DNA of 46,482 nucleotides from an uncultured Bacilli bacterium (GTDB taxonomy: Bacteria; Bacillota_I; Bacilli_A; RF39; UBA660), in contig CALVOL010000003.1 of the NCBI GenBank assembly GCA_944350285.1, forward strand, positions 1-46,482, read 5' to 3'. The first letter of the stretch is position 1. The number at the start of each line of letters is the position of its first letter. Under the pieces are notes generated by a model, which was given only the letters and a program-made list of their open reading frames with translations, was not told where the DNA came from and searched no databases. Position numbers and translations under genes: made by a program. Shown one piece after another: positions 1 to 46,482 of the stretch.

Positions 1-614
1 TGCAATGTAACATTTGTAATAATCACACCTTTTTCTTTAATCTGCTCTAGTAACTCGTCCGTAAAATGAAGCCCTGCTGTAGGCGCAGCCGCACTCCCAA
101 GATTTTTCGCATAGACTGTTTGATAACGGTTTTTATCTTCCAATTTCTCATGAATATAAGGAGGCAAGGGCATTTCCCCTAATTGGTCCAAAATTTCCAA
201 AAAAATCCCTTGATAAGAAAAATGCACATGAACAATTCCTTCTTCTTTCTTTTCTACAACAGTTGCCCAAAGTAGACCATTCCCAAAAGAAATCTTCGTC
301 CCAACATGCAGTCTCTTAAAAGGCCTAGATAAACATTCCCAATCATCATTTCCAAGTTCTTTTAAAAGAAGAAGTTCAATCACTGCATGTGTTTCACTCT
401 TTTCTCCGATTAAACGTGCGGGAATGACTTTGGTATCATTAATCACCAAAACATCTCCTGGATTTAGATAATCAATCATATCTTTAAAGTGTTTATGTTC
501 TAATTCTCCACTGTCACGATCCATGACAAGTAGTCTGGAATCACTACGATTTTTCAAAGGTGTTTGAGCGATCAATTCCTCTGGTAAATCGTAGTTAAAA
601 TCTTCTGTACTCAT
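1..614 (-). CDS. queA: tRNA preQ1(34) S-adenosylmethionine ribosyltransferase-isomerase QueA (partial)
   Basis: QueA moves the ribosyl part of S-adenosylmethionine onto preQ1 in position 34 of certain tRNAs, giving epoxyqueuosine. About 204 N-terminal residues are present and the rest lies beyond the left edge; the family is usually near 340 residues. The start reads [20 protein letters not shown], and family motifs such as [25 protein letters not shown] and the [13 protein letters not shown] segment are present. Its ATG shares one base with the stop codon of the upstream gene (TAATG), so translation is probably coupled. The ruvA-ruvB-queA order is the usual one in Bacillota, here with two extra genes in between. 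QueH, which finishes the same pathway, lies at 24719-25357. Confidence 0.95.
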
Positions 615-1183
615 TAAAAATCCCTCTCAATTTCTAATATTTTATCGATTTTTTGATAGGCTTCATGAAAATCATCCATCGGAATATCAAATACATTGAT
701 GTGTTTTTGTTCCTTTAATTCATCACTAATTCTTTGATAGATAGTTTGTAAAGTAATACTATGATGAGAACTGATAGGAAAATATTTATGATGCGTTCTT
801 GTTGATAGTCTTTGTTGATACAAACTTATATCCTTTAAATACAAATTAAAATAATAAATATCATAAGGCATCAAATTTAACCGTTCACTAAATGTTTGAT
901 AAGCTTCATGAAAAGAATATGCTTTTTCTTGGATTTCACACATTGCTTCTTCCGTCATAAAAAAGCTATCAAACAAAAGTGTCACCGAAACATCCTTCAT
1001 TTGCTCTAAATAAGTAAACAATGCCTCATACATATCAATACTTTTAGTAAGACCATCCATTCCTTTCTCTGGTTGACCAGATAATCGGTATAAATTACAA
1101 CTCTCTAAATGATCCCGCAGATAATTAGTCAAACGAGTCTTACCAACACCATGCGGTCCAACTACAATGATTAATCGATTCAT
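614..1183 (-). CDS. P-loop nucleoside/nucleotide kinase-like protein
   Basis: A 189-residue P-loop protein of unknown substrate. The Walker A motif GPHGVGKT sits near residues 9-16. A later [11 protein letters not shown] segment looks like the Asp-containing strand of thymidylate or deoxynucleoside kinases, and an Arg-rich stretch ([11 protein letters not shown]) could be the lid. I place the start at the ATG at 1183: AGGAG lies 9 bases upstream, whereas the GTG at 1189 is too close to that site. It sits in the ruvAB-queA operon, 12 bases after the preceding gene and overlapping queA by one base. The kinase-like fold is inferred from motifs; a general P-loop NTPase role is the safer statement. 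Confidence 0.7.
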
Positions 1184-1195
1184 AGTCACCTTCTC

Positions 1196-1963
1196 CTACT
1201 TTATATCCACACACATCGCTGGATTTAATAATTCTTTTCTTTTTAACTCACGTAATAATTTAACCTGCTTATGATTTATTTTTTTACCATGATAAGTGGC
1301 AACATAGCATTTCCCAAAAGTTTGGTGATCTATTGTTCCAAAACGAATCCAAGGATAATAATGCAATAATACTGATCCTTGATCGGTATATATCACTCCA
1401 TCATCATGTTGATTTCTCTCAAGCAAATATTCACAAACGTCTCTACGGGCGATTAGTAAATTATGAAGCCAAAGTTTAGCCCATGCATTATGGTGTTCAT
1501 CGACACTTGATGTAGTTAATAATTCTAACTCTTCGTTAATAAAGCATTCGGGAATATCCGAAATATCAACAATTTTTCCCCTTTTGATATCTTCTTCTCT
1601 GCTCAGAGGAAGAAAAGGATGGCGAAAGACATATCGATCATAAATATCTAACCTACTTTCTTCCCCTAAATACATTACATAATAGCACTTCTTTTCAGGA
1701 TGATAAGAAATGACACTATTATGAATAAAATAGGGATTAAAAAGAGTGTAAGACATCCTTGTAAAAACAAAATCAAAATATGGAGAAAAGGTTTGATATT
1801 GCTTAGTAAATTCTAAAAATTCCTTTTCTCTTTCTAACGATTGTTCCAAAGAAAGTCGCGTATCATGAATATAAAGCCTTACTTGTTCTTTACAAAATTC
1901 TTCTAATTCATAATAAAATAATTCCTCTACGCTTTCGTCTGTTCTTTTTACTTGTGTTTTCAT
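1196..1963 (-). CDS. hypothetical protein in the ruvAB-queA operon
   Basis: A 255-residue protein I do not recognise. It appears soluble: no signal peptide or membrane segment is visible. The N-terminal third is rich in Glu and Lys and probably helical; the middle has many Tyr, Phe and His residues (for example YFDFVFTRMSYTLFNPYF), and no catalytic signature stands out. The start is supported by AAAGGTG a few bases upstream, lying in the 9-base gap after ruvB. It is co-transcribed with ruvB upstream and the P-loop kinase-like gene downstream. That pairing, both genes sitting inside an otherwise conserved operon, hints that the two act together, but nothing in the sequence says how. Confidence 0.6.
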   Translation of the reverse strand: MKTQVKRTDESVEELFYYELEEFCKEQVRLYIHDTRLSLEQSLEREKEFLEFTKQYQTFSPYFDFVFTRMSYTLFNPYFIHNSVISYHPEKKCYYVMYLGEESRLDIYDRYVFRHPFLPLSREEDIKRGKIVDISDIPECFINEELELLTTSSVDEHHNAWAKLWLHNLLIARRDVCEYLLERNQHDDGVIYTDQGSVLLHYYPWIRFGTIDHQTFGKCYVATYHGKKINHKQVKLLRELKRKELLNPAMCVDIK

Positions 1964-1972
1964 ATGTCACCT

Positions 1973-2980
1973 TTAAAATAATGAACCCATATGATCAATT
2001 TTTAAATGGTCATAAGCTTTTTCACAAGCCATTCTTCCTCGTGGAGTTCTTTTGATAAATCCTTCCTGTAATAAAAACGGTTCTACAACATCTTCAATGG
2101 TCGATACTTCTTCGCCAATGCTGGTTGCAATGGTTTCGACTCCAACAGGTCCTCCATTGAATTTTGTGATTAAACTTGTTAAGTATTCCAAGTCGACAGA
2201 GTCTAGGCCATACTCATCTACTTTTAAACGTTTTAGAGAATTATCGGCTAGTTCTAAAGTGATTTTTTCATAACCTTCTACTAAAGCAAAATCACGTACT
2301 CGTTTAAAGAGACGATTGGCAATACGTGGAGTTTTCCGACATCGCTTGGCAATTAATCTGGCCGCATCCATCTCAATCGGCATATTTAGGACTCTGCTCG
2401 TTCGATTTACAATTTTACATAGTTCCTCCTCGCTATAATATTGCAGCTTAGAAACAATACCAAAACGATCTCTTAATGGTGCTGAAATATCACCAGCTCT
2501 TGTCGTTGCACCTACTAAAGTAAACGGTGGTAGATCAATTTTAATATTACGGCTTTTGCCATCACTATTTAAGACTAAATCCATTTCAAAGTCTTCCATA
2601 GCTGGATAGAGGATTTCTTCAATAAATTTTGGCATTCGATGAATTTCATCAATAAATAGCACATCGCCTGGTTCCAATGTCGATAAGATAGCCGCTAGGT
2701 CACCACTTTTTTCAATGGAAGGACCACTGGCTGTTTTAATATTGACACCTAACTCGTTTGCTATAATATGAGCAAGGGTTGTTTTTCCAAGACCTGGAGG
2801 CCCATATAATAGTACATGATCTAGTGACTCATTTCGGATTTTACTAGCTTCAATAAATACTTTTAAGTTGCTCGTTATTTCTTCTTGGCCGACATACTCT
2901 CTTAAGCTCTGTGGCCGAATATTGGTTTCAAACTCATCGCCTGCTTGTTCTTCGGCATCCATAATTTTCTCGTCGTCCAT
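1973..2980 (-). CDS. ruvB: Holliday junction branch migration DNA helicase RuvB
   Basis: RuvB is the hexameric AAA+ motor that, held by RuvA, drives branch migration of Holliday junctions in recombinational repair. About 335 residues, the normal length. Walker [11 protein letters not shown] is near residue 60, Walker [11 protein letters not shown] near 110, sensor 1 [10 protein letters not shown] near 155, the arginine finger segment LRDRFG near 170, and a C-terminal winged-helix ends it ([17 protein letters not shown]). The reading frame offers GTG-ATG-ATG in a row; the ATG at 2980 has the best spacing (7 bases) from AAAGGAGG. It follows ruvA by 13 bases. Confidence 0.97.
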
Positions 2981-2993
2981 CATCACTCCTCCT

Positions 2994-3548
2994 TTACTTT
3001 AATAATTGTTTTAAGGCTTCTTTTACTTGACTCTCAATAGGTAAACTCGCATCCATATGTGGCAAGATTTTTTTGATATCATTGGTCTTATACCCAAGTC
3101 CTTCTAAGACACTTACTAGTTCATCAAACCCAACGATCGATGGAGTCTCACCAACACTTGTAAGTTTTCCTTTTAAATCCAAAATAATTTGACGAGCCAC
3201 TTTATCGCCAACTTTCGGAAATTTTTTCAAATATAAAATATTTTCTCGATCAATTGCATCTATAATTCCAGCTACACTTCCAGTCGCAAGCATCGGCATA
3301 ATTAATTTTGGCCCTACTCCTTTGACATTTAATAGTTTTAAAAATAGTTCTTTTTCTTCTTTGCTTAAAAATCCATACAAGGAATGTTCATCTTCTTTAA
3401 TATGACTATAAATATATACTTTTGCTTCTTCGTTTAATGAATAGGAAAAAGGATTTGCCACAAAAATTTGATAGCCAATACCATTGTTTTCTAACACGAT
3501 ATAATTTGATTCTTGAATGCTTACGATTCCTTTTATATAACTATACAT
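2994..3548 (-). CDS. ruvA: Holliday junction branch migration protein RuvA
   Basis: RuvA binds four-way junctions as a tetramer and loads RuvB. The 184 residues are slightly short for the family. The N-terminal OB-fold begins [21 protein letters not shown]; the middle has the helix-hairpin-helix stretches [16 protein letters not shown] and [19 protein letters not shown]; the C-terminal RuvB-contact domain ends [12 protein letters not shown] modest GGTGAT lies upstream of the ATG. It is the first gene of the ruvA-ruvB-queA transcription unit; the 75-base gap upstream holds an AT-rich palindrome (ATGATATCAT) but no promoter I would stand behind. Confidence 0.96.
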
Positions 3549-3623
3549 AATATCACCGTAATAATGATATCATACAAACGTTTAAAAGAAAAGAGAACTT
3601 TCTTTCATTAACCAAATTATGGG

Positions 3624-4691
3624 TCATAGTGTTACTTTCCTGTTATATAGAAATTCTTTTGGGGGTTCTCCCTTGGAAATACAGTCCAAAAGATCTGGTT
3701 TGTCTTGATGAAGTCGATACATTAAAACTAACGCACTTGCTTCTTCTAGCTGCTTGTTTTGAACAAGCTCATTTATGACACGAAATACATACTGATAACC
3801 TGATGACATTTGGAAAAATAACTGCATGTAAAACCAAAAATCTACAAAGTTTTGTTTCTTTTTTAATTTTCGTTTTGTTTCTTTAGAAAACAGAAATAGC
3901 GTTCCACATTCTTCTAAATCTTTTTTCGATTTTAACCCCCCACATACATCATTCCAAACATTTTTAAACAGTACTTTTTCATAATATAAAAAGGAACTTT
4001 GTTCGATTTCTTCTAATGAAATTTCTTGGATAAAAATATTTTCCAACATTTTGGTATATAGGTTTTGGTTTGGCAACGAATATTGATCTTGAAAGACCAT
4101 TAGGGCAAAATAATTATTGAAATTTATCTTATATTCTTGCATTTTTTTAATCCCATCAAAGCAAGGTCTTGCTGCTATTTCAGAGGCTTCACTAAACTTT
4201 CTTTGTTTCATAAGAGCTTTGATGCGGTATTCTTCTACTAGATAATCTTTTTGATACTGTGGTGTATCGGTAAGAAGGAGAATTTGCTCATATTGTTTTT
4301 GTAAGAAAAGGCATTTTAATTTTTGCAAGAAAAAGCCTTCATAAGCAATGAAGTGATTACAAATTGCTATAGCTTTTTCATATTCTTTTAATTTTATTAG
4401 GCATTTCACACGAATTAATTGAAGTTTTCCTTCTTCTTGAAATTCTTCTTTTTCACATAAGGCTATTACATTTTCTAAATCTTTGTCTTTAACATCTTTT
4501 AACTTGCTTGCTAATGCATATATATAGAAATTGGTATTACCTGCAGGTAATTGTTTTAACTTTTCTACATAAATCGCATCGTCCAGAAGCCCTCCTTCTT
4601 TGCAATAGCGCATTGCTTTACAATAATTTTTTTGAGCAATTTCTTCTAATAGTTTTTGAAAAGATTCTTCTTTTAATTCTTCGTCTGTCAT
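3624..4691 (-). CDS. TPR-like helical repeat protein
   Basis: A 355-residue, entirely helical-looking soluble protein. Several pairs of helices with the character of tetratricopeptide-type repeats are visible, for example ALCEKEEFQEEGKLQLIRVK, CLIKLKEYEKAIAICNHFIA, CLFLQKQYEQILLLTD and ALMKQRKFSEASEIAARPC at residues about 80-185. The C-terminal half is less regular. The start is backed by AGGGGGT eight bases upstream. It lies downstream of the two pilin-like genes, separated by 24 bases, and may be co-transcribed with them; that would fit an assembly or scaffold role, but this is only inference. No enzyme motif is seen. Confidence 0.55.
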   Translation of the reverse strand: MTDEELKEESFQKLLEEIAQKNYCKAMRYCKEGGLLDDAIYVEKLKQLPAGNTNFYIYALASKLKDVKDKDLENVIALCEKEEFQEEGKLQLIRVKCLIKLKEYEKAIAICNHFIAYEGFFLQKLKCLFLQKQYEQILLLTDTPQYQKDYLVEEYRIKALMKQRKFSEASEIAARPCFDGIKKMQEYKINFNNYFALMVFQDQYSLPNQNLYTKMLENIFIQEISLEEIEQSSFLYYEKVLFKNVWNDVCGGLKSKKDLEECGTLFLFSKETKRKLKKKQNFVDFWFYMQLFFQMSSGYQYVFRVINELVQNKQLEEASALVLMYRLHQDKPDLLDCISKGEPPKEFLYNRKVTL

Positions 4692-4715
4692 CTTTTTTAC
4701 CCCCTATCATTTTTA

Positions 4716-5330
4716 TTATAATCCAATATAAAAGAATTCAAAATCATCTAATATGTTTTCATCCTGTCCTTCCACTACAACTGGTATTGTAATTTTTAAT
4801 AATTGATAAGTAGGACATGATTTATATGACTCATTAATGGTATCCGGATCTATAATCACCTGATTATTTTCTGTAATTTCACAGTTTGCATCACAATCAC
4901 CATCGCCATTAATATCCACATTCAAAATATAAGAGCAATTATCGCTTGTGGTTGATGAATCGATGGTAATGTTGTTTAAATCAAAGTAGGTTTCATCTCC
5001 ATCACTTTCCAAAAGCCATGTTTCACTGTCATAAGTAATGCGATCTTCAGCGACTCGAATTGTTTTGGCAAAGTCTTGGAAAGTCAATGTTATTTCTTTG
5101 CGATTGCCATTGGTCGTAATGGTTGGAACTCTTGTTAAGGTATTATTCATTAAGTCTTTTTGAACCGTTTCTATCACCGTAGCTCGGTTTACTTGATTTG
5201 CTTTGGCATATGAAGTATGATTCGATTCATATTGGATGTCTAGCAACAATTGAAACAATAACAACATCACAATAGAAATTAGTCCAATACTAACAATTAC
5301 TTCAATTAATGTAAAGCCCTTTTTATTCAT
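4716..5330 (-). CDS. prepilin-type protein with N-terminal cleavage/methylation motif (pseudopilin)
   Basis: A 204-residue protein with a class III (type IV prepilin) leader: MNKKG followed by FTLIEVIVSIGLISI. Cleavage by a prepilin peptidase would fall between Gly5 and Phe6, and the conserved Glu is five residues in. A single hydrophobic helix follows, then a 170-residue Ser/Thr/Asp-rich extracellular domain with a segment NVDINGDGDCDANCEI that has the look of a metal-binding loop. I choose the ATG at 5330 because it gives the proper leader; the upstream in-frame GTG does not. The ATG is one base beyond the stop of the preceding pilin-like gene. Likely a minor pilin or pseudopilin; no assembly ATPase or peptidase is in this window. 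Confidence 0.85.
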   Translation of the reverse strand: MNKKGFTLIEVIVSIGLISIVMLLLFQLLLDIQYESNHTSYAKANQVNRATVIETVQKDLMNNTLTRVPTITTNGNRKEITLTFQDFAKTIRVAEDRITYDSETWLLESDGDETYFDLNNITIDSSTTSDNCSYILNVDINGDGDCDANCEITENNQVIIDPDTINESYKSCPTYQLLKITIPVVVEGQDENILDDFEFFYIGL

Positions 5331-5331
5331 G

Positions 5332-5886
5332 TTACGCACCCACTTTCACATTGGCATAGTAATAAAAGCAGTTCGCTGTTGATGTACATGGTTCTCCCGA
5401 TAATTGCGATGCAAATTCGACAATTAATCGATAGCCAGTATCTGAGTCATTGTCTAATGTTCGCAGGTAAGTCATCAAATTATTATCGGAACATAAACTC
5501 ATCGTGGCCGCACTATCACAAGCAGTGATTTTTGAAACATCATAGGTTGTTAGTATCATAGTCTGGATATGAAGATCATTCCATAATCTTTCAAAAAACA
5601 ATTTTTCACCATTATAGGCGGCACCAAACAAGTCACTTTGCCCTGGATAAATATTTTGATAAAGTGTCGTTTCGTTAATTCTAGCTTTTAATGTATCTAA
5701 TTCGAAACTTTCCAAATATTGTTTTAAATAATAAGTTTCGTACAATTTATTCATATCATCGTATCTTAACCTTCTTGTCTCTTGGTTATTCGATGCAACA
5801 AAGGCTGAATACACTAACACGAGTGAAGCAAGTAATATCGCTGTGACAACGATTGTCTCAACAAACACAAAACCCTTTTTATTCAT
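5332..5886 (-). CDS. prepilin-type pseudopilin
   Basis: A 184-residue partner of the following gene, with a prepilin-like leader MNKKG followed by FVFVETIVVTAILLASLVLVY. The Glu at mature position 5 is kept, so processing by a prepilin peptidase is likely although the FTLIE consensus has drifted. The rest is predicted extracellular with several Cys (ACDSA, LCSDN, EPCTSTANCFYYY) that could form disulfides. The stop codon nearly touches the start of the downstream pilin gene, so the two are one transcript. A TATAAT-like box lies near 5910 but I see no matching -35. It may belong to a competence or secretion pilus encoded elsewhere. Confidence 0.8.
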   Translation of the reverse strand: MNKKGFVFVETIVVTAILLASLVLVYSAFVASNNQETRRLRYDDMNKLYETYYLKQYLESFELDTLKARINETTLYQNIYPGQSDLFGAAYNGEKLFFERLWNDLHIQTMILTTYDVSKITACDSAATMSLCSDNNLMTYLRTLDNDSDTGYRLIVEFASQLSGEPCTSTANCFYYYANVKVGA

Positions 5887-5931
5887 GAAACCATCTGCTT
5901 TCTTGTATTATTATACTAAAAAATAAGACAG

Positions 5932-5962
5932 AAAAAAAGAATGAATTGTAAAGATTTCATTC
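5932..5962 (-). terminator. Rho-independent terminator of the amidohydrolase-carboxypeptidase gene
   Basis: On the minus strand GAATGAA and TTCATTC form a 7-bp stem with a 10-base loop, followed by seven T. The stem begins inside the TGA stop codon of the 5957-7246 gene. Confidence 0.8.
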
Positions 5963-7246
5963 TATTGTTCCGTTTTCTTTAAAATATTCTTCTAGTGTTA
6001 AATGATTCTCCATAATATACTTTGCTACTCTAGGAGAGCCAATATACCGTAAATGCCATGGTTCATAATGATAACCTGTGATTTCTTCTTTGCCTTCTGG
6101 ATACCTTAAAATAAAGCCATAATCTGCACATATTTTATGTAACAGGTGATAGCAATCATCTAGTCCTTCGTCAAATTCGTTAATCCATTTCTCATCTTTT
6201 TTCATACAGATATCGATGGCAAGGCCTGTTTCATGTTCGGAATATCCTGGTCGCGCCACAAAAATATTGGCATGTTCTTCGCCGTATTTTTCTTTGTTTT
6301 CTTCGTATATTTTTCGTTGTAAGGCATTCGGACGATAGGCGCTTTCTACATCAATGTAAAACCCTTTTTCCCGCATGGTATCACGAAGGCAAAGCCATGA
6401 ATACATTGCTTCTTCTCTAATATTACCGTCATTTTGACACTCTGGATATTCTGATTGATACAACATGATTTTTAAAGGATAGTTTTCCGGGATTGGATTT
6501 TGTTTATTTACTAGCATCATTGTATGATGATAACTTGCATCAATTAACCAAGAGAATAACTCGCTTGTCCTTTCAAGCTCTGGATGATATTGCACTCCTA
6601 GTATTTGAGCGCCCTTTTTTGTATATTCGATAGCCTCAATAACACCATCTTCACTTGTCGCAGCAATCGTGATATCTTTTGCCGCATAAGGTAAAACAAA
6701 ACTATGAAGACTGATGACGTTTAACTCATCTTGTTTCATGATTTTATAAAATAATGTGTCTTTGTTTAACTTAATTAGATGACGAGCAGTTTCCTGCGTT
6801 TCTATATCTTTCGTAACGCAATGATTATGAAAAGAATCATCTTCTAATTGTTTTAAATAATGATCCGTATCTTTTAATATTTGTTTTATTTCTTCCAAAG
6901 ACTTTTCTGGATGTTTTTCTCTTTCTTCTTTTAAATTAAAGGCTGTGCCAATTGCTTGAAGCCCTAAACATACTCCCAAAATAGGTTTTTTATTTTTTAG
7001 GGCATCCTCTAACACTGGAAAGAAGTCAGGCCAAATTTTTGAACCTCCGGGCCATAGATATCCATCACATAGTGAGAGATAATCTTCCACGTGTTGGTGA
7101 AGAAGACCAATAGGAACTCCTCCACATTCCACAATCTTTTCTTCGTACATTCTGACAAAACTTGCACGATCTTGATACGGATCCTTTGTTTCATTCGTTA
7201 AATTATAGGTTGGAATAATCCCTATCACGGGTTTATTTTTTATCAT
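5957..7246 (-). CDS. fusion of peptidase C26 (gamma-glutamyl hydrolase/PuuD-like) and M15 D-alanyl-D-alanine carboxypeptidase
   Basis: A 429-residue two-domain protein. Residues 1-240 are a class I glutamine amidotransferase fold of the C26 group, which hydrolyses gamma-glutamyl bonds: nucleophile Cys93 in GVCLGLQ, His221 and Glu223 in GVQYHPE. Residues 255-429 are a VanY-type M15 metallopeptidase, which removes terminal D-Ala: SEHETGLAID supplies zinc ligands His338 and Asp345, and EPWH supplies catalytic Glu395 and ligand His398. All key residues of both halves are intact. No signal peptide or membrane helix is visible, so it probably acts in the cytoplasm, perhaps on recycled muropeptides; that role is inference. 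AGGAGG precedes the start. It follows polA by 20 bases. Confidence 0.85.
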   Translation of the reverse strand: MIKNKPVIGIIPTYNLTNETKDPYQDRASFVRMYEEKIVECGGVPIGLLHQHVEDYLSLCDGYLWPGGSKIWPDFFPVLEDALKNKKPILGVCLGLQAIGTAFNLKEEREKHPEKSLEEIKQILKDTDHYLKQLEDDSFHNHCVTKDIETQETARHLIKLNKDTLFYKIMKQDELNVISLHSFVLPYAAKDITIAATSEDGVIEAIEYTKKGAQILGVQYHPELERTSELFSWLIDASYHHTMMLVNKQNPIPENYPLKIMLYQSEYPECQNDGNIREEAMYSWLCLRDTMREKGFYIDVESAYRPNALQRKIYEENKEKYGEEHANIFVARPGYSEHETGLAIDICMKKDEKWINEFDEGLDDCYHLLHKICADYGFILRYPEGKEEITGYHYEPWHLRYIGSPRVAKYIMENHLTLEEYFKENGTIE

Positions 7247-7266
7247 AAAGTACCTCCTTTTTCATT

Positions 7267-9843
7267 TTATTTTGTGTCGTACCAATTTATACCGTAATCC
7301 GCACTGACTTTTAGGGGGACATCTAATTCGATTGTATGAGTCATAATCTCTTTTACAATTTTTTCTACTTTTGCTTTTTCACTTTCGATAACGTCAAATA
7401 TCAATTCATCATGGACTTGTAATACCATTTTGGTTTGAATGTTTTCTTCTTTAAATTTTCTGGCAATTTCTACCATTGCTTTCTTAATAATATCCGCGCT
7501 TGTTCCTTGAATTGGAGTATTTAGAGCAATTCGCTCACCCATTTGTCTTACCATATATTGTGGACTATCTAATTCTGGTATTACTCTTCGACGATTAAAT
7601 AATGTCCTTACGGATCCTTGTTCTTTGGCTTCCTCCACAATATCATCCATATACTTTTTCACACCAGGATACAATTCATAATATTTATCAATAAATTCTT
7701 TGGCCTCTTTGGAACTAATTTCTAAGTTTTCTCCAAGACCATACCCACTAATTCCATAAACGATTCCAAAGATCACTGCTTTGGCAGTACTACGCATCTT
7801 TTTTGTGACTTCACTTTCTTTGATCCCATGAATATCCGCGGCTACTTTGGTATGAATATCCGCATCATTGATAAAAGCTTCTTGTAATTCTTTAGACCCT
7901 GAAATATGTGCAAGTATTCGAAGTTCAATCTGGCTATAATCTGCGCTTAAAAAATAATCGTTACATGGTAGGAAAGCTTTTCTTATCTTTCTTCCCTCTT
8001 CATCTCGAACTGGAATATTTTGTAAATTTGGTTCCGTTGAAGAAAGTCGACCCGTTCTTGCAAAGTTCTGTTTAAAAATTGTATGGATTTTGCCGTCATC
8101 CATAATATACGTTTCCAATCCTTCCATATAAGTTGAATATAATTTTGTAACGTTGCGGTACTCCAATACTTTTTCGATAATTGGATGCATGCCCCTAAGT
8201 TTATGTAATACTTTGACATCGGTTTTATATCCTTTGGTTGTTTTCTTGCCACCAGGAAGTCCTAATTTAAAAAACAATACTTCTCCTAATTGTTTTGGAC
8301 TAGAAATATTAAATTCACAACCAGCTAGCTCATAGATTTCTTTGGTTAACGTATCAATGCGTCCACGATAATCGACTTTCATTTCGTCTAAAATGTTTTT
8401 ATCTACCTTGATCCCTGTCATTTCCATATCTGCTAAAACTGGCGCCAAAGGCATTTCGATTTTCGTAAATAAGTCATACATTTCATCTCGTTTTAAATCG
8501 AGAATAGCCCGATCTCTTGTATCAAAGACAAAACGACTTTTTAAAGCAATTTCTTTTGGTAAAGTATCTTTGTGTTCCTCCCATTTTTTGTAAACATCTT
8601 CTAAAAATGATACGGAATATCCGTTTGGTACCATATAATATGCTATATCATCTTTGCTACCGTCTTGAATTAAAGCGGAACTAATCATTAAATCCGTGTT
8701 TACAGAAGGACATGTTATTCCTACTTTTTTTAAAGCGACAATCGCTTTTTTATAATCATAAGTATATAATACTTTCCCGTTCAAAAAACTTAAAACATCT
8801 GCGATTAAATCCGCTTTTACATAATAGTTTTTCTCTTTTGTAGCAACACTCATTCCTATAATTGAAGATTGATGATAGTTAAAGCCATCTAATTCTAAAT
8901 AGAAAGCATATTCCTCTGAATTTTCAATTTCTACAGGATCTTCTATTTCTAAAAAATCAATATCGACTTCAACACTCTCTTTTTTTAGTCCTTTGATAAA
9001 AGAATAAAATTCTAAATCTTCATAAATTTCATACAGTTCAGGATTATCTTTTTCTTCGTATTTTAAATCTTCTAAATCTTTTACTTCTAATGGAACATCA
9101 CGATATATTGTTGCAATTTCTTTACTCATAAAAGCCGCTGCTTTATCCGTTTCTAGTTTTTCTTTGGTTTTTCCTTTTATGTCATTAATGTGGTCATAGA
9201 TTCCTTCCAATGAACCATATGTTTGAAGTAAATTTAATGCCGTTTTTTCTCCGATTCCGCGAACACCTGAAATATTGTCAGAAGAATCTCCAGCTAAACC
9301 TTTTAAATCAATGATCCGAATTGGTTCAATCCCATAATCTTTTTTAAAGCTTTCCACATCATAACGAATATAATCTTTTTGTTTTAATAATTTCATTTCT
9401 AACTGAGGACTAATTAATTGTAACAAATCGCGATCTGAGGAAATAATTGTACCAATAAAATCCGGATCTTCTTCGACCATACGTGCGAACGTTCCAATAA
9501 TATCATCGGCTTCATAAGGTGCTAGTTCAAAATATGGGACTCCCATAGCTTTTAGTATTTTTCTGGCATAAGGTTCTTGCATATGTAACTCATCAGGAGT
9601 TTTTTTACGTCCTTCTTTATAAAAGTCATATTTTTCTTTTCTAAAATTTTTGCCAATATCAAAAGCCACTGCGATATATTCAGGATTTTCTTCGTGAATG
9701 ATTTTATTCATCATACCAACAAAACCGTATAGTGCATTCGTTGGAAACCCTTTGGAATTTTTTAATAAATTGCCTGAATATGCTGTCGCGTAATAACTAC
9801 GAAACAATAAATTATTTCCATCCACTAAAATGATTTTTTTCAT
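7267..9843 (-). CDS. polA: DNA polymerase I
   Basis: PolA fills gaps and removes RNA primers. The 858 residues have the full three-domain layout. The 5' nuclease (about 1-290) starts MKKIILVDGNNLLFRSYYA and has the EADDIIGT and GLAGDSSDNI metal-binding segments. A 3'-5' exonuclease-like domain follows (about 300-470). The polymerase (about 480-858) carries motif A DYSQIELRILAH, motif B around KAVIFGIVYGISGYG and motif C QVHDELIF. The expected DxE of the exonuclease site reads YLE (in FYLELDG), so proofreading is probably lost, as in Bacillus-type PolA. The ribosome site is weak. Confidence 0.97.
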   Translation of the reverse strand: MKKIILVDGNNLLFRSYYATAYSGNLLKNSKGFPTNALYGFVGMMNKIIHEENPEYIAVAFDIGKNFRKEKYDFYKEGRKKTPDELHMQEPYARKILKAMGVPYFELAPYEADDIIGTFARMVEEDPDFIGTIISSDRDLLQLISPQLEMKLLKQKDYIRYDVESFKKDYGIEPIRIIDLKGLAGDSSDNISGVRGIGEKTALNLLQTYGSLEGIYDHINDIKGKTKEKLETDKAAAFMSKEIATIYRDVPLEVKDLEDLKYEEKDNPELYEIYEDLEFYSFIKGLKKESVEVDIDFLEIEDPVEIENSEEYAFYLELDGFNYHQSSIIGMSVATKEKNYYVKADLIADVLSFLNGKVLYTYDYKKAIVALKKVGITCPSVNTDLMISSALIQDGSKDDIAYYMVPNGYSVSFLEDVYKKWEEHKDTLPKEIALKSRFVFDTRDRAILDLKRDEMYDLFTKIEMPLAPVLADMEMTGIKVDKNILDEMKVDYRGRIDTLTKEIYELAGCEFNISSPKQLGEVLFFKLGLPGGKKTTKGYKTDVKVLHKLRGMHPIIEKVLEYRNVTKLYSTYMEGLETYIMDDGKIHTIFKQNFARTGRLSSTEPNLQNIPVRDEEGRKIRKAFLPCNDYFLSADYSQIELRILAHISGSKELQEAFINDADIHTKVAADIHGIKESEVTKKMRSTAKAVIFGIVYGISGYGLGENLEISSKEAKEFIDKYYELYPGVKKYMDDIVEEAKEQGSVRTLFNRRRVIPELDSPQYMVRQMGERIALNTPIQGTSADIIKKAMVEIARKFKEENIQTKMVLQVHDELIFDVIESEKAKVEKIVKEIMTHTIELDVPLKVSADYGINWYDTK

Positions 9844-9949
9844 GTGTACACCAACTCTCTAAGCACATTATATCACGAATTACTTTTAAAAGAAAAAAGA
9901 ATTGGTGTTATATTATAATTGATTTTCTAATTGTTTATAGCTTTCTTTT

Positions 9950-10684
9950 TTATTGATTGGCTACTTTTTGGAAAGATTTTAACACGAAATTTTCTCCATC
10001 GAAAGTAAAATGATATTCGTAGGTTTCGGCTTGGTCTATATAATTTTCTATGGAGACTGTAGGATAGTCCTCACTTGTATAAGAAATCACATCCAAAGTA
10101 TTGCTATGAGAGACATCATCATAGATCGTCAAAGAGGATTCTTCTGGCATTTCTTTATGATCAGGAGCGACTACGATAGACTTTTCTGTAATGATATAGT
10201 CCGTCCGAGTTTTCTTTGCAGCGATGACTTTTCGAACCATAAATTCTGTATTATTTTCTACACTTTCTTTCCTGCATTGATATGTGTTTGTATTCTCGTC
10301 ATAAGTAAATGTTGTGAAATGATCGCTAGTGAATGAACCAGAGGTGTTTTCATAGGAAATATCACCAAAGATTTTATGGACGTATAAAAGAACATCATCG
10401 GCTGACAGTGTTTGATTTAACCCAGAATTTTCTTTATCATATAAAGCAAGCGCACACCCAAGAATATATTCATCTGTAAATGTAAGACTGTGGTAACGAT
10501 CATATAAGAACGTCACCTCATCGCTTGGATTTACCATATTATATAAACTTGTAACTATATTATCATTCACTAAAACTTCTGTATATTCTACCTTATTATC
10601 GTTTGGAACTAGAAAGAGATAAATCCCTATACTTATTAAGACAACTATCCCTATTACTCCACCAATTATATATATTTTTTTCAT
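9950..10684 (-). CDS. membrane-anchored hypothetical protein
   Basis: A 244-residue protein with one N-terminal membrane segment (MKKIYIIGGVIGIVVLISI, running on through GIYLFLV) and a predicted extracellular domain. No lipobox Cys and no clear cleavage site are visible, so it is likely anchored by the helix. The outer domain contains no motif I recognise; it is rich in Tyr, Asp and Thr, with alternating charged and beta-prone stretches. I place the start at the ATG at 10684, six bases beyond an AGGTG, instead of the in-frame GTG and ATG just upstream. It stands alone, 106 bases from polA; the 158-base gap to the kinase-like pseudogene upstream shows nothing clear. Confidence 0.65.
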   Translation of the reverse strand: MKKIYIIGGVIGIVVLISIGIYLFLVPNDNKVEYTEVLVNDNIVTSLYNMVNPSDEVTFLYDRYHSLTFTDEYILGCALALYDKENSGLNQTLSADDVLLYVHKIFGDISYENTSGSFTSDHFTTFTYDENTNTYQCRKESVENNTEFMVRKVIAAKKTRTDYIITEKSIVVAPDHKEMPEESSLTIYDDVSHSNTLDVISYTSEDYPTVSIENYIDQAETYEYHFTFDGENFVLKSFQKVANQ

Positions 10685-10842
10685 AATCATCACCTATTGT
10701 TAGTATAAAATTTTTTTAGTAAAAAATCGAGAAGTAGCCAAACAAATAGACACGAAAATGTAAAGATTTTGTTCTTTGTTATTTTTTTGAAATTTAAAAT
10801 CTCTATCTATTTCGATAAGCTAAGAGGCTATATTTATAGCTA

Positions 10843-11700
10843 TTATTTTTTTACTAAACGTTTTATTTCCATATTAGGCATTCTCATCAACCTGTATTGC
10901 TCAGTAAGTCTATACATGTCCTCTCCTAAAAATTCATTAGGTATTGATTGTTGAAATAATTTCCACACTTTATGTTGAATACTTGGCTCTTGAAGATTGA
11001 TTAAAGAAAAAATGGCATCTAAAGTAACTTTTTGACCAGTCCAAGGATTTTTTCTATTTACCATCGCTAAATTTACACCAAACACATCTACAAAATATAG
11101 AAATATAGCACTTTTAATATCTATTTCTTTTATAAATAATCCTGTATCAAAGTCATAATATTTCCTTGTTAATACTTCGCTGGGTCTTCCTAAAAAATCA
11201 GAAAAACCTACTGGGGGCATTTCTTTTATTTGTAAGCCGTCATAATCAATAAAGAAAACTTTGCCATCTTTGGTAATTCTTATATATTCTCTGTCGTACA
11301 TAAATCGGGAAATATGATTTTATTTTTATGTCCTTCTTTTATGTTTTCTTCTATTTGAAAATGTATGTTTGCATAGCTCATTAAATCAAATATATTTTCG
11401 TAATAGTCTGTAAAGTCTACTCCTGGAATATAGGGCATTGTATAGGAATTTACTACTCCGTTTTGTTCTTCTAGTTGGAAGTGCGAAATGATTAAAATCA
11501 GTTAAATTAGGTATTTCTTCTAATCTTTCTTCCAAATCAAAGCCTGTATCAGCTATCATTTCTAATAATGCATCATTTAAAATTTTTAATAACTCACCAT
11601 CAGGTAGTTGAATGATTATGGTATCTTCTCTTCTTTTTAGTATTTTATATCCTGTATTTTTTTCTAAAAATTCATGTAAATTTGATTTAGGTATTTCCAT
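10843..11700 (-). pseudogene. frameshifted protein kinase-like gene
   Basis: Three pieces of one gene lie in three different frames. Piece 1 (start 11700, AAGGAGA upstream) reads MEIPKSNLHEFLEKNTGYK and on to FNHF. Near 11480 the sense switches to another frame reading QLEEQNGVVNSYTMPYIPG and DFTDYYENIFDLMSYANIHF, ending near IIFPDL. Near 11300 a second shift leads to MYDREYIRITKDGKVFFIDY, then DGLQIKEMPPVGFSDFLGRP to the stop at 10843. The layout matches a small protein kinase-like fold: an N-lobe strand pair, a hinge-like SYTMPYIPG, and FIDYDGLQI in the place of the DFG metal loop. Family naming is tentative. A sound promoter and ribosome site remain, so decay looks recent. Confidence 0.7.
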
Positions 11701-11722
11701 AGTATTCTCCTTTTTTAGGTCT

Positions 11723-11751
11723 ATCTTATTTCTATTTTCCACAGGAGTCAA
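11723..11751 (-). promoter_or_regulatory. promoter of the kinase-like pseudogene
   Basis: On the minus strand TTGACT (11751-11746), 17 bases, then TAAGAT (11728-11723). The AAGGAGA ribosome site and ATG at 11700 follow directly. Confidence 0.6.
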
Positions 11752-11771
11752 TTATTTCAAAAATTTTTTTA

Positions 11772-11803
11772 CAAAAAAAGAAAACTTCATCACACAATGA
11801 AGT
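11772..11803 (-). terminator. terminator after the type III toxin gene
   Basis: On the minus strand ACTTCAT-TGTGTG-ATGAAGT forms a 7-bp hairpin followed by TTTTCTTTTTTT. It closely resembles the terminator in front of the toxin gene (12341-12370), sharing the run GATGAAGTTTTCTTTTT. Confidence 0.8.
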
Positions 11804-11844
11804 ATTCTTTGTTTATCATAAATTTCTTTTATTGTTTATTTATT

Positions 11845-12312
11845 TCACTTTATTTCTTCTAACATTTTTTCTTTTATTTTATCTATATCTGTAAAAAACA
11901 AATTAATTCCTCTCTTTTTCAACCCCAACATATTTTTAAATAAACTTTTAATTTCATCTTGTAAACCAGTAGGAACTTTTAACGGAACGCCAGCTTTTGT
12001 GTGCACATGATCTATATATCTTTCTAATGTAGGAAACGCATTTTGTAATAATATTGCTGCATTTTCGCCTGCTATCTTCCTAATTATAATAGTATTACAA
12101 AAACCATATCGCTTTATTTTTTTATTCATTATCTTTTCATATTTATCTACTTTAGAACTTATGGGAATAAACCATAAAATATTTTTATCTTCAATAGTAA
12201 AATAAGTAGGTCTTTTTTTACCTTTTTCATGATTTTGCATCAGACTATTATCATTTACAACATCAAAATATTCATCTTTAATATGATATAAATATCCTGT
12301 TTTAACTTTTAT
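11845..12312 (-). CDS. type III toxin-antitoxin toxin, ToxN/AbiQ superfamily (CptN-like)
   Basis: A 155-residue endoribonuclease-type toxin. Its sequence pattern (TGYLYHIKDEYFDVVND, RPTYFTIEDKNILWFIPISS, KVDKYEKIM, QNAFPTLERYIDHVH, RGINLFFTDIDKI) matches what I know of CptIN/TenpIN-type toxins in the ToxN/AbiQ fold. Such proteins cut RNA and are held inactive by a repeat RNA made just upstream, which is what 12381-12478 shows. The start is odd: AGGAGG lies exactly 8 bases before ATA (12312-12310), where homologs would be expected to have ATG. The only upstream ATG in frame (12333) has no ribosome site and would put AGGAGG inside the coding region. Either ATA is a weak start that limits toxin, or the start has mutated. 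Confidence 0.8.
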   Translation of the reverse strand: MKVKTGYLYHIKDEYFDVVNDNSLMQNHEKGKKRPTYFTIEDKNILWFIPISSKVDKYEKIMNKKIKRYGFCNTIIIRKIAGENAAILLQNAFPTLERYIDHVHTKAGVPLKVPTGLQDEIKSLFKNMLGLKKRGINLFFTDIDKIKEKMLEEIK

Positions 12313-12340
12313 GTATATCACCTCCTGTATCATAATAACT

Positions 12341-12370
12341 AAAAAGAAAACTTCATCATATGACGAAGTT
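12341..12370 (-). terminator. terminator between antitoxin repeats and toxin gene
   Basis: On the minus strand AACTTCGTCA and TGATGAAGTT pair over 10 bp (one G-U) and are followed by TTTCTTTTT. In type III loci such a leaky terminator sets the ratio of antitoxin RNA to toxin mRNA. Confidence 0.85.
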
Positions 12371-12380
12371 ATTCTGCATT

Positions 12381-12478
12381 TTCAACCAGGATCATTTATT
12401 AGTCGCACCACCTGGAAGCGAAAAACATTGTCGACTGGACTCACTTATTATTCGCACCATCCAGAAGCGAAAAACATT
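12381..12478 (-). repeat. two tandem 49-bp antitoxin repeats
   Basis: Unit 1 is 12478-12430 and unit 2 is 12429-12381, read on the minus strand. Both start AATGTTTTTCGCTTC and share GGTGCGA and TAATAA. Differences fall mainly in the stem (compensating) and in the last bases. A third AATG follows at 12380. Confidence 0.9.
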
Positions 12479-12501
12479 TTCACACATCTCTGTGTAATGT
12501 C

Positions 12502-12530
12502 AATATACTATATTTTTCCGAAAATGTCAA
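12502..12530 (-). promoter_or_regulatory. strong promoter of the type III locus
   Basis: On the minus strand TTGACA (12530-12525), 17 bases, TATATT (12507-12502): a near-consensus vegetative promoter, as expected for an antitoxin RNA that must be abundant. It is the only clear promoter in the 321 bases between the toxin and ppdK. Confidence 0.85.
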
Positions 12531-12532
12531 TT

Positions 12533-12565
12533 AGTATACATTTATAGTATATTCAAATTAGTATA
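12533..12565 (-). repeat. three phased TATACT repeats upstream of the antitoxin promoter
   Basis: On the minus strand TATACT occurs at 12565-12560, 12551-12546 and 12538-12533, two of them as TATACTAATT, spaced 14 and 13 bases apart and ending just before the -35 box. Could be operator sites or simply AT-rich sequence. The rest of the gap to ppdK (12566-12654) shows only AT-rich sequence with a weak long-range TATCTAAA/TTTAGATA pairing. Confidence 0.35.
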
Positions 12566-12654
12566 ATAATATATCTAAATTATTGTCTTAAAAAGCATAT
12601 TGTGCAATAAATCATTATCTTAGATATTTTTCTTTAGAAAGTCTGTATTAAATA

Positions 12655-15288
12655 CTATTTATTTGCCTTTTCACGAATTGCAGCTTGAGCAGCAGCAAGT
12701 CTAGCAACTGGCACTCTAAATGGAGAGCAACTTACATAATCTAATCCTACATTATGGCAGAATTCAATACTTGATGGGTCTCCTCCATGTTCACCACATA
12801 CACCTAATGAAATGTTTGAATTAGCACTTCTGCCCTTTTCAGCAGCCATTTTTACAAGTTGGCCTACTCCTTCTTGGTCAAGACGAGCAAATGGGTCAGA
12901 TTCGAAGATTTGTTTTTTATAATAATCATTTAAGAATTTTCCAGCATCGTCTCTTGAGAAACCGAATGTCATTTGTGTTAAGTCGTTCGTACCAAATGAG
13001 AAGAAGTCTGCATATAGAGCTATCTTATCTGCAATTAAAGTCACTCTTGGTATTTCAATCATCGTACCAATTTCATATTCCATTTTTACGTTTTCTTTTT
13101 CGATTAATTCATCCGCAGTTTTTGTAACGATTTCTCTTAAATAAGATAATTCTTTGGTACTTCCTACTAACGGTATCATAATTTCTGGTTTAATGTTTAA
13201 TCCTTCTTTTTGGACTTCGATTGCCGCACCTATTACAGCTTTCGTTTGCATTACTGCGATTTCCGGATAAGTAATGGCAAGTCTACAGCCTCTGTGTCCC
13301 ATCATTGGATTGAATTCTTTTAATGAGTCAATTCTAGAAACACATTTTTCATAAGAAATATTTAGACTCTCTGCAAGTTCTTTTATTTCTTTTTCTTCTT
13401 TTGGTAAGAATTCATGCAATGGTGGGTCTAGATAACGAATAACTACTGGATTTGGTGCCATTACTCGGTATAATTCTGCAAAGTCTTCTTGTTGGTATGG
13501 CAAGATATATTCTAGAGCTTTTTCTCTTTCTTCTTTTGTATCTGCCATAATCATTTGTCTAAAATGGAAAATTCTTTTTGTGTCGAAGAACATGTGCTCT
13601 GTACGGCATAAGCCAATTCCTTCTGCTCCAAAAGTTGCTGCTTGGCGAGCATCTCTTGGATTATCTGCATTGGCACGTACACGTAGTTTTCGCACTTCAT
13701 CTGCCCAACTCATAAATTCTTCAAAGTCACCACTGATGGTTGGTGCTGAGGTCTTTAGTATTCCGTCATAGACATGACCAGTAGAGCCATCTAAGCTAAT
13801 TTCATCTTTTTCGTGATATACTTTACCGTCTTTTGTTGTAAGTGTCTTCTTTGTTTCATCGATTGTTAATTCTCCACAACCAGAAACACAGCAAGTTCCC
13901 ATACCACGTGCAACAACAGCAGCATGGCTAGTCATTCCACCACGGATAGTTAAAATACCTTCGGAATGGTTCATTCCTTCAATATCTTCTGGGCTTGTTT
14001 CTAAACGCACTAAGATGACTTTCTCGCCATTATTATTGGCTGCAATTGCATCTTCTGCTGTAAAGTAAATATGTCCTGCTGCTGCTCCAGGGCTTGCTGC
14101 AAGACCTGTTGCTATCACTGTTCCTTTTTTAAGGGATTCTGCATCAAACGTTGGATGAAGCAAATCTTCTAATTGTTTTGGTTCTACTTTTAGTAATGCT
14201 TCTTCTTTTGTAAGCATTCCTTCTTTTACTAAATCGACGGCAATTTTCACCGCAGCTTGAGCAGTTCTTTTTCCATTTCTAGTTTGAAGCATAAACAACT
14301 TCCCATTTTCAATAGTAAACTCCATATCTTGCATATCTTTATAATGATCTTCTAGAGTATTTGCAACACGCACAAATTCTTCATATACTTCTGGCATATC
14401 TTCTTCTAGTTTGGAGATTGGACTTGGTGTACGAATACCTGCTACGACATCTTCACCTTGTGCATTGATTAGATATTCGCCATATAGTTTCTTTTCTCCT
14501 GTTGCAGGATTTCTAGTGAAGGCAACACCAGTACCTGATTTATCACCAGTATTTCCATAAACCATTTCTTGAACGTTGACTGCGGTTCCCCAACTAGATG
14601 GAATATCATTCATTCTTCTATAATAAATCGCTCTTTCGTTATTCCAGCTTCTAAATACTGCCGTGACTGCTTCGATAAGTTGTACTTTAGGGTCAACAGG
14701 GAAATCTTCACCAGCAACTTCTTTATAAATACTCTTAAAATGATTTGTGATTTCCACCATATCTTCAGCGGTTAAATCAGTATCAAACTTTACACCTTTA
14801 CTTATCTTTACTTCATCTAAATATCTTTCAAATAAACTTTTAGAATATCCTTTTACGACATCTGCATACATTTGAATGAAACGACGATAAGAGTCATAAA
14901 CGAAACGTTTATTTCCAGTAATATCCGTAAAGCTTTCAGCCACTTCATCATTCAACCCTAAGTTTAAAACGGTATCCATCATTCCAGGCATACTAGCACG
15001 TGCACCACTACGAACACTTACGAGTAATGGATTTTTAGGGTCTCCAAATTTCTTGCCTGTCATCTCTTCTAATTTAGCAAGGGTTTCTAAAATTTCTGTT
15101 TTAATTTCCTCGCTAATGGTTTCATTATTATCATAATAATTTGTGCAGGCTTCTGTTGTTACAGTAAACCCTTGAGGAACAGGAAGTCCAATGTTTGTCA
15201 TTTCTGCTAAATTAGCTCCTTTTCCTCCTAATAAATTTCTCATGTCTTTATTTCCTTCACGGAATAAATATACATATTTTGGCATCAT
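12655..15288 (-). CDS. ppdK: pyruvate, phosphate dikinase
   Basis: PpdK interconverts pyruvate, ATP and phosphate with phosphoenolpyruvate, AMP and PPi in the cytoplasm; in anaerobic Bacillota it commonly runs with or replaces pyruvate kinase. The 877 residues are full length. The N-terminal ATP-grasp domain has GGKGANLAEMTNIGLPVPQG and SVRSGARASMPGMMDTVLNL; the phosphohistidine domain has GGMTSHAAVVARGMG with the catalytic His near residue 455; the C-terminal TIM barrel ends with GVCGEHGGDPSSIEF holding the acid-base Cys. AAGGAG lies seven bases before the ATG at 15288. A TATAAT near 15329 may be its -10 box. It is a single-gene unit. Confidence 0.97.
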   Translation of the reverse strand: MMPKYVYLFREGNKDMRNLLGGKGANLAEMTNIGLPVPQGFTVTTEACTNYYDNNETISEEIKTEILETLAKLEEMTGKKFGDPKNPLLVSVRSGARASMPGMMDTVLNLGLNDEVAESFTDITGNKRFVYDSYRRFIQMYADVVKGYSKSLFERYLDEVKISKGVKFDTDLTAEDMVEITNHFKSIYKEVAGEDFPVDPKVQLIEAVTAVFRSWNNERAIYYRRMNDIPSSWGTAVNVQEMVYGNTGDKSGTGVAFTRNPATGEKKLYGEYLINAQGEDVVAGIRTPSPISKLEEDMPEVYEEFVRVANTLEDHYKDMQDMEFTIENGKLFMLQTRNGKRTAQAAVKIAVDLVKEGMLTKEEALLKVEPKQLEDLLHPTFDAESLKKGTVIATGLAASPGAAAGHIYFTAEDAIAANNNGEKVILVRLETSPEDIEGMNHSEGILTIRGGMTSHAAVVARGMGTCCVSGCGELTIDETKKTLTTKDGKVYHEKDEISLDGSTGHVYDGILKTSAPTISGDFEEFMSWADEVRKLRVRANADNPRDARQAATFGAEGIGLCRTEHMFFDTKRIFHFRQMIMADTKEEREKALEYILPYQQEDFAELYRVMAPNPVVIRYLDPPLHEFLPKEEKEIKELAESLNISYEKCVSRIDSLKEFNPMMGHRGCRLAITYPEIAVMQTKAVIGAAIEVQKEGLNIKPEIMIPLVGSTKELSYLREIVTKTADELIEKENVKMEYEIGTMIEIPRVTLIADKIALYADFFSFGTNDLTQMTFGFSRDDAGKFLNDYYKKQIFESDPFARLDQEGVGQLVKMAAEKGRSANSNISLGVCGEHGGDPSSIEFCHNVGLDYVSCSPFRVPVARLAAAQAAIREKANK

Positions 15289-15343
15289 TATTCATCTCCT
15301 TTTTTAACATCATGCTCCAAGTCCATTATATCGATTTTCAAAG

Positions 15344-15369
15344 AAAAAAGATATGCTTTTGACATATCT
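15344..15369 (-). terminator. minus-strand terminator upstream of ppdK
   Basis: On the minus strand AGATATG and CATATCT pair over 7 bp with a 7-base loop, followed by TTTTT. It faces transcripts coming from the surface-protein gene at 16112-17557, which suggests that the recombinase element now separates that gene from its old terminator. Confidence 0.65.
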
Positions 15370-15404
15370 TGACACGAATTTGTTTATTTAAAGGCTTAAG
15401 GTAA

Positions 15405-15440
15405 ATTATCAGGGATCCCCGATAATATTCCTTATCGGGG
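15405..15440. repeat. overlapping palindromes left of the recombinase element
   Basis: ATTATCAGGGATCCCCGATAAT (broken as ATTATC, AGGGATCCCC, GATAAT; 15405-15426) is a near-palindrome, and CCCCGATAA (15417-15425) pairs perfectly with TTATCGGGG (15432-15440) around a 6-base loop. The two share bases and exclude each other. ATTATCAGGG recurs inside the 86-bp repeat, so this looks like a degraded extra copy of the repeat end. Confidence 0.7.
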
Positions 15441-15517
15441 AATTAAGATTATCAGGGAAATTTTTAACCAAGCCTTTATTTAAGGCTTTTTCTTTTGCTA
15501 TTTTCCCTGATAATGTC
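15432..15517 (+). repeat. left 86-bp inverted repeat
   Basis: Matches the reverse complement of 16041-16126 at 80 of 86 positions with no gaps. It is itself palindromic: ATTATCAGGGAAA near its left end pairs with TTTCCCTGATAAT near its right end, and AAGCCTT-TATTT-AAGGCTT forms an inner hairpin. Confidence 0.92.
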
Positions 15518-15567
15518 TATAATAAATTTCGCTGGCAAAGGTGTCAGCAGGAAAGGATGTGGTATTT

Positions 15568-16041
15568 TTGAGTTACCCAGATTTTAAAACTCAAATCAAA
15601 GAGATACGAAGGGAGGCAATTGAAATAGGCTTTTCCATTTCAACTATGAATGGCTATGAAAGAATATGGAACAAGTTTATAAATTGGAAACAAGAAGAAC
15701 ATTTTGTATATCAAGAAGAAGATTATAATCAGTTTTTGTTGGAATACTATCACTTTGATGTTTCAACTTATACTTCCAAATCGAAGTCTAGACATCAAGA
15801 ACTGATGAGATCAAAAAGAATAGTAGATGACTTTGATACTTATAAGGAATGGATTCAAAGAAGATGTTTACCAAACAACTTATATTGTGAATATCCTAAA
15901 GAATGGAATCCAGTCGTTGAAAAGTATTTCACTTATTGTAAAGAAGAAAAAGAGAATGCTTCAAGCTCCATTAAATTGAAACAACAATTACCAGATTGGA
16001 ATGATGACAAGGATTTACTAAACCAGCTTTTAAATCTATAG
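15568..16041 (+). CDS. protein resembling the N-terminal (core-binding) part of a tyrosine recombinase
   Basis: About 157 residues, if read from the TTG at 15568, which has AAAGG some 11 bases upstream; in-frame GTG codons at 15541 and 15559 are alternatives. The segment FSISTMNGYERIWNKFINW and the later EEDYNQFLLEYYHFDV and SKSRHQELMRSKRIVDDFD have the helical pattern of the SAM-like DNA-binding domain of tyrosine recombinases. The catalytic domain with its R...HxxR...Y residues is absent: the frame ends at TAG exactly where the right inverted repeat begins. A hairpin GCTGGCA-AAGG-TGTCAGC (15531-15548) sits just upstream. It may be a stand-alone DNA-binding factor or a truncated gene. The family assignment is tentative. 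Confidence 0.5.
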   Translation: MSYPDFKTQIKEIRREAIEIGFSISTMNGYERIWNKFINWKQEEHFVYQEEDYNQFLLEYYHFDVSTYTSKSKSRHQELMRSKRIVDDFDTYKEWIQRRCLPNNLYCEYPKEWNPVVEKYFTYCKEEKENASSSIKLKQQLPDWNDDKDLLNQLLNL

Positions 16042-16126
16042 ACGTTATCAGGGAAAATAGCAAAAGAAAAGCCCTTAAATAAAGGCTTGATTAAGAATTT
16101 CCCTGATAATCTTAATTCCTCGATAA
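16041..16126 (-). repeat. right 86-bp inverted repeat
   Basis: Inverted partner of 15432-15517 (six mismatches, no gaps). Its outer 15 bases encode the last four codons and stop (LSRN, TAA) of the surface-protein gene on the minus strand. Confidence 0.92.
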
Positions 16127-17557
16127 TTGATATGGATTGGACTCACTGCCATCTCCTCCAAATATTTTTACGTTAGAAGATAAATATAATGCAGGAGAGA
16201 CAACAACATATGTATCGCGTGCGTAAGTATTAGCCACGAATCCTATCTTATCCACAAAGAATACAAGATTAGAAGTACTTGAATCCGGGGTCAATGTCCA
16301 TTGATAAATTCCACTCTTATATAACCAGTTATTATTATAACAATCTTCGTAATTACGCCAATCATACAAAGTATAAGATAAACATATATTTCTATTTGTA
16401 TTAATTCCTCCGCTGGTTGCATATCCATAATCACTTGGATACATTAATCCGATTTGTCCTGTCCATTCGGTTGGTCTACCGCTATAAACCTCTGTACCTC
16501 TTTCATATGTATAATAAGTAGAAGTAACATTTGTAAGTGAAGATAAGCCTCCTAAACTCCAGATAGCATCATTGAGCATCTCCTTATATGGACTTTGAAT
16601 TCCATTCAAATAAATGGTATTCAATTCCTCCTGTAAAGTGGCAATACTCCAATCATTTACATTACCAGTATTCCATGCCATGCCCATGCTATATGGCTCA
16701 TCCTTAATAATTTTCAGTCTTGATTCTTTGTTACCATTTCCATCCTCGATATTATTCATTACTCCTATGATGCGCCATAATTCATTATTAAAAGACACAT
16801 AGTTATTTGGATCTGCTCCTATATATCTTAAATTATTATCTACCGTTTCATCATATACGAGTTCTTCACTCTTTTCGGCATTCTTGATCATACAATTTGA
16901 TGCTGTATCGTCACATAATGCTAATGCTTCACTAAAACTTATCTTTTCATTAATAATTCTTACACTGATAGTTCCACTAAAAGTAAGTCCTTGTTGATTA
17001 TCTTGATTGCCATTGTTCTTATAATGATACACTAAATAATAGGTTGTTTTCTCAAGTGTACTTACATCAAAGTCTGCTTGCTCTAATATGATTTGAGAGT
17101 TATTTGTAAATGTTCCTTGATATACTAATTCTGGTGTTCCTGTAATATTTAAACTATCTTCTTGATAGAGTTGTTCATTCTCTAATGTTGGATCTGCTAC
17201 ATCTACTGTAATGTTATTACTAATTGGATCAGTTGTTTTATACAAACTAATTTCAATATCTGTTCCAAATTCACTTGGTAATACTCCTGCTAAATCTATT
17301 TCATAAATTCCTATACCATTATCCGAATTCTTTTCGATGGTAAATTCCTGAATTCCTATTTGTCCTGGTAATAAATCATACGATGTAAATACTTTCGTTC
17401 CTGTCCAAAGAATACTTCCTAATCGTTCTGTTGTGATGTTTAAATTCGTTTCATTTCCATCATTTTGATTATTCACTGCAAAGTAGGCTAGTGACACTCC
17501 TATTCCTACTACTAATGTACAAATTATTACTATTAAAATTGTTATTTTTTTGTTCAT
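16112..17557 (-). CDS. surface-exposed protein with N-terminal membrane segment and DUF6273-like C-terminal domain
   Basis: A 481-residue exported protein. The N-terminus MNKKITILIVIICTLVVGIG, then VSLAYFAVNNQ, is a signal anchor of the type seen in camelysin/TasA-like proteins. Residues about 40-210 are a beta-rich domain. The C-terminal part from about 235 (NELWRIIGVM, RLKIIKDEPYSMGMAWN, GLMYPSDYGYATSGG, CLSYTLYDWRNY, WTLTPDSSTSNLVFFV, GGDGSESNPYQL) follows a pattern found in many copies per genome in gut Mollicute-like bacteria (DUF6273-type, named from memory). I use the ATG at 17557, with AAAGGTG upstream. The last four codons lie inside the right repeat of the recombinase element, so the natural C-terminus may have been altered. 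Confidence 0.75.
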   Translation of the reverse strand: MNKKITILIVIICTLVVGIGVSLAYFAVNNQNDGNETNLNITTERLGSILWTGTKVFTSYDLLPGQIGIQEFTIEKNSDNGIGIYEIDLAGVLPSEFGTDIEISLYKTTDPISNNITVDVADPTLENEQLYQEDSLNITGTPELVYQGTFTNNSQIILEQADFDVSTLEKTTYYLVYHYKNNGNQDNQQGLTFSGTISVRIINEKISFSEALALCDDTASNCMIKNAEKSEELVYDETVDNNLRYIGADPNNYVSFNNELWRIIGVMNNIEDGNGNKESRLKIIKDEPYSMGMAWNTGNVNDWSIATLQEELNTIYLNGIQSPYKEMLNDAIWSLGGLSSLTNVTSTYYTYERGTEVYSGRPTEWTGQIGLMYPSDYGYATSGGINTNRNICLSYTLYDWRNYEDCYNNNWLYKSGIYQWTLTPDSSTSNLVFFVDKIGFVANTYARDTYVVVSPALYLSSNVKIFGGDGSESNPYQLSRN

Positions 17558-17646
17558 TTTACTCACCTTTTCTTTGGGGCATCTACTTTTTAGTATTCTC
17601 TATTTCAGTTTATCATAAACCGCACATTATCTCAACTTTAGAGTAT

Positions 17647-17675
17647 TAAAAAAGTAGCCAATTTTTTGGCTACTT
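17647..17675 (-). terminator. terminator of htpG
   Basis: On the minus strand AAGTAGCCA and TGGCTACTT form a perfect 9-bp stem with a 6-base loop, followed by TTTT. The stem includes the TAG stop codon of htpG. Confidence 0.88.
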
Positions 17676-19559
17676 TACCATATACTTGCAAACTAATGAG
17701 GCTATTTCAGTTGGATTTTCTACAGGAAGGCCTTCAATCATACGTGCTTGGGCATATAATACTTTGGCGTAATCTTCTAATTCTTTTTTATCTTTCTTAG
17801 ATAATTTTTTTAGTGTTTTAGCAATTTCATGATTTTGATTAATTTCTAGAACTTTGTTAGCTTTAATACCATTATTAATTGGCATAGAGCTTAGGGCTTT
17901 TTCCATTTCTACAGAAATATCTCCTTTACTACTCAAGCATACTGGATGCTCTTTTAATTTATTCGTAAATCTGATTTCTGATACTTCTGGAACAGACTCT
18001 TTCATAATATCGAATATGTCTTTGGCTTCTTCATTGGCTTTTTTTAATTCTTCTTTCTCTTCTTCTGTATCTAAATCCATCTTTTCGCCGCATACATTGA
18101 TGAAATCTTTTTCCATGTAGTTACGTAATGTCATAAAGACAAATTCATCTACTGGGTCGGTACAATAAAGCACTTCATACCCTTTTTCTGTAGCAGCAGA
18201 AACTTGTGGTAACATTTTTATTTTGTCAACAGTTTCTCCACAGGCATAGTAGATACTCTTTTGGTCTGTTTTCATTCTACTAACATAATCTTTTAATGTT
18301 GTTGTTTTATCTTCAAAAGAAGAATGATAGATTAATAAATCTTGAAGTTTGTCTTTGTTCATACCAAAATCGTTATAAATACCATATTTTAATTGTAAAC
18401 CAAAGTCTTTAAAGAACTTTTCATAATCTTCTTTGTTTTCTTCTAACATGGTTTCTAATTCTTTTTTTATCTTTGACTCAATAGAATTTGCAATTGTTTT
18501 TAAAATACGATTTTGTTGTAATGTTTCTCTTGAGATATTAAGTGTTAAATCTGGGCTATCCACTACACCTTTCATAAAACTAAAGTAATCTGGTAATAGG
18601 TCACTACATTTTTCCATAATTAAAACGCCGTTAGAATAAAGTTGTAATCCTTTTTCATAGTCTTTGGTGTAGAAGTCATATGGAGCATGACTAGGAATAT
18701 AAAGTAAAGCATTATATTCAAATGTTCCTTCTGCTTTGACATGAATATGTCTTAATGGTTTTTCATAATCATTAAATTTATCAGAATAGAATGTGTCATA
18801 ATCTTCATCACTGACTTTTTTCTTATCACGTCTCCAAATTGGTGTTAAAGAATTAATTACTTCTACTTCTGTTACTGTTTCATATTCATCTTCATCATTT
18901 TCGTTTTTCTTTTCTTTTAAATGCGTATGGCTTACTTCCATTTTAATTGGGTATGTAATGTAATCACTGTATTTACGTACTAAAGTTTCTATTTCATATG
19001 TTTCTAGATATTTTGAATAGTCTTCTTCTTCCGTATCTGGTTTGATTGCTAGGATAATATCTGTTCCATATCCTTCTTTTTCTTTTTTTGTAATTGTGTA
19101 TCCATCTACACCAGTTGATTCCCAAAGATAAGCTTCGTCACTGCCATATTTACGAGATAAAACTTCTACTTTTTCGGCTACCATAAAAGCTGAATAAAAA
19201 CCAACACCAAATTGTCCTATAATATCAATGTTTTTCTTGTGTTCGTTATCACTCTTAAATTCTTCTGACCCAGATTTGGCTATTGTACCTAAATTGTTTT
19301 CTAATTCGTCTTTATCCATACCAATTCCGTTGTCGCTTATAGTAAGAGTTCTATTTTCTTTGTTGATTGTAAGGAATATTTCAAAGTCTTTTTTATTTAC
19401 TTTGATACTCTTATCTGTTAGAGACATGTAATGCAGCTTATCAATCGCATCACTTGCATTCGATATGATTTCTCTTAAGAATATTTCTTTATTTGTATAA
19501 ATAGAATTAATCATTAAATCCATCAATTTTTTGGACTCTGTTTTAAATTGTTTTTTCAT
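17670..19559 (-). CDS. htpG: molecular chaperone HtpG (bacterial Hsp90)
   Basis: HtpG is a dimeric ATP-driven cytosolic chaperone. The 629 residues match the family. The GHKL ATPase domain has the Glu/Asn motif REIISNASDAIDKL near residue 30, DNGIGMDKDELENNLGTIA near 80 and GQFGVGFYSAFMVAEKVEV near 120; the middle domain carries GVVDSPDLTLNISRETLQQN; and the C-terminal dimerisation domain follows. I place the start at the ATG at 19559, eight bases from AAAGG. The promoter overlaps a CIRCE operator, so HrcA heat-shock control is likely. The gene is a single unit closed by its own terminator. Confidence 0.97.
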   Translation of the reverse strand: MKKQFKTESKKLMDLMINSIYTNKEIFLREIISNASDAIDKLHYMSLTDKSIKVNKKDFEIFLTINKENRTLTISDNGIGMDKDELENNLGTIAKSGSEEFKSDNEHKKNIDIIGQFGVGFYSAFMVAEKVEVLSRKYGSDEAYLWESTGVDGYTITKKEKEGYGTDIILAIKPDTEEEDYSKYLETYEIETLVRKYSDYITYPIKMEVSHTHLKEKKNENDEDEYETVTEVEVINSLTPIWRRDKKKVSDEDYDTFYSDKFNDYEKPLRHIHVKAEGTFEYNALLYIPSHAPYDFYTKDYEKGLQLYSNGVLIMEKCSDLLPDYFSFMKGVVDSPDLTLNISRETLQQNRILKTIANSIESKIKKELETMLEENKEDYEKFFKDFGLQLKYGIYNDFGMNKDKLQDLLIYHSSFEDKTTTLKDYVSRMKTDQKSIYYACGETVDKIKMLPQVSAATEKGYEVLYCTDPVDEFVFMTLRNYMEKDFINVCGEKMDLDTEEEKEELKKANEEAKDIFDIMKESVPEVSEIRFTNKLKEHPVCLSSKGDISVEMEKALSSMPINNGIKANKVLEINQNHEIAKTLKKLSKKDKKELEDYAKVLYAQARMIEGLPVENPTEIASLVCKYMVK

Positions 19560-19581
19560 TTTCATCACCTTTCACGAGTAT

Positions 19582-19610
19582 AGTGTAACACCATTTTTTA
19601 GCAATGTCAA
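19582..19610 (-). promoter_or_regulatory. htpG promoter
   Basis: On the minus strand TTGACA (19610-19605), 17 bases, TACACT (19587-19582). The -35 box lies inside the CIRCE operator. Confidence 0.75.
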
Positions 19611-19624
19611 CGATTGAGTGCTAA
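19598..19624. promoter_or_regulatory. CIRCE operator (HrcA binding site) of htpG
   Basis: TTAGCAATG, nine bases, GAGTGCTAA. The CIRCE consensus is TTAGCACTC-N9-GAGTGCTAA: the right half is perfect, the left half has two changes, and the spacing is exact. It covers the -35 box of htpG, the usual arrangement for HrcA repression. Confidence 0.88.
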
Positions 19625-19669
19625 TATTTCTGTAAAAAATAAACAAGAAAATATTTCGACATCTTTTTC

Positions 19670-19698
19670 TTGTAAAGCGAAAGTATGTTTGCTATAAT
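19670..19698 (+). promoter_or_regulatory. promoter of the small hydrophobic peptide RNA
   Basis: TTGTAA (19670-19675), 17 bases, TATAAT (19693-19698). It would start a transcript near 19705 that ends at the terminator at 19930-19967, about 260 nt long. Confidence 0.75.
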
Positions 19699-19731
19699 GA
19701 TTACGGATATATCTGAATGTCAGGTGTCTTT

Positions 19732-19760
19732 CCCTTTCCTATTTAACAAAATAGAAAGGG
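19732..19760 (+). promoter_or_regulatory. hairpin hiding the ribosome site of the small peptide
   Basis: CCCTTTC and TATTT (19732-19738, 19740-19744) pair with AAATA and GAAAGGG (19749-19753, 19754-19760) around an AACA loop with one bulged C: 12 bp in all. The AAAGGG half is the Shine-Dalgarno sequence for the ATG at 19770, so translation would be blocked until the RNA is refolded or processed. Confidence 0.8.
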
Positions 19761-19769
19761 GTGGTGCTT

Positions 19770-19859
19770 ATGCGTAAAAGTGAAAAAAAATTATACAGCA
19801 TAATACACCATTTGTTAATAGTAATTTTTATATTACTATTAATAATAATTTTTAAATAG
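19770..19859 (+). CDS. 29-residue hydrophobic peptide, probable type I toxin
   Basis: The peptide has a charged start (MRKSEKKLYSIIHH) followed by one membrane-spanning run (LLIVIFILLLIIIF) and a final Lys. That layout, the isolated promoter, the long untranslated ends, the ribosome site held in a hairpin and the strong terminator are the usual traits of type I toxins such as the Fst/TxpA/Ldr groups, which damage the membrane and are silenced by an antisense RNA. I do not recognise the exact family, and an antisense promoter is not certain. A non-toxin small membrane protein is the alternative. Confidence 0.65.
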   Translation: MRKSEKKLYSIIHHLLIVIFILLLIIIFK

Positions 19860-19874
19860 ATATTTAAAAATTAA

Positions 19875-19908
19875 GGCACCTTAATCAACTTAGGTTGAGT
19901 CGGGTGCC
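19875..19908. ncRNA. structured hairpin downstream of the small peptide; possible antisense RNA end
   Basis: GGCACC (19875-19880) pairs with GGTGCC (19903-19908) and TCAAC (19885-19889) with GTTGA (19894-19898), loop TTAG. Read on the minus strand it is followed by TTAATTTTT, so it could terminate a short convergent antisense RNA; a TATTAT box on that strand near 19916-19921 has no good -35. Either a 3' stability element of the peptide mRNA or the antisense RNA itself. Confidence 0.45.
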
Positions 19909-19929
19909 GATCACAATAATATGGGATTG

Positions 19930-19967
19930 CATCTGATCATCACTTCAGATGTATCCTTTTTTATTTT
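19930..19967 (+). terminator. terminator of the small-peptide RNA
   Basis: CATCTGA and TCAGATG form a 7-bp stem with an 8-base loop (19930-19951), followed after five bases by TTTTTTATTTT. Confidence 0.8.
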
Positions 19968-20014
19968 ATGAAATTTCTTTCATCTATATACATAATAGCA
20001 TAAAATCAGCGCTT

Positions 20015-20494
20015 TTACAAGGTTTCATTTTTCATCAAATTATCTACGATATGATACATTTTATTTGGGTCTTTTATAATTTCTTTTATCTTAGTTGGAT
20101 AAATTTTATAGTTTTCAATTTTCTCAACGTCAATCCATTTGAATGTAATCCACTCACCTTCCAGACCGTGAAATTCTTGTTCTTTTATATCTCCAGTATA
20201 TATTGCTTTATATATTAAGTTTATTTGATGATGATTTAGTCCTTTGTCATGAACTAATTCTTCACTGATAGCGAGTAAATGAATACCCATAAGTCTCCAT
20301 CCTAGTTCTTCTTTTACTTTTCTTTTTAAAGCGTCGATACTTTCTTCATACTCATGTACTTTTCCGCCTACTAATAAGTGTGCTTCTCTTCCCTTTGCTT
20401 GGAAAACAAGAACTTTTGTCATATCTTTGTTAAAGATGCAGGCAGAAACACGATATTGAAAAGAAAAATTATTAGTTTGATAAGTAATATCCAT
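20015..20494 (-). CDS. Nudix hydrolase domain protein
   Basis: A 159-residue protein of the Nudix family, which hydrolyses nucleoside diphosphates linked to other groups. The Nudix box is GGKVHEYEESIDALKRKVKE followed by ELGW, around residues 43-66. It departs from the signature GX5EX7REUXEEXGU at one place: the Glu after Arg is Lys (RKVKEE). The two metal-binding Glu of the EE pair remain, so activity may be altered, not absent. The substrate cannot be read from the sequence. GGAGGT stands ten bases before the ATG. It lies 18 bases downstream of the xer gene and is probably on the same transcript. Confidence 0.82.
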   Translation of the reverse strand: MDITYQTNNFSFQYRVSACIFNKDMTKVLVFQAKGREAHLLVGGKVHEYEESIDALKRKVKEELGWRLMGIHLLAISEELVHDKGLNHHQINLIYKAIYTGDIKEQEFHGLEGEWITFKWIDVEKIENYKIYPTKIKEIIKDPNKMYHIVDNLMKNETL

Positions 20495-20512
20495 CTGTAA
20501 TATAACCTCCGT

Positions 20513-21391
20513 TTATTTCCTTGGCATTTTCTTGAAATATTCTTGTCTTAAATAATCGCTGGTTAAATGCGTATATATTTGAGTCGTACTAAGTTTTTCG
20601 TGTCCTAATAATTCTTGAACCGTTCTAATATCTGCTCCATTTTCTAACATGTGTGTTGCAAAGGTATGGCGAAGAGTGTGGGCAGAAATGTGATGGTTTA
20701 AGGAAGCCTCCTCTACTCTCTTATAAATGATTTCTTCCGCTGTTCGACGGTTCATGGGGGTGCCATGTAAATTTAAAAACAGGTAGTCCGTTGGTTTTTT
20801 TATAAGTCTTTCTCGTACATTTAAATAATCTATAATAGCATCTTTGGCGTAATCACCAAAGAAGACAATCCGTTCCTTTTTTCCTTTTCCTAAAACACGG
20901 ATACTTTGTTCCGAAAAGTTTATATCTTTGAGTTTAATAGAAACGAGTTCGCTAATCCGTAATCCTGTTGCATAAAAAAGTTCAAATAAAGCTCTCGTCA
21001 TATAATCTTTTGGTTTTTCACATTCTGAAAACTTAAATAATTCACGAATTTCTTCATTATTTAAGACGTTTGGCAACTTTCTTTTGATTTTTGGGTTGTG
21101 AATCGTTTTAAAGATATTATTATCGATAAGTTCTTTTTGTTTTAAATAATTATAAAAGCTTCTAATCGCGCTGATATGACGAGAAATAGAAGTATTAGAA
21201 TAACCAAGAGTATCTAAATATTTTAAGTATTCCCAGATTTCATCTTTTGTGATTTTTTTAAAATCAATCTGATGTTCTTCTAAATAGTTTTGAAATTTGG
21301 CAAGTTCATTTTGATAGCCACTTATCGTATTATCACTGTAAGAACGAACATTTTTTATATAATTTAAATACTCCTCTGCTTGAGTTGTCAT
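20513..21391 (-). CDS. tyrosine recombinase XerC/XerD-like
   Basis: A 292-residue site-specific recombinase of Xer length. The N-terminal SAM-like domain (1-105) reads YSDNTISGYQNELAKFQNYL and SISRHISAIRSFYNYLKQK. All catalytic residues are in place: Arg145 in ATGLRISEL, Lys169 in GKGKKER, His238 and Arg241 in HTLRHTFATH, His264 in LLGHEKLSTTQ, and the nucleophile Tyr273 in IYTHL. Chromosome dimer resolution with FtsK is the likely job, but a single-recombinase XerS/XerH-type or element-linked role cannot be excluded. It could also be the enzyme acting on the inverted-repeat element at 15432-16126. Its stop is 18 bases before the Nudix gene and its start 18 bases after the coiled-coil gene. 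Confidence 0.9.
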   Translation of the reverse strand: MTTQAEEYLNYIKNVRSYSDNTISGYQNELAKFQNYLEEHQIDFKKITKDEIWEYLKYLDTLGYSNTSISRHISAIRSFYNYLKQKELIDNNIFKTIHNPKIKRKLPNVLNNEEIRELFKFSECEKPKDYMTRALFELFYATGLRISELVSIKLKDINFSEQSIRVLGKGKKERIVFFGDYAKDAIIDYLNVRERLIKKPTDYLFLNLHGTPMNRRTAEEIIYKRVEEASLNHHISAHTLRHTFATHMLENGADIRTVQELLGHEKLSTTQIYTHLTSDYLRQEYFKKMPRK

Positions 21392-21409
21392 ATCATTGCC
21401 CTTTCTATC

Positions 21410-21973
21410 TTATTTTTTGCTTTTTGCTAATACTCTTTTTATCGCTTCTTCTTGGCCTAACTTAATTGCATCTAGGATAAAGGCATTCTGTAAATCATAA
21501 AATTCACGAACTGTATTATAGCTTTTCGGAAAAATTATTCTGTGTGTTTGTTCAAATAGAGCACAATTTTGAATAGCTATTTCTAAAGTATCAATCCTTT
21601 GTTTTTCTAAATCTACATACACTCTGTATTCTGCTGTTGGATCATTATATTTTACTCTGATGCTTTCTGGCCCGCGAAGAACGTCCCTTGATGAACTATT
21701 CATGTAAGTTCCTAAGTATACAAAAATACTATTTGTTTCTTTGATATGATGAGAATTCATCGCATATGCCTCTGAGGCAAAATCCAAGCAATGTTCCTCT
21801 GTTATCTTTTTAGGTGAGAATTCTTCTATCTCCTGTTGTAGTCTTAAGTATTCTTGTACTAACGGGTGTTTTTCTAGTTCTTTTAAACGAGTCAATTCGT
21901 CAACATTCGTTTGGTATTCTTCCTTTAATTTAAAATAATCCCTTTTTATCTTTTCTAACATTTCTGGTTTCAT
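21410..21973 (-). CDS. hypothetical protein with N-terminal coiled coil
   Basis: A 187-residue soluble protein I do not recognise. Residues 1-55 are a charged coiled coil (LEKIKRDYFKLKEEYQTNVD, then ELTRLKELEKHPLVQEYLRL). The rest is mixed, with SIFVYLGTYMNSSSRDVLRG and a beta-like IRVKYNDPTAEYRVYVDLEK. I choose the ATG at 21973 because AAGGAAGTAGGG precedes it; an upstream extension has no ribosome site. It heads a minus-strand unit with xer and the Nudix gene. A domain of this kind is seen in hypothetical proteins of related bacteria, but I cannot give a function. Confidence 0.55.
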   Translation of the reverse strand: MKPEMLEKIKRDYFKLKEEYQTNVDELTRLKELEKHPLVQEYLRLQQEIEEFSPKKITEEHCLDFASEAYAMNSHHIKETNSIFVYLGTYMNSSSRDVLRGPESIRVKYNDPTAEYRVYVDLEKQRIDTLEIAIQNCALFEQTHRIIFPKSYNTVREFYDLQNAFILDAIKLGQEEAIKRVLAKSKK

Positions 21974-22083
21974 AACCCTACTTCCTTTCATGTCCATTTT
22001 AAGTTTTTTTTGGTTTCTTTGCAAGATTTTCTCGTTAATTTTTTGTGGAAGTTATAAATTCCAATGAAACTCTACTACTTTCG

Positions 22084-22092
22084 TGCTATAAT
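22084..22092 (+). promoter_or_regulatory. extended -10 promoter of murT-gatD
   Basis: TGCTATAAT is an extended -10 box with only a weak -35 (TGAAAC about 16 bases upstream). GGAGGG follows at 22101-22106, seven bases or so before the murT ATG. Confidence 0.6.
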
Positions 22093-22112
22093 AAAAAAGC
22101 GGAGGGTATTTT

Positions 22113-23456
22113 ATGTTAAGAGCATTACAAATTATTGTCAATAAATTTTTAACGTTTCTCTGTAAATTATTCCACAAAAACGGAACACAATTTCCAGGGG
22201 CAATCAGCTATAATATGAATCAAAAAGTTTTAGAAAGAATCAAGTATCCAAAATATGTAATTGGAGTAACAGGCTCTAGTGGGAAAGGAACTACGACGAA
22301 CTTGATTTATCATATCTTAAAAGATGCCGGATATGATGTGGTATATAATGAAACTGGTAGTAATGGAATTCGTGGAATTACTACCCTAATTTTAAATAAT
22401 TGTAATATTTTTGGAAAGTTTAAACATGAAGTCTTACTATTAGAATTAGATGAGAAACATCTTCATCTAGCATTCGGAAAAAATAAAATGACTCATTTGG
22501 TCGTGACAAATATTACAAGAGATCAACCAGCAAGAAATGGCTCACCAGACTTAATCTATGATGCTATTTTTAATGTAATTGATGAAAAAACTACATTACT
22601 ATTAAATGCGGATGATCCAAGCCTCATGCGAGTCAGCCTTACCTTCAATGGTAAAATCATCACTTATGGTGTTAATAAAACTAGAGACTCCTACTTAAAA
22701 AAGGAATGTTTCAGTGTCGACAATGCCTACTGTCCTGCCTGTCATAAAAAATTAATCTACTCCTATTATCACTATGGACATATCGGTTCTTATTATTGTC
22801 CTAACTGTGATTTTAAAAGAGGAAATCCGAATTTTGTTGCCAAAAACGTTGACTTAAAAAAAGGAATCTTTGAAATCAATCAAAATTCAATCCATCTAAA
22901 CAGAAATTTTCTATTTACTGTTTATGCTACAACGGCTGCCTATGCTCTCACAAAAACAATTGGTGTGAAAGAAAAAGATATTTTATATGCTTTAAATAAA
23001 GATATCACTCCAAGTAAACGAGGCAAGGAATTAAAGATGAATGATCGTCCAGTGATGATGTTAGAAAGTAAAAATGAAAATGCTTTAAGCTATTATCAAA
23101 GTTTAAAATATATTGCTAATGCTGATGGAAAAAAAACAGTCGTACTTGGTTTCGATAATGTTTCCAGAAGATACAAATACAATGACTTATCTTGGCTATG
23201 GGATGTAGAATTTGAATTATTAAACGAAGAGTCCATTACCAATATCGTTTTAATTGGCAGATTTAAATGGGATGTTCGTGTTCGCTTGAAATACGCAAGA
23301 ATCCCTGATAAAAAAATTATCATGCTAGAAGACATAAATGAATTTGGCAATGTCATCTCAAAAGAAACAAAAGGAAATATCTATACCATGGTGTGTTTCG
23401 ATATGACTGAAATCTTATTACATAAAATAAAGGAGTATCAAGATGGAAACAATTAA
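22113..23456 (+). CDS. murT: divergent MurT-like lipid II isoglutaminyl synthase subunit
   Basis: MurT with GatD normally amidates the alpha-carboxyl of D-Glu in lipid II. The 447 residues keep the Mur-ligase layout: P-loop region GVTGSSGKGTTTNL (Lys58), LLLNADDPS near 165, a four-Cys zinc ribbon (Cys207, 210, 229, 232) and a C-terminal domain with LSWLWDVEFELL. It departs from characterised MurT at several signature sites: the residue after the P-loop Lys is Gly59 instead of Thr, the TNxxRDQxDRxGE segment reads TNITRDQPARNGS, the KNPxG motif reads KNENA, and NDNAADGRDxSW reads FDNVSRRYKYNDLSW. It overlaps gatD by 14 bases. The same reaction is doubtful; see the gatD entry. Confidence 0.8.
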   Translation: MLRALQIIVNKFLTFLCKLFHKNGTQFPGAISYNMNQKVLERIKYPKYVIGVTGSSGKGTTTNLIYHILKDAGYDVVYNETGSNGIRGITTLILNNCNIFGKFKHEVLLLELDEKHLHLAFGKNKMTHLVVTNITRDQPARNGSPDLIYDAIFNVIDEKTTLLLNADDPSLMRVSLTFNGKIITYGVNKTRDSYLKKECFSVDNAYCPACHKKLIYSYYHYGHIGSYYCPNCDFKRGNPNFVAKNVDLKKGIFEINQNSIHLNRNFLFTVYATTAAYALTKTIGVKEKDILYALNKDITPSKRGKELKMNDRPVMMLESKNENALSYYQSLKYIANADGKKTVVLGFDNVSRRYKYNDLSWLWDVEFELLNEESITNIVLIGRFKWDVRVRLKYARIPDKKIIMLEDINEFGNVISKETKGNIYTMVCFDMTEILLHKIKEYQDGNN

Positions 23457-24195
23457 AATTGCGCATTTATACTATGATTTAATGAACCTTTATGGAGAAC
23501 ATGGTAATATACTTGCTCTTCGTCATCACTTAGAGGCTCATAAAGTTCGTGTGATTATTCATTACTTATCCATAGAAGATGAAATAGACTTTTCAAAATA
23601 TGATATCTTTTATATTGGCAGTGGAAACAAAGAATCTTTCTTTCTCGCCTTAGATGATGTTATGAAAAGAAAAGATGATTTTATCAATGCTTTTAAAAAG
23701 AAAAAATTCTTTTTTGTGACAGGAAATGCTCTTGATTTATTTGGGAAATGCTATCATACTTTAGATGGGGCTAAATATGAAACGTTAGGATTTTTCTCTT
23801 ACGAATCCTATGAAACAGATTTTCGAATCGTCGGCGAACAAGTATATGAAATGAACAAGTTAGACAAAGAAGTAATTGGCTTTCAAAACAGAAATTCGAC
23901 GATGAAATACGTGAATGATTCCCATCTATTTGATGTAAAAAATGGGACAGGTTATGTTCCGAAATCTATGGCTGAAGGAATTCACAAAAATCATTTTTAT
24001 GGCACGTACTTACTTGGACCATTATTTATTAGAAACCCATATTTTACAGAGTATATTGTTAGTGAAATATTAAAATCAAAAAAAATATCTTATACCCCTT
24101 ATGAAGATGAATTAGAAATCAAGGCTTATGAGGAGTATCAAAAGAATTTGCTCCATGAAGAAATTTCAGAAAAAAATGAAACTAAAGAAAATTAA
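23443..24195 (+). CDS. gatD: GatD-like glutamine amidotransferase subunit lacking catalytic residues
   Basis: GatD is the CobB/CobQ-type glutaminase that feeds ammonia to MurT. The 250 residues align over their length: LYYDLMNLYGEHGNILALRH at the start, DIFYIGSGN near 55, GTYLLGPLFIRNP near 190. The catalytic dyad is gone. Where S. aureus GatD has ICGGYQFLG with Cys94, this protein has VTGNALDLFG (Thr93); where GatD has GTYLHGP with His189, it has GTYLLGP (Leu191). The GFENHGGRT substrate segment reads GFQNRNSTM. It cannot make ammonia from glutamine by the known mechanism. It may be a structural partner for an ammonia-using MurT, or the pair may do another job. Confidence 0.85.
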   Translation: METIKIAHLYYDLMNLYGEHGNILALRHHLEAHKVRVIIHYLSIEDEIDFSKYDIFYIGSGNKESFFLALDDVMKRKDDFINAFKKKKFFFVTGNALDLFGKCYHTLDGAKYETLGFFSYESYETDFRIVGEQVYEMNKLDKEVIGFQNRNSTMKYVNDSHLFDVKNGTGYVPKSMAEGIHKNHFYGTYLLGPLFIRNPYFTEYIVSEILKSKKISYTPYEDELEIKAYEEYQKNLLHEEISEKNETKEN

Positions 24196-24713
24196 AAAGG
24201 TTCTTTCCTGGTCTTTGGAAAGAGCCTTTTGTTTATCCAACTTTTTTGTTTTGAATTTTTGAACAATATATTTGGTTAGAAATGGTGTTAAGAAAGTTGT
24301 AACAAGCATGCAAATAGATATTTGAGAAATAGCGCTTGATAAATATATTTGATATTCTGGAATTATCTCGGCACATAAATAGCCAAATTGTAAGCCGACG
24401 ATTGGAAATAGCATCGCACTGCCATTTTTGAATAACTTTGTAAACTCATCATCAAGGTTTCCTAATAAAAATCCGAGTAAAAATGGACCGATTAAGAAAA
24501 TGACTGCTGTAATATCCATTGAACCTTCAAAGGATGTTAGAAACAATGTTGGGATATCGGTAAAATATATAGCTTAAGCCATAAGCCACGATAAGTTTGG
24601 TTGCTACTAACCCGAAACTCTTTTTGGATTTTTCTTTAAATCTTTTATTTTAATTTGAGTTCCAGCGAAGAAAATGATAAGTCCTAATAAACATGACATT
24701 CCTTCTGTTATCT
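24166..24713 (-). pseudogene. relic of a 2-keto-3-deoxygluconate permease (KdgT-like)
   Basis: Pieces of a KdgT-type transporter are readable in order on the minus strand. ITEGMSCLLGLIIFFAGTQ comes first in one frame, running into a stop near 24615. FGLVATKLIVAYGLSYIF continues in a second frame. Then FLTSFEGSMDITAVIFLIGP, LLGFLLGNLDDEF and, after what looks like a deletion, AEIIPEYQIYLSSAISQISI and LTPFLTKYIV follow. About half of the usual 310-330 residues remain; the beginning is missing. The 3' end runs into the murT-gatD terminator. Its former substrate, a pectin or hexuronate breakdown product, hints at lost sugar-acid use. Confidence 0.75.
24197..24234 (+). terminator. terminator of murT-gatD
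   Basis: AAGGTTCTTTCC (24197-24208) pairs with GGAAAGAGCCTT (24217-24228), 12 bp with one G-U, followed by TTGTTT. It begins one base after the gatD stop. Confidence 0.9.
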
Positions 24714-24718
24714 AAATA

Positions 24719-25357
24719 TTAGATATCACTCTTTTTTTCTTGTTCTCTTTGCATTTTTGAAAAGCTACAGCCACAGTAATCTTGACGATATAAATGATAA
24801 TCTTTGGAAAGCTCAATGCTTCTTTTATAACCATTTCTTTTTTTGAAATCGCTGTATAAATACTTCACATTGAATTCTTTTTGTAGCTCTTCCCCTATTT
24901 GGTTTAGGACTTCTGCATTTTTATACGGACTTACTGTTAGGCTGGTACCAAAATAATCAAAATGAAGTTCATGAGCTTTCAATACAGTTTTTAAAAGACG
25001 AAGACGGTAGCACTTTAAACATCGTGAGCCACCTTCTTTTTCGCTCTCTAGTCCTTTTGATAGCTGTATAAATTCTTCATGTTCATAGTCGCAATCCAAA
25101 AAATTGATTGGATATGGCATTGTTACTTCGCTTAAAAATCTTTTTTGTTCTTCTTTTCTTTTCAAGTATTCTTCTAACGGTTCTATATTAGGATTGTAAT
25201 AGAATACTGTGATATGAAAATACTTTGAAAGTCGTTCTATGACAGCCGAGGAACAAGGAGCACAACAAGTATGCAAAAGAAGAGTCGGAACGATTTCTAA
25301 CTCTTGGTTTTTTTCAATAATTTCTTGCATCCATTTATCATAATTTTTCTTTTCCAT
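24719..25357 (-). CDS. queH: epoxyqueuosine reductase QueH
   Basis: QueH reduces epoxyqueuosine in tRNA to queuosine, the last step after QueA; it replaces the unrelated QueG in many anaerobes. The 212 residues show the family's Cys pattern: LLHTCCAPCSSAV near 28-40, SRCLKCYRLRL near 112-122 and DYCGCSFS near 194-200, which bind an iron-sulfur cluster and a second metal site. DYFGTSLTVSPYKN is a further conserved stretch. I use the ATG at 25357; an in-frame GTG lies three codons earlier and neither has a strong ribosome site. It is separated from the kdgT relic by a few bases and probably monocistronic. Confidence 0.93.
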   Translation of the reverse strand: MEKKNYDKWMQEIIEKNQELEIVPTLLLHTCCAPCSSAVIERLSKYFHITVFYYNPNIEPLEEYLKRKEEQKRFLSEVTMPYPINFLDCDYEHEEFIQLSKGLESEKEGGSRCLKCYRLRLLKTVLKAHELHFDYFGTSLTVSPYKNAEVLNQIGEELQKEFNVKYLYSDFKKRNGYKRSIELSKDYHLYRQDYCGCSFSKMQREQEKKSDI

Positions 25358-25388
25358 AAATATCACTAGTCCATATTATAGTCATATT

Positions 25389-25895
25389 CTATACTTTTTG
25401 CAAGGAATTCGAATCATCAATCTTATCTAACAAATTCTTTATAGTACTCTCCTTTTGGGGAACATCTTGTAATAACTCAGAAAGTAATTCTTGAGCTTTT
25501 TTTGACTTTAAAGTCATATACCCCGATTCGCGATAAAGATCTTCTATAATCACTTTATTAGAATGATACAATGCTTGATACAATTTTTTCTTATCTTTAT
25601 CCTCTTCTTTCTCTTTCAATTGTCGTAAAATCGCTACTTCTTTAATTTTATTTTGAATTACTTTTTTTAAAGCTTCAATCATCTCTTCAGTTTTTTCTTG
25701 TTCTTTCGGTAACTGTCTTGGAAGCATCGTAATCGCATGAGCTGGACAAGCCCTCATACAAGCTCCACAGCCAATGCAAACCTCCTTATCAATCTGCCCG
25801 GTTTCGTTATTTGTAGCTCCCGTCGGACACACAAATAGACATAAACAATCTTTGGAACATATTTTCAAATCACGATGAGCATAAACATTTGCCAT
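25389..25895 (-). CDS. ferredoxin-like protein with two 4Fe-4S motifs and a helical tail
   Basis: A 168-residue electron carrier. The second cluster motif is canonical: Cys40, 43, 46 and 50 in CIGCGACMRACP. The first is unusual: Cys13, 17, 19 and 23 in ICSKDCLCLFVCP, spaced x3-x1-x3 in place of x2-x2-x3. From residue 60 on, a charged helical region follows (EKTEEMIEALKKVIQNKIKE and more) with no further Cys, perhaps for docking to a partner. It begins two bases after the double-rubredoxin gene, so the two are translated together; a shared role in oxygen or peroxide detoxification or in electron supply is likely but inferred. Confidence 0.82.
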   Translation of the reverse strand: MANVYAHRDLKICSKDCLCLFVCPTGATNNETGQIDKEVCIGCGACMRACPAHAITMLPRQLPKEQEKTEEMIEALKKVIQNKIKEVAILRQLKEKEEDKDKKKLYQALYHSNKVIIEDLYRESGYMTLKSKKAQELLSELLQDVPQKESTIKNLLDKIDDSNSLQKV

Positions 25896-25897
25896 TT

Positions 25898-26539
25898 CTA
25901 TGCCACCTCCAATATTTTAAAACTTGGCACTTTACAAATTGGACACACTTTTGGTGGTTCATCCCCAATATAGATAAACCCACAAATATCGCATACCCAA
26001 ATAGAAGTATCTTTAATATAATCTACTCCCTTTTCTTGATAAGTTTTAAGTAGAGCGTTTAATAAATTTGTACTTTTCGTAGCCCAAGTAAGAACTCTTT
26101 TCGCTCCCCTGTCTTGTGTGTTTTCTGCAACTTTCATAGCGTTTTCTAGTAAAGGAATATCTTCTTGAATCGAAGAAATCACCGTTTCAAAAGAAGCAGT
26201 TACTTTCTCAGATTTTTCCATAAAATAATCCGCTAGTTCTTGTAACAGTGCTTGCTCCTCATCTTGATATTGTTTTTCACATGCCTTGGCAAGATTAGAA
26301 CAAATAAAACTTTTTTCGTATAAGTCCATTTTTCTTAAAGGTTCAAACTCCTCATTTTTTTTAGAAGATACTTCTTCTTTTGATTCGGTAGAGCCATTTT
26401 CTTCTTCTACGAGCTCAAACATACTCTTTGGTGCTCCACACCACGGACAAGTCCAATCATCCGGCAAGTTTTCAAAAAAAATTTCTTCTTTTGAATCATC
26501 ATAGATATAGCCACATATTTTACAACGATATTTCTTCAT
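25898..26539 (-). CDS. rubredoxin-helical linker-rubredoxin protein (rubrerythrin-like)
   Basis: A 213-residue protein with a rubredoxin at each end. N-terminal site: Cys6 and Cys9 in [10 protein letters not shown], Cys31 and Cys34 in [10 protein letters not shown]-terminal site: Cys183 and Cys186 in [10 protein letters not shown], Cys199 and Cys202 in KVCPICKVP. The middle (about 60-175) is helical and sits where rubrerythrin has its ferritin-like diiron domain, but I see no ExxH metal motifs in it, so the diiron centre is probably missing. AAGGAG lies before the start. With the ferredoxin behind it, a redox shuttle or reactive-oxygen reduction is the likely setting. Confidence 0.82.
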
Positions 26540-26562
26540 AAATCACTCCTTCTTTCTATACT

Positions 26563-27273
26563 TTAACTTGTAAATTCACTAAAGGAAATTTTATCACTGG
26601 AAGAATCTAAATATAGAGTACCACTTTTTCCTTCTAAGGAAGCATAAATTTCTATATAGTTATTTAACTTGCTCAAATTAATTAAATTTACATAAACGTG
26701 ATTGCCATCACTCATTCTAAGGAAAAATCTTGTATCGTCAATGGTTACATCGTTGCTTTTCCATGGTTGATATTCGATTTCACTAATTAAGGATAGTACA
26801 TTGGTATCTATTTCAATTAGTTCTTCAATAAATCTTTCATAATAAGTATCTGGTACGTAATTAATCAGCGTCGGAACGCCGTACAAGTTCTCACTGTCTA
26901 TTTCTTTTTTATTTGCTAGCACTAATTTGTTATTATTACGATTATAAAAAAGTGGGTTTGCTTCCGTCACATCAATTCTTAGTGTCCCTAAAATACTTTT
27001 ATGGATATCCACCGAATCAATGAGGGAAATCGTCTGCAATCTCTTCTTAATGTCTTTTGTACTTTCCCGAAACAAATAAGGATAATTCTTAAACCCTGAA
27101 GTAATAATAATTTCATTATCACTAACCAAGGTATTACCAGTAATAATAATCCTGGATGTCCTAATTTGAAAAAGCAAGAAAATCATAAGACCAACAAAAA
27201 AAAGAAGAATAAAGATTTTTAAAAATACTTTCCATTTAAAATGTCTTTTTATTACTTTCTTCTTCTTTTTCAT
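26563..27273 (-). CDS. ftsQ: cell division protein FtsQ/DivIB
   Basis: FtsQ/DivIB is a single-pass membrane protein of the divisome that bridges FtsL/FtsB and the septal wall enzymes. About 236 residues. A basic N-terminus (MKKKKKVIKRHFKWK) precedes one membrane helix (VFLKIFILLFFVGLMIFLLF). A POTRA domain follows (IIITGNTLVSDNEIIITSGF and SIDSVDIHKSILGTLRIDVT-like strand pattern near 45-105), then the beta domain. The ATG at 27273 has GGTGAG just upstream; TTG and GTG codons a little earlier are less likely. It starts six bases after the murB stop. Confidence 0.85.
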   Translation of the reverse strand: MKKKKKVIKRHFKWKVFLKIFILLFFVGLMIFLLFQIRTSRIIITGNTLVSDNEIIITSGFKNYPYLFRESTKDIKKRLQTISLIDSVDIHKSILGTLRIDVTEANPLFYNRNNNKLVLANKKEIDSENLYGVPTLINYVPDTYYERFIEELIEIDTNVLSLISEIEYQPWKSNDVTIDDTRFFLRMSDGNHVYVNLINLSKLNNYIEIYASLEGKSGTLYLDSSSDKISFSEFTS

Positions 27274-27278
27274 TTTTC

Positions 27279-28166
27279 TCACCAATCTTTATATTCTTGT
27301 TCAAGGACTAAATCTATGTCGTATTTTTCTTTTACCTTTTTCTTACTATATTCTATCAAATCTCGAATGTTTTTTCCAGTAGCGGATCCAACATTTACAA
27401 TGAAGTTCGCATGCTTTTCACTGATCATAGCATCCCCAATACGGTATCCTTTGAGTCCAGCTCCATCAATAAGTCTCCAACTAGGCATGTCAACAGACGG
27501 ATTTCGAAAAACACTACCGGCACTAGGCAATTCAAGTGGCTGGGTCGAAACTCTTCTCTCTCGGCGGTTTTGAATTTTTTTTATGGCCTCTTCTTTATCA
27601 CCGTATTCTAAAGAGAATGTAGCTGACAAAATAATATTTTCAGGATGTTCTTTAAAATAAGAAGTACGGTATCCATAAGAAATATTTTCTTTTGTCAATG
27701 TTTCTATATGACCGGCTTTATCTAAAAATGTAACTTCTTTTAAGCAATCAAATGTACTTGTTTTATAAGCTTCCGCATTGCCAAAAATAGAGCCTCCCAC
27801 AGTTCCAGGTATTCCGCTAGCCCATTCTAATCCCACTAAGCCATGATCCAGTATTTGTAATGCCAAAGAGTTTATCATCACTCCTGAGGTCACTTCTACT
27901 TCGTTGTCATGATAAGTGATGTTATTTAACTGATCTAGTTTAAGAATCACCCCATCATACATCGTATCAGATAGGATCACATTCGAACCATTGCCAATTA
28001 CAAAAAAGGAAGTATGATATTCCTTGGCATACTCTAAAAACTCTTGTAATTGCTCTATGCTTGTCGGATGAAGCATATACCTAGTGGTGGTATCAATCCG
28101 ATATGTATTATATTTTTTTAAATTCACATTTTCTTCTAAAATTCCAAATTCACCTAACTTTTTCAT
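27279..28166 (-). CDS. murB: UDP-N-acetylenolpyruvoylglucosamine reductase MurB
   Basis: MurB is the FAD enzyme that makes UDP-MurNAc with NADPH. The 295 residues show the FAD-binding motifs FFVIGNGSNVILSD near 55, WASGIPGTVGGSIFGNAEAY near 115, the Arg-containing YGYRTSYFK, and SAGSVFRNP near 225 with the proton-donating Ser; the C-terminal AMISEKHANFIVN is also typical. It overlaps murG by four bases (ATGA), so the two are translationally coupled. The stop codon is TGA, good evidence that TGA is not read as Trp in this organism. Confidence 0.96.
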   Translation of the reverse strand: MKKLGEFGILEENVNLKKYNTYRIDTTTRYMLHPTSIEQLQEFLEYAKEYHTSFFVIGNGSNVILSDTMYDGVILKLDQLNNITYHDNEVEVTSGVMINSLALQILDHGLVGLEWASGIPGTVGGSIFGNAEAYKTSTFDCLKEVTFLDKAGHIETLTKENISYGYRTSYFKEHPENIILSATFSLEYGDKEEAIKKIQNRRERRVSTQPLELPSAGSVFRNPSVDMPSWRLIDGAGLKGYRIGDAMISEKHANFIVNVGSATGKNIRDLIEYSKKKVKEKYDIDLVLEQEYKDW

Positions 28167-29236
28167 GCTATCATTTCCTTAATTGCTTGATAAATCATAT
28201 GAGCACTATCACGGGTGTCTAAAGCGTGCATCGCACTTTTTAATTTCATTTTTGTTGTTGCATCATTTAATAAAAGATCGATTTTTTCATCTAATAACTG
28301 AGCTGTAATATCTTTTTCTTCCATTAAAACAACGCAATTTTTATCACTTAAATCTTTGGCATTGTAATATTGATGGTTACCCGCGACATTCGGACTCGGT
28401 ATAATAATTGACGGTACTTCTAATGCCATTAGCTCACTAAGACTTCCGGCACCAGCTCGGCTAATTACTAAATCACTAATTTTTAAAAGTCCAGGAAGTT
28501 CCTCCATAAAAGGAAACACTTTGACATTTTTAGGAGCTTTAAAATCTTTCATAAATCCGTCATAGTAACCTTTCCCTGTAATATAGCAAATCTCATAGTT
28601 GTGAGGTTTCATTAAGAACTCTTTCATTTTATCGTTTAAAGAGCCACTTCCTAAAGAACCAGCAACCACCGTTAACAATTTTTTCCCTTTCGTAAGTCCT
28701 AATTCTGTTTTTTCTTTCTTAGGAACACTTAAGGCACTCGCGCCACATGGGTGTCCCGTATAAAGAATCCGCCCTTTTGTTTTAAAATACTTTTTGCTAC
28801 TTTCAAAAGAGACTCCTATTAAATCAGCATATTTTCCGATCATTTTATTGCTTTTTCCAGGAATACTGTTTTGTTCATGAATAAATGTTTTAATGTGTAA
28901 TTTATGAGCTACTTTTAAAACTGGATACGTCACATATCCACCTACTCCGATCACTACGTCTGGCCTAAATTCTTTCATGATTTCTTCACAACGTTTGATA
29001 GCGCGACGAATACAACCAATATTTTTGATATCTCGTTTTATATCTTTCGTAAATCCATATATTTCGATTGCTTCATAACGAATCCCTTTCTGAGGAATAA
29101 TCTCTTTTTCCATTCGATTATGCGTTCCAATATATAAAACTTCTAAATTTTTCTCTTGTTCTTTAAATTCTTCGATAATGGCTAAAGCGGGATTAATATG
29201 ACCCATAGTTCCGCCAGCTGAAACTATTATTTTCAT
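28163..29236 (-). CDS. murG: lipid II synthase MurG (GlcNAc transferase)
   Basis: MurG adds GlcNAc to lipid I at the inner face of the membrane, giving lipid II. The 357 residues have the family's glycine loops: SAGGTMGHINPALAI at the start and VAGSLGSGSLN near 170, plus the UDP-GlcNAc site ISRAGAGSLSELMAL near 265 and HQYYNAKDLSDKNCVVL after it. GIGGYVTYPVL-type and FIHEQNSIPGKSNK segments near 95-130 are also standard. Transcribed from the promoter at 29295-29323, together with murB and ftsQ downstream. Confidence 0.96.
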   Translation of the reverse strand: MKIIVSAGGTMGHINPALAIIEEFKEQEKNLEVLYIGTHNRMEKEIIPQKGIRYEAIEIYGFTKDIKRDIKNIGCIRRAIKRCEEIMKEFRPDVVIGVGGYVTYPVLKVAHKLHIKTFIHEQNSIPGKSNKMIGKYADLIGVSFESSKKYFKTKGRILYTGHPCGASALSVPKKEKTELGLTKGKKLLTVVAGSLGSGSLNDKMKEFLMKPHNYEICYITGKGYYDGFMKDFKAPKNVKVFPFMEELPGLLKISDLVISRAGAGSLSELMALEVPSIIIPSPNVAGNHQYYNAKDLSDKNCVVLMEEKDITAQLLDEKIDLLLNDATTKMKLKSAMHALDTRDSAHMIYQAIKEMIA

Positions 29237-29294
29237 GTCTACACACTTCCTTGTCTTCTTGTTTTCTTTATTATACTATATTTTGCCCTATTCT

Positions 29295-29323
29295 TTTATA
29301 GAACCAGTGTCAAACAATGTCAA
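29295..29323 (-). promoter_or_regulatory. promoter of murG-murB-ftsQ
   Basis: On the minus strand TTGACA (29323-29318), 17 bases, TATAAA (29300-29295). It lies in the 192-base gap between divergent murG and ftsW; for ftsW I see only AT-rich boxes and a GGTGAG ribosome site. Confidence 0.7.
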
Positions 29324-29428
29324 TTACTTTCTTATCAAACCTTGATCTAAAATTTTTTCTTTTACTTTTTCTAACATCTTAACTAGTATAAACTAACAAA
29401 CTTACGAATAAAATGTAATGGTGAGTAT

Positions 29429-30511
29429 ATGAAACACTTTGACCGACTTTTATTTTTTATTGTGATCATTATTGGGATTTTTGGAATTGTTATGATTTAT
29501 TCTGCTAGTGCTATCTGGGCAGAATATAAGTTTCAAGATTCTTTTAAATTTGTCAAAAGTCAAAGTTTGTTTTTTCTTTTAGGAATTATTATGTGTCTTA
29601 TTGTCAGTCGCATCCCACCTGATTTTTGGAAAAAATATGCTAATAAAATTGTTTTAGCTTGTTTTATTCTTTTGGTTTTGGTTTTAATTCCAGGAATTGG
29701 GACCGTTCGTAATGGTTCTAGAAGTTGGTTTGGAATTGGTGGTCTTGGTGTTCAGCCAAGTGAATTTGCTAAAATCGGACTTATTATCTTTGTTTCGAAA
29801 TACTTAAGTCAAAATCAAAAAGAGTTAAGAGACATAAAAAAAGGCGTATTGCCTATTTTACTCGTGATTGGAGTATTTTTCTTACTTATTATGTTAGAGC
29901 CTGATTTTGGAACTGCAATGGTAATTGTCTTAACTCTAGTCAGTCTCATTTTTATCAGTGGTGTGAAAGTATCTTTTTTTGTTAAAATTGGTATAGTAGG
30001 CCTTATGGGAATTGTTGCCCTAATCATCGTGGCTCCTTACCGAATGGCCCGAATTGTGTCTTTCTTAAACCCTTGGAGTGATCCTTTGGGTAGCGGGTTT
30101 CAAATTATTCAATCTTTGTATGCGATTGGTCCTGGAGGGTTACTAGGTCAAGGATTTTTAAATTCACATCAAAAACATTTTTATTTGCCGGAACCTCAAA
30201 CTGATTTTATTTTTTCTATTATTAGTGAAGAATTTGGATTTTTAGGAGTTTTAATTGTTGTTTCTTTCTTCTTTTTTCTCTTCTATCGTTCGGTGAAAAT
30301 TTCTTTAAAAAGCAATGATTTATTTTCAAAGTTTTTAGCTTTTGGGTTATCCATAGGAATTTTAATTCAAGCCACTTTGAATCTCTGTGTTGTAATTGGA
30401 CTCATTCCAGTAACAGGTGTGACTCTTCCCTTCTTTAGTTATGGCGGAAGTAGTTTACTCGTTACTATGATTAGTATTGGAATGATTTTAAGTATCAGTC
30501 GAAAACAATAA
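29429..30511 (+). CDS. ftsW: SEDS-family peptidoglycan glycosyltransferase FtsW
   Basis: FtsW polymerises glycan strands from lipid II at the division septum with a partner class B penicillin-binding protein. The 360 residues contain about ten membrane helices. Family signatures are present: VRNGSRSWFGIGGLGVQPSE near 90, LEPDFGTAMVI near 155, QSLYAIGPGGLLGQG near 225, PEPQTDFIFSIISEEFGFLG near 250 and the final PVTGVTLPFFSYGGSSLLV. RodA is the alternative; the murG neighbourhood favours FtsW. It is convergent with the gene at 30516-31256, only four bases away, with no terminator between them. Confidence 0.9.
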   Translation: MKHFDRLLFFIVIIIGIFGIVMIYSASAIWAEYKFQDSFKFVKSQSLFFLLGIIMCLIVSRIPPDFWKKYANKIVLACFILLVLVLIPGIGTVRNGSRSWFGIGGLGVQPSEFAKIGLIIFVSKYLSQNQKELRDIKKGVLPILLVIGVFFLLIMLEPDFGTAMVIVLTLVSLIFISGVKVSFFVKIGIVGLMGIVALIIVAPYRMARIVSFLNPWSDPLGSGFQIIQSLYAIGPGGLLGQGFLNSHQKHFYLPEPQTDFIFSIISEEFGFLGVLIVVSFFFFLFYRSVKISLKSNDLFSKFLAFGLSIGILIQATLNLCVVIGLIPVTGVTLPFFSYGGSSLLVTMISIGMILSISRKQ

Positions 30512-30515
30512 CTTT

Positions 30516-31256
30516 TTATCTTTCTAAATTTAAAAGAAGTGAAAAGTCTTTACATAGTTTTAAATCGTTTTTATTTGCGTATTCTGTAAATTCTAGGCTC
30601 ATATAGTGGATTGGCTCTAATACTTGGAGCTGTCTTTCTTGTAACTCTGTATTATTTCTAATAGACATTGCTAAACGTCCAATCGCATCTCTAATTTCTT
30701 CTTTAAGTCGTTCATTCATTGGTTTGCCTGTATAATACTCAACTAACTTTTTTAAAGCATCTTGATGCTTTTTCCAGTTTTTTAGGGCAATCTCATTTGA
30801 AAGTTCTAAAGATTCACAAGCACGCTTACCGTTTTTGTACTTTGGTAATAACATGATTGCACCTAACGGTCTTTCTTCAAAAGAGTATGGACAACCATCT
30901 GGTGTTAATAAAGAACATCTTGTCTTTTCAGAAAATAAATCTACAATTCCTCTTTTTCTATTTCGAACTCTTAAAAATAAGATAGGATTGATAATGGATC
31001 TATTTTTTACGTAGCTCTTTTCAAAAATAGAAGTAATGCTAATTGTTTCTTTGTCTAATTCTTTTTTTAAACCTTCAAAAGATAAATCTTCAAAGTCTTC
31101 TATAAAATAGGCACAGCCACATTTCTTACAGCATGAGTCTTTGCATTCCCTACAATAGGGCTTCTCAAAAATACTAAGGTCTTCAAAATTACGATAAAAA
31201 GACATAACTTTTTCATTTTCTAAATATTCTTTACTAGGAAATCTATTATTTTTCAT
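30516..31256 (-). CDS. Cys-rich hypothetical protein (YkgJ-like metal-binding pattern)
   Basis: A 246-residue soluble protein. Near residues 37-50 it has a dense Cys cluster, YCRECKDSCCKKCGCAYF, and near 120 the segment TRCSLLTPDGCPYSFEERPL. That order (Cys cluster, then C...CP...E.RP) recalls the YkgJ/FliB-type zinc- or iron-chelating proteins, but the match is partial and I would not assign a reaction. The C-terminal half is helical. AGAGG precedes the ATG. It is convergent with ftsW and seems to be a single gene. Confidence 0.55.
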   Translation of the reverse strand: MKNNRFPSKEYLENEKVMSFYRNFEDLSIFEKPYCRECKDSCCKKCGCAYFIEDFEDLSFEGLKKELDKETISITSIFEKSYVKNRSIINPILFLRVRNRKRGIVDLFSEKTRCSLLTPDGCPYSFEERPLGAIMLLPKYKNGKRACESLELSNEIALKNWKKHQDALKKLVEYYTGKPMNERLKEEIRDAIGRLAMSIRNNTELQERQLQVLEPIHYMSLEFTEYANKNDLKLCKDFSLLLNLER

Positions 31257-31325
31257 TTTAAACCTCTTTTCAAAACAAAGAATATTCTAGCAAAAAATTA
31301 TGAAAAGAACAAGAAAAAAAAAGAT

Positions 31326-32546
31326 TTATTTTTCTTCTTTGCTACTTAGCCTGATATCATAATGCTTTACTCTTTCTAAAACTTGTTCATCAGAAGTTTC
31401 ATAAAACCTATAAAAATCAGTGCTGTTTCCTTCTAGAAGTGTTTGATTTAACGCGGTTTGAAGGTTTTCTTCTGTTTGTTTTTTTGCTATTTCATTTTGC
31501 TTTTTTTCTAATAAATACAAAATTGTTTCTTCATCAACCCCTGCTTTTATTAAAGTATCTGAATCTATCTTAGATAAATCTTTGTATGCTTCCACTAAAA
31601 CATCCATGGCATCAGGATTATTTTGATTAGCAACTTGATAAAGCCACTTGTCTTCTTGGTTGGAAATTTCATAGATTATATAATCTAAACAATACAAAAT
31701 ATCTTGTTGAATAGATGGCTTATGATTAGCGATAATAGTCTCTAAAAGAAGACGATCCTTACCAATATTTGCTTCTAATAATTCATAATAATATTGCATA
31801 CTCCCATAGGAACTAATAGAATCTAAAAACAAGATTTTTTCTGGATGTTTTCCAATAGTTGCATGACTACATGCTTGCAACATCATTTTTTTTCTGTTTA
31901 CTCCTTTTTGTTTAGCAATCATATATAAAAGAAAGGGATTAGATCTTATCATCTCGTTTGTGAATGCATTTAACAAAACTTTTTTTTCTTCGCCTTTGGC
32001 ATCACTAAGTATTTGAACAAAAAATGGATTTTTTATAATTTGTAATTCAAAAAAAGCATCTCTCATCACTATCATATCTTCGACAGAAGACTGCCTTTTT
32101 ATATGATACATCAAATATTTACTTTTTGTAATACCAGCAAACTCTTCACAATAAAGGCTTAATATAAAGTTTATTTTTTCTGCACTATCTTGTGCCAACG
32201 CATTACGTAATATATCAGGGTTTTCTTTTTCTAACGTATCCGTTATAGCTTTTAAAATAATCTTTTTCATAACCTTATTAGGTTGATTATTTGCAATTGT
32301 TAGATACTGTTTTACTTTTTCAATTTCGATCTTTTTATGAGATGATAAAACCAGAAATTCCGCTACTTCAGAATCCATATTTTCTGAGAAAAATAAAGCA
32401 ATATATTTTTCCTCTAATTCTAATACTTTGTAAAGTTCTCTACTTGGATAATCTAAACTTGTTAATTTTTTTATATACTCCGGTTTTAATGTAATATTCT
32501 TTTCTTTTAAAAAACTTAATACATCATACATGTCTTCGTATGTCAT
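31326..32546 (-). CDS. helical-repeat hypothetical protein
   Basis: A 406-residue soluble protein made almost wholly of helices, with HEAT-like or armadillo-like regularity: repeated units such as NPFFVQILSDAKGEEKKVLL, NPFLLYMIAKQKGVNRKKMM and HPEKILFLDSISS, each near 30 residues. The correct start is the ATG at 32546, behind AGAGGAA; a longer frame reading back toward mraY has no ribosome site and an implausible hydrophobic beginning. The gene sits among division genes but 73 bases from mraY. Function unknown. Confidence 0.55.
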   Translation of the reverse strand: MTYEDMYDVLSFLKEKNITLKPEYIKKLTSLDYPSRELYKVLELEEKYIALFFSENMDSEVAEFLVLSSHKKIEIEKVKQYLTIANNQPNKVMKKIILKAITDTLEKENPDILRNALAQDSAEKINFILSLYCEEFAGITKSKYLMYHIKRQSSVEDMIVMRDAFFELQIIKNPFFVQILSDAKGEEKKVLLNAFTNEMIRSNPFLLYMIAKQKGVNRKKMMLQACSHATIGKHPEKILFLDSISSYGSMQYYYELLEANIGKDRLLLETIIANHKPSIQQDILYCLDYIIYEISNQEDKWLYQVANQNNPDAMDVLVEAYKDLSKIDSDTLIKAGVDEETILYLLEKKQNEIAKKQTEENLQTALNQTLLEGNSTDFYRFYETSDEQVLERVKHYDIRLSSKEEK

Positions 32547-32619
32547 ACTTATTCCTCTTTTCTTAAAATTTATTATACTTATAAATACTAAAAAGTAAAG
32601 AAAAAAAGAGATTTCTCTC

Positions 32620-33612
32620 TTATAACCAAACACCATAAGTAATCGCGGCCATGGCAAGTAATAGTCCTACCACATAAAATGCTTTTACAATATCTTGTTC
32701 GCTCCAACCTAGCTGTTCAAAGTGATGATGAAGTGGCGCCATTTTAAATATTTTTTTGTTAAATTTACGAATGGCAATAATCTGTATCATACTGGATAGA
32801 GTTTCTACTACAAATACACCACCAATTAAAGCAAGAGATAATTCATGGCGTGTAATAATGGCAATCGATGCCATAGCGCCACCTAGAGCAAGGCTTCCTA
32901 GGTCTCCCATGAATACTTTGGCAGGATAACTATTAAATAGTAAAAATCCTAGCAAAGCTCCAACAAGCACGAAACAGAAAATCGCGACTTCTTGATATCC
33001 TTCCATCCAGGTCGCATTCCAAGATAGAATTCCGAATGCTAAATAAGCAATGACACAAAGGCCACCACAAAGGCCATCTAGCCCATCGGTAATATTTACC
33101 GCATTGGATGAACCAACTAGTAAAAATAAAATGAATAAGCCGAAGGCCCAGCCAAGAGGTAATACAATATTTAATGAAGTGATTTCTACTACTGGTTCGC
33201 CACCATTTTTCATAAAAATATAAAAGAATATTACTGCAATTACCATTTGCAGTAAGAATTTGGTTGAAACTCTTAATCCTTCGTTATTATGATATCTTAC
33301 TTTTAACCAATCGTCTATGAATCCGAGTAATGCATATGCTAAGAATACAAAGACAACAATGATTAAATTATGATTTAATGTGATGGATCCTCTTAAATAA
33401 AGTAAAAACAATGTAATCAGGACTGGCAAGATAAAGATAATTCCTCCCATTGTAGGAGTTCCTTCTTTTTTTAGGTGACGTTCACCAACCATATCACTGA
33501 CGTGTTGTCTAAAATTCACTTTTTTTAATATAGGGATAAAGATTAATCCGCATATAATAGCAAAGATGAAACCTAACATCATTGCTAAAGCAGTTTTCGC
33601 TAAAATTAGCAT
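32620..33612 (-). CDS. mraY: phospho-MurNAc-pentapeptide transferase MraY
   Basis: MraY transfers phospho-MurNAc-pentapeptide to undecaprenyl phosphate, forming lipid I. The 330 residues have about ten membrane helices. Active-site motifs are present: KKEGTPTMGGIIF near 50, FIDDWLKV near 98, NAVNITDGLDGL near 170, FMGDLGSLALGG near 234 and the His loop APLHHHFEQLGWSE near 294. AGGTGAG is before the ATG. It follows the penicillin-binding protein gene by 80 bases, keeping the ftsI-mraY neighbour order of the usual division cluster, but murD, ftsW, murG and ftsQ are not next to it. Confidence 0.97.
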   Translation of the reverse strand: MLILAKTALAMMLGFIFAIICGLIFIPILKKVNFRQHVSDMVGERHLKKEGTPTMGGIIFILPVLITLFLLYLRGSITLNHNLIIVVFVFLAYALLGFIDDWLKVRYHNNEGLRVSTKFLLQMVIAVIFFYIFMKNGGEPVVEITSLNIVLPLGWAFGLFILFLLVGSSNAVNITDGLDGLCGGLCVIAYLAFGILSWNATWMEGYQEVAIFCFVLVGALLGFLLFNSYPAKVFMGDLGSLALGGAMASIAIITRHELSLALIGGVFVVETLSSMIQIIAIRKFNKKIFKMAPLHHHFEQLGWSEQDIVKAFYVVGLLLAMAAITYGVWL

Positions 33613-33692
33613 ACACTCACCTACCTACCCATATTATACAATAAATTCGCATATATCATGGATTTTTTCCTCTTTTTTACAAAATTTGGACA

Positions 33693-35597
33693 TCAACCTA
33701 ACATTAATTTGACAGTTCCTCCTTCTTTGATATAAGTATTCGCACTAGGACTTTGATATATCACATTTTCGCCTACTCCAGAGTATTCTACTGTAAATCC
33801 TTTTAATGTTTTTTTGGCATCTTCTAAATTCAATCCCGTTACATCCGGTAATTGTACATATTTTGTATCAAGCCAGTTATATTCTTTTTCCATCCCATCC
33901 TGACTTGGTTCAATTCCTAAAACACTAATCGCCGTTTCTAAAACCGATTTGGCAACAGGGGCGGCAACAACTCCCCCGTATTGGGTAACACCTTGGGGGT
34001 GGTCGATTGCTACATACACTACAATCTCTGGATCATCTGCTGGCATAAATCCTATAAAAGATAAAATATAATTGCCATCCATATATACTCCGTTTTGAAC
34101 TTTTTGGGCAGTTCCCGTTTTTCCGCCTACCCGGTAATTTTCAATATAAGCACTTCGTCCGGAACCATTGGCAACAACACTCTCTAGGGCATATCTGACT
34201 AGCTTACTTGTTTCTTCACTAATCACCTTTCGTCTCATGACTGGTTCTTTTGTATAAATAATCGAATTCGTTTCAGGTTCTAACATTTCACTCACAAGAT
34301 ATGGCTCATACAGTGTCCCACCATTAATCGCTGCTGATACCGCGGTTACTTGCTGAATTGGAGTGACACTAATACCTTGTCCAAAAGCGGTTGTAGCTAG
34401 TTCTACTGGCCCCATTTTATCCACTTGAAATAAAATACCATTCGATTCTCCATTTAAATCAATCCCTGTCTTAGACCCAAACCCAAAATTAGTAATATAA
34501 CTCATCAAAGTATTGGTTCCAAGACGTTGCCCAAGTTCCACAAATCCAGGGTTGCAACTATTTTCTACGACCTCTAAAAATGTTTGAGCTCCATGACCGC
34601 CGCTCTTCCAACAATGAATGGTCGCTCCATCGACGTTAACACTACCATCATCATAATAAGTATCTTCAAATAGATTCACTGTTTGTTCTTCTAAAGAAGT
34701 TGCCAAAGTCATAATTTTAAACGTAGATCCAGGCTCATAAGTCATCCAAATCGGTAAGTTTTGATTAATTGTTTCGGTCGTATAGTCTTGATAGTTATTC
34801 GGATCAAAATTAGGACGACTTGCCATTGCTAAAATTTCCCCAGTATCAGGATCCATCGCTAGTATTAAGGCATGTTCTGGAGTATATTTACTCATGATAT
34901 TATCAAGTTCTCGCTCGGCAGCCAGTTGAATATCCAAATCAATCGTTAACTGAATATTAATCCCGTCTTGTGGTTCTTCATACACTTCGGATAATTCTAA
35001 TCGATTTCCTTTCCCGTCAGAAAAATATTTAATTGCTCCATTCTTACCGGTTAAATAATCATCATAAGTAAGCTCTAGCCCCGAAAGGCCTTGATTATCA
35101 ATACCTACATAGCCTAAAACATGAGAAAGTGTGCTACCATATGGATAATATCGTTTACTCTCTTTTACTAAATACACTCCGTCATACCCAAGTTCATCGA
35201 TTTTAGCAGCAATATCATAAGAAAGCTGTCTCCCTTCTGGATGCACTCTTTCGATACTCGTTTTTTTACTGACATGAGCAAGCATATCTTCATAGTCACT
35301 ATTTAAAATTTCACTTAGTTTCTCTGCGACTTCTTCTTTATTTTGAATTTGATTAGGAATGAGTACTAAAGAAGTCGTTGTAATATTGGTAGCTAAAACC
35401 TTGCCATTCCTATCATTAATTTCGCCACGATCTGCTCCAATAGGAAGTTCCCTACTCCACAAAGATTCTGCTAAAGTACTTAGTTTTTGATAATCAAAAA
35501 CTTGAATATAAAATACCCGAATCACAATGATAATTAAAATACACAAAATAAAGAGAAAAAAGAAACGTATCCTTGTATGTATGTCAGAAAAAAACAT
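33693..35597 (-). CDS. class B penicillin-binding protein with a C-terminal PASTA domain (FtsI/PBP2X/SpoVD-like)
   Basis: A D,D-transpeptidase that cross-links septal peptidoglycan, partner of FtsW. The 634 residues hold a short cytoplasmic start, one membrane helix (about 11-30), a dimerisation region beginning ADRGEINDRNGKVLATN, then the transpeptidase with Ser291-x-x-Lys294 (STFK), Ser347-x-Asn349 (SCN) and Lys493-Thr-Gly (KTG). One PASTA repeat closes the protein (VQLPDVTGLNLEDAKKTL, about 575-634). Its place beside mraY supports an FtsI role. The 152-base gap upstream holds a TTGACT with a poor -10. Confidence 0.93.
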   Translation of the reverse strand: MFFSDIHTRIRFFFLFILCILIIIVIRVFYIQVFDYQKLSTLAESLWSRELPIGADRGEINDRNGKVLATNITTTSLVLIPNQIQNKEEVAEKLSEILNSDYEDMLAHVSKKTSIERVHPEGRQLSYDIAAKIDELGYDGVYLVKESKRYYPYGSTLSHVLGYVGIDNQGLSGLELTYDDYLTGKNGAIKYFSDGKGNRLELSEVYEEPQDGINIQLTIDLDIQLAAERELDNIMSKYTPEHALILAMDPDTGEILAMASRPNFDPNNYQDYTTETINQNLPIWMTYEPGSTFKIMTLATSLEEQTVNLFEDTYYDDGSVNVDGATIHCWKSGGHGAQTFLEVVENSCNPGFVELGQRLGTNTLMSYITNFGFGSKTGIDLNGESNGILFQVDKMGPVELATTAFGQGISVTPIQQVTAVSAAINGGTLYEPYLVSEMLEPETNSIIYTKEPVMRRKVISEETSKLVRYALESVVANGSGRSAYIENYRVGGKTGTAQKVQNGVYMDGNYILSFIGFMPADDPEIVVYVAIDHPQGVTQYGGVVAAPVAKSVLETAISVLGIEPSQDGMEKEYNWLDTKYVQLPDVTGLNLEDAKKTLKGFTVEYSGVGENVIYQSPSANTYIKEGGTVKLMLG

Positions 35598-35749
35598 AGA
35601 ATCACCTAATGTATCCTATGTGTTACGTTTTCATTTTATGTAAATTTACTAAATTTGTTTTAGTCAAAGCATAATGTTTATTTTGTGTCTTACATTACTC
35701 TTTTTTTACCATTTATTCATTATTTTAATTGCTAAAACCTTTATATATA

Positions 35750-37066
35750 CTATTTAATATAGTTTAAGCAAAAAACAGCATATAGAGGAATTGATTTTAT
35801 GTGTTTTTCTTTGTCATATCCAAAATTTCTTGTGGAAATGCGAACTCCATATTTTGGGTGATATTTTTCCATATAGACATTTAAACTTTTTGACTGCACA
35901 TGGTTTCCGGATTTTACTTCGAGAGGTATCACTCCATCTTGTGTATCTATTACAAAATCAATCTCGGCAGTTGCGCTACTTTGCCAGTAGTATAGAGAAT
36001 AATTCATGCTCTGTAATTCCTCTGCTACAAAGTTCTCTGTAATAACACCTTTGTACAAAGACAAATTGTCTGTCAAAATATCCGAAACCTTTGTTTCTAG
36101 CAACGAGTTCATGATACCGACATCATTTAAAAATAATTTAAAAGTATCGTCTTTCACATATCCTTTTAATGGAATTTCTGGTGTACTAACCAAAGAAGAA
36201 ATAGTAACCATATTACTAGCGATTAACCAATCTAGGCTAGAAAGATAATCCCTACTTTTTGCCCCAGAAATTATTTTTGAAAACTGAAATTTATTAGACT
36301 CATTCGCTAGTTGTGAAGGAATAGAGCGATAAAGCCTTTCGATTTTTAATGCTTCAGCATTTGATAAAACATACTTATCCATATCCTTAAAATAAGAATC
36401 AATAATATTTTTTAAAATATTGACATCATATTTAATCACATCTTTGTTAATTGCAACCATATTTTTCACGGATTCAGGCATTCCACCAGTTATAAGATAA
36501 AGGCGATAATAATCTAGTGCTTTTTGATGAAGTGGACCCACTAATTCCGTATTATTATAAAATGAGATTTTAATTTCTTCTATTAACCTCTCTTCATGAA
36601 ATGCCCATAAAAACTCCATAAAATTCATAGGATATAATGTAAAAATTTCCACCTTACCAACTGGAAAGGAAAAATGACTTCTTTTTAACTTAACACCTAA
36701 TAAACTACCCGCACATATAATTCTCATAGTGGAATGTTTTTCACAAAAAAACTTTAAATCTGCGATAAGAGACTCAGATTCTTGGATTTCATCTATAAAT
36801 AAAATAGTATTTTCTTGTTCTAAATCTGTATTTACTAAAACCTTTAGAGCCCTATATTTTTCTTCCGCATTTAAGTTTGATTCATATAACTCAACAATAT
36901 CACGTCGTTCAAATAAATTCACTGATACACAGTTTTCAAAATTTTCATGAATAAATTTATCAATAATATAAGTTTTTCCTACTTGTCTTGCTCCTAGTAA
37001 CAATAATGGTTTTGCCTCTTTTTTCCCGCTCCAATTCACTAAATTTTGGTATATCTGTCTTTTCAT
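35750..37066 (-). CDS. AAA+ ATPase with C-terminal DUF4143 domain
   Basis: A 438-residue ATPase of a family common and often duplicated in gut bacteria. Walker A LLGARQVGKT is at about 23-32, Walker B TILFIDEIQ near 88, and the NTPase part continues to about 210 (AGSLLGVKLK, YPMNFMEFLW). The C-terminal domain ends with EIDFVIDTQDGVIPLEVKSG near 385-405, a restriction-nuclease-like strand pattern (D...ExK), as is usual for DUF4143. The job of the family is unclear; defence or toxin-antitoxin roles have been proposed. It is a single gene, with three short direct repeats 60-150 bases upstream. Confidence 0.85.
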   Translation of the reverse strand: MKRQIYQNLVNWSGKKEAKPLLLLGARQVGKTYIIDKFIHENFENCVSVNLFERRDIVELYESNLNAEEKYRALKVLVNTDLEQENTILFIDEIQESESLIADLKFFCEKHSTMRIICAGSLLGVKLKRSHFSFPVGKVEIFTLYPMNFMEFLWAFHEERLIEEIKISFYNNTELVGPLHQKALDYYRLYLITGGMPESVKNMVAINKDVIKYDVNILKNIIDSYFKDMDKYVLSNAEALKIERLYRSIPSQLANESNKFQFSKIISGAKSRDYLSSLDWLIASNMVTISSLVSTPEIPLKGYVKDDTFKLFLNDVGIMNSLLETKVSDILTDNLSLYKGVITENFVAEELQSMNYSLYYWQSSATAEIDFVIDTQDGVIPLEVKSGNHVQSKSLNVYMEKYHPKYGVRISTRNFGYDKEKHIKSIPLYAVFCLNYIK

Positions 37067-37125
37067 AAGTCCTCCTTCTTATATTTAACTATATTTTAAG
37101 TCAAATAATAGTAGAAGTCAATGGA

Positions 37126-37217
37126 AGTTGCACTTTTTTCTAACCACTTTTTGCAAATAATTACACCTTTTTCTAATCACTTTTTAATAAAAGTTGCACT
37201 TTTTTCTAAGGACTTAC
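37126..37217. repeat. three direct repeats upstream of the DUF4143 ATPase
   Basis: Units start at 37126, 37160 and 37192. Units 1 and 3 begin AGTTGCACTTTTTTCTAA; unit 2 is a variant, ATTACACCTTTTTCTAA. Units 1 and 2 continue with (C/T)CACTTTTT. Period is 34 then 32 bases. Unit 3 overlaps the 3' end of the small membrane-protein gene. Confidence 0.75.
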
Positions 37218-37368
37218 CACGTATTTTCTTCAAAATTATTTCTTCACTTGGTTCAAAAGACTTTCTCATTCTATACAAATCTTTTTGACTTTCTTTTGCT
37301 TCAGTAATACAACAAGCAATATCTAATATAAACGCGATTAAAATAAGAAATAAAAACACAAACAACAT
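37177..37368 (-). CDS. small membrane protein
   Basis: A 63-residue protein with one N-terminal membrane segment (MLFVFLFLILIAFILDIACC) and a charged cytoplasmic-type tail (ESQKDLYRMRKSFEPSEEII and on to KK). AGGTGG stands four bases before the ATG. The last codons fall within the third AGTTGCAC repeat, so the C-terminus (SATFIKK) may be repeat-derived. It is downstream of the VanZ-like gene by about 40 bases and may be on its transcript. No family recognised. Confidence 0.5.
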   Translation of the reverse strand: MLFVFLFLILIAFILDIACCITEAKESQKDLYRMRKSFEPSEEIILKKIRGKSLEKSATFIKK

Positions 37369-37407
37369 CAAACCACCTATATAAAAATATATGTGAATCT
37401 CTATTGT

Positions 37408-37845
37408 TTATGTTTTCTTTTTTTTTATACTATATACTTGAAAATAACAAAGTATTCCCACCGCACTGCCACACGAGTCAATCACAACATCAAAAATCCT
37501 AGGTGCTCTTCCGCCAACAAACATTTGATGAAATTCGTCGCTGGAAGCATAAAGAACACAGAATAGGAAAATCCAAATTAGGTTTTTGATTGTTAGCTTT
37601 TGATAAGCATTCAAAAGATTAGCGCATAATACTCCTAAAATAGCATACTCCGTGAAATGTGCGAGTTTTCGAATCACAAAAGATGCCACATCACTAGTAA
37701 GTGGAATATGCGTGATAGATTCCAATATTTTTAAAACGCCATTAGAAACATTAGAACTTTCTGAACCAGTTTGACTAGAAAAAAGAAAGATAATCAAAAG
37801 CCAACTTATTAGCAAGACCCATGATAATACTTTCTTCTTATTCAT
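37408..37845 (-). CDS. VanZ-like family membrane protein
   Basis: A 145-residue protein with four membrane helices. VanZ-family signatures are clear: FLFSSQTGSESS near 20, RKLAHFTEYAILGVLCANLL near 64, and YASSDEFHQMFVGGRAPRIF, then DVVIDSCGSAVG, near 99-130. The family is known from teicoplanin resistance, but most members have no proven role and are linked to the cell envelope. The start overlaps the end of the LCP gene by eight bases, so the two are coupled, which suggests an envelope polymer connection. Confidence 0.85.
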   Translation of the reverse strand: MNKKKVLSWVLLISWLLIIFLFSSQTGSESSNVSNGVLKILESITHIPLTSDVASFVIRKLAHFTEYAILGVLCANLLNAYQKLTIKNLIWIFLFCVLYASSDEFHQMFVGGRAPRIFDVVIDSCGSAVGILCYFQVYSIKKKKT

Positions 37846-39295
37846 CTAAAACCTCATTTAATTTGTTTACTGCTTCTGTTACTGTTTCTAGTTTTGGTTG
37901 CATGACATATAGATTTTGATTTGGATAGCTATAAGTTGGTAAATATGCCCCCGTTCCATCTACATTGTAGCTAGAAATATTCCATGAAGCCATATCATCT
38001 ATTTGCATTTTTACTAAGCTTGTTATCTCATCCATTGTCATATTTGTTTCAAATGTTCCATCTAAAGCATTTAGGATATTTGTATAATTAGAAATAATCG
38101 TACTTGAGCTTGTTACTTTGTTAATGATTAATTCGATTACTTGTTCTTGGTTTTCTCCACGGTGTCTATCTCCAGTAGAATACGCATGACGTTCTCTTGC
38201 GAAGGCTAACGCACAATCTCCATATACATAGTTATATCCTGGGTTAAATGAACAATTTCGGTTGGTCCAGCAAGTAAAGGTATAATCAACATCTGAATAA
38301 ATATTAATTCCACCAATGGCATCGACTAAATTGACAACAGCATTAAAGTTTACACGAACATAGTAAGGAATATCTATTTCAAGTAAGTCTTCAATAGTAG
38401 CCATTGTTAGGTCTACTCCACCAATGGTTCCAGTATGAGTAAGTTTATCACTGCTACTTGTACCATGAACATTTACATAATAATCTCTTGGAATATGAAC
38501 CATTAATATCTTCTTAGTATTAGGATTAACAGCTAAAACAATATTGACGTCACTCAAACTCCGACTTGGTAATTTTCCACTTCTAGTATCAATTCCACTT
38601 AGATATACTACAAATGGTTCTTTTGTAACATTGATTCCAGAAGAGGTATTTTCTACTTCTGTGGTGATTTCAATGGTATCTAACACTCTTACTTTTGACT
38701 CATATTCTTCATCATTTTGGACCATTGCGTCGTAATTACCAGAGTTTACCAAAATAATCAGTTCCGTATTTTCTGTTACTTGTTCTAATAAATCCACAAT
38801 GTTTTCTTGATATTTTATCGTAACATCTACCTTTTCTTTTAAATTATTCTCCACCGGACTCATATCTTCCATATCCTTATAAGACTCTACAGTAAGACCG
38901 GCAATGTCGCCGATACTTTGATATGATGCATTTTCATTTACCACTACATTATAAATATTTGTTTCATAGGTTGCTCCTAAGTTAGATTTTAAGAAACTGA
39001 TTGTTTCATTAATTTTTGTAATCGCAAATGCTTCAGCACTCATAAAAGCCAAAGCAAATAGATTTAAAATAATAAGCACCCAAGTTCGAGTATTCTTCTT
39101 TAAAATAAAGATCCCATGAATGGATAATAAAATCACAAATACCACCACAATAATTAAAAAATACTTTAAGGGTAATACGTTTGCAGAATAAATAAAATAT
39201 CCTAAAATAATCATAAATAAAATAGAAACAATCCAAATAACAACACTAAATTTATGCAATGCCTTATTTTTCTGTTTTGTATTTTTCTTTGCCAT
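37838..39295 (-). CDS. LytR-CpsA-Psr (LCP) family glycopolymer transferase
   Basis: LCP proteins attach teichoic acids or capsular polymers from undecaprenyl pyrophosphate to peptidoglycan. The 485 residues begin with three membrane helices (about 14-100), then an extracellular accessory region (about 105-225) and the LCP domain: VYLSGIDTRSG, SLSDVNIVLAVNPNTKKILM, HIPRDYYVNV, GGVDLTMATIEDLLEIDIPY and YVRVNFNAVVNLVDAIGGI. The Arg and Asp residues that bind the lipid phosphate are present. AGAGG precedes the start. Its place next to the polysaccharide cluster at 39395-46400 suggests that it ligates that polymer to the wall. Confidence 0.93.
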   Translation of the reverse strand: MAKKNTKQKNKALHKFSVVIWIVSILFMIILGYFIYSANVLPLKYFLIIVVVFVILLSIHGIFILKKNTRTWVLIILNLFALAFMSAEAFAITKINETISFLKSNLGATYETNIYNVVVNENASYQSIGDIAGLTVESYKDMEDMSPVENNLKEKVDVTIKYQENIVDLLEQVTENTELIILVNSGNYDAMVQNDEEYESKVRVLDTIEITTEVENTSSGINVTKEPFVVYLSGIDTRSGKLPSRSLSDVNIVLAVNPNTKKILMVHIPRDYYVNVHGTSSSDKLTHTGTIGGVDLTMATIEDLLEIDIPYYVRVNFNAVVNLVDAIGGINIYSDVDYTFTCWTNRNCSFNPGYNYVYGDCALAFARERHAYSTGDRHRGENQEQVIELIINKVTSSSTIISNYTNILNALDGTFETNMTMDEITSLVKMQIDDMASWNISSYNVDGTGAYLPTYSYPNQNLYVMQPKLETVTEAVNKLNEVLDE

Positions 39296-39394
39296 AATAA
39301 ACCTCTTTCTCGTCGATTTCTTTTTTTATTATACTATAAATAAGATTATTTTTCACAATATATTTTTGCAAAGTGTCAAGTAATAATACATTTT

Positions 39395-40561
39395 CTAATC
39401 TCTACTAAATAAGTCTCTTGTATATACTTTATCTGATACATCGTTTAAACTATCATCATATCGATTCACTAGTATCACATCAGAAAGAGTTTTAAATTCA
39501 TTAAAATCTTGAATTACTTTACTATTATAAAATTCTCTTTCTTTTAAAGTTGGTTCATAAATGATGGCTTCTACACCATTTGCTTTAATTCGTTTCATAA
39601 CTCCTTGAATGGCACTTGCTCTAAAATTATCTGAACCACTTTTCATCGTTAAACGATATATCCCCACTACTTTTGGATTCCTTTTTAATATCATTTCAGC
39701 AATGTGATCTTTTCTGGTTCGATTTGATTCTACAATTGCGCTAATAAGGTTTTCTGGAACATCTTTGTAATTTGCTTTTAATTGTTTGGTATCTTTTGGA
39801 AGGCAATATCCACCATAACCAAAAGACGGATTATTATAATGAGTTCCTATTCTTGGATCTAAACATACGCCTTCAATGATATCTTTCGTATTTAATCCTT
39901 TTAATTCCGCATAAGTATCTAATTCATTAAAATAAGCTACTCTAAGTGCTAAATAAGTATTAGCAAATAATTTTACTGCTTCTGCTTCAGTATTATTCAT
40001 ATAAAGTACTGGAATATCTTCTTTCATAGCACAAGATTGTAGCATTTCTACAAACACTTTTGCTCTTTCAGATTTTTCTCCTACTATAATTCTAGATGGG
40101 TATAAATTATCATACAAAGCTTTTCCTTCTCTTAAAAATTCTGGAGAAAAGAAAATATTATCTATTTGATATTTCTTTTTAACATTTTCAATAAATCCTA
40201 CTGGTATCGTAGATTTTACAACCATCGTAGTATCCATATTCATAGAAATTACTTTCGTAATAATATCTTCTACAGAAGATGTATCAAAAAAATTTTTCTC
40301 ATCATCATAATTGGTTGGTGTACTAATTATGATGTAATCAGCATCACAAAAAGCTTCTTGATAATCCATCGTTGCTTTTAAATTCAACTCTTTTTCTCTA
40401 AAAAACTTTTCAATATATTCATCCTTTATAGGACTAATTCTGTTATTTATTTTTTCTACTTTTTCTGGAACGATATCTAATGCCATTACTTCATATTTTT
40501 GACTTAGTAATGTTGCAAGTGATAAACCTACGTATCCTGTTCCTGCTACTGCTATTTTCAT
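39395..40561 (-). CDS. ugd: UDP-glucose/UDP-sugar 6-dehydrogenase
   Basis: Oxidises UDP-glucose, or a related nucleotide sugar, to the uronic acid with two NAD+. The 388 residues show an N-terminal Rossmann motif ([20 protein letters not shown]), [20 protein letters not shown] near 80, the central helix segment [20 protein letters not shown], and catalytic Cys253 in [15 protein letters not shown]. Length is that of the short bacterial Ugd type. The start codon overlaps the flippase stop by four bases. It is the last gene of the polysaccharide unit in this direction and supplies an acidic sugar precursor, so the surface polymer is probably anionic. Confidence 0.93.
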
Positions 40562-42027
40562 ATACTATCTCTCTTTCTTGCGATTTTTTTCAAAAACATA
40601 TCTATTTTAGGCTGTATTATTTCTAAATAAAAATTACTTTTTAACAAAAGATGAATGCAAAAATAACCACCGATTGATAAAACTATTGCCACAAATGTCT
40701 TTAGGTACAATTGAGGAATTAAATAAATACTTAACCCGCAGATAGCGACAATCCAAAGGCATCCAATAATAGAGCAAATAACGTTTTTGGAATCTAAATG
40801 AAATGGCACAATTTGTTTTGCTTTTAACCAGCAGATTATACACATTAAGATCTCAGATAATAATGTTGTTATAGCCGCTCCACAAATTCCTAAAACAGGT
40901 AATAAAACGAAATTGAGTAAGATATTCATAGCCGAAGAAATTATTGACACAATTAATACGACTTTTTCTTTTTTATAATTAACTAAAATGGCATTTGCAA
41001 AAAAATAAGCGCAAGTAGCAAAAAGAAGTGATATGGATAATATTGCTAAAGGCTGATATGCGCTAAGATATTCCTCACCGGCTGCAATCAGGACAACTGG
41101 CTTACTTATCATAAACAAACCTATTGATAACGGCAAAATAAACACCATCACAACATTTAATACTTTATTCATAAATTCTACAGAATCTTTTTGCTTGCTA
41201 CCAATATAATAAGAAATTCTAGGTATTGATACTGCGATTATAGCGTTGACAAGTTGTTTAGCAATTGTATATATTTTGGCAGCAGCACTATAAAGTCCTA
41301 CTGCATCATCTCCGTTCATAAGTCCTAATAAAGTAATATCTGAATTAATGTAAATTTGTTGCGAAAGCACACTGAAAAATAAAATTAAAATAGGTGTAAT
41401 GTGTTTCTTTAAGTTCATATGAAGTGTAAAGTGAATTTCCAAATTTTTACGAGTTTTAAAATAATTTAATATATTTGCTCCACTACTAGATAAAACAACA
41501 ATAAAAACATAGAAAGGCAAATCATTGGGAGTATGTACAAATAAAAACATTAGAATAATAGATATTACTTGAAATATAATTGTCCGAATTGTAATATATT
41601 TAAATTCTTCATAAATAGACAATAACCAATCCATGCCAATGGTATTAAAAATAATCGTAAAACTTAAGATAAATAAAAGTGTGCGATACTCAGAAAGTCC
41701 TGGTATAAAAAAAATAGTTGCCATTAGCGCACCAAATGCAATAAAAGTAGAAAAAAGATTAATAGAAAATACTTCACTTGCAAATTGACTCATTTTTTTT
41801 TGATTCGATTTATACTGGCCACCTTCACGAATAGCATAGCTTGAAATACCCAAAGCTGCTAGCAAAACGAAGTAATTGACAATCGAATTACTAAATTGAT
41901 ATCTTCCATAATAATCTACTCCTAAAGTTCTTGAAATATAAGGGAAAGTAATCAGTGGAAAAAGAATGTTTAGTACAGCTCTAATACCGTTCATTATAGC
42001 GTTCTTTGTTAATGTTTTTTTTTTCAA
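40558..42027 (-). CDS. polysaccharide flippase (Wzx/MATE-like oligosaccharide transporter)
   Basis: Moves lipid-linked polysaccharide repeat units across the membrane. About 489 residues with some 12-14 hydrophobic helices and the RfbX-type opening [20 protein letters not shown], then [21 protein letters not shown]. The start is best taken as the TTG at 42027, eight bases from AGGAG; a GTG three codons earlier overlaps the ribosome site. A Wzx flippase implies a Wzy-type assembly route, although no Wzy polymerase is seen in this window and may lie beyond the right edge. It sits three bases or so after the preceding glycosyltransferase-type gene. Confidence 0.9.
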
Positions 42028-42038
42028 TGCAATCACTC

Positions 42039-42767
42039 CTATTTAATTTTGTATAATTTTAATTTACTTAGTATTATTTTAGCATAATATTTTATTTTTG
42101 AATCATGATATCTTTTACCCGTAGATCCAGAAATTCCTTTAACTTTAGGCAAAACAGGAAACATTTTATAGGCTACCCTTTGTTTTAAAATAATATTTTT
42201 AAAAATATGTTCCAACCATACATCTTTCTTGTCGTCCACATTAAGATAACAATCAACAAATTTTTTTTCATAAACTGACTTTTGAATCATATAAAAGCGC
42301 GTTTCACACCTTCTAGTTTTAGTCATATCAAAATAATTGTAGCGATCAAAACAAAGTCTTAAAAGTGTATTAATATTAGTAATATAAAGACGTCCTGTTA
42401 CTTTAATTAAATAATCCATATTTTTAATCAGTTTACTATTATTTAAAATATATTTTATAATTTCTCCTTCTCCGTAGCCTTTTCCATGATGAACTATTTC
42501 AGATGTATTTCCATGAAAAGACAGGTATTCGAATTGTTTTTTATATTTCGTTGCTAATTTTTCTAAATAAGAAAGATTAGATAATGTGGTATTGGAATTA
42601 TCACAGTAAATTATATTTTTAAGTTTAGTTTTTTCAATATAGAAAAGCAAAGCGGCAAAGTATTGTTTTTCTCTATCTGCTTTATCTTTTAAAGCGAGTG
42701 AAAACACTTTTTCATTAGGTTTTATAGTACTGGTTATTAATAAAACTGTTTTCTCTAATTTTAGCAT
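42039..42767 (-). CDS. probable glycosyltransferase or polysaccharide-cluster protein
   Basis: A 242-residue soluble protein. The segments TVLLITSTIKPNE at the start, IIYCDNSNTTLSN, YEFLSFHGN-like EYLSFHGNTSE, GKGYGEGEIIKYILNNS and DYLIKVTGRLYITNINTLL resemble a group of capsule-locus proteins that behave like glycosyltransferases with a nucleotide-sugar fold. I cannot name the family or the sugar. The ATG at 42767 with AAAGGA upstream is preferred to a longer frame that overlaps the fucosyltransferase gene. It is four bases beyond that gene and twelve before the flippase start. Confidence 0.55.
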   Translation of the reverse strand: MLKLEKTVLLITSTIKPNEKVFSLALKDKADREKQYFAALLFYIEKTKLKNIIYCDNSNTTLSNLSYLEKLATKYKKQFEYLSFHGNTSEIVHHGKGYGEGEIIKYILNNSKLIKNMDYLIKVTGRLYITNINTLLRLCFDRYNYFDMTKTRRCETRFYMIQKSVYEKKFVDCYLNVDDKKDVWLEHIFKNIILKQRVAYKMFPVLPKVKGISGSTGKRYHDSKIKYYAKIILSKLKLYKIK

Positions 42768-42771
42768 ATGA

Positions 42772-43713
42772 TTAATTCCTTTCATTTGAATTATCGACAA
42801 TAATCCATTTTTTTCTAACAGGGAAAAATCGATATTGTTTTCCGTCCCAAGAGGCATATCTTGGCGCTACAACTTCTTGGCTTTTTATAGTTGATAAATA
42901 TGCTCCCCAAAAAGAAAAGGTACTATTTGAAATAACTATACTCTTAGATTTGCTCATCATATACATATCGATTTTACTTTGGGTAATATCATGTGAGATA
43001 ATTGCGTTAATTGTGTAGTTTTTAAAAAAGTTTTTGGCATATTCAACATCATCTGTAAAAATAACTAACGGTAAATTATTAGGATTGATGATATCTAGAG
43101 CCTTTTTATAGTAACTTATATCACATAGGTTATATTTAGCATTTAAAAAGTCTCCGCCTCTAACATGTACAGCCACTACTTCCTTAGAAGACAATTTTTT
43201 TAATAACTTTTTATCAAAATCTGAAAGTTTGCTTTCTAATGAAAAAATATTTATTAGTTCATCTCGATAAGATTCGAAATACTCAGTCCTCTGCCAAAAT
43301 CCTCTTAAATACCAATCTCCATTTTGTAGTTCATCAATTTTATCGACATAATTATTTTGAGAATCATCATATATTGTTTTTTTTGCTTTTTTACAAAATA
43401 TTCTATTCATTATTGATAAGTATTTATTTTGAAAATTATGTAGTATAAAACGTTTTATGTTTTTCGGAAGTTTTTGCCATTTTTTACTATAAATTAAGCC
43501 ATTATATACTTTTCTAAAATCTTCTTTTGATGCTAGTTTTATTTTTATTTTAAATACTTTATCCAACTCAAATCCATTATGTTCATTCTCAATATTATAA
43601 TGGAAATTTTCTCCTTTGATAATTTGGCTAGGATATTTCCTTGTTAAGGAATACTGCATTGCGTACTGAAACATTTGGTTTCCTAAGCCACCACAATATC
43701 TTATTACAATCAT
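42772..43713 (-). CDS. alpha-1,2-fucosyltransferase-like protein (GT11)
   Basis: GT11 enzymes transfer fucose, usually from GDP-fucose, to galactose; here to the growing surface polymer. The 313 residues start with the family hallmark IRYCGGLGNQMFQYAMQYSL. The donor-binding motif reads VAVHVRGGDFL, in place of the usual HxRRGDY, so the second Arg is Gly. SNSTFSFWGAYLS near 265 is the conserved C-terminal motif. AAGGAG precedes the ATG. The linkage and donor cannot be told from sequence; no GDP-fucose synthesis genes are in this window. Confidence 0.87.
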   Translation of the reverse strand: MIVIRYCGGLGNQMFQYAMQYSLTRKYPSQIIKGENFHYNIENEHNGFELDKVFKIKIKLASKEDFRKVYNGLIYSKKWQKLPKNIKRFILHNFQNKYLSIMNRIFCKKAKKTIYDDSQNNYVDKIDELQNGDWYLRGFWQRTEYFESYRDELINIFSLESKLSDFDKKLLKKLSSKEVVAVHVRGGDFLNAKYNLCDISYYKKALDIINPNNLPLVIFTDDVEYAKNFFKNYTINAIISHDITQSKIDMYMMSKSKSIVISNSTFSFWGAYLSTIKSQEVVAPRYASWDGKQYRFFPVRKKWIIVDNSNERN

Positions 43714-43730
43714 TATTTTTCTCCTTTCTT

Positions 43731-44525
43731 TTAGTAAAAAATGCTAAAGACATGTTTTATTATTTGTTTTATGAGCTTCCATAACGTTAATTTTTCAAAT
43801 TTATGTAAGTATAGTATTACTGGCATTTTTGGGGTATTATGCTTATTTTTTTTGAATATAAAATTTTTATCGTTTTTATACGATTTTGGAAAAAAACGTC
43901 GTTGTGAAATATCTTGAAATACTGGTATTTCATATTTTTTGCATAACAAACTAAATATTGATTGATCTTCTCTATGAGAAATAAAGTATGATTTTTCTTT
44001 ATCATTGTCAGCTGGACTAATCACAGCATAATCGCAGCAATACATCAACCATTCTTTCATAAACTTTCTAACTGTAGGAGTATTTTTGACGCAAAAATAG
44101 GTAGCTATCACTTGATTTGACTCGTAATATCTTTTTTCAGTGCATTTCATTTTAAAGAAGGTTTCACTTTTCGTGAATTGCTTTTCTATTAATGGAATAT
44201 CGAAAACTATCATATCATATTTTTCTGTATAACTTGTTACTTTTTTTATATTTCCTATAAAAAAAGCTCCTGAGTCACAATACATCAAAATGTCGTTTTC
44301 TTCTAATTCATTTAAAACACGATTTATAATATATGGTTTCCACAACCATAACCCGTTTCCTCTTTTTATATCTAATATTTTTTTGTGCTTTTTGTAAAAT
44401 GATTTTTCTATATTTTCCGGTCCAAATGACAGGACTTTGTCTGCCCCAAATTTATATGCTGTTTTGGTATTCAACTTTTGGACACTTTTATATTTATCAT
44501 TTGCGTAGTTAACAACATAAACCAT
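43731..44525 (-). CDS. putative glycosyltransferase
   Basis: A 264-residue soluble protein of the polysaccharide cluster. A GNGLWLWKPYIINRVL segment is followed by a strand ending in MYCDSGAFF, which is a plausible metal- or donor-binding turn, and later by HREDQSIFSLLCKKY. These features recur in capsule-locus glycosyltransferases that have a GT-A-like fold. The C-terminal stretch LWKLIKQIIKHVFSIFY is basic and hydrophobic and may touch the membrane. AGGAAA stands before the ATG. The sugar is unknown. Confidence 0.6.
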   Translation of the reverse strand: MVYVVNYANDKYKSVQKLNTKTAYKFGADKVLSFGPENIEKSFYKKHKKILDIKRGNGLWLWKPYIINRVLNELEENDILMYCDSGAFFIGNIKKVTSYTEKYDMIVFDIPLIEKQFTKSETFFKMKCTEKRYYESNQVIATYFCVKNTPTVRKFMKEWLMYCCDYAVISPADNDKEKSYFISHREDQSIFSLLCKKYEIPVFQDISQRRFFPKSYKNDKNFIFKKNKHNTPKMPVILYLHKFEKLTLWKLIKQIIKHVFSIFY

Positions 44526-44534
44526 TTTCTTTTC

Positions 44535-45353
44535 CTACTTTCTTAAAAAAATCCGGATATAGGGTGATAAACTGCATTTAAAAGCAACTAAAATATTAAA
44601 GTTCTTTTTATAGTAATAGAAAGACTGATGAAATGGAAGTCCTTTCGGAGAGTTCAACAAAAATAATCTTTTTTTAAAAGAAAGTTTTTTATCTTCCCAT
44701 GTATTGGCTTTAGAATTTCGATTACATTTTCCTACAAATTCATTGTAAACAAGTAATTTATACTTTTTTCTTGAGTATTCAAGTCCATAATCAAAGTCAC
44801 CAAAAGAATGAACATAATGATTATCCATTGCCCCGACAATTTTAAACCATTTATATGGAATTAAGACGCAGTTTCCATTAAAGGTATTACAAAGAATGTG
44901 TTTTTTTTCGGGGCCTATGCGTTCAAAGTCCGATGAAAACTTGGAGTGAAATAAAATCCCACCATAAGATAATTTACCCTTTTCATCTTCGCAAGCACCT
45001 ATTGTAATGCAATTATGGAGTGTTTGAAAGTCTATCATTTTTTCTAAAAAGCCATGATAAAAATCAACATCATCATTTACCATCAATAAATAGTCATATT
45101 GTTTTTTTAAATTCAATAAATAATTCATTCCGTAATTCATGCTTTTAGAATAGTAATAGTTTCCTTTTGTTTGTAAAATATGAAGATTTTTTTTATTTAA
45201 TTTTTTTAATTCTTGCAATGTATTATCAGTACTTTTATCATCGATCACAAAAAAGTCAATTTTTACACCTTTTTCATTGTCAATTTTCTGGATCGCTCGT
45301 TTAGTCGTCTTGCATCGATTGAAACATGTGAATAAAACTGCTATTTTTTTCAT
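44535..45353 (-). CDS. family 2 glycosyltransferase
   Basis: A 272-residue GT2 enzyme. The GT-A start is IAVLFTCFNRCKTTKRAIQK, then FFVIDDKSTDNTL (first Asp pair), YYYSKSMNYGMNYLL, and the DxD-like MVNDDVDFYHGFLE near 95. NGNCVLIPYKWFKIVGAMDN and FGDFDYGLEYSRKKY near 160-195 are typical of rhamnosyl- or glucosyltransferase-like members. It follows the next GT2 gene by three bases, and CAGGAG at the end of that gene serves as its ribosome site. Confidence 0.85.
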   Translation of the reverse strand: MKKIAVLFTCFNRCKTTKRAIQKIDNEKGVKIDFFVIDDKSTDNTLQELKKLNKKNLHILQTKGNYYYSKSMNYGMNYLLNLKKQYDYLLMVNDDVDFYHGFLEKMIDFQTLHNCITIGACEDEKGKLSYGGILFHSKFSSDFERIGPEKKHILCNTFNGNCVLIPYKWFKIVGAMDNHYVHSFGDFDYGLEYSRKKYKLLVYNEFVGKCNRNSKANTWEDKKLSFKKRLFLLNSPKGLPFHQSFYYYKKNFNILVAFKCSLSPYIRIFLRK

Positions 45354-45356
45354 AAC

Positions 45357-46400
45357 TTACTCCTGTTCTCTATTCTTTAGAAAATTAAAAACTGTTATCA
45401 TTATATAAACGATTAAAAACATTTGATGTCTTGCAGACCAAACAAAGGCTTTTAGTGGAATACTTAAATCACAATACTTTACATTATAAAATCCTTTTTG
45501 AATCTGTTTTAACTGATAGGCTTTTTTTAACTCTTTTATTTTGGCAAATAATCCTGAAGGATTGTCTTTATGTACAATCCCAATGCGACTACCTTCAATA
45601 TATAATAAAACTGTTTTTAAGAAAATGGCTTCTTCCAACTCATGTTTCTCATCAAATTTATACATCTCTTCTAAAACATTCGAAAATGTTATAAAAATGT
45701 TTTTATTAAATTTAATAGTTGAAGAATTATAATTGATTCTGTAATGATATAAGAAGTTATTTTGATATACAACTTTTTTGGCTAATGACATTGCATAAAG
45801 ATTAAAAATAACATCTTGCATTCTTTGAAGTCCTACTTTGAAAGTCAATTGATTCTTTATCAAAAATTCACGATTATACATTTTTGCCCATGGTCCTCCT
45901 GCTCCTATATATGTCTTTTTAGCACTATGATATTGGCGGCAAATAATATTCAGTAGTAACTTTCGTTTATTTTTTTTAGTAAATGTAATTTTCTTACCAA
46001 AAATACTGGCAGGTATTTTTTGCTTACGAAACTCCATGATTGGTGGAGTTATAGCGATTTCACAACCTTCATTTTTAATTATAGAATATAGGGTTGATAG
46101 CATCTTACTATCAACGTAATCATCAGAATCGACAAAACAAATCCATTTTCCATTTGAAAGTTCTATTCCTTTATTTCTAGCAACTGAAACTCCCTGATTT
46201 TTTTGTTTATATGTTCTCACATTTTGATATTTTCTGCTATATTGCTGGCATATTTTGTAAGATGAGTCTGTTGATCCGTCATCGATTAATAAGATTTCAT
46301 AATTTTCATAATCTTGGGAAACTAAACTTTTAATACATTCTTCTAAGTATTTTTCAACATTATAAACGGGCACAATAATTGATATCTTCTCCTTTTTCAT
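45357..46400 (-). CDS. family 2 glycosyltransferase
   Basis: A 347-residue GT2 enzyme with a textbook start: ISIIVPVYNVEKYLEECIKS, YEILLIDDGSTDSSYKIC, SVARNKGIELSNGKWICFVD, then SDDYVDS. The Asp residues of these segments hold the nucleotide sugar and metal. The C-terminal part is helical, with a hydrophobic run (HQMFLIVYIMITVFNFL) that may place it at the membrane. It probably adds one sugar to the lipid-linked repeat unit. GAGGAGG lies before the ATG. Whether it is the first gene of the unit cannot be said, because only 82 bases remain upstream. Confidence 0.88.
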   Translation of the reverse strand: MKKEKISIIVPVYNVEKYLEECIKSLVSQDYENYEILLIDDGSTDSSYKICQQYSRKYQNVRTYKQKNQGVSVARNKGIELSNGKWICFVDSDDYVDSKMLSTLYSIIKNEGCEIAITPPIMEFRKQKIPASIFGKKITFTKKNKRKLLLNIICRQYHSAKKTYIGAGGPWAKMYNREFLIKNQLTFKVGLQRMQDVIFNLYAMSLAKKVVYQNNFLYHYRINYNSSTIKFNKNIFITFSNVLEEMYKFDEKHELEEAIFLKTVLLYIEGSRIGIVHKDNPSGLFAKIKELKKAYQLKQIQKGFYNVKYCDLSIPLKAFVWSARHQMFLIVYIMITVFNFLKNREQE

Positions 46401-46419
46401 ACAAATTCCTCCTCGTATA

Positions 46420-46447
46420 ATGTAGTTAAGATATTTTTTAACTACAT
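46420..46447. promoter_or_regulatory. perfect 10-bp inverted repeat upstream of the glycosyltransferase genes
   Basis: ATGTAGTTAA (46420-46429) and TTAACTACAT (46438-46447) with an 8-base spacer, about 20 bases before the start codon at 46400. It could be a regulator site or a leader hairpin; on the plus strand it is followed by a T-rich stretch. Confidence 0.5.
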
Positions 46448-46482
46448 TTTCTATATTTAGATTTTTGTTAAGAGATATCTAT

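Follow-up and report, generated by a model that had tools for sequence, protein, structure and literature searches.

A miniature, non-autonomous derivative of a Recombinase-In-Trio element at the 3′ end of a surface-protein-like gene in an uncultured Bacilli bacterium

A fused recombinase remnant between long inverted repeats

The window (the whole 46,482-nt stretch of DNA that was analysed, from the genome of an uncultured Bacilli bacterium) carries a short open reading frame enclosed by two long inverted repeats, at the 3′ end of a gene from a multi-copy family. The features of this locus are as follows, with 6-mers given in gene orientation where indicated.

15400-15405, minus strand: native target 6-mer TTTACC (gene orientation), then native TTAAGCCTTTAA (L S L stop); the empty site of a close relative (G030) has the same sequence
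15406-15425, no strand: 20-bp palindrome TTATCAGGGATCCCCGATAA, belonging to the inserted unit and present at one side only; missing from empty sites
15426-15431, no strand: internal 6-bp spacer TATTCC separating the palindrome from the element end; a 6-mer occupies the same position with the same polarity in the sampled elements
15432-15519, plus strand: left terminal inverted repeat, matching the C9 copy's right end at 97% identity (see below); contains h+ TTATCGGGGA, a second h+ TTATCAGGGA, hairpin AAGCCTTTATTTAAGGCTT and an inner h- TTCCCTGATAA
15470-15488, plus strand: terminator-like hairpin facing inward, in the left repeat
15495-15523, plus strand: promoter-like TTGCTA-17-TATAAT over the inner h- of the left repeat, 5′ of the ORF (consensus match only)
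15568 (TTG)-16041 (TAG), plus strand: 157-codon ORF with its stop at the inner edge of the right repeat
16039-16126, minus strand: right terminal inverted repeat, the outer part of which forms the last codons (LSRN) and the stop of the host gene
16069-16088, minus strand: terminator-like hairpin facing inward, in the right repeat
16112-17566, minus strand: target gene, of a multi-copy surface-protein-like family with native C-terminus ...P[FY]xLSL
16127-16132, minus strand: 6-mer TATCAA (gene orientation) at the gene-side junction

An inverted-repeat search of the window returned arms at 15425-15521 and 16037-16133 (97 nt, 91% complementary), and a second, separate search gave 93% over 90 nt, bearing out the long repeats around a single gene that a sequence-only reading of this DNA had described. 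That reading also had each repeat folding into a hairpin and the gene stopping at the repeat edge, and both statements held: folded as single-stranded DNA, the left arm with the outer palindrome (z = −6.3) and the right arm (z = −3.5) each scored better than 200/200 shuffles, and the stop codon at 16041 coincides with the inner edge of the right repeat. From repeat to repeat the element spans 15432-16126 (695 bp), exactly the limits first proposed, but comparison with empty sites sets the true inserted unit at 15406-16132, that is, the element with the 6-bp spacer and the 20-bp palindrome at one of its sides, together with one additional 6-mer. In gene orientation the arrangement reads CCA-TATCAA-TTATCGAGG...element...CCCCGATAA-GGAATA-TTATCGGGGATCCCTGATAA-TTTACC-TTAAGCC. 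The two terminator-like hairpins compare with 0.5 expected, and the number of promoter-like consensus matches was not above chance. Between the repeats there is no gene besides the ORF, Rfam matched nothing in the window, and no tRNA was found as insertion target.

Another contig of the same genome (C9, locus L010) contains three consecutive tyrosine recombinase genes, a near full-length ritA-ritB-ritC set with ritA from about 1215, ritB at 2428-3354 and ritC at 3341-4303. Such trios are known as Recombinase-In-Trio (RIT) elements (Van Houdt 2009/2012, PMC3414803; Ricker 2013, cited in PMC10214605 and PMC8138268). The window aligns with C9 in two blocks, one covering the start of ritA (90% DNA identity; 89% over 494 bp) and the other the last ritC codons with the right repeat (92-94% identity; 94% over 151 bp). 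Accordingly, the ORF at 15568-16041 encodes roughly the first 141 residues of RitA, followed in the same frame by the final 18 of RitC (LPDWNDDKDLLNQLLNL), and about 2.6 kb is missing, from ritA codon ~141 to 18 codons before the ritC stop, leaving the unit with neither ritB nor either catalytic domain. The sequence-only reading had the element fitting no class familiar to the reader, which these comparisons do not support: it derives by deletion from the RIT class, represented in this genome by a nearly full-length copy. The suggestion that the protein is only part of a tyrosine recombinase was supported, the part being N-terminal RitA.

The 157-residue protein contains no catalytic residue and has lost nearly all of the SAM-like core-binding domain (RitA 117-195, Pfam). 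According to a published description (PMC8138268), RitA proteins carry two core-binding domains in sequence, and RitC proteins have an additional helix at the C-terminus; on that basis, what the window protein retains is the first of the two RitA domains and the tail of RitC. This conserved tail is predicted to be helical in the fusion at low confidence, and the structure model of the window protein alone was poor (mean pLDDT 52). Searched alone, the 157-aa protein had no significant match in Pfam, NCBIfam or PADLOC, and only a weak transposase match in PHROGs (E = 0.003).

Complete trios and the proteins they encode

C9 is the only near-complete trio assembled in the source genome and its left end is divergent. 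Its ritA is frameshifted near 2195-2231, so the C9 trio may itself be inactive. The C9 element is a mosaic, with a left-end core TTATCTATCGAATAATA (present twice) unlike the right-end TTATCAGGGA type (ends at L010 1075-1165 and 4305-4420). The source genome is an 84%-complete draft in which several RIT ends fall at contig ends; an active partner may thus exist outside the assembled contigs. Contigs C97 and C69, considered as possible autonomous partners on account of their size, were rejected, as neither is a RIT trio.

An intact element was found in another uncultured Bacilli metagenome-assembled genome (L055), where 90-nt repeats that are 99% complementary enclose 3146 nt with overlapping ritA, ritB and ritC genes coding for proteins of 407, 312 and 323 aa, the last ending in LPDWNDDENLLNQLLNL. 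Additional trios of the same family, with inverted repeats of 64-94 nt, occur at L147, L149, L150 and L153, and L146 has a 34-nt inverted-repeat match at its contig ends. Three adjacent overlapping rit genes were found in L055, L147, L149, L150, L153 and others, with no gene beyond these three between the repeats of complete trios; the window unit lacks the trio and has both ends and gene remnants homologous to RIT. The L055 RitA protein has a Pfam SAM-like domain at 117-195 and a catalytic domain at 222-390, preceded by about 110 residues, an additional N-terminal domain in front of the usual core-binding one. Its AlphaFold model places helices at 3-99 with good confidence; a structure search with this model confirmed the tyrosine-recombinase fold for residues 110-404, the part covered, and profile comparison matched the second RitA domain well to known core-binding domains. 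The first RitA domain is reported to be a core-binding domain as well (PMC8138268). In RitC, the conserved tail LPDWNDDxxLLxQLLNL lies past the catalytic domain.

Matches to the L055 RitA query include RITs named in the literature, on pHG1 of Cupriavidus necator H16 and on Dinoroseobacter shibae plasmids (PMC3414803). No inverted repeats turned up in a quick scan around the trios of D. shibae, pHG1 and B. finegoldii. In D. shibae pDSHI01 (L157, about 4030-4060), a palindrome TTATCCAAAGCTTTGGATAA lies directly outside the shared RIT sequence and is absent from the corresponding end in pDSHI03; the RIT end architecture may extend to Alphaproteobacteria.

Insertion units, targets and empty sites

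The same plan of target, 6 bp, element, 6 bp, 20-bp palindrome, 6 bp and target was found, embedded in unrelated sequence, in L055, L147, L150, Ruminococcus albus pRUMAL02 and a Priestia plasmid, while L149 and L153 have the palindrome at one end; inverted repeats with a palindrome at the ends are common to these elements and the window unit. All three 6-mers are alike in R. albus (GAGATT) and in Priestia (GTTGAC). At the window unit the flanking 6-mers TATCAA and TTTACC differ, so the sequence-only reading was literally correct that no target duplication is seen, but identical 6-mers flank five related elements or remnants. Overall, the outer 6-mers are identical in 5 of 10 elements or remnants and different in the other 5, which fits a 6-bp strand-exchange overlap with one junction carrying the bases of the target and the other those of the element. 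The window 6-mer TATCAA, being unlike the native one, is read as carried in with the element in the manner of a coupling sequence.

In insertions at the 3′ end of a gene-family member, the palindrome is always on the downstream side. The rit genes lie in either orientation, with the target gene on the ritA side in C9, L053 and L147 and on the ritC side in the window, L055 and L063. Relative to the element end, the internal 6-mer keeps one polarity in all cases read. From this arrangement we infer that each element end is usable with the palindrome as partner arm. The L150 RIT (2480-2536, 5908-5960) is flanked by the 6-bp repeat CGTGAA, and its flanks, which look like a repeat-rich surface gene, would if joined give NVNNNGNVNNN-like codons.

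The window repeat has 9 matching places in the source genome, a dispersal that would also be expected of a common intergenic repeat flanking a gene fragment by chance. The copies, however, either terminate RITs, complete or partial, or stand alone as remnants at the target motif shared by these elements, and since complete elements carry these repeats we rejected an unrelated intergenic repeat, an origin we regard as having practically no likelihood. RIT remnants are common in relatives, where G001 has a different internal deletion and G013 only a ritC end. Gene-less remnants also occur: one of 37 bp (h+ h+ h-; L068, G033:C9:7270) is flanked by identical 6-mers TTTGTA, and another (L071, G017:C12:23078), with a single repeat and the palindrome, by identical 6-mers TTCAAA. 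A solitary palindrome TTATCAAGGATCCCTGATAA with no adjoining element (L060, G000:C44:7680-7699) may be a scar or a target.

Empty sites were identified in two close relatives. In G030, 5′ of ppdK, the window flanks are joined without the element (...GGCTTAAGGTAAATGGATTAGACTCAC...), and the ppdK product is 99% identical to that of the window over its first 200 residues; a second empty site at the same place, with TTCATC, is present in G016. The native gene end, CCA-TTTACC-TTAAGCCTTTAA in gene orientation, codes for N P F T L S L stop, and in silico removal of the window unit restores the native C-terminus ...NPFTLSL stop. Removal of the unit with one 6-mer likewise gave open frames of 400 codons in R. 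albus and 399 in Priestia. Judged from these empty sites, the window insertion is younger than the split from these two relatives.

The target family has 41 matches in the source genome; it is large and partly tandem with a conserved C-terminal motif, uninterrupted members ending mostly in P[FY]xLSL, and no Pfam or NCBIfam family matched it. The first bases of the element, TTATCAGGGAATTAG, extend the host frame as L S G N stop, LSRN in the window and usually LSGN. As the repeat supplies the last codons, the stop and a terminator-like hairpin, insertion would be almost neutral for the host gene. In L013 (G000:C15, 60-200), a truncated RIT end is inserted inside a gene (TTPYS motif), not at the gene's 3′ end, and carries the 6-mer TATTCC, the same as the internal spacer in the window. 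At L055 (about 130-176), the end of another RIT type (TTATCACAATAAAATAGTTATCAC, as in L147) lies outside the palindrome, which suggests repeated RIT insertion at one gene end.

These observations lead us to propose, with a probability of roughly 0.92, that the window unit is a miniature non-autonomous RIT derivative that entered by site-specific recombination of the tyrosine-recombinase type, using a 6-bp overlap. Each end carries short half-sites (h = TTATCAGGGA) around a hairpin. The 20-bp palindrome has the form h+h-, and 6 bp lie at each of three junctions: between one target arm and the element, between the element and the palindrome, and between the palindrome and the other target arm. 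In the proposed mechanism, Rit recombinases would excise the unit as a circle at junctions that probably consist of the palindrome half-site (h-), 6 bp and the element end (h+), and the core of the circle would then recombine with CCN-T[AT][TC]NNN-TTA at the 3′ ends of the multi-copy gene family, with CCATTTACCTTAAGC as a candidate target sequence. The 6 bp would act as the strand-exchange overlap, as does the coupling sequence in Tn916/Tn1549-type integration, and after integration the element end would provide the gene with its last codons, stop and terminator-like hairpin. The geometry of the sites is what points to Rit recombination at h-6 bp-h cores.

This h-6 bp-h core resembles the geometry of Xer/dif-type sites, and with rit genes in both orientations relative to the target gene, inversion of RITs between their ends is possible. 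Both points would suit the earlier suggestion of an invertible or cassette-like unit on which the XerD-like recombinase encoded at 20513-21391 acts in trans. That gene, however, is one of several tyrosine recombinase genes in the genome and lies outside the unit, and complete RITs with their own recombinases share the same ends, which makes the Rit trios the natural enzymes. A Xer-dependent cassette was rejected on these grounds, and we consider it very improbable.

Origin and possible activity of the window copy

The element had been supposed to be non-autonomous, which its status as a RIT deletion derivative supports: it cannot move by itself, although complete Rit proteins, and not the XerD-like protein, may mobilise it in trans. 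Plain truncation of a complete recombinase, to be recognized in relatives at the same locus, had been named as a contrary finding. Complete recombinases do occur in relatives, at other loci, but the window copy arose by internal deletion and retains both ends. No second copy of the exact deletion was found, viral contigs included, and the deletion could have happened in place.

A full RIT that inserted here and then lost its middle in place would leave a dead relic never mobile in its window form, and to this history we assign slightly less than even odds. RIT remnants are common in relatives, as in G001 and G013, and the window ends have diverged to 91-93% compared with 99% in intact L055. 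On the other hand, both ends, the palindrome and the junctions are intact, and the insertion postdates the split from two close relatives.

The fusion protein might instead be a trans-acting regulator that binds the ends or docks on Rit subunits and represses transposition. Its frame remained open and in phase after the deletion, a promoter-like site is retained, and so, by the published description, are both features that distinguish Rit proteins, the first RitA core-binding domain and the extra RitC C-terminal helix. An in-frame join is, however, expected by chance in 1 of 3 cases, the same fusion was not found in a second copy, and the window protein gave a poor model. Codon changes unique to the window ORF number 3 synonymous to 5 non-synonymous, compared with 9:6 and 9:5 in two full ritA genes; they are too few to decide on selection and lean toward relaxed constraint. 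We view a regulatory role as unlikely. Equally doubtful is the broader proposal that mini-RITs are moved in trans by complete RITs, that the fused CB1-RitC-tail protein functions to inhibit or regulate its parent element, and that the one-sided palindrome is a portable stand-in for a target arm, allowing integration by either end.

Significance and comparison with known systems

The window feature is real and represents a defective form derived from a known class, and its relatives are unusually informative. Its related loci define the inserted unit of RIT elements to the base through empty sites in two relatives, frames restored in three other elements, a 6-bp overlap and a one-sided palindrome, and point to gene 3′ ends as safe-harbour targets, with the stop codon coming from the element. 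With units defined at this level, how three recombinases cooperate becomes testable with short synthetic DNA, for which the 695-bp window copy is a natural minimal substrate. RITs are widespread, and the 2012 RIT paper considered their mobility still to be shown and their ends unclear (PMC3414803). The one-sided 20-bp palindrome with 6-bp spacers was only hinted at there, as an 'overlapping palindromic sequence' (PMC3414803). The base-level definition of RIT insertion units is the most valuable result, although Ricker 2013 may in part describe it.

The window unit shares with RITs the ends of complete overlapping ritA-ritB-ritC trios, which have about 3.1-3.3 kb between inverted repeats, and it keeps the RitA start and the RitC C-terminal tail; it differs in having lost ritB, both catalytic domains and 2.6 kb, and its repeats measure 86-97 bp compared with the 28-29 or 34 bp quoted for RITs in the literature. 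GInt and SE elements likewise use three tyrosine recombinases acting together and show target specificity, and SE circles carry a 6-bp flank. They are, however, large islands with a fourth conserved protein (GinD/Srap), whereas the window unit is small and insertion-sequence-like with long inverted repeats, and neither it nor the complete trios carry GinD/Srap or a large cargo island.

Tn916/Tn1549 also rely on a tyrosine recombinase and a short overlap (6 bp in the window unit) that may differ between junctions, but have one integrase together with conjugation genes, and we know of no one-sided palindrome in integration of this type. MITEs and internally deleted transposons such as the P-element KP resemble the window unit in their intact ends, missing transposase and fused remnant ORF, although they derive from DDE transposons and the window unit from a tyrosine-recombinase element. 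The KP protein of Drosophila P elements would be the parallel for the possible repressor role of the window fusion protein.
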